DNA from: Gammaproteobacteria bacterium
GTDB taxonomy: Bacteria > Gemmatimonadota > Gemmatimonadetes > Longimicrobiales > Gaopeijiaceae
Assembly: GCA_009840525.1 (NCBI GenBank)
Contig: VXNP01000114.1
Coordinates: 1 to 33,935, forward strand
Direction of reading: 5' to 3'
Length of the DNA stretch: 33,935 nt
The translations under genes were made by a program, and so were the position numbers. Below, piece by piece: positions 1-33,935 of this stretch. Every line of letters begins with the position of its first letter. Positions within the stretch are counted from its first letter, which is position 1. The notes under the pieces were generated by a model, which was not told where the DNA came from, ran no database searches, and saw only the letters and a program-made list of their open reading frames with translations.

Positions 1-70
1 GTGCGTGCCATCGTTCGATTCCTCTCGATTCGATGGACTGCACGATCTGCGCAACCGAAAGCTCGCGGAG
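1..70 (+). repeat. 70-bp dispersed repeat, copy 1
   Basis: The first 50 bases match positions 22513-22562 with only a handful of substitutions, and similarity fades out over the next 20 bases. The core contains a near palindrome (TCGATTC, CTCTC, then GATTCGA; the other copy has the perfect arm GAATCGA). The repeat starts exactly at the window edge, so its left limit is unknown. Both copies lie in decayed mobile-element mosaics that also carry winged-helix gene remnants. No function is assigned. Confidence 0.7.
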
Positions 71-394
71 CGGAAGGCTCTCCGCCAGTCGGGTTCGGAG
101 GAAAAGTCCCCGGGCCGCGGAACCCTGTCGCCGGGGCCGTGCGGCGATGCACCATCAGACAACGGGGACGTAGGTGCACGGGATCGCCCCCCGGACGGTG
201 CGCGCAGCCGCTTCCGGATCTCGTCGCCCGCCTTGCATTTGGGTCCAGCGATCCTTCGCAGAAAGGCCACGGGATGCCCGAAACGCGCGCGTCCCGTTCT
301 TGCTCGGGCGACGCCGAACAGCACGACGGCCAAGCGGTCGGCCAACAGGTCCGCCTCCTCCTCGAAGCGGCGCTCGGCACCCTTCCGGTACGGA

Positions 395-745
395 CTGCTG
401 GCTGGGAGCGACCCCGCAGCGGAGGGGAGGATGGGGATGCACATCGCCATCCTGCCCGATGCCGATCGAGGCATGCCGAGATGGGGGGTCGCTCCCAGCC
501 ACGGCCTCGACGGCCGGATCGGCATCGCCGCTCCGGCGGCCGTGGTGCAACCGCAGGCGCGCCAGCGACATGCGGAATCGGTGTCGTGCACGCGGGAACG
601 TGGCTTCCATGCACAAGCACCCCGAAGTGCCATGTACACTCGCGGATCGGCATCGGCACGGGCCTCCGGCGCTCAAAACGGGTCTCCCGGAAGCCGGGGA
701 GAACGCGACACCGTGAAGCCGTCGATCATCGCGCCAAGGGTGCGG
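395..745 (-). repeat. Dispersed winged-helix-gene tail plus hairpin element, copy B (inverted)
   Basis: Read on the minus strand this matches the unit at 24150-24512. It begins with the last 20 or so codons of the winged-helix gene (reading MIDGFTVSRSPRLPGDPF and then stop at about 673, against TIDAHSVWRSSRLSGVRI in the fuller copy). The conserved spacer follows, then a long hairpin whose outer arms are GGGAGCGACCCC (404-415) and GGGGTCGCTCCC (485-496). The inner stem differs in sequence from the other copies but still pairs (GGATGG with CCATCC). It lies head-to-head with copy A. It encodes nothing intact. Confidence 0.65.
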
Positions 746-773
746 CACGAAAGCGCCAGCCGGAGCAATGCGG

Positions 774-1015
774 ACACGGACCCCCGTCCCATCCACCCTC
801 CCGGAACCGCCGTTGCGGCCCGGCGCGAGATCACGCGGATGGAGAACGCCATCCTCGGCATGGACGACGTGGCGGTTGCGGAAGTGGGCGGCTTCCAGGC
901 CTGCCTCCACCGGATCGGCGAGATGAAGGCACTGCTCCGACCGGGCCTCCCCGGAGGAACGATCGACGGCCGTTCGGTCTGGCGTTCGATCCGCTCCGCC
1001 GGAGGCGGGATTTGA
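774..1015 (+). pseudogene. 3' remnant of winged-helix protein gene (copy A)
   Basis: About 80 codons in frame to a TGA at 1013-1015, closely similar to the C-terminus of the fuller gene at 23217-24214. Shared segments include the NAILGMDD/GAILGMDD motif, then GGFQACL, and the final GGTIDG..VWRS. The first two thirds of the gene, including the winged-helix domain, are missing. The break at about 750-775 is where the inverted copy B begins, so the two fragments face each other. Function of the family is unknown. Confidence 0.65.
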
Positions 1016-1312
1016 CCGCCCGTGGAGATGGCCCGTTGCCGATCCGGAAACGCACATCGACATCGGGGTCGATGTGCACGGGAAGCGCGCTCGGATGTGA
1101 CACGCCGCCGATGCCGCAAGTGGCTTTTGTCGTAGCGTTTGTGCGGCAGCCGGAGGCGCGGCTATGCCGTGCGGGCGGAGGTGGCCGTGACCGGAGCGAC
1201 CCCCCACCGTGGACGCTTGGCGTGCCACGGGGGAGGGTTGGGATGTGCAAGCCATCCCAACCCTCCACGGGAGGTCGCTCCGGTCCAGCAATCCCATGCG
1301 GGAAGGCGAAAC
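1013..1312 (+). repeat. Structured hairpin element downstream of winged-helix gene, copy A
   Basis: Directly follows the stop codon of the gene remnant. It starts with a conserved spacer (about 75 bp, shared with 19056-19130 and 24210-24285) and ends in a long hairpin. The outer arms CGGAGCGACC (1192-1201) and GGTCGCTCCG (1273-1282) enclose a perfect 14-bp inner stem, GGAGGGTTGGGATG (1232-1245) with CATCCCAACCCTCC (1253-1266). A short second hairpin (CCC/GGG arms around 1291-1300) follows. The inner and second stems vary between copies but keep pairing. It abuts the truncated IS110 transposase fragment. Confidence 0.7.
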
Positions 1313-1450
1313 GGCGAGCCGGTCCGGTTCCGCGCCGCCGTGGCGGAAGGCGCGTTCCTCCCGCTTCGAGCCATCGCCGTCGACCACGCAGACATGGTGC
1401 GTTTGCGATGCCCAGTCCACGCCGATGAACCAAGCCTTGGGTTCTACCAT
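1310..1450 (-). pseudogene. IS110-family transposase, N-terminal stub
   Basis: A strong ribosome site (GGAGGGAG just upstream) precedes an ATG at 1450. The first codons read MVEPKAWFIGVDWASQTHHV, followed by CVVDGDGSKREERAF. This is the first strand of the RuvC-like DEDD domain of IS110 transposases, including the first catalytic Asp in the GVDWAS motif. After about 45 codons the similarity stops and the sequence becomes the dispersed hairpin element of copy A. The rest of the DEDD domain and the C-terminal serine-containing Tnp domain are absent. The open frame that continues to position 155 is antisense to the repeat units and is not a real continuation. Confidence 0.75.
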
Positions 1451-1452
1451 AC

Positions 1453-1695
1453 TCCCTCCTCTGTGAAGGTCACTGGACAGGCGTAGGCTCGTGGTCGCCG
1501 CGATGCCCGCCGGTTCCTGTACTGGTGCTCGATGGCACGACTCCCCACTGGGCATCCATCGCGGCTCCGGGCCGGGGCACAAGTCCCCCAAAGGTGCTCG
1601 GTGGCACTGGATCGAAGGTGGTTGCTCCCGGCCTGGTCGCCTGTCCGCTGCATTGGTGATCTTTCGATCTAATGCAAAGCGTGTAGAAGTGGTAC
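1453..1695 (-). ncRNA. IS110 non-coding end, possible bridge-RNA region
   Basis: IS110-group elements encode a bridge RNA in the non-coding end upstream of the transposase gene. This 240-bp stretch is in that position relative to the stub at 1450 and has no credible ORF. It holds a duplicated 15-mer, GGTGCTCGATGGCAC at 1524-1538 and GGTGCTCGGTGGCAC at 1593-1607 (plus-strand reading). Two similar loop regions are what a bridge RNA with target and donor loops would show. The assignment is positional inference; the folding was not computed and the element is dead. Confidence 0.3.
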
Positions 1696-1696
1696 A

Positions 1697-1753
1697 GGAT
1701 CGAAGGGGGCGGAGCACCCCTCGCCAGCCGCAGTGTTCAACACTGCGTGTGCT
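1697..1753 (+). repeat. Two-hairpin dispersed repeat, copy 1
   Basis: Consensus GGATCGAAGGGGGCGGAGC then ACCCCTCGCCAGC, forming a G-rich/C-rich hairpin (about 1701-1723). A second stem follows, CGCAGTG (1729-1735), loop TTCAA, CACTGCG (1741-1747). Four more copies lie at 4767, 8921 (minus), 13283 and 25448. The first hairpin is conserved in sequence. In four of the five copies a second hairpin is clear, and its sequence differs while pairing is retained. No T-tract follows, so it is not a plain intrinsic terminator. Confidence 0.7.
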
Positions 1754-2021
1754 CTCCCGCATTAGCGGGCAAAACCGTCCTTCGGAGCGCGGAATCCGGG
1801 GTCGTCGGAGTCGCCATGGCGTGAAGTCAGGGGGCTGTTTCGGGCGGTGTCAACAGCCGCCGAAACGGCGACGTCCAAAGGGTTCCAGCGCCGTCCAGAA
1901 GGCGGAGGGGTCAGCGCCAGCGTCGTCTCCATCGCCACCGCGGGGCCTCGATCCCGAACTGGACGAACGACGGTTGATCGGGCAGGTTTCGGGGTGCCGC
2001 CACCTGCCGTAGGAGGGCCGG
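1754..2021. other. Intergenic region, no gene seen
   Basis: About 270 bases between the two-hairpin repeat and the next gene. No ORF with a ribosome site or recognisable product was found on either strand. The promoter of the gene at 2022 is presumably here, but no convincing -35/-10 pair was picked out by eye. Confidence 0.5.
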
Positions 2022-3614
2022 ATGCACCGAATCGTGCTTGTCTTGATGTTACTCCCGACCGCAATGCCCGCAGCCGTGCAGCAGCGGCCACGCGTGGCGC
2101 TGGTCACGCCGGAAGTCGTCTGTCACGTCGCGCCTTCACACTCGGCGACCGTAGCCGAGGTGCTCAAGGTCACGGGCGCTGCTTGGGCGGTGGAGATATG
2201 GGTCGAGCGTACCGCGACCGACGAGAGGGGGGAAACCTGGATCCAAATCGGGCCCGGCCTCACGTCACGCCCGTGGGTTGCCGAGGGTTGCTGGGTGCCG
2301 GAGTCGATGGTGGTCTCGACCGAGGGGGCCGGTCACCTGCTGGAGCTGGCCGACCGCCTGTTGTCCGGGGACGCCCTGCCGCCGCTGGAGCACCTCTTGG
2401 CCGTGCACACACTGTTCGTGCATTCCCGTTACCGGGAGCAGGTTGAGGGCTCCGTCGATTTTAGTCAGCGGCGGGCGGCCCTGCTCGCCAAGGCTGTGGA
2501 GGCGGCACAATGGCCGGGGTTGGCCCCTCTTCGCCCGATCGATCACGACCCACGGATCATCATGTGGATCGAGTCGCTCGGAGACCGGGTGCGGTATTCG
2601 GAGGATCCGTCGGGTTGGGGCACGTGGACGATGGAGGAGCGAGGGTCGGGACAGGCGCTCGACCGGGAAGGAACCGGGACAGAACGAAGGGTGCCGGTGG
2701 CCGAGGGCAGAAAGCTGGCGATCATTGCCCCCGATGTGGCGTGCCGAATTCGACCGTCGCGGACCGCCTCCGGCCCGAGGGCGCTGCGATTGGACCTCCA
2801 CTTCCGCACGGATCGCGCGGACACGACCGTGGCCAGCGAGGCGTGGGTTTTCTACCCGCCGGGGGAGTGCTGGGTCGCCGCCGAGCACACCGCTCCGGCC
2901 GACACGGACGAGCACGTGCTTACGATGGCCGACCGTTTCCTTACGTCCGGCGAAGGGTGGTCTACCCACAATCACCTCAGATTGTTGACGGTGCTGTCAG
3001 GCCGCAGACACGGGCACCGGGACGCGGTCGAAGCGTCGGCTGTGCTGGGACTCCGGCGGCTGGAACTGCTCCGCAGGGTTCTGCGCGAGTACGGGACCAG
3101 GGGTGCCGATGCGGTGACGCTGGCATGGATCGAGGCGCTTGGAGGCGAGATCTCGTATGCTGCCGAGGGCAGTGCTTGGACCGTGAGTGACGAGGCGTAT
3201 CTGACTCTGTACGAAACGCACCGGTCGGACCCGTTTGCCGAGGAGATCATGTGGAAATTCGCGAGCGAGTCGGACGCCTACTCGTGCGAGGGGACTGTTT
3301 GGTGCGGCGTGGAGCAGGCCGTCAACGAGCGGTTGGCCATGTACTGGACCGACTTTCCTGACGGGCGCTACATCGCCCGCGCCGTCGATTTGGCGCGGCC
3401 GGTGCTCGGCTATGCCGTGGAGCGATGCAACGCTGTGCGCGTGTCCGCGCCGGATTCGCGGCAGTCGAGAATCGGGCGGTCGGCGCGGTGGGATGAGCGG
3501 GGCGCGGCCATCGTGCGGGCGTTGCTTGCGTCTCTGGAAGCAGTGGGCGAAGAAGAGAAGGCACCGCTGATCGCGAGGCTGGAGGGGCTTGAGGAGTGCG
3601 CGTCCGGACGATGA
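2022..3614 (+). CDS. Secreted protein with two tandem SH3-like modules
   Basis: Protein of 530 aa, not assigned to a named family. The ATG at 2022 follows a strong GTAGGAGG ribosome site. The N-terminus (MHRIVLVLMLLPTAMPAA, then VQQ) is a cleavable signal peptide, so the protein is probably periplasmic or extracellular. The body is an internal duplication. Residues about 25-140 run from a VTPEVVCHVAPS strand, through a GCWV motif, to a helical segment (LLELADRLLSGDALPPLEHL). Residues about 230-340 repeat the order (APDVACRIRPS, GECWV, LTMADRFLTSGEGW). The short strands and GCWV-type ends resemble bacterial SH3-like domains; this is inference. The C-terminal 150 residues are alpha-helical with paired cysteines (YSCEGTVWCG). 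It stands alone, with long non-coding flanks. Confidence 0.85.
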   Translation: MHRIVLVLMLLPTAMPAAVQQRPRVALVTPEVVCHVAPSHSATVAEVLKVTGAAWAVEIWVERTATDERGETWIQIGPGLTSRPWVAEGCWVPESMVVSTEGAGHLLELADRLLSGDALPPLEHLLAVHTLFVHSRYREQVEGSVDFSQRRAALLAKAVEAAQWPGLAPLRPIDHDPRIIMWIESLGDRVRYSEDPSGWGTWTMEERGSGQALDREGTGTERRVPVAEGRKLAIIAPDVACRIRPSRTASGPRALRLDLHFRTDRADTTVASEAWVFYPPGECWVAAEHTAPADTDEHVLTMADRFLTSGEGWSTHNHLRLLTVLSGRRHGHRDAVEASAVLGLRRLELLRRVLREYGTRGADAVTLAWIEALGGEISYAAEGSAWTVSDEAYLTLYETHRSDPFAEEIMWKFASESDAYSCEGTVWCGVEQAVNERLAMYWTDFPDGRYIARAVDLARPVLGYAVERCNAVRVSAPDSRQSRIGRSARWDERGAAIVRALLASLEAVGEEEKAPLIARLEGLEECASGR

Positions 3615-3919
3615 GAGCGATAGTGGAGGTGAGGCGCAGCTACCCCGGTTCCTCGGCGAAACGGCGATTCCTAAATCCGACGATCAGGAGGACCCTGATT
3701 TCATCGGTCCGCGTTCCCGGAACGACGGCAGCTTGCGCTCCGCTGAGCAGTCCCACGCGCGCTGCAATGAGGTGGAGGAGACGGGACCAGTGATTCGTCA
3801 CCGACTGCTCGGCAGCGGATTGTCGAGATGCGCCTTCCGGCACCGCTCGCAGATGTCGGGACGAGCGCTCGCGGCGAAGGCTCCCGGCAAGCCCCGCCAT
3901 ATCTGGCGCGAGCCGTCGG

Positions 3920-4210
3920 TCATCCCGCAGAGTGTCGAGGGCGTGTCGGGGCTCGTGGGCCAGCCGCTCCGGGCGGTCTGCCCCGGACGCGCCGGGAGGT
4001 GGATCTTGGCCATGGGATTAATGGGTTTGAGTCCACTTCGGTGAGCCGACGGTTGATCCGCTTCAATGTGTGCAGGCCCGCGATCTCGGAACCGTTGGCG
4101 CTGGCGGTTACCTCCAGAACTCCGACCCGTGTCTCCACGGCGTTGAGGCGTCTCTCCACGGCATCGATGCGCTGGCCGATACGCTACTCAAACGCCCGGA
4201 TCGTGGACAG
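3920..4210 (-). pseudogene. Coiled-coil gene remnant
   Basis: Minus-strand codons give a heptad-patterned segment (RIGQRIDAVERRLNAVETRV, then GVLEVTASANGSEIAGL) typical of small coiled-coil proteins. An in-frame TAG interrupts it on the N-terminal side at about 4190 (preceded by LSTIRAFE), and the C-terminal side drifts into unstructured sequence. No ribosome site supports the internal ATG at 4159. I read it as the broken core of a small coiled-coil gene; its family cannot be named. Confidence 0.3.
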
Positions 4211-4261
4211 GGTGCCATGGCTCGCCGCCCATCACCGGGTGGCGAGCGGGCTCTTCGCCGT

Positions 4262-4545
4262 CCCGAGACGGCGCTGAACTGCCTTCCGGCACGGATCGCT
4301 GGCTGGGGAGCGATCCTTGGAGGGCTCGGGGCCGGGTGTGAAAACGCGCACGGCCCCGCGCCCGAACGGGGCACCTGTGCCCTCCGGGTCGCTACCCACC
4401 GCGCCCTCGCGGCCACTATGCCACGGGCTACCGGGCGGTGCAGCCGCAAGACGTTGTTGCGCATGCGGATGGACGGGCACCTCAGTGCGCATCGCCGGAG
4501 GCTCGAAGTGCGCATCGGACCCCCATGTCGTTTGCGCGCTCAGGT
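4262..4545 (-). repeat. Structured hairpin element, degenerate copy E
   Basis: On the minus strand the order of landmarks matches the copy at 24250-24512: an ACGACATCGGGG-like start (ACGACATGGGGG), then outer hairpin arms (GAGCGATCC near 4310 and GGGTCGCTACC near 4387 on the plus strand). The CCAGCGATCC motif and a short hairpin CCG-TGC-CGG followed by GGAAGGC end it. Sequence identity is lower than among the other copies. No gene tail is recognisable beside it. Confidence 0.45.
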
Positions 4546-4766
4546 ACGGCTCTAAGTCGGGGCGCGGGTTGCCGTCCAACCCGACTCCGTCGAACTGCAA
4601 ACCCCTTGCCGGGCGCTGCGGCCATGCACGACCCGCCTCCGAGGACGAAGCCAGGAATCGTGCCGGCTCGGACGACGGCGGCCAATCGGTCGGGCGACCC
4701 ACGGGAGACACTACGGCGTCCAGAGCGGTCGAGTTTCGGCGGCGCTAACGGCGCGCCGTTGCCGTT

Positions 4767-4807
4767 GGGGTCAAAGGGGGCGCAGCCCCGCCAGCGTCCG
4801 CTGGGGA
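4767..4807 (+). repeat. Two-hairpin dispersed repeat, copy 5 (degenerate)
   Basis: GGGGTCAAAGGGGGCGCAGC followed by CCCGCCAGC retains the first hairpin. The second hairpin is reduced to CAGC-GTCC-GCTG or is absent. It is the most divergent of the five copies and lies in gene-poor DNA. Confidence 0.5.
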
Positions 4808-5071
4808 CTAACGGTGTGTGGCCGAAGAGTGACCTGCTCCGGCCACTAAACAGGGCCGAGGGCCAACTCCTGGGCAAGGATTACCGACGGTGGCTCCGAG
4901 CACTTTCTCGCGCTCCACTGTGCGACGCCCAGCCAAGCACCGCCCAGCCGATCCGCATCGCCGATACGGGGTTGCCGGCCCGCGTCAGGAAGCGTTGACC
5001 AATGGTGGGGAAGTCCCCCCTGAATCGCTCGACCTTCAAATGCGCCGCGGGAGGCCGTCAAGTCACGGAAG

Positions 5072-5611
5072 TCAGGTGTGCAGCTTGGCCGTCATCGTCT
5101 CGACCTGCCAGCCGTTGTCCGTCTCGCTCAAGCGCATCTCGTACAGGACGCCGCCCCACCCGTACTCGGGGTGCATGTATCCGATCCCGACGGAGACCCC
5201 GTAGCGTCCGATGGCCTCCACGTGAAGCCCGCGGATGGACAGGATGTACTCGTCGTCGCGGATGGACATGCTGTTGTCGCCAGCAACGAAGCGCTCGTAA
5301 TCGCGGCCATCGATGCGAGTCGGCTCGTCGGCGTAGTTCCCGCCGAAGATGCGGCTCGCATCGATCCGGACCTTCGTGTGCCCGGCGACTCCCGTGAACT
5401 CGCCATGCTCCATGACGTGCTTGAGGGCGGCGTTCACGAGCGGATAGCGGACATCATCGGCCATGCGCGCCGTAGCGCCTTGGCGCTCCAGCGGGATGGT
5501 GGTGGGTATCGTGTCCGGTCCCTCATACGGGAGGGGCGTCATGCTCTCTCCGAACCTGTCGCCGCAGGAGAGCGCGTGCAGGGCAAGCACCAGAGTCAGC
5601 GTGTGTCTCAT
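5072..5611 (-). CDS. Secreted hypothetical protein
   Basis: Protein of 179 aa, not recognised. The start at 5611 is chosen because AAAGGA precedes it closely and the product begins with a signal sequence (MRHTLTLVLALHALSC). The cysteine may be a lipidation site, although the ALSC box is weak. The mature part (TPLPYEGPDTIPTTIPLERQ onward) ends in a compact beta-rich segment with GIGYMHPEYGWGGVLYEMRL. Such an aromatic, glycine-rich end would suit a small beta-sheet domain. It lies alone on the minus strand, about 200 bp downstream of another minus-strand lipoprotein gene. Function unknown. Confidence 0.8.
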   Translation of the reverse strand: MRHTLTLVLALHALSCGDRFGESMTPLPYEGPDTIPTTIPLERQGATARMADDVRYPLVNAALKHVMEHGEFTGVAGHTKVRIDASRIFGGNYADEPTRIDGRDYERFVAGDNSMSIRDDEYILSIRGLHVEAIGRYGVSVGIGYMHPEYGWGGVLYEMRLSETDNGWQVETMTAKLHT

Positions 5612-5820
5612 GTCCTTTCCCAGTAGTCGAAGCAGATGTCGCCCGCAGCAGACTCGTCGCCTGCACATTACGTCCTACTCACGTTTCCTGCCACGAACGG
5701 CGCAGCGGCAGGCGTCCACCTCCGTGAACCCTACGCACTCGCAGGTCTGGCCCGGGGGGACTCACTCTGTACATCGGGATGCCGGCGAAGGACGCTTCGC
5801 CACGAGCGGAATCAGCCAGA

Positions 5821-6414
5821 TCAGCAGATGTCCGCGCACTCGCCGGGAACCACGCGCCAGATCGTCAGCCAGAGCGCCTCTTCCTCGTAGTTGCGGGCGT
5901 CCGGGCGGATCTTGAATTCCCAAACGCCGTGGCACCAGAACCAGGAGCACGCCTTGGGGTTCGGCTCGTCCGGCCAGCGCGGGTCGATCCCGGCGTCCCG
6001 AGGTAGCGACGCGCGGTCGACCTCGACCTCCCACTCGCTGTTGGGCAGCAGCCCCCAGGACGCGGTGCCCTCCGACACGCGTTCGCCCGCCTGCGAGAGC
6101 GTCACGTCCACGAAGACGAAGCCGGACTCGGGCACGGCGAAGCAGCCCGACGGCAGGTGGTCAGGGCCGAGCATCACCGTGTCCGCGTCCCAGCGCACCA
6201 CCACCTCCAGACCGACTAGGCCGACCGGATCGATAATCGAGTTGCGGAGCGTAAGCCGGTCCTCCTCCATGGTGATGGTCCGGACACCGAGCGGCACCGT
6301 GACCGCAAGACACGCGCTACCGGACTGTTCGGTCATGCCGGAACACGCCGCGAGCGTGAACAGCGCGACCACCGTCCCCGCCATCCATCCCCTTCCGGTT
6401 GCCGCTCTCATCAT
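5821..6414 (-). CDS. Putative lipoprotein
   Basis: Protein of 197 aa. Two consecutive ATG codons (6414 and 6411) open the frame. The N-terminus (MMRAATGRGWMAGTVVALFT, then LAACSG) is a lipoprotein signal with a good LAAC lipobox, so the protein should be membrane-anchored. The mature domain has short beta segments and four further cysteines near the C-terminus and centre (SACLAV, SGCFAV, WFWCHGVW, ECADIC), suggesting disulfides. The start overlaps the TGA of a broken upstream frame (6411-6605), so this was once the second gene of a coupled pair. No family recognised. Confidence 0.8.
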   Translation of the reverse strand: MMRAATGRGWMAGTVVALFTLAACSGMTEQSGSACLAVTVPLGVRTITMEEDRLTLRNSIIDPVGLVGLEVVVRWDADTVMLGPDHLPSGCFAVPESGFVFVDVTLSQAGERVSEGTASWGLLPNSEWEVEVDRASLPRDAGIDPRWPDEPNPKACSWFWCHGVWEFKIRPDARNYEEEALWLTIWRVVPGECADIC

Positions 6415-6605
6415 CCGACGTTCTGTAGCCACGTTTCCCTGATGTCGTTGGCGTTCCAGTCCCGCGGCACCGTCGCACCCTCGCCCGCACTCACCGGCGC
6501 GCGGATGCCGGGAAACTCGTCGTTGTGGACCATCTCGTGGACGCGGTGATCGAGGCACCAGACGAAGTCGGATACGTTCTTTCGGTCATGGGTTCGGGTG
6601 ATGCC
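6411..6605 (-). pseudogene. 3' remnant of an unidentified gene
   Basis: Sixty-four codons in frame, ending in a TGA (6413-6411) that overlaps the ATG of the lipoprotein gene downstream. The reading (RKNVSDFVWCLDHRVHEMVH, then NDEFPGIRAPVS and NANDIRETWLQNVG) looks like real protein sequence. The frame opens immediately after an in-frame TAG at 6606-6608 with no start codon, so the 5' part is frameshifted or lost. The family could not be identified. It may belong with the fragment at 6847-6984. Confidence 0.4.
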
Positions 6606-6846
6606 CTATTCGCTCCGGCGCCGCACCTCGCAGGTCGGGAATACGTCAGCGCGTAGAGTAGTTATAGTATCGTCGCCGCCAACCCTCGGTGAGCGCCTCC
6701 CGGTCCGACCCGTCCGCCGACGGAGACTCCAAAGTTGTACAACGGGCGCGAGTTGCGCGACCCGATCTTTCCGGCGTAGTCGGCGCGGTCCTCCTGGAAC
6801 GCGCAGCGGCAGCCCGACTCTCGTGGGCAGCCGTGAACTTGCTCCA

Positions 6847-6984
6847 CTAGGAATGCGGGCCGAAAACGATGCGGTCTGACGTTCGCAGGTAGTACGAGCG
6901 ACCGCCGTGCCCCATGTCGGTCTCCCAGCTCTGCCGCGCCATCGAGTAGTCTACCGGGTCGCCGCGGGGGTGCCCGGTGATACT
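6847..6984 (-). pseudogene. Unidentified protein fragment
   Basis: Minus-strand codons read GDPVDYSMARQSWETDMGHG, then GRSYYLRTSDRIVFGPHS and a stop at 6847. The aromatic and charged mix is protein-like, but there is no start signal. The upstream edge meets a fragment of the winged-helix gene in the opposite orientation at about 6985. It is probably a truncated C-terminus of the gene whose later part survives at 6411-6605, with intervening frameshifts. Low confidence. Confidence 0.25.
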
Positions 6985-7178
6985 TTGCGCGCGGGATGCC
7001 CGTGGCGCTGGAATCTCGCCGCGCCGTCGTGTTCGTCCAACGCCGATCCCGGCTGCGACTCCTCGACCGCGGTCCGTTCCTGACGGGACCGGCACCGGAA
7101 TCGCCGGGAGGCCGCTAGGACACTGGCCCTGTCGGTCGAGGTCGTCGGGGTCGCGTACCCCCGGAGACCGGTTGACAT
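6985..7178 (+). pseudogene. Internal fragment of winged-helix gene (copy F)
   Basis: About 190 bp closely match the middle of the gene at 23745-23940: the GCGCGGGATGCCCGTGGCGC segment, then the GTGTTCGTCCA and GATCCCGGCT blocks, then CTGTCGGTCGAGG and GGAGACCG. Indels destroy the reading frame. The winged-helix domain, the C-terminus and the downstream hairpin element are all absent here. It ends about 50 bases upstream of the ribosome site of the next gene. Confidence 0.6.
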
Positions 7179-7237
7179 GCCCGAGAAACGGGCTGCTATT
7201 GTTCGAAACAACAAGGATCTCAACGTAGGAGGATCCC

Positions 7238-7879
7238 ACGTTCCGTGTCGTGCTGGCGCTGCTGACAATCGCCTACGGCTGTTCTGAGGTGGATACTTCG
7301 ATAGGTCCCGAACTGATAGTTTGTAGCCCGCTCCCTCCGGTCTACGCGATCAGCCAGCACACGATGAAGTACCTGCCGTGCTTCGATCCCCCGTATGACG
7401 AGAGATCCGCCATCCACCGAGGGATCAGTTCCGATACGTTGATCTTCACCGTCACCACCAACGAAAACAACATACTCCTCGTCACCGGGCACACCCCGGG
7501 GACCGCCCAGATCACTGTCGAAGCGACGGCTCTAGGTGGGACCGTACAGCGGCAGATTGCTCCGGTCACGACGCGGCTGGCGTTGGAAACGGGGGTCACC
7601 CGATGCGATGCCGAGCCAATCCCCGGGGCAGAGGGAGCAACGCGGCTGGCGCTGGATGCGTGGGGCAAGGCGAACGCTGACCTGCACGACGTCACCGTAA
7701 CGGGCGTGGCAGGTGGCGTCACGGTGCTGACCAGCGTCATGGAACGCATGCCGTTCGCTACCCGCACTGAATGGTCGGTGAGCGCGGCAGTCGGGCTGAT
7801 CCCGCATGAAGCCGTGCTTTGCCTCCTAACCGTTGACTTCGAGGTTCGCGGAGACGTACCGCAGATTGAAGGCTACTAG
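7238..7879 (+). CDS. Putative lipoprotein, possible ACG start
   Basis: Protein of about 213 aa, not recognised. A textbook ribosome site (AGGAGG, 7227-7232) lies five bases before an ACG codon at 7238. Reading from there gives a signal-like start, FRVVLALLTIAYGC, with a cysteine in lipobox position. The first conventional start in frame is a GTG at 7250, 17 bases from the ribosome site, which shortens the signal peptide. The mature part holds a VTTNENNILLVTGHTPGTAQ segment like bacterial Ig-like (BIG2-type) domains (a strand, then a T-P-G-T-A motif). A threonine- and valine-rich C-terminal domain with two cysteines follows. Ig-like assignment is inference. It precedes another lipoprotein gene by about 190 bp. 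Confidence 0.75.
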   Translation, partial: TFRVVLALLTIAYGCSEVDTSIGPELIVCSPLPPVYAISQHTMKYLPCFDPPYDERSAIHRGISSDTLIFTVTTNENNILLVTGHTPGTAQITVEATALGGTVQRQIAPVTTRLALETGVTRCDAEPIPGAEGATRLALDAWGKANADLHDVTVTGVAGGVTVLTSVMERMPFATRTEWSVSAAVGLIPHEAVLCLLTVDFEVRGDVPQIEGY

Positions 7880-8069
7880 GCCCTCGCCCGATGAAAGGGC
7901 GTTCGATCTTGGCGGGATCCTCGTGCTGGCTTCAAGGTACCGCGTGACATCCCTGCCTGCCGTTCGACCATGGAAGTCCGGAGCTCCGGACTCTTGCGCG
8001 TTCGCGGTAGCCCGCCCGTTCGCCTCCCGGTTGATAGACAAGCTCAACGACAGCGACAAGGGAGGAACC

Positions 8070-8750
8070 ATGTTACGTAACGGCTGCGCTTCGAATGCCC
8101 CGAGGATGAGGCGTTTGCTCTTGGTCGTCCTCCTGGCGAGTGGCTGCGGTAAGGATGCCCAAATCCTGGTCGACTACCCCGAGAAATTTCAGCCGCCTCC
8201 CATGACCCGGCAACAAGCTGAGGCCATCGTCGCCGGATTCGCGGGGGTCGGCATCCTCTCCAGCGATGCCACGACGCAACTCTCCCCGAGCGGTACCCTC
8301 ACGGAAGGATCCGTGTCGTGTCCCGAAGGCGGCATCATGGAGATCACGGATGGCTCGGTACGCGTCACGGACGAGGGCGCGACAAGCCTCGCGATGACAA
8401 CTCAAGCCAACATGACACCCGTCGGCTGCATGTTCTCTGTCCCGGGCGACAGCTTCACCGTCCGGATCAACATCCCCGAGGCCACCGCTCCACCAAGCCT
8501 GGAGCACAACGGTCGATTGACATCGGACAGCACGAGCCTCTACATCGATGTCCGTGAGTTCGGCCATGTCGATTGGGGACTCGCAGGTTATCCATTGCCT
8601 ATCCTATGCTGGATCAATACCCGTGTAGCCGATACGATCAGTTTGGTAGAACCGCCAGCGGTACCCTACATGAGGATCACCGGCACGGTATGCGGTGATT
8701 CGGTGAGCGTGTCCGTGCCGCTCTACACGGGCATCCTGATCTCCAGTTAG
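8070..8750 (+). CDS. Putative lipoprotein
   Basis: Protein of 226 aa. The ATG at 8070 follows a GGGAGGAA ribosome site; an inner ATG at 8106 (MRRLLLVVLLASGCG) would begin directly at the signal peptide but has a poorer site. The LASGC lipobox predicts lipidation. After a flexible proline-rich linker comes a beta-rich domain carrying several cysteines (SVSCPEGG, VGCMFSV, ILCWINTR, GTVCGDSV). The repeated strand pattern after TDGSVRVTDEG suggests a beta-sandwich. No family recognised. The gene is followed by a 265-bp convergent intergenic region carrying a two-hairpin repeat. Confidence 0.8.
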   Translation: MLRNGCASNAPRMRRLLLVVLLASGCGKDAQILVDYPEKFQPPPMTRQQAEAIVAGFAGVGILSSDATTQLSPSGTLTEGSVSCPEGGIMEITDGSVRVTDEGATSLAMTTQANMTPVGCMFSVPGDSFTVRINIPEATAPPSLEHNGRLTSDSTSLYIDVREFGHVDWGLAGYPLPILCWINTRVADTISLVEPPAVPYMRITGTVCGDSVSVSVPLYTGILISS

Positions 8751-8920
8751 CCTTCCTTCTTCTCCTGTCGTGGGTACTTGAGCATCACTTTGTCGCCAGC
8801 GAGGCTCGGGAGCTTGCCCTCGACGGCCCCGGTCGAGGCTGTTCCAAAGCGATGCGCGGAGCGGCATTGCGGAGACGTCCACCGGGGCTGGTTCGCGACC
8901 TTTAGTGGTCGTGAGGCGTA

Positions 8921-8971
8921 CCCTTGGTAATACACAAGGGCTGGCGAGGGGCTCCGCCCCTTCGATCCCCC
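8921..8971 (-). repeat. Two-hairpin dispersed repeat, copy 4
   Basis: On the minus strand it reads GGGGGATCGAAGGGGCGGAG, then CCCCTCGCCAG, then a second stem CCCTTG-(TGTATTAC)-CAAGGG. The second stem shares no sequence with that of copies 1 and 2, yet pairs perfectly over six bases. It lies between convergent genes ending at 8750 and 9017, where it could serve both as a transcription barrier. Confidence 0.7.
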
Positions 8972-9016
8972 GCGATGGCCGCGCCAGCGCACGAGGCATC
9001 CGAGAGTCACCGCCTC

Positions 9017-10237
9017 TCAGGCCGGACTTCGATCGGCTGGCACGATACGGGCTCGGACGACGTAGTTCACATCGAACTCGTCCGTCACGACCAACCACGC
9101 CAAGTCTCCGCGCACAACCGGGGCAACCCGGTCGAAGAGGTTGAGACCGGGCCCCAAACTGGCCGTTCCGAGATAGGCGCCGTCCCGTGAGTAGACATCG
9201 AACAGGACTCCGCCGTCCGCTGCGGGAGTGCGGACCCACAAGTTGCCCTCGTCCGACTCGAAGATGTCCTCGACGGCGGGTCTGACGTTCGGGACCCGCG
9301 ACCAGTCCCATTCGCCCACGCCCATGCTCGAGGTCATCTGCCTCATCATGTCGATGACGGAGTCACGCTCGACGGTGGGGACAGCGACGGGAGGTCGTCG
9401 GGTCTCAACGAGGAGGGTGGTGTCCCCGCCCGGTTGCCAACGGTGGAACCGATATGCCGGGTCTCCCTCCCGGGTGGACCAGAAGGCACCTCGATGATCG
9501 AGGTGCCGGACTTCGGACGGGTAGAACGGTATCCCGTACATCATGTAGCCGCCGCCCGTCTGCTGATAGAAGGCACCGCGCTGGCTCTCTGGATCGAACT
9601 CTTCGTCTTCCGGACGATCGCTTGGTAACGGGAGCGAATCGACTTGCGTCATGGTCAAGTCAAAGATGCGAAGTAGCCTCCGGTTCCCCGTCCTCCAAGG
9701 CCGGTAGATGCGGCTGCCGTCCACCATGGCGCCGTTCCAGGTCGCGTTGACGTTGCCGTCGGCGAACGGAAAGGACTCGACGAAACTGTGCTCCGGATCG
9801 AAGACCGACATCCTCCCGTTGCGCGAATCCGGGATCCAGAGAAGCCCGCCGGGGCCAGGCATGAGGCCGTTCGCGTTCACGAACTCGCCGGGTCCCTGCC
9901 CCCTGCCGCCATGGGTCGCGATGTGAGCGCCATCGGCGCCGAAGACGCGCAGTTCCTGAGTTTGGGAATCCAAGATGGCGAAGCCCCCGCCGTCCAGCGC
10001 GACGAGACTCTTGAGACGGGCGAACGCGTCCGGTCCGGTGCCTTCGAGGGAGCCGACGCGCAGTCCCTCGACCAGAGTCCAAGTGGGGGAGACGTTTGCC
10101 GGCGGGATGTTCGTGACGTGGACCGTGCCGGAAGGCAAGGTGTCCCGCATAGTTGTCCAGCCGCTCCGAGATCCGGTGTCGCCGCAACCGACCAGGGCTG
10201 CCCACGCCACGACGAGCAGCGTCCAATGGCGTTTCAT
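9017..10237 (-). CDS. 6-bladed beta-propeller lipoprotein (operon with BlaI/M56)
   Basis: Protein of 406 aa. The signal peptide MKRHWTLLVVAWAALVGCGD ends in an LVGC lipobox. NHL-like propeller blades follow, with the hallmark GGRGQGPGEFVNANGLMPGP near residue 110 and blade motifs such as LDGGGFAILDSQ and WIPDSRNGRMSVFD. It ends with the WLVVTDEFDVNYVVRARIV strand typical of this family, which in Gemmatimonadota-type genomes is large and of unknown ligand. The start codon is three bases after the stop of the M56 gene. Its ribosome site GGAGGTG lies inside that gene's last codons, so the two are translationally linked. The family resemblance is clear; the partner sensed or bound is unknown. Confidence 0.9.
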   Translation of the reverse strand: MKRHWTLLVVAWAALVGCGDTGSRSGWTTMRDTLPSGTVHVTNIPPANVSPTWTLVEGLRVGSLEGTGPDAFARLKSLVALDGGGFAILDSQTQELRVFGADGAHIATHGGRGQGPGEFVNANGLMPGPGGLLWIPDSRNGRMSVFDPEHSFVESFPFADGNVNATWNGAMVDGSRIYRPWRTGNRRLLRIFDLTMTQVDSLPLPSDRPEDEEFDPESQRGAFYQQTGGGYMMYGIPFYPSEVRHLDHRGAFWSTREGDPAYRFHRWQPGGDTTLLVETRRPPVAVPTVERDSVIDMMRQMTSSMGVGEWDWSRVPNVRPAVEDIFESDEGNLWVRTPAADGGVLFDVYSRDGAYLGTASLGPGLNLFDRVAPVVRGDLAWLVVTDEFDVNYVVRARIVPADRSPA

Positions 10238-10240
10238 GGA

Positions 10241-12649
10241 TCAGCACCTCCAGTCGGATGCGTCGATCAGACGCTGGAGCGCGGCGATATCGCCTTGGAT
10301 CGACCGCTCGATTGCCTCGGCGCGACGGTCGGCATCCCACACCTCGATCTGCGTTTCCAACTCTCTGACCCTTCGGTCCAGATCGTATTGGTCGATCCGG
10401 CCCTCGATTCCTCGGACCTTCCCGTCGAGGTCGTACTGCTCGATCCGGGTCTCGATGTCTCGGATCCTCCCGTCGAGATCGTACCGCTCGATCTCCTGTT
10501 CGATCTCGCCCACTTGTCGGTCCAGATCGTATTCCCCGATGGCTTGGCGCGCGGATCGTAGTTCGCCCTCGGCCCGTACTATCTCGACTTGCGCGTTGGT
10601 CAATTGTCTGACTACTTCGTTCTGGGTCTCTTCCCGAAGCCGCAACGCATCCTCTACGATTTGCCGAGCGTCTTCGCCCAATGCGCGAGGCCGGACTTCA
10701 CCGGACTCTTCGGCCAGGGCTTGGGCCACCGCGTCCAGTTCTCCCAAGTCGAGTCGCTCCAGAGCCCGTGTCGTTGCCCGCAACGCCTCTTCCATTCCAG
10801 CGGATGTCATCCGGGCCATCCCTCGTCGCAGGCCTGCTATCCTCCGTTCGTGGCCCCCGATTTCGCGGCGGAGACTCGCGATGTGCCGTCCGTGAGACGC
10901 GATCTCGCGGTGCAGACTCGCGACGTGCCGTCGGTGAGACCCAATCTCGCGGCGGAGACTCGCGACGTGCCGTCGGTGAGACCCAATCTCGCGGCGGAGA
11001 CTCGCGACGTGCCGTTTGTGGGCGCCTATCTCCCGGCGCATGCTGCCTTCCTTTGCGCGCACCTCCCAAGCCTCTTGGGAGCGCGCCAACACGGTCAACA
11101 TCAGGTCGCGCCAGTCGCGAGCTTCGTCGTCGAAGGGTTGGGAGCGGCCATCGATGCTCCACTCGTATTCCAAGCCGTTTGGGCCGGAAGTGATCGCCAT
11201 CCGGTGAAGGCTTTGAGCCTGCGACTGAAGGACCAGCCGACTGCCGCGATCCATGCTCGCGACCGCCGTGCCGTCTCCGGTCATCACGATGTCGCCGCTC
11301 GTATACATGCAGAGCGACATCCCGTCTACGGATACCCGTACCGTCGTCGACTCACGGGTCTCCATTATGCCGATGAAGCGCCCCGGTTCGCACTCGATCT
11401 CCTGTGATCGGAGGGCTTCCGGCACTGCCGGGGCAGCCGCGATTGGACCCGTCGCAGGGGGCTCTGCCGACGTCCTGGTGGACGGCGACGCCGACGCTGG
11501 TGCCGGATGCCCTGGAGGCGCCGGATTCTCGACCGGACGTTCGGGGAGACGCTCGGTCTCAGCCTGCGGCGCAGGGCTTGCGGCTGGATCCATGCGGACG
11601 GGTCTGGCACAGGCTACTACCGTGCCCACCACACCGACTACCGCCAGCGCGGCATAGGTGCGGACTCTCGAAAAACGCGGCCGACGCACCTTGAGAATGG
11701 ACATGATGCGGCTCTCCAAATGCGGGTATTGTACCACTGGTAGCGAAAGGACGGGTGGACCAGGGGCGATCTCGGACGCCAGTGAGAAGAGGTGGCGGGC
11801 GTATGCTGAGGGGCGTACACCAAGGGCCAGGACTTCCTCGTCGCACGAGCGTTCCCTCGCGGCGGCCGCGAGGCGTGACGCAAGCCAGATCAGGGGATGG
11901 AACCAGTACAGCGCAACCACGGCGCCGCCCACAAGTCGCCACAGCGCATCCCGCCGACGAACATGCACCAGTTCATGGGACACGACCATTTCGCGCCGAC
12001 CGGGAGTCCAACTCTTAGCGGACGCGGGAAGTAGAATCACGTGCCTCAGCGGACCGCCCGTCATGGGTGTGGAAACTCGGGCGCTCGACAGGATTCGTAG
12101 GTCACCGGGTACGCGTGCCCGGTGCCGGAGCATATCTGTCGACCGTATCCAGTCCGGATCGCGAATCGGGGTCGCCTCCCGTACGAGCTTCCGGAAACGG
12201 AAGGCGGCAGCACCGAGGGAGACGAGCCCAGCCCCGCAGCCGAGCGCCCAGATGAGGAACACGCCAACGCCGGGTGACAGCGGGATCGAACCGTCGGCCT
12301 GAGGAGGGGACGGCAAGTATCTGGTCGGCAATGGAGCCACCGGATGTGGCGGGTGATCCGCGCTCGGAGAATTAGCCGTCGCAGACGGCGCGCTCGCTGG
12401 ATTGTCTGAGAGATGGTGTTCGATTGCCGTGGTCCGGGCGGGAAGAATGGGAAGGACCCACGCAGGGGCCAGCAGGCTCATCACCGGCAACGCGAGCAGC
12501 ACCGCGAAAGTCGTCGTCCACAACAGATGCAGGGTCTTGGCGGAGCCGCGTCTCGCAAGCCATGCAAGGACCAGGGCGACGGACAGGACCAGAGTGGCCT
12601 TCGCAACCAGACCGATGGCTCCTGTGGCGGTGAGGGGTAGGCCGGTCAT
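10241..12649 (-). CDS. M56/BlaR1-type membrane metalloprotease with repetitive coiled-coil tail
   Basis: Protein of 802 aa. The N-terminal 350 residues are a BlaR1/MecR1-like M56 domain. Transmembrane segments lie at about 10-30, 40-65, 130-155, 240-265 and 330-350. The zinc motif HELVH (in VSHELVHVRRRDALWRL) and the downstream RSCDEEVLALG give the metal ligands. M56 proteins sense an external signal and trigger cleavage of the BlaI repressor. The penicillin-binding sensor of BlaR1 is absent. Instead there is a Pro/Ala-rich linker, a small beta domain (residues about 420-510), and a long coiled coil with five 14-aa repeats (537-606) and five 16-aa repeats starting YDLD/WDAD (707-786). The ATG overlaps the BlaI stop (ATGA). 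Signal sensed: unknown. Confidence 0.9.
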   Translation of the reverse strand: MTGLPLTATGAIGLVAKATLVLSVALVLAWLARRGSAKTLHLLWTTTFAVLLALPVMSLLAPAWVLPILPARTTAIEHHLSDNPASAPSATANSPSADHPPHPVAPLPTRYLPSPPQADGSIPLSPGVGVFLIWALGCGAGLVSLGAAAFRFRKLVREATPIRDPDWIRSTDMLRHRARVPGDLRILSSARVSTPMTGGPLRHVILLPASAKSWTPGRREMVVSHELVHVRRRDALWRLVGGAVVALYWFHPLIWLASRLAAAARERSCDEEVLALGVRPSAYARHLFSLASEIAPGPPVLSLPVVQYPHLESRIMSILKVRRPRFSRVRTYAALAVVGVVGTVVACARPVRMDPAASPAPQAETERLPERPVENPAPPGHPAPASASPSTRTSAEPPATGPIAAAPAVPEALRSQEIECEPGRFIGIMETRESTTVRVSVDGMSLCMYTSGDIVMTGDGTAVASMDRGSRLVLQSQAQSLHRMAITSGPNGLEYEWSIDGRSQPFDDEARDWRDLMLTVLARSQEAWEVRAKEGSMRREIGAHKRHVASLRREIGSHRRHVASLRREIGSHRRHVASLHREIASHGRHIASLRREIGGHERRIAGLRRGMARMTSAGMEEALRATTRALERLDLGELDAVAQALAEESGEVRPRALGEDARQIVEDALRLREETQNEVVRQLTNAQVEIVRAEGELRSARQAIGEYDLDRQVGEIEQEIERYDLDGRIRDIETRIEQYDLDGKVRGIEGRIDQYDLDRRVRELETQIEVWDADRRAEAIERSIQGDIAALQRLIDASDWRC
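10292..10531 (-). repeat. Tandem 48-bp coding repeats (YDLD array)
   Basis: Five consecutive 16-residue units in the M56 protein: YDLDRQVGEIEQEIER, YDLDGRIRDIETRIEQ, YDLDGKVRGIEGRIDQ, YDLDRRVRELETQIEV and WDADRRAEAIERSIQG. A period of 16 does not match simple heptads, so the segment may form a right-handed or kinked coil. DNA copies are diverged enough to be stable. Confidence 0.85.
10832..11041 (-). repeat. Tandem 42-bp coding repeats (HRRHVASLRREIGS array)
   Basis: Five 14-residue units (two heptads each) in the M56 protein, consensus LRREIGSHRRHVAS. The two central units are almost identical in DNA (about 10938-11021), so the copy number could change by slippage or recombination without breaking the frame. 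The unit is rich in Arg and His, giving a strongly basic coiled coil. Confidence 0.85.
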
Positions 12650-13029
12650 CGTCCGCCCTCCTCGGCTTCATCGATCATCCTCTTGATACGCTGCCGCTCG
12701 CCTGGAGTAAGGTCGCCTTCGCCGAGTTCGAGGAGCATGGCGACCGCGCCCTCGACACTGCCTCCGAAGAACGTCCGCAGGACGCGGTGCATTGCGGAGC
12801 GTCGCGCCCGCCCGACGGGCATCGTCGGAGAGTAGACGTAGCGGTGACCTTCCGGCCTCCGTTCCAGATGTCGCTTGGTGACGAGGATCCGCAGGATCGA
12901 CCGGACGGCCGAATCGGTCGGTGGGTCGGCCAGGCGCTCCCTTATCTGGGCCGCTGTCGCGCCACCCAACTCGTACAGGACATCCATTACATCGCGTTCG
13001 CGTCTGCTCAGCGGCGGAAGTTGGCTCAC
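12646..13029 (-). CDS. BlaI/MecI/CopY-family repressor
   Basis: Protein of 127 aa with a GTG start; a GGAG motif lies about 10 bases upstream. Length and sequence fit the Penicillinase_R family: an N-terminal winged helix (LSRRERDVMDVLYELGGATA, recognition helix around TDSAVRSILRILVTK, wing RRPEGHRYVYSP) and a C-terminal dimerisation helix (FFGGSVEGAVAMLLELG). The Arg-rich stretch between them is where M56 proteases cut BlaI homologues. The last bases overlap the M56 gene (ATGA). It probably represses its own operon through the palindrome at 13112-13127. Confidence 0.92.
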   Translation of the reverse strand: MSQLPPLSRRERDVMDVLYELGGATAAQIRERLADPPTDSAVRSILRILVTKRHLERRPEGHRYVYSPTMPVGRARRSAMHRVLRTFFGGSVEGAVAMLLELGEGDLTPGERQRIKRMIDEAEEGGR

Positions 13030-13096
13030 GATACCGGCGCTCCATTCGGCGGTGTGCTCGTCCAGTCCTCACGACTCGGACGCACGATCGAATGGA

Positions 13097-13127
13097 ATCG
13101 TAACGCAAAAGTGTTGAGAACTCAACA
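13097..13127 (-). promoter_or_regulatory. Promoter with overlapping palindromic operator for the BlaI operon
   Basis: The perfect dyad TGTTGAG-AA-CTCAACA (13112-13127) lies upstream of the repressor gene. On the minus strand its inner part supplies a -35 box TTGAGT (13125-13120), followed by a 17-bp spacer and a -10 box TACGAT (13102-13097). A dimeric repressor on the dyad would cover the -35 box, as in BlaI/MecI systems. Transcription would start about 60 bases before the GTG. The operator differs from the classical TACA-type BlaI box, so specificity is inferred. Confidence 0.65.
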
Positions 13128-13282
13128 TTTCGTGCGCCACTGTGGTGAGGACATGCGCATCAGCACCGCCGCCATCGGAACCGACGCAGCCCCCGTGCGG
13201 CGCTCACCCACGAGCGTCCGGGTGACGGCGTTCGGTGAACGGCGCACACCGCCCGATGGCTGCGACATCGGCGCGGAACGCT

Positions 13283-13347
13283 GGGGGATCTGAAGGGGGG
13301 CGCAGCACCCCCTCGCCAGCCGCAATGTTCAACGTTGCGTGTGCTGG
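13283..13347 (+). repeat. Two-hairpin dispersed repeat, copy 2
   Basis: GGGGGATCTGAAGGGGGGCG followed by CAGCACCCCCTCGCCAGC forms hairpin one. Hairpin two is CGCAATG-TTCAA-CGTTGCG (13321-13339). Compared with copy 1, one G-C pair has become A-T and another pair is a G-T wobble, so the stem is preserved. The 13130-13507 interval around it carries no gene. It separates the BlaI operon promoter from the end of the gene at 13508. Confidence 0.7.
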
Positions 13348-13507
13348 CTTGTCTCCCATAATCATGCAGATTCCCGCTTGATTTGCACGACCGGGTCACG
13401 GGGAAGGCGACCGGAGGGGGCTCCGAACGCCTCCTCGCGCTTGCCTGTGCGAAGGAAGCCTCCGGGACGCTGAGAGGCGCAACCTCGTCAGCCTTTGGGT
13501 ACGTTGA

Positions 13508-15322
13508 TCAACGACCGGACCTTGTCGTCAAGTCGAGGCTCCGGTGCGGCGACTGCCGATCGATCGTGAATGACTCAATGCGGCGTCCAGGAAAGGCATC
13601 CCGCAGGCTCACGGCCTCCTCCAACCGACTCTCGTCGAGATCCGCTTGTGCAAACACCGCCACTTCGAGCGGCACATCCACTGGTACCCAGCACACCCGA
13701 TAAAAGCCGCTGATGGCCGTTCTCTCGATGGTCCACGAGCGAAAGTTGCCTACGGCTACGGCCCGTGCCTTCTTCGGGTCCATCAGCGCGGCGACCTCAT
13801 ACGCTTGGGGCATGACCACCACCTGCGCATCCTCGACAGGCGTTCCCTCTTCATCGCGCACATGACCGATCAACATCCCCGCGCGAACAGTCAGTCTGGG
13901 CGGTGTGCCGATCGTCATCATCGGCTTGGGCGGGGCGGCACTCTCGCAAATCCGTTCGAGAACCTCCCGTAACGGCGGGGCATCCATGAAGACCTGAGCG
14001 GGCTCGGACGCTTGGGGCTGCACGATCACGTTCGCTGGTTCTGGTTGGTATCCCAGCGAATCGAGGTAGGAATGAGTGAATCGGAGCGTGTACTCGCCCG
14101 GCACCAAGTGGTCGAGTTCGAAGTAACCGCTCGTGTCGGTGGTCGCCTGGGCACCGGAGCCCGGCAGGAAGACACGCGCGTTGGCGAGGCCCGCCCCAAG
14201 GCTGTCACGAACGGTTCCGGTGATCCGCATCCCAGCACCGCCCTCGAAGACCACTTCGTCTCCCTGGTAGGCACGCAGAACCCGCCCGCTGTGCGCGGTG
14301 ACCCCCTCGAGTGTGGGGTACGGTCGACCGGTGAGCGGATGAGTGCCACCGTCGCCAGCCCGGAACATTCGCATTTGCCACGACGGCACGATCCAAGCGC
14401 CATTGGACAACTCCACGAACTCGACGCTCCCGCCGGGTTCGGCCTCAAGCAGCCAAGGCGGGACGTTCAGGTCAACAAAGCTGAAGTCCACCCGGCGCAG
14501 GCGCGCCGTCCGCCGGTCGAGCCACATCGTGCCTGCAATGTCCGGCACACCGCCCCTCTCTACCGGTTCGAACGCGACGCCGATGGCATCCAGATCCTCG
14601 CCGTCGGGCACAAGCGCGACGCAATGTGAATCCAGAAAGGCATCGGAGAGAAGGACCTCGGCGTCGGGAGCCCAGAAGACGATGCCGGTTGGGGAGATCT
14701 CCACAAACCCGTGCGCCACCAAGGAGTCTGCGGAGCGCGCCACATACGGTGCCGAAGCAAGGCTCTGCCCATAAGATCTGTTCTCGGATTTCACCCGCCA
14801 ACCCGCTTCGTCAAACTCGCGTCTGACCCGCAAGGTCTCGTAGCGGTAAAGGCCGCGATCCTGTGTCCATACGGCTGCCGCGAGCGCTTTTCGTGCCTCT
14901 TCCCATACCTTCGCCACCGCGAGTCCTTCTTCAGGACGCAACCTGCACTCTCGTCGGTCAGCCGTCACTTGGATGTCTTGGAGCGAGACGGGTTCCGGCG
15001 CTGCGGCCACGCGAAGCGCGACCGTCTCGCGTTCGGACAGATGGACGAACCGGGAGAAGGTAGTCGCGTAGCCGATCCTATCGATCCGGACCCTGAAATC
15101 GCCCGAACTACTTGCCGTTACGACGAAATAGCCATCGGCGTGAGTCAAGCTGCGTGCGTCTTCCCTCCCTTGCCGATCCAACAACGTCACCATCGCGCCC
15201 GCGACCCGCTCATCGCTGCCCACATCGGTGATCCACCCCTGTACTGCTTGACCGGACGCAGACGTGACCACCACCGAAGGCAGTGCCGCGCAGAGAGCGA
15301 AGTGCAAGGCAAGTCGCGTCAT
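13508..15322 (-). CDS. Secreted carboxypeptidase-regulatory-like protein
   Basis: Protein of 604 aa when started at the ATG at 15322, chosen because it opens directly into a signal peptide (MTRLALHFALCAALPSVVVT, cut near SASGQA). At least three transthyretin-like carboxypeptidase regulatory domains are visible: residues about 25-110 (VQGWITDVGSDERVAGAMVT, IGYATTFSRF), about 370-450 (ITGTVRDSLGAGLANARVFL, DTSGYFELDHLVPGEYTLRF), and about 490-570 (IGHVRDEEGTPVEDAQVVVM). The region between the first two (about 110-360) is a beta-rich domain with WLDRRTARLRRVDFSFVDLN, a pattern found next to TonB-type proteins. No plug or barrel is present. It is probably a surface or periplasmic binding protein. 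No strong ribosome site precedes the start. Confidence 0.85.
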   Translation of the reverse strand: MTRLALHFALCAALPSVVVTSASGQAVQGWITDVGSDERVAGAMVTLLDRQGREDARSLTHADGYFVVTASSSGDFRVRIDRIGYATTFSRFVHLSERETVALRVAAAPEPVSLQDIQVTADRRECRLRPEEGLAVAKVWEEARKALAAAVWTQDRGLYRYETLRVRREFDEAGWRVKSENRSYGQSLASAPYVARSADSLVAHGFVEISPTGIVFWAPDAEVLLSDAFLDSHCVALVPDGEDLDAIGVAFEPVERGGVPDIAGTMWLDRRTARLRRVDFSFVDLNVPPWLLEAEPGGSVEFVELSNGAWIVPSWQMRMFRAGDGGTHPLTGRPYPTLEGVTAHSGRVLRAYQGDEVVFEGGAGMRITGTVRDSLGAGLANARVFLPGSGAQATTDTSGYFELDHLVPGEYTLRFTHSYLDSLGYQPEPANVIVQPQASEPAQVFMDAPPLREVLERICESAAPPKPMMTIGTPPRLTVRAGMLIGHVRDEEGTPVEDAQVVVMPQAYEVAALMDPKKARAVAVGNFRSWTIERTAISGFYRVCWVPVDVPLEVAVFAQADLDESRLEEAVSLRDAFPGRRIESFTIDRQSPHRSLDLTTRSGR

Positions 15323-15555
15323 TCCGAATGGCGGAGTGGTATGCGGCCTTCGGGCCTCGGCCCCGGTCACCTGAGTACTCGTGAGGACAAGTCCCGGAGT
15401 AGCGAGGCCTGATTGTTGAGGCCGACCGCGAGGTCGGTCAATGCGAGGTCCTCGAAGACGTATGCTACCGGATTTGCGACCGGAGCTACAGGGAAGAAGC
15501 GCCGCGTAGGCGAGGCAAACAGCCGCTGCACGCAAGCGGCTTCCGGTTCGCAAAA
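15323..15555. other. Intergenic region
   Basis: About 230 bases between two minus-strand genes. An open frame continues upstream from 15322 to 15553 but is arginine- and glycine-rich and has no ribosome site. No promoter or terminator could be named with confidence. Confidence 0.5.
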
Positions 15556-16728
15556 CTAGCCCCCTTGTCTTTGAAAGACGACTCGCCCAGTGCAGTCGCT
15601 CGACTCGATCCTGAAACGCCGGATGACCGTCTTCGGGCTTCCGCGGTCGTCAAGCGACTGTTCCAGGACGTAGAGGCTGCCCGCACGAAGGACCGCCTTC
15701 GCAACGCCTGTTTCCAGCGTAGGCACGAGGGTGTCTGGACAGACGCCGCCTCCGTTCTCCCGAATGCTCGAAACATAGAAGCTCGCTTGCTGTGGGTAAC
15801 CGCCACCAGCCCGTCGCTCCCCAAGCTCGAAGTCTTGGTGGAGTGCGAGAACACTCCCCCGTTCGTCGCGCGACAACGCGGTGAGGGCGGAGGTGGACTC
15901 CACGAGTTCGGGAATGCTCGTTTCACGAGGATCGAGCGACGCCAGTTCATCCTCGCCTGGAAGACCACGCCGTCGGACCGACGGAAAGACCAATGTGTCC
16001 AGCACGTTACCGGCATGGTCGGTGCGAAGCACATGAGGACTCGCGCCAAACCCCACCACCAGATCGTCGTCGCTCACGTCGATCACGGTGAAGGCGAGAA
16101 CGCCGAACACCATCGGATTGTCAATATAGGGGCGAGGCACGGTCACTCGATCCAGCGAGATAACTGCATCCGAGCCGCGTGACAACACGTCCCGAATCGG
16201 GTGCGCGCCGATGGCCTTCCATCCATACCGGTCCATTCCCGCGGTCCAGAGCGTTTCGTCACGCACCGAGAAAGACAGAGGAAACGTGGCCTCGGCGAAT
16301 GCGACGGTACTCCGGTAGCGCCCGGACGACACCTCGAAGATCTCCAAGCTCATGGGGCGCAAGTCTACGAACCCCAGGAGATCGCCTGCGACGAACCCCT
16401 GCACACCTACCACCGTGAACTCGCCGGGCTCCTGTCCTCCCCGACCGAAGGCTCGTCGGAAACCGCCATCACGTCCGAAGCGCAGCACACTGTTCGATAA
16501 TCGGTCGGCGATGAAGTAGGATCCATCGTCCGCGACGATCAGCGCGGCCGGGTCGCTCAAGTAGTGCTCCGTGCTCTCGCGTAAAACCACGCTGTCTTCG
16601 AGAACGAGCGCTGGCCCGGATTGCATGCCCTGAAGGGGTCCATGCGGAACGCACACAGCCAATGCCGCGATGAGCAGGAGATGGACGCGGGGGCGTCGGG
16701 GAGTGACTAGGTTGCCTGCCGTTGCCAC
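15556..16728 (-). CDS. Secreted beta-propeller-like protein
   Basis: Protein of 390 aa. I place the start at a GTG at 16728, five bases after the stop of the upstream gene, because it gives an N-terminal signal segment (VHLLLIAALAVCVPHGPLQG). An inner ATG at about 16626 would remove it. There is no clear ribosome site, so translation may be coupled. The mature protein shows 6-bladed propeller features: ALIVADDGSYFIADRLSNSV, then RRAFGRGGQEPGEFTVVGVQ (the G-x-G-x-x-P-G-E-F turn), and repeated VLRF/VLRT blade strands. It ends in a strand with one cysteine (SSDCTGRVVFQRQGG). Role and ligand unknown; it forms an operon with the next propeller gene. Confidence 0.8.
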   Translation of the reverse strand: MATAGNLVTPRRPRVHLLLIAALAVCVPHGPLQGMQSGPALVLEDSVVLRESTEHYLSDPAALIVADDGSYFIADRLSNSVLRFGRDGGFRRAFGRGGQEPGEFTVVGVQGFVAGDLLGFVDLRPMSLEIFEVSSGRYRSTVAFAEATFPLSFSVRDETLWTAGMDRYGWKAIGAHPIRDVLSRGSDAVISLDRVTVPRPYIDNPMVFGVLAFTVIDVSDDDLVVGFGASPHVLRTDHAGNVLDTLVFPSVRRRGLPGEDELASLDPRETSIPELVESTSALTALSRDERGSVLALHQDFELGERRAGGGYPQQASFYVSSIRENGGGVCPDTLVPTLETGVAKAVLRAGSLYVLEQSLDDRGSPKTVIRRFRIESSDCTGRVVFQRQGG

Positions 16729-16733
16729 GGGGC

Positions 16734-18053
16734 TCAGCGAACCCCGGCGGGCAGTCTGCGCACCACCACGCTCGCCACGTCGAATTCGTCGAGTTCGATG
16801 AACGCCACCAGACCGTTTGGGCCGAACGCGTCCGGCATCTCGGTCTCGGCGGTCGCGTAGGTTCCAGCATACTCGCCTTCGTGGGTCAGGACATCGATGG
16901 GTCCGTCCCCTTCCGGCTCGGTGCCTCTGCGTTGCACCCAGATGCGACCGTCCCACGTGGTCGCGAGAGTGCGAAGGACGGGGACTTCATGGTAGTACCT
17001 CTGTTCGAGTTGAAAGCTGCCCGTCACCGGCGTACCACCTCCTTCGCTGCGTCCCCGGACTTCCAGTATTCTGGGACCGGGAGGCCCACCTCCGCGGCCT
17101 TCCCCCCTGGCCGCTCTCCGCTCCTCGAAGTCGCTCCGGAGCGAAGGCGTCAAGGGCTCGGGCAGGAAAGGCCGTCGAATGATGCGCTGAGGTGCCCTTG
17201 CACCCGGCGGAGTGACCTTGAGCACATAGGCGGACGAATCGGAGTGAACGATGCCTCCGTCTGGAAGAACCCCGACCAACAGGCGGGGTTCGAAAAGGGT
17301 CGGCATGCTCATCCGTCCCAGCATTTCTCGAAGTTCGGCGGGGACGTTTGGCGTGAGATCATCCATGTCTGCCCGCCGCGGCAACCATCCTCGGACTACG
17401 GTGTCTGCTTCGACGACCTCGCCATCTAGCGCAACCCGAGTGATAGGACGGGATGCGTGCACTGCCGCACCGCCCGCGCCGCTGGCGGTTCTGAAGCTGA
17501 TGTCCGGGCCTCCACCGAAGCCGCCAGCAAAGACTGCCCCGCCGCGCGGGTCGGGCCGGATTGTCGCCGATGCGGACACGGTGCGGGGATCATCTCCGGT
17601 GCGGACCATCCGCTGGAAGGTGCCAGCGGCGTCGAAGAGTTGATAGGCGCGGTGACCGACATCGCTGACGACCGTGGTTCCGTCCCTCAGTACCGCGAAG
17701 CCGACGGGCCGGTTGAACTCGCCGGGACCCCCGCCCCACGATCCGAACTGGTGCCGAAAGCCGCCTGCACCGTCGAAAACCAGCACTCGCAGGTTCCCCG
17801 AACCCATCAGTCCCATGGTCCCGTCGAACACATACAGATTGCCTTCGGCGTCGAAGGCCACCTTGTTCACTTCGCCGAACATCTCCCACGATTCGCCTTC
17901 GAGAACGCCCACTCGATAGACCTCCTCGAAGTCAGGATTGATGAGGCGGTCGCGTCCCGGCAGTTCGATCAACTCCTGGGCCTGAAGAGCAGTAGCGGCA
18001 AGCGAGAGCGCGAAGGTGGCTGAAGCGAACGTCTGCAAGCGGGCTCGTCTCAT
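16734..18053 (-). CDS. Secreted 6-bladed beta-propeller protein
   Basis: Protein of 439 aa, start at 18053 with signal peptide [20 protein letters not shown] and a likely cut after LQAQ. Propeller blades run through [40 protein letters not shown] and [20 protein letters not shown] Gly/Arg-rich insertion lies near residues 330-350. The C-terminus ([13 protein letters not shown], then [12 protein letters not shown] and [19 protein letters not shown]) is nearly the same as in the plus-strand protein at 20672, so the two are close paralogues. The long open frame upstream of 18053 has no coding character. First gene of a two-gene minus-strand operon. Confidence 0.88.
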
Positions 18054-18289
18054 GTCGGCTGTCTCGGTGTACGGTGTTGCGGATCTGGCGACCACGCCGT
18101 TCCTGGGCGCTCTTCCACCATGACAATGTATGTTGTTGGCGGTCGCGGGGCGTCGCAAGATGGCCGAGCAGTCGATACCGATCCAGTCGTGAGGCGGCTC
18201 ACTCAAAGGCCCGCCGAGGGCTCGTGGTTCCCGCCATTCGGGACCGTTCTTCCCGCTCTCGCGGGCCGGTCCAGCAGGGTTCAGTACAA

Positions 18290-18343
18290 CGGCAGGAAAC
18301 GCAGATCGTGCGTCCCTGTAAGACTTTAGACGATTTCCTGCCG
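18290..18343. repeat. Perfect 10-bp inverted repeat beside truncated propeller gene
   Basis: CGGCAGGAAA (18290-18299) and TTTCCTGCCG (18334-18343) flank 34 bases. The right arm ends 7 bases before the point where the truncated propeller gene loses similarity (about 18350). It could be a hairpin, or a scar of an excised short element. No T-tract follows. Confidence 0.4.
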
Positions 18344-18349
18344 GGATTC

Positions 18350-18822
18350 TGGCCTCTGGCGATCCGCCCGCCGGGCAACGCGGCAATCGCCTCGGCGCTG
18401 GTGAACTCACCGGGGCCTTCACCCCGGCGTCCCAGGGTTTCGAGATAGACTCCGAGCGAGTCGAAGACGCGGACATGCTGCTCCAGCCGGTCCAAGATGT
18501 ACACCGTCCCGTCGTCGTTCACGGCGACCGACCCGATGCGCCCGAAGAGATACTCCTCGGGACCATCGAGCATGCCGATCGTGATCTCCGGCACGAGCGT
18601 CGCCTCCTCGACCCAGACGCTGCCGGCCAGCGTGCGAACAACCGTGGTATCGCCGATGGTTTCCACGACGGTGTCGAGCGTCCGGTCGGACGAGCCCGCG
18701 CCGGATCCGCAGGCGATGAGGAGAGAGGCGGTTGCCGCTGAAAACAGTCTTCCGATACGCGAGCGCCGGTGAAGTGGCCGATCACCTGGGGGCTGTTTCG
18801 CTTCCCTGGGGGTCGTTCGCAT
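18350..18822 (-). pseudogene. Truncated 6-bladed beta-propeller lipoprotein
   Basis: The frame starts at 18822 and gives a lipoprotein signal (IGRLFSAATASLLIACGSG) followed by the first propeller blade and a half: [20 protein letters not shown], then [20 protein letters not shown] and AALPGGRIA. At about residue 157 similarity ends abruptly, and the remaining open frame ([12 protein letters not shown] onward) is unrelated. Intact paralogues are about 390-440 aa, so roughly two thirds is missing. A short secreted product could still be made. Confidence 0.65.
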
Positions 18823-18919
18823 GGCTGCACCCTACACGTTGGCTCCGTGGCGTCCCTGTGTGGTTGGACAGTACTCGACTTGGAACGATGCGCCAACTGC
18901 AACTGCCTCACCGGCGGTC

Positions 18920-19130
18920 GCGCGGTCTGGCATGCGCTGGCGGAACAAGCTGCCTTCACCGCCTCGTTGAGATGCGGGCTCTGCTCTGATCGAGCCTTCC
19001 CGGAGGAATGATCGACGGCTATTCGGATGGCATTCGAGTCGCTTCGGCGGAGTCGGGATTTGACTGTCGGTGGACATGGCCCGTTGCCGATCCAGGAGCG
19101 TACATCGACATCGGGGTCAACAGGAGCGGC
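18920..19130 (+). repeat. Decayed winged-helix-gene tail plus spacer, copy D
   Basis: The stretch up to the GATTTGA at about 19065 matches the last 50 codons of the winged-helix gene (GGAGGAATGATCGACGGCT, CGGAGTCGGGATTTGA), but internal indels break the frame. It continues into the shared spacer (GGCCCGTTGCCGATCC, ACATCGACATCGGGGTC) and stops before the hairpin. It lies 250 bases upstream of the propeller gene at 19379. Confidence 0.55.
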
Positions 19131-19378
19131 ATGTCGCGGTTCCGAAGATCGCCTTGATCGAGTCTTCACCGCGGCGTGTCACCGCGTCCCAATTCTCCGC
19201 CCAAGTTCGTCGCCTGGACGCGCGGGGCCGTCTGCCGATACGTTTGGAGTCGTCCCCTTGCAAAGAGGGACGTTGCCGCCACCCCCGTATCCCAAGATCT
19301 CCACGACCCTCTGTTCCGTTGACGGTTGCAACCGCCATGAGCACGCTTGGAGAGGCAGGGCCTCGTCCCCGCGAGAGA

Positions 19379-20557
19379 ATGAAACCCCCAGTCACGCTCC
19401 CGATCCTGACTGCGCTCTTCGCCGCGTGTTCCCCCTCCGGCGACCTGCCTCCACTATCTGTCCAGCGCGACAGCGCCGGGATCATAATCGTCGAATCCTT
19501 TGCGCCCGCTTGGGGCGACTCGGCGGGCTGGCGTGTCGGTGCGGAACCCCTGCTCGACTTGGCGGAATCGGGTACGGGCGATGCGCATTACTTCAATTTG
19601 GTGCGGGAGGTGCGGCGGTTGCCGGATGGCGGCATCGTAGTGGCGAACCGTGGCTCGGCCGAGATTCGGAAGTTCTCGGCCGACGGCGAGTTCGTCGGGT
19701 CGGCGGGAGGCAGCGGCGAGGGTCCGGGCGAGTTCACGAACCTTCAGCAGATCGAGCTCGCTGGCGATTCCCTGCTCGGCTTGGACTGGGACGGCCGCAT
19801 GGCAATCTTCGGGCGCGACCTCGGGCTGGTCCACACGATGTGGCCCGACCCCGAGGTCAGCGAGGTTCGGTATCTGAGCGACGGGATCATGGTCGCCGAG
19901 ATACTGGTGCCCGAGCACGGAACCTTGGGCTTGGCGCGGTGGCCCTCGGTATTGGTGCTTTTCGACTTGGAAGGCGTAGCGGTGGACACCATCGGCTGGA
20001 CACCCGGCTTCGAGGAGTACGCGACCGACATCCTCAGCATGGCTCCGCTGTTCAGGAAGTCCTCCGTGCTCGACTCCCATGGCGACAGAATCTTCGTCGG
20101 ATCTTCGGACCACATGCAGATCGAGGAACTCAACCCGAGCGGCGACACCGTTCGCATCCTTCGGATCCCCGACTACCCGTTGGCCCTGACCGCGGAACAG
20201 GTGCGGGCCGAGCGGGATGCCCGCCTTGACATTCCTCTGCCACCGGGAGTGTCGTCTCTGCCTCCGTATTACGTCGAAGCGGTGGAGGACCTGCCGTCGC
20301 CGGAGACCCGTCCGGCCTACGCCGGGATGCTGGTGGACGCCACCGGCGCGATCTGGCTCCAACCCTTCCGTGGCTTCAGCGAGCGCGGCGGATCGGAGCC
20401 CTGGCTGGTGCTCGGCCCCGAAGGAGACTGGCTCGGAGGCGTCGATATTCCAGAGGATTTCTGGGTCACGGACATCGGCGTGGACGAGATCCTCGGCATC
20501 TGGACGGACGAACTGGACGTGCAGCACCCGCAGGTGCGACACTTGGCCCGCCGTTAG
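19379..20557 (+). CDS. 6-bladed beta-propeller lipoprotein
   Basis: Protein of 392 aa. The ATG at 19379 opens into a signal segment (MKPPVTLPILTALFAACSPS) with a plausible lipobox. An in-frame ATG at 19337 is possible but lacks a ribosome site; a weak GAGAGA precedes the chosen start. Typical blade motifs are [40 protein letters not shown] and GDSLLGLDWDGRMAIFGRDL. The end, LGIWTDELDVQHPQVRHLAR, has the D-E-L/F-D-V turn also seen at the end of the other propellers here. Likely periplasmic or outer-membrane anchored; ligand unknown. Same direction as the propeller gene that follows 114 bp later. Confidence 0.88.
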   Translation: MKPPVTLPILTALFAACSPSGDLPPLSVQRDSAGIIIVESFAPAWGDSAGWRVGAEPLLDLAESGTGDAHYFNLVREVRRLPDGGIVVANRGSAEIRKFSADGEFVGSAGGSGEGPGEFTNLQQIELAGDSLLGLDWDGRMAIFGRDLGLVHTMWPDPEVSEVRYLSDGIMVAEILVPEHGTLGLARWPSVLVLFDLEGVAVDTIGWTPGFEEYATDILSMAPLFRKSSVLDSHGDRIFVGSSDHMQIEELNPSGDTVRILRIPDYPLALTAEQVRAERDARLDIPLPPGVSSLPPYYVEAVEDLPSPETRPAYAGMLVDATGAIWLQPFRGFSERGGSEPWLVLGPEGDWLGGVDIPEDFWVTDIGVDEILGIWTDELDVQHPQVRHLARR

Positions 20558-20671
20558 CCGCAGAGCAAGCTTTGTTTCGTACCCGGACTGTGCAGGCAAA
20601 CGCACACCAACGTCCGTAAACAGAGTCCCGGGACGCCTTATCACATCCACGAGGGGAGACCGGACCAACCG

Positions 20672-21967
20672 ATGTTCATCGACAGTTGGCTCTTGGCCGC
20701 AACCTCCCCCGCGGTCGGTCAAGAGGTGGTCGAACTGTCAAGTGAGGACTTGTGGCTGGACGCCGATTTCGCCGAAGTCTTCAGTCTGGGGTCGCTGGAC
20801 GCTCCGGAGTGGCAACACTTTGGGCTGCTGCGGACTGCGGCCTTTGACGCCGCAGGCAACCTTCATCTGCTGGACCAAGACGCGCGGACCATCGTGGTGG
20901 TGGACCCGACCGGCGGTTTCCTGCGGACCATTGGCCGGTCCGGAAACGGCCCGGGTGAGTTCGACCTCCCCCAGAATCTGGTGATCCTGCCGGACGGCCG
21001 TATCGTCGTTACCGATATTCCACGGCACAGAGCCTTCCAGATCTTCTACAGCGACGGCAGCTTCGACCGCAGCGTGCGAGTGGGGAACGACCTGCTGGGA
21101 GTGGAGGGTCGAATCGATGTCGACCGGGGTACGGGCGGCGGCCTGTTTGTAGCCTCGGGAGACCTCGTGCGATACCTGCCGATGCAGCCTGAGGAGCAAA
21201 AGGATCCGCCGGGCAAGCGCTCGGTCCTCCGGCTCTCGCTGGAGGGTGACGAGTTGGTGCAGGAGGTCGTTGCCCACGGGTGGGCTCCGCCGTCTGCCGG
21301 ACCGGTCGAGGTTCGCATCGGCAGTCGAACCGTCAGGTCGGGGGAGACGACGCCTCACCCGCGCATCTTCGATCCCGGCTTTTTCGTGGGCGCGTTGCCC
21401 GGAGGTGGCGTGGCGTTCTCGGACTCGACGGCGTACAGGATCATGGTCACGGATCCGGCGGGTGAGATCGAGCGCATCTTGCGCCGCCCCTTCGAGCCCG
21501 AGCCGGTCACGGATCGGATTGTCGAAGAAGAGATCGAGCGGCGGCTTGAGGAGATTGAGCGGACCGCCGTGGCAGTGTTCCGGCGAGCGTCGATGGTCGT
21601 GGACGGGGGCGGCAATCCCATTCAGGGAATGATCCCGGACGACATGATTCGGGAAGGTGCCGTGCGGTCACAGCGGAGGTTCCTCGAAGCCCGATCCACC
21701 GCCGACGAAGTTCCGATCGTTCGTAACCTTCGCACCACATGGGATGGCGAGATATGGGTCCAGCGACGCGGCGAAAAGCCTGTCAGCGACGGCCCCATCG
21801 ACGTGCTGATCCCCGATGGCGGCTACTTGGGCAGCTATCCGGCGGGAACGCCCATGCCCGACGCCTTCGGCCCGGACGGGCTCGTGGCATTCATCGAGAC
21901 CGGGGATCTGGAGCAGTACACGGTGCGAGTTAGCAGAGTGCCATCGGCGAACGGTCGTCAAAGGTGA
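20672..21967 (+). CDS. Secreted 6-bladed beta-propeller protein
   Basis: Protein of 431 aa, close paralogue of the minus-strand protein at 16734-18053. The shared C-terminus reads TTWDGEIWVQRRG, GPIDVLIPDGGYLGSY and DAFGPDGLVAFIETGD. A GAGGGGAG motif lies about 13 bases before the ATG. The N-terminus (MFIDSWLLAATSPAVGQEVV) is short for a signal peptide; its paralogue has a full one, so the start may be damaged or lie elsewhere. Blades: AAFDAAGNLHLLDQDARTIV, RTIGRSGNGPGEFDLPQNLV, LPDGRIVVTDIPRHRAFQIF. An acidic helical insertion (IVEEEIERRLEEIERT) lies near residue 290. Confidence 0.85.
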   Translation: MFIDSWLLAATSPAVGQEVVELSSEDLWLDADFAEVFSLGSLDAPEWQHFGLLRTAAFDAAGNLHLLDQDARTIVVVDPTGGFLRTIGRSGNGPGEFDLPQNLVILPDGRIVVTDIPRHRAFQIFYSDGSFDRSVRVGNDLLGVEGRIDVDRGTGGGLFVASGDLVRYLPMQPEEQKDPPGKRSVLRLSLEGDELVQEVVAHGWAPPSAGPVEVRIGSRTVRSGETTPHPRIFDPGFFVGALPGGGVAFSDSTAYRIMVTDPAGEIERILRRPFEPEPVTDRIVEEEIERRLEEIERTAVAVFRRASMVVDGGGNPIQGMIPDDMIREGAVRSQRRFLEARSTADEVPIVRNLRTTWDGEIWVQRRGEKPVSDGPIDVLIPDGGYLGSYPAGTPMPDAFGPDGLVAFIETGDLEQYTVRVSRVPSANGRQR

Positions 21968-22019
21968 CTCCCGTTCCTCTGCCGACGAAGCCTCCTCGGT
22001 CTTCGTGCTGTACATTCTC

Positions 22020-22455
22020 TTGCGCCGTCGTGGTTCAGGTACGACGCCCCGAATCTGGCCTGCGTGGGTGGGACGGCTGTCCGACGGGAGTTTCGTCTCC
22101 AGCGGTCAGACACTCTTCCGTTACGACGGCTCGGGCCGCGCGATTCAGGCCATCGGTCGTGGTGGGGAGGGGCCGGGTGAACTGAGCGCGGACTTTCTCG
22201 GTCGTCCCTGATCCGCGCTGGCGGCCGCGCCAAAGTGCCCGACGCATGGGATGTAGCTTGGGCCAACCGGACCATGGACACGGTAATCGAGGTGCTCGAA
22301 CCATCACGAATGGTGGGACGGTGGTCGCACGGACGACGATTGACGAGCGACCCATGCCGGTGTGTGGCGACCACCTTATGTCGGAGGTCCGTGAAACGCC
22401 GGAGGGTGACACGAGGGCAGTGGTTGTTCGCCCCGCGCTTGACCGGCATGAGTGA
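22020..22455 (+). pseudogene. Decayed beta-propeller gene remnant
   Basis: Pieces of a propeller gene in shifting frames. First VGRLSDGSFVSSGQTLFRYD and GRGGEGPGELSADF, ending in a stop near 22211. Then PDAWDVAWANRTMDTVIEVL in one frame and VVARTTIDERPMPVCGDHLM, then SEVRETPEGDTRAVVVRPAL in another, to a stop at 22455. The order matches an internally deleted propeller protein. It is downstream of and parallel to the intact gene ending at 21967. Confidence 0.5.
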
Positions 22456-22512
22456 GGGGGAAGCTCGGCGGCAGGTCCGATGAGTGCTGGTGAGTGGAAT
22501 CCACGGCAGTTG

Positions 22513-22582
22513 GTGCGCGCCATCGTTCGATTCCTCTCGAATCGATGGACCGCACGATCTGCACGATTGGCAAGTTCGCGGA
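22513..22582 (+). repeat. 70-bp dispersed repeat, copy 2
   Basis: Near match to positions 1-70 over the first 50 bases. In this copy the palindrome is perfect: TCGATTC-CTCTC-GAATCGA. It lies 127 bases upstream of a double-HTH gene, so it may be an old element end or a binding site. Confidence 0.7.
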
Positions 22583-22635
22583 CAAACGCCATCTCCGCCA
22601 TCCGGTCGCTGCCCGCTTCGGGCCGAGACGCGTGC

Positions 22636-22664
22636 TTTACAGTTGACGGAACGCGCGTCAATAT
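22636..22664 (+). promoter_or_regulatory. Possible promoter with palindrome for the HTH gene
   Basis: TTGACG (22643-22648) and CGTCAA (22656-22661) form a 6-bp dyad with a 7-bp spacer. It overlaps a candidate promoter, TTTACA (22636-22641), 17 bp, CAATAT (22659-22664). The start codon is 45 bases further on. Autoregulation by the encoded HTH protein would fit but is inferred from position only. Confidence 0.35.
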
Positions 22665-22708
22665 CGTGGCGGAATCCCGAGCGGCATCGAAACACGAGGA
22701 GGTGTACC

Positions 22709-23020
22709 ATGCCACCGCACACGATCCCCGACGCGGTGCGCGGTGAGATCATCGCACGCGCATGGGACGGCGAAACGTTCGCGCACATTGCTCGCGATCT
22801 CGGCGTATCGTCCTACCAGGTTGGAAGGATCGCGATGCGCGAGGGCGACTTCCCCACCAGAGCCGAGCTGATCCGATTGCAGGGCGATGCGATCTGCGCG
22901 GCTTTCGAGGAAAGCGGCAGCATGGCGGAGGTTGCGAGGCGGTTCGCGCTTTCGGAACAGGCCGTCTCGAACACGCTGCACGCGCGCGGAGTTCGGAGGC
23001 GAAAGCCGAGGCGAAGGTAG
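22709..23020 (+). CDS. Small protein with two helix-turn-helix motifs
   Basis: Protein of 103 aa with an excellent ribosome site (GAGGAGGT, ending seven bases before the ATG). Residues about 22-45 (TFAHIARDLGVSSYQVGRIA) and 70-92 (SMAEVARRFALSEQAVSNTL) each read as a helix-turn-helix of the resolvase/Hin or transposase type. The C-terminus is basic (GVRRRKPRRR). Two DNA-recognition helices without any catalytic domain suggest a small DNA-binding regulator or the DNA-binding subunit of a mobile element. It lies about 200 bp upstream of the winged-helix gene and may belong to the same unit. Family not named. Confidence 0.75.
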   Translation: MPPHTIPDAVRGEIIARAWDGETFAHIARDLGVSSYQVGRIAMREGDFPTRAELIRLQGDAICAAFEESGSMAEVARRFALSEQAVSNTLHARGVRRRKPRRR

Positions 23021-23216
23021 CGAGATTCTCCGAAACCGGCACCGCCGAGCCCCCGCCACGGAGGCTCAACCCTGACCTTCTCGAAGCCCGCGATCCCGCA
23101 ATTCTGCTCGCCCGGCAACAAACGGTTCGCCACGCCGCTGGCGACAGCGCCCCTCGATTGCTTGACTGTATTGAACATCCTCGAACGCTATCGGACAAGA
23201 GGCGATTCCTCACGAG

Positions 23217-24214
23217 TTGACTCGCTCGCGAGGTGCTATTCACCGTTTTCGGCGTGAGGCATGGGAGAGCATCGCGGTGATCGCGCATCTGAAGGGACGC
23301 GACCGGGCACTGGAACCCTTTGGCCTGTCGGGCCGCCGGGCCGAGTGGATCGTGCTGGCGAGCCTGCACGGCGGCGTGTTCACCCGCGCTCAACTTTCGG
23401 ACTGGCTCGAGGCCAGCCGCTTCAAGGTGCTCCGGCTCGTGCAGGCCTTGAAGGACCGAAGGCTGCTGGCCGAGGAGACGGTCGAGGGCCTGAAGGTCTG
23501 CCGGGTCTGCGCGCGCGGCATCTACCGGGCGCTCGGTGCCGAGGATGTCCGCTTTCGGAGGATCACCTCGACCGAGGTGGTCGTTCGCCGCCCGCCCTCG
23601 TTCGACTACGTGATCGAGCATCCGGGCCTGCCTTGGCTCGCTACCGAGTCGGAGAAGGTCGCCGCGTTCGAGGCGCTCGGCATCGACCGCTCCTTGCTGC
23701 CGGTCCAGGTCTACCGGGGCGCGGCCGGGGGCGCGCGGCGCTACCTTCCCGCGCGGGATGCCCGTGGCGCTGGACTCCCGCCGCGCCGTGTTCGTCCACG
23801 CCGATCCCGGCTACGACACCTCGACGGCGCTCCATTCGTGGCGGGACCGGCACCGGAGCCTCTGGGAGGGCGCTGAGGGAGGATGGCCTGTCGGTCGAGG
23901 CCGTCGGGGTCGCGTGCGCCCGGAGACCGCTCGACCGTGCGCGGACGATCCTCGGGAACTGGACCCATGCGGGCACGGCCCCGCGTCCCGTGCATCCGCC
24001 CGGGACCGTCGCCGCGGCGCGGCGCGAGGCCGCGCGCATCGAGGGCGCCATCCTCGGCATGGACGACGAGGCGGTCGCGGAAATGGGCGGCTTTCAGGCC
24101 TGCCTCCGCCGGATCGCCGAGATGCGGGAACTGCTCCGATCTGCGCGTCCCGGAGGCACGATCGACGCCCATTCGGTGTGGCGTTCGAGCCGCCTTTCCG
24201 GAGTCCGGATTTGA
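23217..24214 (+). pseudogene. Winged-helix protein gene, most complete copy, two frameshifts
   Basis: Parent of the dispersed fragments. The N-terminal domain (EPFGLSGRRAEWIVLASLHG, TRAQLSDWLEASRFKVLRLV, QALKDRRLLAEETVEG) is a winged helix resembling the DNA-binding part of replication-relaxation or plasmid mobilisation regulators; this is inference. A linker with FDYVIEHPGLPWLATESEKV follows. The frame then shifts by one base near 23756 (the ARMPVALDSRRAVFVHADPG segment is in the next frame) and again near 23871 (ALREDGLSVEAVGVACARRP in the third). Both sites are G-runs with one apparent extra base. The C-terminus has EGAILGMDDEAVAEMGGF and stops at 24214, followed by the structured element. 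Repaired length would be about 330 aa. A relative, open to the window edge, starts at 33737. Confidence 0.7.
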
Positions 24215-24512
24215 GGGCCGTTCAGGGGAGCCCGTTGCCGATCCGGAGGTGTGAAAACGACATCGGGGTGCTTGTGCAGGGAAATCGCGCCCGAGTGTGC
24301 GGAACGCTGGTTCCGCAAGTCGCCGGACGGCTTGGTGTTGGGCCACGGCCCGTGGATCGCCGGTGCCGATCCGGGTCTCCGGGCCGTGGACGGGAGCGAC
24401 CCCGGTGTTCGGCATGCCTCACACGGCCACGGCGGCGGTTGGGATGTGCACGGCCATCCCACCCTCGCCTGGGGTCGCTCCCGGTCCAGCAATCCCTTGC
24501 GGGAAGGCTCGT
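24210..24512 (+). repeat. Structured hairpin element, copy C
   Basis: Follows the stop of the winged-helix gene directly. After the conserved spacer, outer arms GGGAGCGACCCC (24392-24403) and GGGGTCGCTCCC (24471-24482) enclose an inner stem TGGGATG/CATCCCA (24440-24446 with 24455-24461). Next comes GGTCCAGCAATCC with a small hairpin CCC-TTG-CGGG. This is the reference copy because it still sits behind the nearly full gene. The remaining bases to 24812 carry no gene. Confidence 0.7.
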
Positions 24513-24812
24513 CGAGGGCCGAGACGACCACTGTCACTCCCGTGAGGGCGGTCAGGAACTTCTTCCGCCTTCCGTCCGGGGTCTGGAGGGGGACTCGACC
24601 ACGGAGGAAGGGACGGGCGGAGTCCGTCCCGGAGGCCGAGGGACCGGCGCCGAAGCGGTGGCAACGCCGGTCACGCTGTCCGCCGGTCACTCCGCGGACT
24701 CACCCGAAGCCCGATGGCCTCGACCGGCGGTGACTCCAGTTGCTCGCCGGGCTTTCCTTTTGGGATGAGCCAACAAGTGATACGACGGGAAGCTCGCAAG
24801 CAACCGACGTCG

Positions 24813-24995
24813 TCAAAGCTCTAGAGCCACGATGAGCATGCTGATCACAACGAGGCTAAGGCAGACCACATGCAGTCGGGAGAACGGTCGGCCCGGGATT
24901 TCCCGCCCTCGCCACCGATGGTACAGGATCCGTCCCAGCCGGATGCTCGCGACACCACCTACAAGCGCAGCGAAGAACTGCAGGTCAATGGTCAT
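24813..24995 (-). CDS. Small membrane protein (60 aa)
   Basis: Sixty residues with two hydrophobic segments, LQFFAALVGGVASIRLGRIL near the N-terminus and LHVVCLSLVVISMLIVALEL at the C-terminus, joined by a basic loop (YHRWRGREIPGRPFSR). The ATG at 24995 overlaps the last codons of an upstream small membrane-protein frame (stop at 24985), so translation is likely coupled. The topology suggests a two-helix hairpin protein. No family recognised. Together with its neighbour and the signal-peptidase remnant it looks like the tail of an old operon. Confidence 0.6.
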   Translation of the reverse strand: MTIDLQFFAALVGGVASIRLGRILYHRWRGREIPGRPFSRLHVVCLSLVVISMLIVALEL

Positions 24996-25176
24996 AGCCC
25001 ATCTCCGTAATCCATCGTCGTATCCGCTCCTGGTTCAGTAAGCCTCCGAAGAACCCGGCGAGCGCCGCGAACCCCGGTAACACGAGGAGGCAAGACCGCG
25101 TACCGATTCGGCCGAGGCGGGCTTCGGTCAGCCAACGAAACGACGCCACGAGTCCGATCAAAGCAAAAAGGTAGAT
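24985..25176 (-). CDS. Small membrane protein (63 aa), unusual start
   Basis: A 63-codon frame with two hydrophobic segments: IYLFALIGLVASFRWL and then CLLVLPGFAALAGFFGGLL. The cytoplasmic-like tail is NQERIRRWITEMGYDH. A good ribosome site (AAGGAG) lies five bases before an ATC codon at 25176. The nearest ordinary start is a GTG at about 25149, which would lose most of the first helix. The stop overlaps the start of the next small gene. Either ATC is used weakly or the start codon has mutated. The frame begins 18 bases after the stop of the signal peptidase fragment. Confidence 0.5.
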   Translation of the reverse strand: MYLFALIGLVASFRWLTEARLGRIGTRSCLLVLPGFAALAGFFGGLLNQERIRRWITEMGYDH

Positions 25177-25192
25177 CGCAACTCCTTAGCCT

Positions 25193-25435
25193 TCAACGCG
25201 CCAACGCACCAACGCGCAAGAAGCCCCACATGCCCGAGTCCAAGCTATCGTCCCGATGGTCGCCCATCATGCAGAAGTGGTCGGGCGGGAATGACGATAG
25301 GTCTCTGGATTTCGCGCGTCGAGGCGTAGTCCTCCGGATCCTGAAGCAAATGGTATCGTTCATCGAGTTCGGTGGGTCGATGAACCGGCGCTTCCATCGC
25401 GGCGAAACCGTCGCCGACGATCTTGCGCGGATCGG
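25193..25435 (-). pseudogene. Signal peptidase I (LepB) C-terminal remnant
   Basis: The end of the frame reads PPDHFCMMGDHRDDSLDSGM, then WGFLRVGALAR and a stop. This is box E of type I signal peptidases (consensus around MGDNRDNSxDSRxWG). Just upstream, YASTREIQRPIVIPAR is in another frame and matches the stretch that precedes box E. Further up, RWKRRFI returns to the first frame. At least two frameshifts are therefore present, and the catalytic Ser and Lys region is missing. The remnant cannot be active. It directly precedes the two small membrane-protein genes. Confidence 0.65.
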
Positions 25436-25447
25436 CGCGTGCATTTC

Positions 25448-25506
25448 CGGGGGATCGAAAGGGGGGCGGAGCACCTCTCGCCAGCCCCGGTGTATGACAC
25501 GGGGTA
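25448..25506 (+). repeat. Two-hairpin dispersed repeat, copy 3
   Basis: GGGGGATCGAAAGGGGGGCG, then GAGCACCTCTCGCCAGC, then a second stem CCCCG(G)TGT-ATG-ACACGGGG. The second stem pairs over eight bases with one bulged G, although its sequence differs from the CGCAGTG-type stems. It borders the signal peptidase remnant. The bases from 25507 to 25744 hold nothing recognisable. Confidence 0.65.
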
Positions 25507-25744
25507 GGCGGATCGCCAGAGGCCTAAATCACGGCAGGAGATCTTCTAACTACATACAGGACTGTACGATCTGCGATTCCTGCCATTGGACCCCGACGGG
25601 TTCCACCGTGCGCCAATAGAGGGAAAACCGCCATTGAGTGGCGGGAATTTGCGGGCAGCGCCGACCGACCTTCCGGCGCAGTGCGAGCACGGATTACCGG
25701 ATGGCTGACACCCGCCCTGCCCATGATCCGCCACCAGGAGTAAC

Positions 25745-26380
25745 CTACGATCTCTCGCGCTTCACGCGGTAGTCCCGCCGGTCCAAGCACTGGTCGTAGA
25801 GTTCTCGGTCGATCCTGATCCAGTCGGTCTTGTTGATTCCCCTGCGGTTCCGGGTGGCGGGGCTGTGGGGGAAGGCGCTCGCGATCTTGATCCACCGCCG
25901 CTGCTGCCGGGCGATCACGCGAATCTCCTCGGCGACCTCGGAAAGGTCCTGGTCCTGGCTGAAGACGAGGGCCACGTCGTAGTCGCGGCGGTGAGCGAAG
26001 GCAATCACGTCGAGCGCGATCCGGACGTCGATCCCCTTCTCCTCGCCGGTCAGGAACGAATGCTGCGTTCCATCGGGCAGGGACACCCGGCGGTTGCGGT
26101 AGCGAAGCGGCCTGCTGTAAACGACCACTCCCCGCCGCCCCATCGCCCCAAGCTTGTGGGTCCAGAAGGAGTGCCACTTGGGATTGTCGCCAACATCGGG
26201 GATCCCGGTGTAGAAGCGGACTTGCGCCAGCGTCCATCCCCGCTTCGCGCAAACCTGCTCGGAGAGCGCGGCAACGTCGTAGTTCGGGTAGGTGTAGCCG
26301 AACGCCTCGCGGGCGGCGTGGAACAGGTTCTGGCCGTCCACGAAGGCGACTGCGCGCTTGATGGGAGGTTCGCCGTTCAC
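25745..26380 (-). CDS. NYN-domain protein, putative ribonuclease
   Basis: Protein of 211 aa with a GTG start at 26380 (an in-frame TGA precedes it directly). The NYN/PIN-like fold of the LabA/DUF88 group is evident. The first strand RAVAFVDGQNLFHAAREAFG carries the catalytic Asp and Asn. Then come KGIDVRIALDVIAFAHRRDY and DVALVFSQDQDLSEVAEEIR with the later acidic residues. A C-terminal INKTDWIRIDRELYDQC segment completes the domain. Such proteins are metal-dependent RNases or nucleases and often occur in defence islands. It lies downstream of the methyltransferase operon in the same direction but behind its own promoter-like sequence and an intrinsic terminator. No ribosome site is visible. 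Confidence 0.85.
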   Translation of the reverse strand: MNGEPPIKRAVAFVDGQNLFHAAREAFGYTYPNYDVAALSEQVCAKRGWTLAQVRFYTGIPDVGDNPKWHSFWTHKLGAMGRRGVVVYSRPLRYRNRRVSLPDGTQHSFLTGEEKGIDVRIALDVIAFAHRRDYDVALVFSQDQDLSEVAEEIRVIARQQRRWIKIASAFPHSPATRNRRGINKTDWIRIDRELYDQCLDRRDYRVKRERS

Positions 26381-26392
26381 TCACGGATCCGG

Positions 26393-26435
26393 AAAAAATA
26401 ACCCCGCCCGAGGCCTCTCGGCGTGTCGGGCGGGG
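26393..26435 (-). terminator. Intrinsic terminator just upstream of the NYN gene
   Basis: On the minus strand a perfect 10-bp stem CCCCGCCCGA (26435-26426) and TCGGGCGGGG (26411-26402) with a 14-base loop is followed by TTATTTTTT. This is the clearest rho-independent terminator in the window. It ends the transcript from the methyltransferase operon. It also falls between a candidate promoter at 26453-26480 and the NYN start at 26380, so it may act as a leader attenuator. Confidence 0.8.
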
Positions 26436-26452
26436 AGCAAGTATACCGAAGG

Positions 26453-26480
26453 ATACTACACCGTGAGCGGCCGCCGTCAA
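26453..26480 (-). promoter_or_regulatory. Candidate promoter for the NYN gene
   Basis: TTGACG (26480-26475), a 16-bp spacer and TAGTAT (26458-26453) face the NYN gene. A second AT-rich box, TATACT, lies 6 bases further on. The predicted transcript would begin just before the terminator hairpin and carry it in the leader. Confidence 0.4.
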
Positions 26481-26814
26481 TCCCCCGTCGTCGCGTCACG
26501 ACCGGCACCGACGCTTACCGCCGGCACCAGTGCCGACGGCCTGACACCCTTCCCGGAGGGACAACTTGCCCGGAGCGATCCGCCAATGTGGGGGATGATC
26601 CCGCCAGCCACCTTGATCAGGGTGCGATGGGGGAGTCCCTTGCTCTGGACCCGCTCGAGGTCGCTGTCCGGGAACAGCCCCCTCCAGTCCTCGAAGATGT
26701 GCGCGTTCTCAAGGAGAATCTAGCGAGTCTGCGAGCCTCCTCGCGCAGTCCGCAGAGCTTGGCCGTCCGCGTTCGACCCAAGATCGCGGCGGACTCAACG
26801 AGCATGGACGTCAT
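26477..26814 (-). pseudogene. Frameshifted small gene at the end of the defence operon
   Basis: The ATG at 26814 overlaps the methyltransferase stop (ATGA). Codons read MTSMLVESAAILGRTRTAKL, then CGLREEARRLARFSL. After about 35 codons the convincing sequence continues in another frame: ENAHIFEDWRGLFPDSDLER, then VQSKGLPHRTLIKVAGGIIP and HIGGS, to a stop at 26477. One base appears to be missing near 26715. Repaired length is about 112 aa. Without repair a 65-aa product results. The family is not recognised; overlap with the methyltransferase suggests a part in the same system. Confidence 0.45.
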
Positions 26815-29800
26815 TCCGTAGTGAAGTCCTTTCGGACCACCTGCGAGTATTCAAGTTCGATCTCTTCCCAGAGACTCGGTAGACCGAGCGCGCCCAAGAG
26901 CATCTTGTCGGATTGGTCGGTGATGTCGCGGCAGCGGGCAAGGTTGTAGTTGCCGATCAGCTTTCCGGCGTTCTGGTTGTAGATCGTGTTCTCCTCCATG
27001 GCCGCACTGAGCGCCGGCAACAAAGACGCCACCGCCCGTTGCACCGGTGGACTCAGCTGTGCCGGGCCGAGTGGCGCACGTTGGAAGTGGCCCTTGGTCA
27101 AGTGAAAGCTATCGCCGACCGCGACCCACCAGAGAAAGAGCAATCTGCCGTTCAGCAGAACCATGGAGGTGTTGCGGAGCCCTTCGTCGGCGAAACGGAT
27201 CGTTCCGTATTGTGTCTGCTCAAGAGCCTCTCCATCTCTACCCGTGACCGGTGGCTTGGCCACACAGAAGGTGAGCCAATTGTACCCTATCTGGCTGAAG
27301 TGAAGCTCGTGAGCGCCGAAGGACTTGGCCAAGTCTTGACGGAAGCGGTAGCTGTCCCCCAAGAGGGTCTCCAAGGCGTGGAGAAGCCGACTTGTTCCCA
27401 CCTTCGGGATGAGTCCTTCCCACCGATCCGGAGAGTACTTCAGGTAGGAGATCTGCGTGAACAGCGTCGACCGTTCTTCCTTGTCGAACCACCGGTGCAG
27501 GCGAGTCGCGTAGGTGGATGCCGCTGATCGGTCGCCGTCGCCCTGGACGCAACCCAGGAAGATCGTGTTTCGGATCTGTTCGCCGCCGCTGAACAGCTTG
27601 GAGGGGCGTCTGTCGTACGAGGAGAACCATGCGGCGGCGCAGCGCGCGTAGAGCAAATCGCGAAGCGGCCGAAACTGGCCTCCGAAAGTCAAGCTCAGGG
27701 GCACGATCATACCGACCCGGCCACGTGAGCGCGTGACGGCAACGCTCCGCTCCACCACCGTCGCGTAGACATCCGGGCACGACGCTGTCGCGAAATCGGC
27801 AGAGAGCGCATACCGCTTCCGCACCTTCGTCATACCGATATAGGGCGGATTCCCGACGACCACGTCGAATCCGCCTCGACCCTCCACGATCCCGAAGAAC
27901 TCGGCGCACCAGTGGAAGGGCTGGTGACTGGCCCGCCATTCGCCGAACCGTCGCGGCTTGTCCAGCGATGCCAAGTGCCGGTCGAGTTCGGCACGGAGTT
28001 CCGTCGTCCGACGCCGAACCTCGCGCTTGGCGCTGCGGATGGCGGCAGCGTCCGCGTCCGTCTCGGTCTGCAAGCGCTGAAAGCGGGCGAACGCGGTGGC
28101 GGCGCGCTTCGACCTTCTCTTGATGTCCGGCAGCGCCATTTCCGTGACCAAGTCGCCTTGCAGAGCCTCGCGGATGTCCTTCACCGAGGAGAAGCCCACA
28201 AGCGCGTTGCCTGGCCGGATATTGAAATCGATGTCGGGAAGCGGTTCGATCTGCTCGGGCGAGTCGAGTTGGGCCACGAGCTTGAGAAAGAGGCGCAGTT
28301 TGCATATCTCCGTCGCCTCTTTCATGATGTCCACCCCGTACAGGTTGTTGAGTACGATGGACTTGAGGATGAAGTAGCGTTCGCTGGGGTGCTGGGCCAA
28401 CTCCGCGAGCGTCCCGTCGGCGTCCGCGGGACGCAGATCCCGCATGCGGGCAAGACAGGCGGCGTAGACGGGTTCGAGGACCTTCAGGGCCGCGAACAGG
28501 AAGGCGCCGGACCCGCAGGTCGGATCGAGAATCGAGATGTTGGTGGCCGCCCGCCAGATTGCCAAGACAAGCTCGGGCTCGTCGGCGCGCCCAACGGCAT
28601 CGAGAATCAGCCGCTTGGCGTCCAGATTCAGCGTTACGAGGTCGTTGGAATCGCGAATGTCGCCAGCGGCCAGCTTCTTGCGCGTTTCGACGTAGCGCTC
28701 GCGTCGGGCGACCACCTGTCGCCAAGTCTCGCGAGGATGTGCGTATTCCAGCGGTGGACCGCCCTTGGACGCGGCGGGCCGATCCCAGTCAGTCCGGTTG
28801 GCGGGATCGCCGATCTCGGCGGCGACCTCCGGCGGAAGCTCAAGCGGCGGATCGACTCGGACCGGACTCTCGATGTCGCGGGCATCCCAAGCGAATCCGT
28901 GGCCAACCGGAGGGCGAATGTACCGATCCGGGTCTTGTTTGAGCCATCCGTAGACAGTATATCTGTCTGTCTGTCTGTCTGTCTGTCTGTCACCGCCATG
29001 TCCAGCAATCGCGGAATGATGGTGTTTTCCGCCATGTAGCCGGTGATGTCCTCCTTGGTGTAGTAGGCTCCCTTCTCCTTCTGGTTGATCGACTTCTCGA
29101 AGATGTGTCCCAGCACGTCCGGGTTGATCTCGTTGTCCTTGGCGTGGGGCCGCTCGTCAAGGTGCCATGAGTATCGGTCGAAGAAGCTGAAGAGCCGGGC
29201 GAAGGCCGCGTCGGGGATGCGGATGTCGGGGTTGTCGCGCTCCAGATCGTGGACATCGAAGATCCCGCCATTCAGGAAGGGCACGTCGCCGAGCAGGGCG
29301 GAAAGCTCCGGGGCGCGCTCGGACTCGGGCGTGCCCAGCCCCTCGTGAAACAGCCGCCGCAGGAATGAGCGGTAGAAGTCGTGGAAGCGGTCGGGACCGC
29401 GGGCCTTGCGCACGCGGTCGAGGCGGGCGCGGAGGTAGTTCGGGTCGCCGTCCAGGAAGCCTCGCTTCTGGATGAAGTAGATGAACATGAGCCGGTTCAG
29501 CATCAGCGATGCGTACCAGTCCACGGCACCGGACCGGTCGATACCGGTGATGAGCCTCTGGAAGGCGTTGAGTTCCTCCTGGTAGTGCTCGTAGAACCTC
29601 TTCGTGATCTTCTCGGCGTTGAGCGCGCTCCTGACCCGATCCGCGACGAGCGAAATGGTGAGGCTCTCCTCCTCGTCCAGTCCGAATGCGAGGTTCCGGA
29701 GGCGCTGGAGGACGGGTTCGCCGGTCTGTCCGGCCCGGAACGTGTATTCCCTGCTGGCGTCGGGCTTGCCCTGTTCTCGCCGAACCCAGTGCCACACCTG

Positions 29801-30094
29801 TTCTCGCCGCGCGCCATCCATGAACACAATCATGTGCTCGAACGCCTGTACGGTGATTCTGGTGTCCACCCGCCTGCGGGTTGCGTGGTCGGGGATCCGC
29901 CCGTCCTCGGATTCGCACCTCCAGACGACGAAGCCCTTCTTCTCGGCCACGGCCATCGCACGGAAACGTCGCTCCCCGATCGCCACCGCGACGGCGGAAC
30001 CGGAGTGGTGATTCCAGCCCAACTCCTCCACGAGTAGCCCGGTCAGGTCGAATCCGCGAAGACACTTACGCATCCTCTCGATGTTTGGAATCAC
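26811..30094 (-). CDS. Eco57I-type N6-adenine DNA methyltransferase, phase-variable, OFF frame
   Basis: A GTG start at 30094 overlaps the helicase stop (GTGA). The N-terminal 340 residues include EHMIVFMDGARREQVWHWVR and a helical region. Motif X-like KGAYYTKEDITGYM lies near residue 345, the SAM-binding ILDPTCGSGAFLFAAL at about 28520, and the catalytic VVGNPPYIGM at about 27850. The C-terminal part is probably a target-recognition domain. The gene would place a methyl group on adenine in a specific site. At codon 369 a run of seven ACAG units (28963-28990) shifts the frame: as written, translation ends at 28634 (486 aa, last 118 out of frame). Eight or five units restore DRYTVYGWLKQDPDRYIRPP and an unbroken frame of about 1095 aa. 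Confidence 0.88.
28963..28990 (-). repeat. (ACAG)7 phase-variation tract
   Basis: Seven perfect tetranucleotides (CTGT on the plus strand) plus one extra base lie inside the methyltransferase coding region. Repeat number modulo 3 decides the frame: 7 gives the ILSTDG off-frame, while 5, 8 or 11 give the TVYGWL on-frame. Repeats of this class (AGAC/AGCC) switch type III methyltransferases in Haemophilus and Neisseria by slipped-strand mispairing. Nothing else of this kind is in the window. Confidence 0.9.
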
Positions 30095-33000
30095 GATGAG
30101 TCATCCCTCCCGAAGAGCCCCATCGAACAGATGATGCGCGGTGCAGGCGGCTCCGGGTCGGCGTCGTCCCGGATGGAGAGCCGATCTTCGTCACGGAGCT
30201 TCACAACCAGACTCGCCAGCGCGTGGTCGTCCATTCCGGTGCGAAGATGGCGGTTGAGTGCGTCGGCCGCAGTGCCGCGTAGCGGATATTGGTAGATGTC
30301 GTCGAGGGCCAAGCGCAATTCGTGCAGATTGAAGAGCGGCATTTCCTTCTCCGCGAAGGCCACCCACTTCTTCAGCCGCTGATAGGCGCGGTAGCGGGCA
30401 CCGCGTTTGGAGCCCAACTGTCCCCCGGTCCGGTGCTGCTCCTTGGCGATGTGCCGCACGCCCTTCGCCACGAGTTCATGGTGGCGGCCGTCTCGCGACT
30501 GGGCGGGGGTGTCCGGGGCGCACTCGGCAGCGGCGAGAATCTCGACCTGCGACTCGGTCACGCTTTGGCCGGTCCTCGCATTGACATACGCCAGCGCATC
30601 ATGGTCGTCCGCCGTGCGCAGAAAGAGAAGTACGCCGTCTGGCCGCCCCGGCAAGAGGTGCCGGCGCGTGCTGTATACCACATCGGGCAGTGTCCGCACG
30701 GTCTCCGCCAGCCCCGGATCGTCGACCGTCGCGTTCCGCCAGATCTGCCACGCCTGACTGGCCAGATCCACCTCGCCGTCGTCCTCGTCGTCGAGAGTGC
30801 CCGCCTTCTCGTGGTAGAGGTCGAGGATGCGCTGTTCACCGTCCTCGTCGTCCTGAAAGAACGCCTCGTCGGCACCGACCACCTCGGCGTTCTCCGAAAG
30901 GCGCTTCCGGACCCGTCCGCGCAGATTGATGATGCGCTCGACGCCATCGGCGGGGAGGAAGGAGTAGCAAAGGATGTCCGGATCCTTCTGGCCGATTCGG
31001 TCTACCCGCCCGGCGCGTTGTATCAGCCGGATGATCGCCCACGGCAGGTCGTAGTTCACGACCACGGCGCAATCCTGAAGATTCTGGCCTTCGCTCAGGA
31101 CATCGGTGGCGATCAGCACCCGGATCTCGCTGGCGCCGGTTGGCATGCCCTCGTTGCTCTCGGGACTGAAACGCTTGGCCAGCAAAGTCGGGTTATCGGT
31201 CGCGCCGGTCACACCCGCCAAGTCCCCGACTCCTAGCTTCTCAAGCTGTCGGGCCAGGTAGTCGACCGTATCCGCGAATTGCGAGAAGACGAGGATCTTG
31301 CGATCCGGATGCTTCTCCGTCAGCAGCGCGTGAAGGGCTTCCAGCTTCGCGTCACGGGTCGGATCCCAACGACCGCTCCGCTTGAGAATGTCGAGCAGAG
31401 ATATGGTGTCCTCCAACAACTCCCGTTCGAGCGAATCGTCGAACAGGGACGAACGAAGCCACTTGAAGCGCTTTAGGAACTGACTCTTCCGGTAGGTGCG
31501 GTAGACTGCGGCCGCCCGCGCCATGAACGTGTCCATGTCCCACGGATCTCGGTGACCTTGCTCGTCGCCCAAGGGGATCGCCTCCTGAGCGTTGTGATCC
31601 TCGTCGTCCGTGAAGCGCGTGTCGGGTAAAGCCGCATCGAGCAATGCGACCTCTTGGCTGCCGACCGGAAGCGCGAGATCTTCGCGGATGGCATGGAGGA
31701 ACACGCAGTTGCGGAGGACATGGCGCTCGACCGACTGGATGAAGGCCGAGCCGCTGCTTTCCAACCGCTTGAAGAGATTCGTGCGGCAGAAGCCGATCAG
31801 ACGCTTGCCCGCCCGGGACAGGTTCTGGATCTGCCTCTTTTCCTCGTCGGTGGCGATGGCCTCCGCAGTCGCCGACAGGTGGAGCCCCAGCCCGTACCTT
31901 GGCAGCGAGAGTCCGATGACCGTTCTGACCACATCCTTACGGTACAGCCGGGCGTACTGGTCGTTCGGATCGTCATCGTCCACGTCAAACTTCACGGTGG
32001 CCGGGACGCGCTGCGGGAAGATCCTCCGGGATCCGTCCGCCATCATCAGGCAGGGGCGTCCGGTCTCGGGGTCCGTCTCGGCGTAGTTCTTCTGGATGAA
32101 TGTTCGCGTCCGCCGGACCAGATAGAGGCGCATCAGATCGCGCCAGTCGTCCGGGTTCTCGCTCCTCTCGAAGGCGGCCAGAGTCCGCAGCCCGACTTGG
32201 TAGCTTGCGCTGAACTCGACGTCGCCCATCGATCGAAGCACGCGTTCCGGACGAATCCCGATGTCCTCGTCCTCGTCCAGGAAGAGCCGCAACTGGTTCG
32301 AGAGATCGAGATAGGTCTTGTTGTAGGGCGTCGCCGACAGCAGGATGACCTTGCTCTCGTTCTCGTTGATGTACTCTTGGACGGCCCTGTAGCGCTTGCC
32401 CTCGCGATTGCGGAGGTTGTGGCTCTCGTCGATCAGCACGAGCCGGTAGCGGCGCATCTCCGGCAGGTCCGTTAGCACCTTGCTGAGCGACACCACCTTG
32501 GCTCGCAACTGGTACTCGTGGGCGTGATCCTCCCACATCGGGACCAGATTCTTCGGGCAGATGATCAGCGTTTCCAGCCCGAGGTCGTCCTCGAAGATTC
32601 TGGCCACGGCGGTCGCCATTCGTGTCTTGCCGAGCCCCACCACGTCTCCGATCAACACGCCGCCGCGCTTGTTCAGGTGGCGCGCGGCGATCTTGACGGC
32701 GGCCGCCTGAAAGTCGAAGAGCTTGTCCTTGAAGATCGGGGGGATGCTGAACTCGTTCAGCCCTTCGCGGGCCTCGTAGGACAGGTGGTAGGCCATCTTG
32801 AGGTAGACGTGGTAGGGTGATACCAAGTCCTCGCGCGCCCAGCTCTCGTCGATGATCTGGACGAGTTCTTCGGTGATGTCGATGCAGTAGCGATCCGCCC
32901 AACGATCCTCGAACCAGCCCGCCAGCTTCCGGGCAGCGTCCTGGTCGAGCACGTCCACGTTCAACTCGCCCTGACCGGACATCCCCGCGAACGTCAGGTT

Positions 33001-33489
33001 GCTGCTTCCGAGAAACGCCGTGACCGGGTTCACCGGATCGTCGCGGTACAGCAGGTAGAGCTTCGCGTGAAGCGAGTGCCGCAGGAACAGCTTGACCTTG
33101 ACCCTGCCCGCCCTCAGTTGGCGGGCCAGCCGTCGAAGCGCGGCCTCGTCGTCGTTGGTGGGTGCGCCGAAGGTCAACTGCTCGCGCAACTCCTTCGCCA
33201 ATCTGCGTCGCAGACGGAGTGCCGACCGGTTGTCAATCCCGAAGCGCTCTTGACCCCGGTTCGCGAAGTGCTCCCGCAATTCGTCCTCGGGTACGCGCTG
33301 CATGCCGACGAGGATGCGGCAGGGTCCTTCGCCGACCTTCCATCGGTCGATCAACGGGGCCACGCCGCCCCAGCCACGAAGGTTGATGTAGCCGACACAG
33401 AAGTCCGCCCGTGACGATAGGGCAAGCACCTCCCGCAAGGCGGGCAGGAGCTTGCTGGCCCGTGTCAGGTTGTCGAAGATCCTCGGCAT
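30091..33489 (-). CDS. PLD-nuclease/SNF2-helicase fusion, defence protein
   Basis: Protein of 1132 aa from the ATG at 33489, chosen because the family sequence begins there (MPRIFDNLTRASKLLPALRE). Residues 1-200 are a phospholipase D-type nuclease domain with HSLHAKLYLLYRD (H-x-K near 140) and GSSNLTFAG. Residues about 255-900 are an SF2/SNF2 motor: Walker A GLGKT at 286-290, DESH at 355, LLSATPYNK, and motif VI QRAGRVDRIGQKD. The C-terminal 250 residues are acidic then basic, with no named domain. PLD-helicase proteins next to large adenine methylases are known anti-phage modules, and DISARM has a comparable SNF2 protein (DrmD) with a methylase. DrmA and DrmB are not in this window. It overlaps the methyltransferase gene by four bases. 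Confidence 0.92.
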   Translation of the reverse strand: MPRIFDNLTRASKLLPALREVLALSSRADFCVGYINLRGWGGVAPLIDRWKVGEGPCRILVGMQRVPEDELREHFANRGQERFGIDNRSALRLRRRLAKELREQLTFGAPTNDDEAALRRLARQLRAGRVKVKLFLRHSLHAKLYLLYRDDPVNPVTAFLGSSNLTFAGMSGQGELNVDVLDQDAARKLAGWFEDRWADRYCIDITEELVQIIDESWAREDLVSPYHVYLKMAYHLSYEAREGLNEFSIPPIFKDKLFDFQAAAVKIAARHLNKRGGVLIGDVVGLGKTRMATAVARIFEDDLGLETLIICPKNLVPMWEDHAHEYQLRAKVVSLSKVLTDLPEMRRYRLVLIDESHNLRNREGKRYRAVQEYINENESKVILLSATPYNKTYLDLSNQLRLFLDEDEDIGIRPERVLRSMGDVEFSASYQVGLRTLAAFERSENPDDWRDLMRLYLVRRTRTFIQKNYAETDPETGRPCLMMADGSRRIFPQRVPATVKFDVDDDDPNDQYARLYRKDVVRTVIGLSLPRYGLGLHLSATAEAIATDEEKRQIQNLSRAGKRLIGFCRTNLFKRLESSGSAFIQSVERHVLRNCVFLHAIREDLALPVGSQEVALLDAALPDTRFTDDEDHNAQEAIPLGDEQGHRDPWDMDTFMARAAAVYRTYRKSQFLKRFKWLRSSLFDDSLERELLEDTISLLDILKRSGRWDPTRDAKLEALHALLTEKHPDRKILVFSQFADTVDYLARQLEKLGVGDLAGVTGATDNPTLLAKRFSPESNEGMPTGASEIRVLIATDVLSEGQNLQDCAVVVNYDLPWAIIRLIQRAGRVDRIGQKDPDILCYSFLPADGVERIINLRGRVRKRLSENAEVVGADEAFFQDDEDGEQRILDLYHEKAGTLDDEDDGEVDLASQAWQIWRNATVDDPGLAETVRTLPDVVYSTRRHLLPGRPDGVLLFLRTADDHDALAYVNARTGQSVTESQVEILAAAECAPDTPAQSRDGRHHELVAKGVRHIAKEQHRTGGQLGSKRGARYRAYQRLKKWVAFAEKEMPLFNLHELRLALDDIYQYPLRGTAADALNRHLRTGMDDHALASLVVKLRDEDRLSIRDDADPEPPAPRIICSMGLFGRDDSS

Positions 33490-33736
33490 GCTCGTGGTCC
33501 GTCGGGGTGGGAGGAGTCGGATCGGGATATCGGGGACGGAGGCTGGGAAAGGAATATGGATGGCGGCCCACCTCCGGCAACCACCGGCATCCCGCGCCAA
33601 GTGAAGCGCATGACACGCCGTTGGCGTTCGTGTCCGGCGGCTTGGATACCTTCCGGGACAGCATGGGAAGGCGAGAGACCGCAAGACGCACTCGGCCGGT
33701 TGACTCGCCTCAGGACCTGTCCTCAACGTACGGGGA
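33490..33736. other. Divergent promoter region
   Basis: About 250 bases between the minus-strand helicase and the plus-strand winged-helix gene, so it must hold both promoters. A TTGACT lies about 35 bases before the plus-strand ATG, but no good -10 box is at the right distance. No clear pair was seen for the helicase. A dyad for the winged-helix protein was not identified. Confidence 0.4.
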
Positions 33737-33935
33737 ATGACGACACCGAAGAAGCAGGTCAACTCCCGAATCGCCCAACTCACGGAACGCGCAAGGGCGC
33801 TGGAGCCGTTGGGCTGGAGGGGACGCCGTGCCGAATGGATCGCGCTCGCCTGCTGCCACGGCGGCGTGTTCACGCGGGTACAGTGGACGAGCTTCCTCGG
33901 GTCCCACCATGAAAAGGTGGGCCGCGCCGTCCGCA
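33737..33935 (+). CDS. Winged-helix protein, 5' part (runs off the window)
   Basis: The frame opens at an ATG preceded by GGGGA and continues to the window edge (66 codons). RARALEPLGWRGRRAEWIAL, then ACCHGGVFTRVQWTSFLGSH, aligns without gaps to the protein at 23217 (RDRALEPFGLSGRRAEWIVL). It therefore belongs to the same winged-helix family and is open as far as seen. It is divergent from the phase-variable defence operon, a position typical of a regulator, although family members elsewhere are remnants in mobile-DNA mosaics. C-terminus and any downstream hairpin element lie outside. Confidence 0.75.
   Translation, partial: MTTPKKQVNSRIAQLTERARALEPLGWRGRRAEWIALACCHGGVFTRVQWTSFLGSHHEKVGRAVR

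Follow-up and report, generated by a model that had tools for sequence, protein, structure and literature searches.

Origins of transfer (oriTs) that fold, lie before mob genes and vary in their nick-adjacent repeat are already known, as are oriT mimics and the elements termed iMOB and iOriT. In the ColE1 superfamily (MbeA/MbeC relaxosome; MOBP relaxases), an inverted repeat is found just 5′ of a GCTGGCTTA core, before mobC and the relaxase gene. In the pWBG749 family of Staphylococcus aureus, the oriT mimics have a constant core beside one divergent inverted repeat, and relaxase-less elements may carry two or three oriTs that serve mobilization in trans (PMC8136818). The terms iMOB and iOriT denote integrative mobilizable elements with or without a relaxase (PMC11389934). 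An oriT can resemble an RNA motif; the traJ-II entry of Rfam, listed as an RNA, corresponds to the oriT of RP4 (PMC6206304). Another kind of short palindromic intergenic repeat, also found in inverted pairs, is the REP element or REPIN that is associated with a RAYT transposase.

We analyzed a repeat in a stretch of 33,935 nt (the window), which is an entire contig of a draft genome of 3.99 Mb in 155 contigs. We conclude, with a probability of roughly nine in ten and from sequence comparison, that the repeat is a ColE1-superfamily oriT on which MbeA-like relaxases encoded by integrative mobilizable elements act. It has the arrangement of the ColE1-superfamily site, and its first two hairpins (hp1 and hp2) are also found on Aeromonas and Citrobacter plasmids; unlike that site, it is chromosomal, can reach dozens of copies in a genome, most of them lacking a relaxase, usually has an hp2 with an 8-bp stem and a 3-nt loop, and often has a third hairpin after the putative nick. 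The constant core and single divergent inverted repeat recall the pWBG749-family mimics, but those are plasmid-borne and few, whereas the copies described here are dispersed in chromosomes, sometimes as inverted pairs. As in iMOB and iOriT elements, an integrase and an oriT occur with or without a relaxase and without a full conjugation apparatus. The similarity to REP elements ends at the palindromes and inverted pairs, since our element is longer, is linked to relaxases and has no RAYT. Within our literature search, what appears to be new is the occurrence of the oriT family in this lineage and the number of its copies that are chromosomal orphans.

Copies of the repeat in the window

The original prediction, made from the letters of the window, described a two-hairpin repeat in five copies, and it placed all five correctly (1697+, 4767+, 8921–8971 on the minus strand, 13283+ and 25449+). 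It was also right that no T-tract follows and in the second stems that it gave for copies 1, 3, 4 and 5. A blastn search of the same genome with copy 1 alone returned copy 4 (E = 5e-12), copy 5 (7.5e-7), copy 3 (1.3e-3) and six more places, five of which were convincing. That search is independent of R1, the covariance model used to find copies genome-wide. R1 detected 13 clear copies in this genome, four of them within the 34-kb window, and the weak copy 2; because the model was built partly from window copies, the R1 scores given below are not independent.

Copy 1 (1697–1752, plus strand, 65.2 bits) consists of an hp1 region at 1697–1728 ending TCGCCAGC, hp2 at 1729–1747 (CGCAGTGT/ACACTGCG) and TGTGC at 1748–1752, in which the GC is the point of exchange discussed below. 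Its right-hand, putatively transfer-leading module (1751–1936, plus strand) has stem 3 at 1756–1769 (CCCGC/GCGGG) and matches its counterpart in the relaxase-linked oriT of L196 at 91% over 186 nt, the match beginning exactly at the GC. Copy 3 (8885–8976, minus strand, 62.9 bits) has its hp1 region at 8940–8971, hp2 at 8921–8940 (CCCTTG/CAAGGG), TACGC at 8916–8920 and stem 3 at 8896–8911. From 8916, again the GC, onward, its left side and the adjoining beta-propeller gene match locus L087. The right-hand module of copy 3 (type D1, 8800–8915, minus strand) is found elsewhere beside integrase 3′ ends; D1 was rejected as a coding region because its conserved-looking frames shift between copies.

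Copy 4 (13279–13374, plus strand, 69.9 bits), with an hp1 region at 13283–13320, hp2 at 13321–13339 (CGCAATGT/ACGTTGCG), TGTGCTGGCT from 13340 and a replaced stem 3, matches the relaxase-linked oriT of L227 at 82% over 216 nt. Copy 5 (25445–25509, plus strand, 63.8 bits) has its hp1 region at 25449–25485, a bulged hp2 at 25485–25504 (CCCCG-GTGT/ACAC-GGGG) and TAGGC at 25505–25509. Together with its right-hand module (type D3, 25510–25649, plus strand), which is common to L080, L087, L123 and L170, it matches the relaxase-linked oriT of L204 at 76% over 206 nt. Copy 2 belongs to a divergent subtype (4740–4837, plus strand), with an hp1 region at 4767–4795 and a long hp2 plus CTGC at 4796–4837. 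On its own it is weak (15.1 bits, E = 2.8 in the genome-wide search), and shuffled sequences fold as well as it does. We nevertheless consider it genuine because it can be aligned to relaxase-linked oriTs with a score of 119, compared to a maximum of 66 after shuffling, and matches those of L186, L189 and L201 at 80% over 89 nt. Its alignment to L157 and L159 extends left to about position 4720, the side on which mobC starts.

The full GCTGGCT is missing from copies 1, 3 and 5 and a normal stem 3 from copies 4 and 5, and for these reasons these copies are probably inert. The window yielded no gene of the oriT-linked family for a relaxase, MobC, AlpA or an integrase, and tblastn searches of the window detected no remnants of mob, alpA or integrase genes. 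The five copies look like decayed oriT relics, the halves of which match functional-looking oriTs. The window also contains collinear decayed duplicates at 1–1430 and 22513–24768, with blocks that are 76–94% alike.

Structure of the complete element

The whole element comprises about 100 nt: a conserved hp1, a variable hp2, TNNGCTGGCT and usually a variable third hairpin. It is therefore longer than the two hairpins first described, and intact copies carry the third as GCTGGCT...AGCCAGC. In the more complete genomic copies hp1 reads GGGG(A)TCGAAGGGG..CCCC(T)CGCCAGC and is followed by an hp2 stem of roughly 8 bp closed by a 3-nt loop, TNNGC, TGGCT and the variable third hairpin ending in AGCCAGC. 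Some copies add a closing stem that results in a cloverleaf fold of the single strand (z to −5.1).

The second stem had been proposed to be maintained by structure and not by sequence, and the genome-wide copies agree with this proposal. In 66 of 84 anchored copies hp2 reaches 6 bp or more (shuffled mean 13.3, maximum 19), and these 66 copies have 27 different hp2 5′ arms. In 51 of the 66, hp2 ends exactly 3 nt before the GC. The original prediction thereby passes the refutation test set for it, a lack of the second stem in most genomic copies. Covariation among 21 distinct hp2 sequences, which were preselected for a perfect 8-bp stem, gave 41 cells with both sides changed compared to 14.4 after shuffling, and nothing comparable was observed on sliding. 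Because of the preselection, the unselected count of 66 of 84 is the fair one.

Two other features were noted near the copies. A conserved GC-rich non-coding module (GGGCTCGACCCCGGCGG...) with several strong palindromes is located about 300 nt to the left of many copies (L127, L105, L114, L083 and others). In L100, L082, L083, L085 and L102, the presumed nick is immediately followed by tandem runs of GGCT or TTGC (for example GGCTGGCTGGCT...), as if formed by slippage or by repeated rejoining there.

Association with mobC and relaxase genes

For an independent test that started from the relaxase, 80 loci were fetched by relaxase protein alone, 58 of which have more than 700 nt upstream. In 50 of the 58 the site lies beside mobC, always on one strand and 342–514 nt upstream of the relaxase start; the loci include some congener genomes from the genus-wide test, seen again. 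In that test, a copy was within 1 kb of 15 of 56 PF03432 relaxases, where 0.52 were expected (Poisson 2e-17), and 14 of the 15 were at 508–640 nt in one relative orientation. Three more relaxases of the genus have divergent copies at the usual place, and for many others the contig ends before the usual site distance is reached. At six loci the upstream side of the copy faces a small gene and the relaxase.

The gene order around the site is int, alpA, site, mobC, relaxase, encoding an integrase, AlpA, NikA/MobC and a PF03432 relaxase; the NikA-like and MobC Pfam matches were above cut-off. The site lies where an oriT is expected in such an integrative mobilizable element. L128 has relaxase, NikA/MobC, oriT, AlpA and integrase in order and thus constitutes an integrative mobilizable element, whereas the window holds oriT relics only. 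A coupling protein was found in two of eight congeners. The relaxases match the NCBIfam model for MbeA of ColE1 (NF047848) over their full length (E = 6.9e-32 and 8.6e-27), a further likeness to the ColE1 superfamily, with scores of 111 and 94 bits that are far under the model cut-off of 500, and we therefore call them MbeA-like and not MbeA. The same genomes also have another family of PF03432 relaxases (E about 1e-25; L161–L170), without this oriT at the usual place.

Small proteobacterial plasmids of mobilizable type that encode relaxases with N-termini 48–59% identical carry the same site just before mobC. R1 detected it in Aeromonas pAH06-06-2 (E = 2e-5), a Citrobacter plasmid (6e-3) and Methylomarinovum IN45P (4e-4), and in all three, hp1, a hairpin resembling hp2 and GCTGGCT directly precede mobC. 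The GCTGGCTTA core is present in the Aeromonas and Citrobacter plasmids. A fourth plasmid, Polaromonas pPNAP08, gave no match to R1.

Exchange of half-sites

Left halves (hp1, hp2 and upstream sequence) and right halves (stem 3 and downstream sequence) occur in varied combinations. We compared breakpoints in 3,321 copy pairs. All nine pairs with similar right and different left sides share exactly 2 nt, the GC, on the left. The 19 pairs with similar left and different right sides share, beyond the GC, either 0 nt (nine pairs) or 5–8 nt (ten pairs) on the right. The GC that follows hp2 is thus the exact point at which left and right halves are recombined.

ColE1 is nicked at CTGG/CTTA, and we presume that the nick lies within the conserved GCTGGCT after hp2. 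This sequence is present in most copies; the D3 right half has GCGGA instead. The ColE1 nick maps 3 nt to the right of the exchange point, and the D3 copies read GC|GGAA, which leaves the assigned nick position putative. The observed half-exchange would result from strand transfer by a relaxase from one oriT to another, and homologous recombination in the shared core could also produce it. Strand transfer of this kind has been proposed as one possibility for staphylococcal oriTs (PMC8136818).

Distribution among genomes

The ten congeners searched have 2–48 copies each; other genera of the family gave no hits or weak hits only. The genomes are draft MAGs, with many copies at contig ends, and the genus is related to sponge-associated Gemmatimonadota, its named relatives being MAGs of BD2-11 and Ca. 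Palauibacter. The genome that contains the window has a single PF03432 relaxase, on another contig (C106) with its own site; with 13 clear copies and one relaxase, most copies must be orphans. Placement is intergenic, with two of 82 copies overlapping a called gene. Near relatives of the relaxases of the genus, with the same site, are found in genomes labeled Acidobacteriota, Bryobacterales and Longimicrobiales. In two single-chromosome records labeled Longimicrobiales and Bryobacterales (L188 and L189), relaxases 78–80% identical to the query have the site upstream.

Neighboring copies within 3 kb are arranged minus-then-plus in 16 cases, plus-then-minus in none and directly in six. Since some inverted pairs are orthologous between genomes, they represent fewer events than 16. 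The pairs often enclose cargo genes, and what lies inside differs from pair to pair; among the encoded products, a DUF6884 protein and a PD-(D/E)XK protein resemble PADLOC candidates. In the window, minus-strand ORFs of 634 and 486 aa at 26811–33873 match successive parts of the type IIG restriction enzyme model PDLC03628, so that the enzyme looks split; it adjoins a 1260-aa HKD/SNF2 helicase like that of candidate system C3a139. At L110, L130 and L091, genes beside copies encode, among others, a STAND-like NTPase and restriction enzymes of the type IIG/ISP and MmeI-like kinds.

Alternative explanations

The repeat was originally suggested to be a REP-like mobile repeat or an RNA motif. The first suggestion was correct regarding mobile DNA, but REP identity is not supported: the element has about 100 nt and three hairpins. 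The Y1/RAYT transposase (PF01797) was not found in the genome itself or in seven congeners, and a REP/RAYT element was rejected on this basis. More generally, an HUH enzyme (REP/RAYT, IS200/IS605-like or IS91-like) could mobilize a transposon that is bounded by the copies, each inverted pair being its two ends. The 16 inverted pairs of one sense would fit, as would a nic-to-nic unit of 385–394 nt that a single genome has at both L072 and L081. This explanation is nonetheless very improbable given the absence of PF01797 and the fixed association with mobC and relaxase in 50 of 58 loci; moreover, the inverted pairs enclose no common transposase, and the empty palindromic site AGCCAGCTGGCT was found in none of 17 genomes. 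Terminal inverted repeats of a transposon were rejected accordingly. In a separate empty-site search with L104, the region proved to be a mosaic itself. A structured RNA, such as a leader that regulates mobC and in which hairpins are kept for RNA function, would account for the compensatory changes in hp2 and for a site directly before mobC in functional-looking elements. It is the least probable of the explanations considered, as no Rfam match was obtained, the element also adjoins integrases and cargo genes in either gene orientation, and the nick-like core, where the halves are exchanged, is among its most constant parts.

Attachment sites of the nearby P4-like tyrosine integrases were also considered, with stem 3 as the core site and flanks shuffled by excision and integration. 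Integrases do co-occur with the element (22 of 65 are no more than 6 kb from one), their 3′ ends nearly always face its downstream side, several at 287–320 nt, and stem 3 resembles two arms around a 6–8 nt centre. However, exchange takes place at a 2-nt point before stem 3 and away from its centre, and the halves swap at the GC between partners that need no common 6–8 bp overlap, whereas an att or attC site would require such an overlap. The element is furthermore internal, between alpA and mobC, in the int-alpA-mobC-relaxase elements, and it lies upstream of mobC on small plasmids. Both the place of exchange and the internal location of the element led us to reject the attachment site, which we regard as highly unlikely.

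The oriT assignment is favored because of the position before mobC and the relaxase gene, the relaxase family, the nick-like core, the structure of hp2 and the half-exchange at one point. Several points count against it: most copies have no nearby relaxase, inverted pairs of one sense are not predicted by it, the NCBIfam scores are far under the MbeA cut-off, the exchange point is 3 nt upstream of the ColE1 nick in copies with the D3 right half, and the genomes are draft MAGs. A possible but doubtful explanation of these pairs, in which hp1 and hp2 face inward and the nick outward, is that they bound a cassette moved within or between chromosomes by relaxase strand transfer.

Discussion

In the proposed mechanism, the relaxase would nick the oriT, hp2 being the inverted repeat just 5′ of the presumed nick and hp1 and stem 3 the flanking structural parts. 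The sequence of hp2 differs among subtypes while its fold is kept, probably because the specificity of the relaxase or of MobC resides there. A relaxase produced elsewhere may act in trans and transfer orphan copies, and nicking at one oriT followed by rejoining at another would generate the half-exchange. The five window copies would then be decayed oriTs left by small mobile elements that shuffle genes, defence genes included.

These findings give an identity to a repeat that resembles a REP element or an RNA motif, and they show that oriTs can be recognized without a nearby relaxase from a kept fold beside the nick core. If inverted pairs do bound cassettes, gene cassettes with oriT ends would represent a new route by which genes are shuffled. 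Because the junctions are precise, relaxase-mediated recombination can be tested from sequence, and the spread of the element points to a relaxase-in-trans network that may move genes, including restriction enzymes, between phyla in one habitat.

Follow-up and report, generated by a model that had tools for sequence, protein, structure and literature searches.

A BlaR1-type M56 protease in this bacterium carries, beyond its last predicted membrane helix, a small β domain followed by two arrays of different helical repeats, and it is encoded immediately after a BlaI-type repressor gene. The tail is conserved among relatives, and the unit numbers of its two arrays co-vary. We think it probable that the protein is a receptor-protease in which the β domain is joined by an intramolecular antiparallel coiled-coil hairpin, with the arm formed by the first array packed on the arm formed by the second.

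M56/BlaI pairs are best known from β-lactam resistance, proteases of this kind being the penicillin sensors of staphylococci; to our knowledge, many of the pairs are without a penicillin sensor, and for few of those is the signal known. The protein described here adds to the known non-β-lactam BlaR1-family proteases a case in which the proposed sensor is a two-array helical tail with arrays roughly matched in number. The literature searched, in which subscription journals were thinly covered, yielded no description of a coiled-coil tail on an M56 protein. If the predicted hairpin is real, the tail would be an example from nature of unlike repeats that stay matched in number inside one chain.

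An M56 protease with two helical arrays

The window, by which we mean the whole stretch of 33,935 nucleotides that was analysed, contains the following features of the protease gene:

10241–12649, minus strand: M56 (BlaR1-type) protease with coiled-coil tail, 802 amino acids (open reading frame)
11696–12607, minus strand: M56 protease domain, residues 15–318 (PF05569; HELVH at residues 225–229, CDEE at 269–272)
11111–11419, minus strand: small β domain, about residues 411–513 (invariant C420 and C447, WSIDGRxxPFDDEARxW motif)
10811–11062, minus strand: array 1 (proposed arm A), six 14-residue units, residues 530–613 (in-phase units)
10532–10810, minus strand: middle segment of 93 residues, 614–706, with the proposed hairpin tip near residue 651 (unit scan and model)
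10292–10531, minus strand: array 2 (proposed arm B), five 16-residue units, residues 707–786 (modelled helix interrupted at every YD or WD, on the Asp)

Residues 15–318 match the Peptidase_M56 family (PF05569) with an E value of 2.5e-32 and 112.7 bits (cut-off 31). Across seven aligned sequences H225, E226, H229 and E271 are invariant, the last being the downstream Glu of the CDEE motif, which we take to be the acidic zinc ligand of this HExxH protease. The NCBIfam model blaR1_generic reaches 72.6 bits against a cut-off of 400, with a best stretch that covers residues 130–276 only, and no Pfam match to a penicillin-binding or class D β-lactamase-like sensor was found in the 802-residue protein; the protein is therefore an M56 member but not a BlaR1 β-lactam sensor. 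Nor is there any ATPase family among its Pfam matches that would indicate the ATPase heads of SMC or Rad50 proteins; NCBIfam SMC models reach some 20 bits, where their cut-offs demand 567 and 729, and are confined to the tail. A full-length AlphaFold2 model, poor over the protease part, places helices at residues 8–33, 37–60, 126–157 and 327–348, with low confidence in that region.

After the last of these predicted membrane helices (327–348) come, in order, a Pro/Ala-rich linker, the β domain, the 14-mers, the middle segment, the 16-mers and a 16-residue end. The β domain, which matched no Pfam family, has its strands between residues 429 and 504 in an AlphaFold2 model of residues 411–802, and the invariance of C420 and C447 holds across the same seven aligned sequences. 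A preliminary description, made from the sequence, had read the protein as a BlaR1-type M56 protease whose sensor is exchanged for a β domain and coiled-coil repeats, and the PF05569 match, the lack of a penicillin-binding domain and the strands and helices of the AlphaFold2 models all agree with that reading. It had also placed the 14- and 16-residue repeats after the β domain; both arrays are present, but the tail does not consist of the two arrays only, as the 93-residue middle segment separates them.

Array 1 comprises six 14-mers in phase, the first one degenerate, and the last of the five 16-mers of array 2 is a WDADRR variant. Tandem Repeats Finder reports a 42-bp array at 10856–11015 (3.8 copies, 91% matches) and a 48-bp array at 10363–10493 (2.7 copies, 80% matches). 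The two nearly identical 42-bp units that had been noticed earlier are units 2 and 3 of array 1, the most alike pair, with 95% DNA identity. The sequence of a basic and then an acidic array likewise stands, with a net charge of +16 for array 1 and −11 for array 2 through the C terminus. At the cut-off used, the weight matrices, whose seeds were drawn from these same proteins, found 0.32 14-mers and 0.18 16-mers per shuffled protein. In other orthologues the middle segment varies from 1 to 147 residues, with overlap of the scored units in two short tails; in G004a the two arrays almost adjoin, with one residue between them. Elsewhere in the window, a tetranucleotide tract of 7.5 perfect TCTG copies (28962–28991) could be prone to slippage.

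Conservation and copy number of the tail

Similar tails in other M56 proteins, which the preliminary description had proposed looking for, are found. Within the family, 29 genomes out of 121 have a match to a profile of the β domain plus tail (E ≤ 1e-15); the order gives 32 among 154, and a sample drawn across the phylum 35 among 395, these three genome sets overlapping. Proteins of close relatives (L004–L008), from Gemmatimonadetes genome bins that bear names, share 65–83% identity with the window protein in the best segment, and L009 shares 33%; in families f2, f3 and f7 the unit sequences differ much and the 16-residue spacing is retained. The tail is conserved at the protein level in orthologues, contrary to one outcome named in advance as telling against the earlier reading, and the family-library and literature searches returned no identical tail with a known function. 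The part of the profile matches that was inspected consists of M56 tails, with the exception of one 367-residue protein (L178, G060:C1). This protein is probably membrane-anchored, has long LRGEVGx heptad repeats and is not an M56 protein; we judged it a composition match.

Rates of substitution against three orthologues differ along the protein. The dN/dS ratio is 0.29–0.34 in the M56 domain, 0.50–1.13 in the linker before the β domain, 0.35–0.70 in the β domain, 0.26–0.38 in array 1, 0.24–0.30 in the middle segment and 0.26–0.77 in array 2, where two of the three comparisons gave 0.68–0.77. Array 1 and the middle segment are thus constrained like the protease, and array 2 less clearly so. 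The higher values in array 2 are what would be expected were the tail a passive spacer, made of helical repeats that change number by recombination under weak constraint and leave sensing to the β domain. Such a spacer would also accord with the variation of copy number between genomes, including a difference in array 1 within one close pair (G294 and G356), and with the occurrence, seen by eye, of the β-domain motif in M56 proteins with other tails. We nevertheless hold it to be quite improbable: array 1 has low dN/dS, the 16-residue spacing persists across families with little shared unit sequence, and the copy numbers of the two arrays co-vary.

That tail length could vary had been foreseen, and unit counts do differ between genomes. 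In-phase counts from 34 tails at the first automatic cut-off range from 2 to 9 14-mers and from 1 to 8 16-mers, and over all 34 tails the counts of the two arrays are related with rho = 0.26 (p = 0.14). Seven L009-type tails, with a long extra C-terminal part or a single scored 16-mer, were left out of the co-variation analysis. For the 27 orthologues analysed, curated counts (2–9 and 2–8) gave rho = 0.77 and, with a tree built from the region that precedes the tail, an independent-contrast r of 0.69 (p = 6e-5). When units were counted automatically, 16 pairs of cut-offs gave contrast r values of 0.50–0.63 (p = 0.0004–0.008). With G356 removed, the automatic counts gave r = 0.61–0.81; with G356, G045 and G051 all removed, the contrast r fell to 0.33–0.67 and was non-significant at many cut-offs. 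The co-variation is therefore present in the 27-orthologue set but leans on long-array genomes.

The curated counts were set by hand, starting from the in-phase scan: G006, G008a and G004a were each credited with a degenerate first unit, 16-mers that scored weakly at the front of the array were omitted, and G200 and G193 were fixed at 2 and 2. Never counted were G018 (a run of N inside array 1), L008/L143 of G053 (truncated at a contig end), G010 (judged nearly the same as G004), the divergent tails of G085, G096, G011, G095, G057, G060, G336, G209 and G190, and further copies in G040, G053, G193 and G200. Adjacent units with 98% DNA identity occur in both arrays of G051, and in array 1 only of G294. 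The clearest counterexample to matched copy numbers is the pair G294 and G356, which are 94% identical over the 1.5 kb before the arrays: scans of array 1 gave 5 versus 3 units, and array 2 is the same in both. Assembly collapse of near-identical repeats could be the cause of this difference.

Predicted pairing of the arrays

We folded residues 411–802 with AlphaFold2 from a seven-sequence alignment. The model (mean pLDDT 80, pTM 0.55) has two long helices, 508–631 and 659–801, with ten-residue blocks mostly at pLDDT 86–97 over both arrays. The second helix is broken at residues 708, 724, 740, 756 and 772, in each case the Asp after the Tyr or Trp of a unit. The full-length run gave both helices again, with breaks within one residue of these positions.

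In Foldseek and VIA-align searches the best matches of the model are mostly antiparallel hairpins, among them the Smc arm 5xg2 (Z 11.0), chemoreceptors, PI3K iSH2 (4.9 Å over 147 residues) and Cg1735 (5.0 Å over 191); a Z near 11 is within the chance range for helical models. Many of the structural alignments are centred near model residue 240, that is, residue 650 of the window protein, which would set array 1 opposite residues 689–772, about four of the five 16-mers. When hairpin tips were placed in 33 tails by helix propensity, the mismatch between arms was no better than chance (44 versus 37 residues), and the tip agreed with the model in the window's genome (G000) and G007 alone. By sequence, the tail profile matches both sc-apCC, presumably designed antiparallel single-chain coils as the name implies, and trimeric phage needles and fibres, and so does not decide the pairing.

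Charge patterns bear on the pairing through the registers that we assigned (14-mer, a at positions 5 and 12, d at 8 and 1; 16-mer, a at 7 and 14, d at 10 and 1). The score of e and g charges is attractive for antiparallel pairing of arms A and B in all nine clades, and for their parallel pairing in two of the nine. Parallel B–B pairing is favourable in nine of nine; parallel A–A pairing is repulsive in two and neutral in one. The charges fit a hairpin, and they are also compatible with hairpins joined into dimers by way of array 2. In the same register the core spacing of the 16-residue period is 3, 4, 3, 6, a two-residue insertion into the heptad pattern.

The tail can be read in another way, in which two or three copies of it assemble in parallel into an extended homo-oligomeric stalk and array 2 is an α/β coiled coil, each 16-mer being a heptad plus a nonad with one Y-D-L β-layer. 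The nonad register a-b-c-b1-b2-b3-e-f-g (PMC4786415) accommodates IEQ-YDL-DGK, and in both AlphaFold2 models the helix is interrupted at b2 or the neighbouring position. The uniformly favourable B–B charges, the sequence matches of the tail profile to trimeric needles and fibres, and the dimeric state of BlaR1 itself, described in passages of PMC9834060, also speak for a stalk. However, b2 prefers small hydrophobic residues, yet this position is Asp in 106 of 135 distinct 16-mers; parallel A–A pairing is not favourable in the three clades noted above; and a stalk gives no reason for the two arrays to be matched in unit number. We regard it as rather unlikely. The AlphaFold2 models, the structural matches, the charges and the co-variation are best read as pointing to intramolecular interaction of the basic array with the acidic one, one of the two options that the preliminary description had raised, and thus to a predicted hairpin.

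Two ligand-binding readings of the repeats were also considered. Calcium-binding EF-like loops in the 16-mer (YDLDGK) were rejected: such loops usually begin with Asp, this usual first Asp is missing, and the Asp residues are not kept in L009-type tails. For the 14-mers, His is the commonest residue at position 1, a core d position (85 of 134 distinct units), so that His-rich units might bind metal or sense pH, and a commentary (PMC7896320) has the BlaR1-family protease PetP as proposed to be copper-dependent. But the remaining units carry Ile, Leu, Val, Tyr or Ala at position 1, with Ala in most units of G025, and we consider a metal or pH function extremely improbable.

The operon and its relation to known systems

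Three further features surround the protease gene:

12646–13029, minus strand: BlaI-type repressor (Penicillinase_R; PF03965, E 2.4e-22, 79.9 bits, cut-off 22.6)
13112–13127, no strand assigned: perfect palindrome TGTTGAGAACTCAACA, putative operator for the repressor, 98 bases upstream of that gene's start codon
9017–10237, minus strand: third gene, probable 6-bladed β-propeller and probable lipoprotein (WAALVGC by eye; DUF5128 at E 0.00039, below its cut-off)

The repressor gene lies upstream of the protease, with a 4-base overlap at the protease start codon. All five orthologous neighbour genes that were scanned match PF03965. Among 58 loci with an M56 match, duplicates counted, 55 have a BlaI match ahead of the protease, and contig ends truncate the remaining three. 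In one locus (L140, G049) the neighbouring BlaI gene matches in two pieces in different frames, which may reflect a frameshift or an assembly error. Two tandem M56 genes follow a single BlaI gene in G200 and G193, the second of them (L168 and L169, respectively) with a very short two-array tail.

The palindrome TGTTGAGAACTCAACA has a chance expectation of 0.06 such sites in the window at two or fewer mismatches. When 35 loci were examined, counting the window, 14 had a form of it ahead of the BlaI gene, for the most part between −95 and −99 and, in G025 and G387, at −72 to −74; the genome holds one exact site. This placement before the repressor gene, with its recurrence in relatives and single exact copy, suggests that the repressor regulates the three-gene operon to which it belongs, perhaps exclusively, with TGTTGAGAACTCAACA as the candidate operator. 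A wider regulon was considered and rejected, as sites with one or two mismatches elsewhere in the genome are no commoner than those of a reversed-pattern control.

Beyond the window, 14 different loci of relatives have the propeller gene after the protease, at 68–86% identity (clades g1a, g1c and f7, and G018). In other clades it is absent or weakly similar, and G008b has a Peripla_BP_6 protein next. Its product is the only candidate periplasmic partner to come from the data, and it is not present throughout.

From these elements we propose the following course of signalling. The M56 domain, cytoplasmic as its family would imply, would on activation cleave the BlaI-type repressor encoded just upstream, by analogy with BlaR1. 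Outside the membrane, a disulphide-capable β domain would bear a long hairpin of antiparallel coiled coil. In it the basic 14-mers would run outward, the middle segment would contain the turn, and the acidic 16-mers (14+2 residues, with the helix interrupted at each YD) would return alongside array 1. With unit numbers roughly matched between the arms, such a stalk could lengthen or shorten. Binding or loss of a periplasmic partner by the hairpin would then be passed to the β domain, the last membrane helix and the protease. The mechanical or envelope-stress sensing that the preliminary description had suggested is conceivable as the role of the tail. In a further reading, the tail is an adjustable periplasmic ruler whose 14 and 14+2 units are paired one to one, both arms gaining and losing units together; the tip would reach a set distance, for example to the cell wall or outer membrane, and contact at the tip would switch the protease. 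We consider such a ruler distinctly unlikely. A clade that combines a repeat-built, re-sizable helical hairpin sensor with a one-copy candidate operator would make input and output testable in a short operon.

BlaR1 and MecR1, with BlaI and MecI, resemble this system in the M56 domain, the HExxH motif, the adjoining BlaI-family repressor gene and a C-terminal part after the last membrane helix. Unlike them, the window protein is without a penicillin-binding domain and has the β domain and two-array helical tail in that place. BlaR1 is a domain-swapped dimer in which what happens at the external sensor changes the membrane protease, and that protease cuts BlaI directly (PMC9834060). PetP and PetR of cyanobacteria, as described in part of PMC7896320, are also a BlaR1-family protease and a neighbouring BlaI-family regulator that do not serve a β-lactam response and are said to respond to copper; the likeness to the window protein is one of description.

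Other M56 proteins of the same genome and order share the M56 domain, and a BlaI match precedes L102–L105, those examined for it. Their tails differ: the genome's two other M56 proteins have four TonB_C domains (L002, G000:C7) and a TonB-dependent receptor plug (L003, G000:C108), and further ones have a DUF4097 toastrack (L082) or HEAT repeats (L083/L103). In relatives, helical repeats that Pfam does not name, SDxExR-type and SDHYxAE, occur among the M56 tails of L081/L104, L102 and L105, and in some proteins of this set, L082 and L083/L103 included, a β-domain-like motif stands before or after the repeats.

The predicted arrangement of two long helices is like that of Smc arms, of chemoreceptor signalling domains and of the peptidoglycan hydrolases RipA and Cg1735, although no shared family is shown with these hairpins and the Z scores lie in the range of common helical arrangements. 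In α/β coiled coils, as a section of PMC4786415 describes them, two residues are added to a heptad background at regular spacing, as in the 16-mers here; unlike those, the 16-mers of the window put Asp at the centre of the would-be β-layer.
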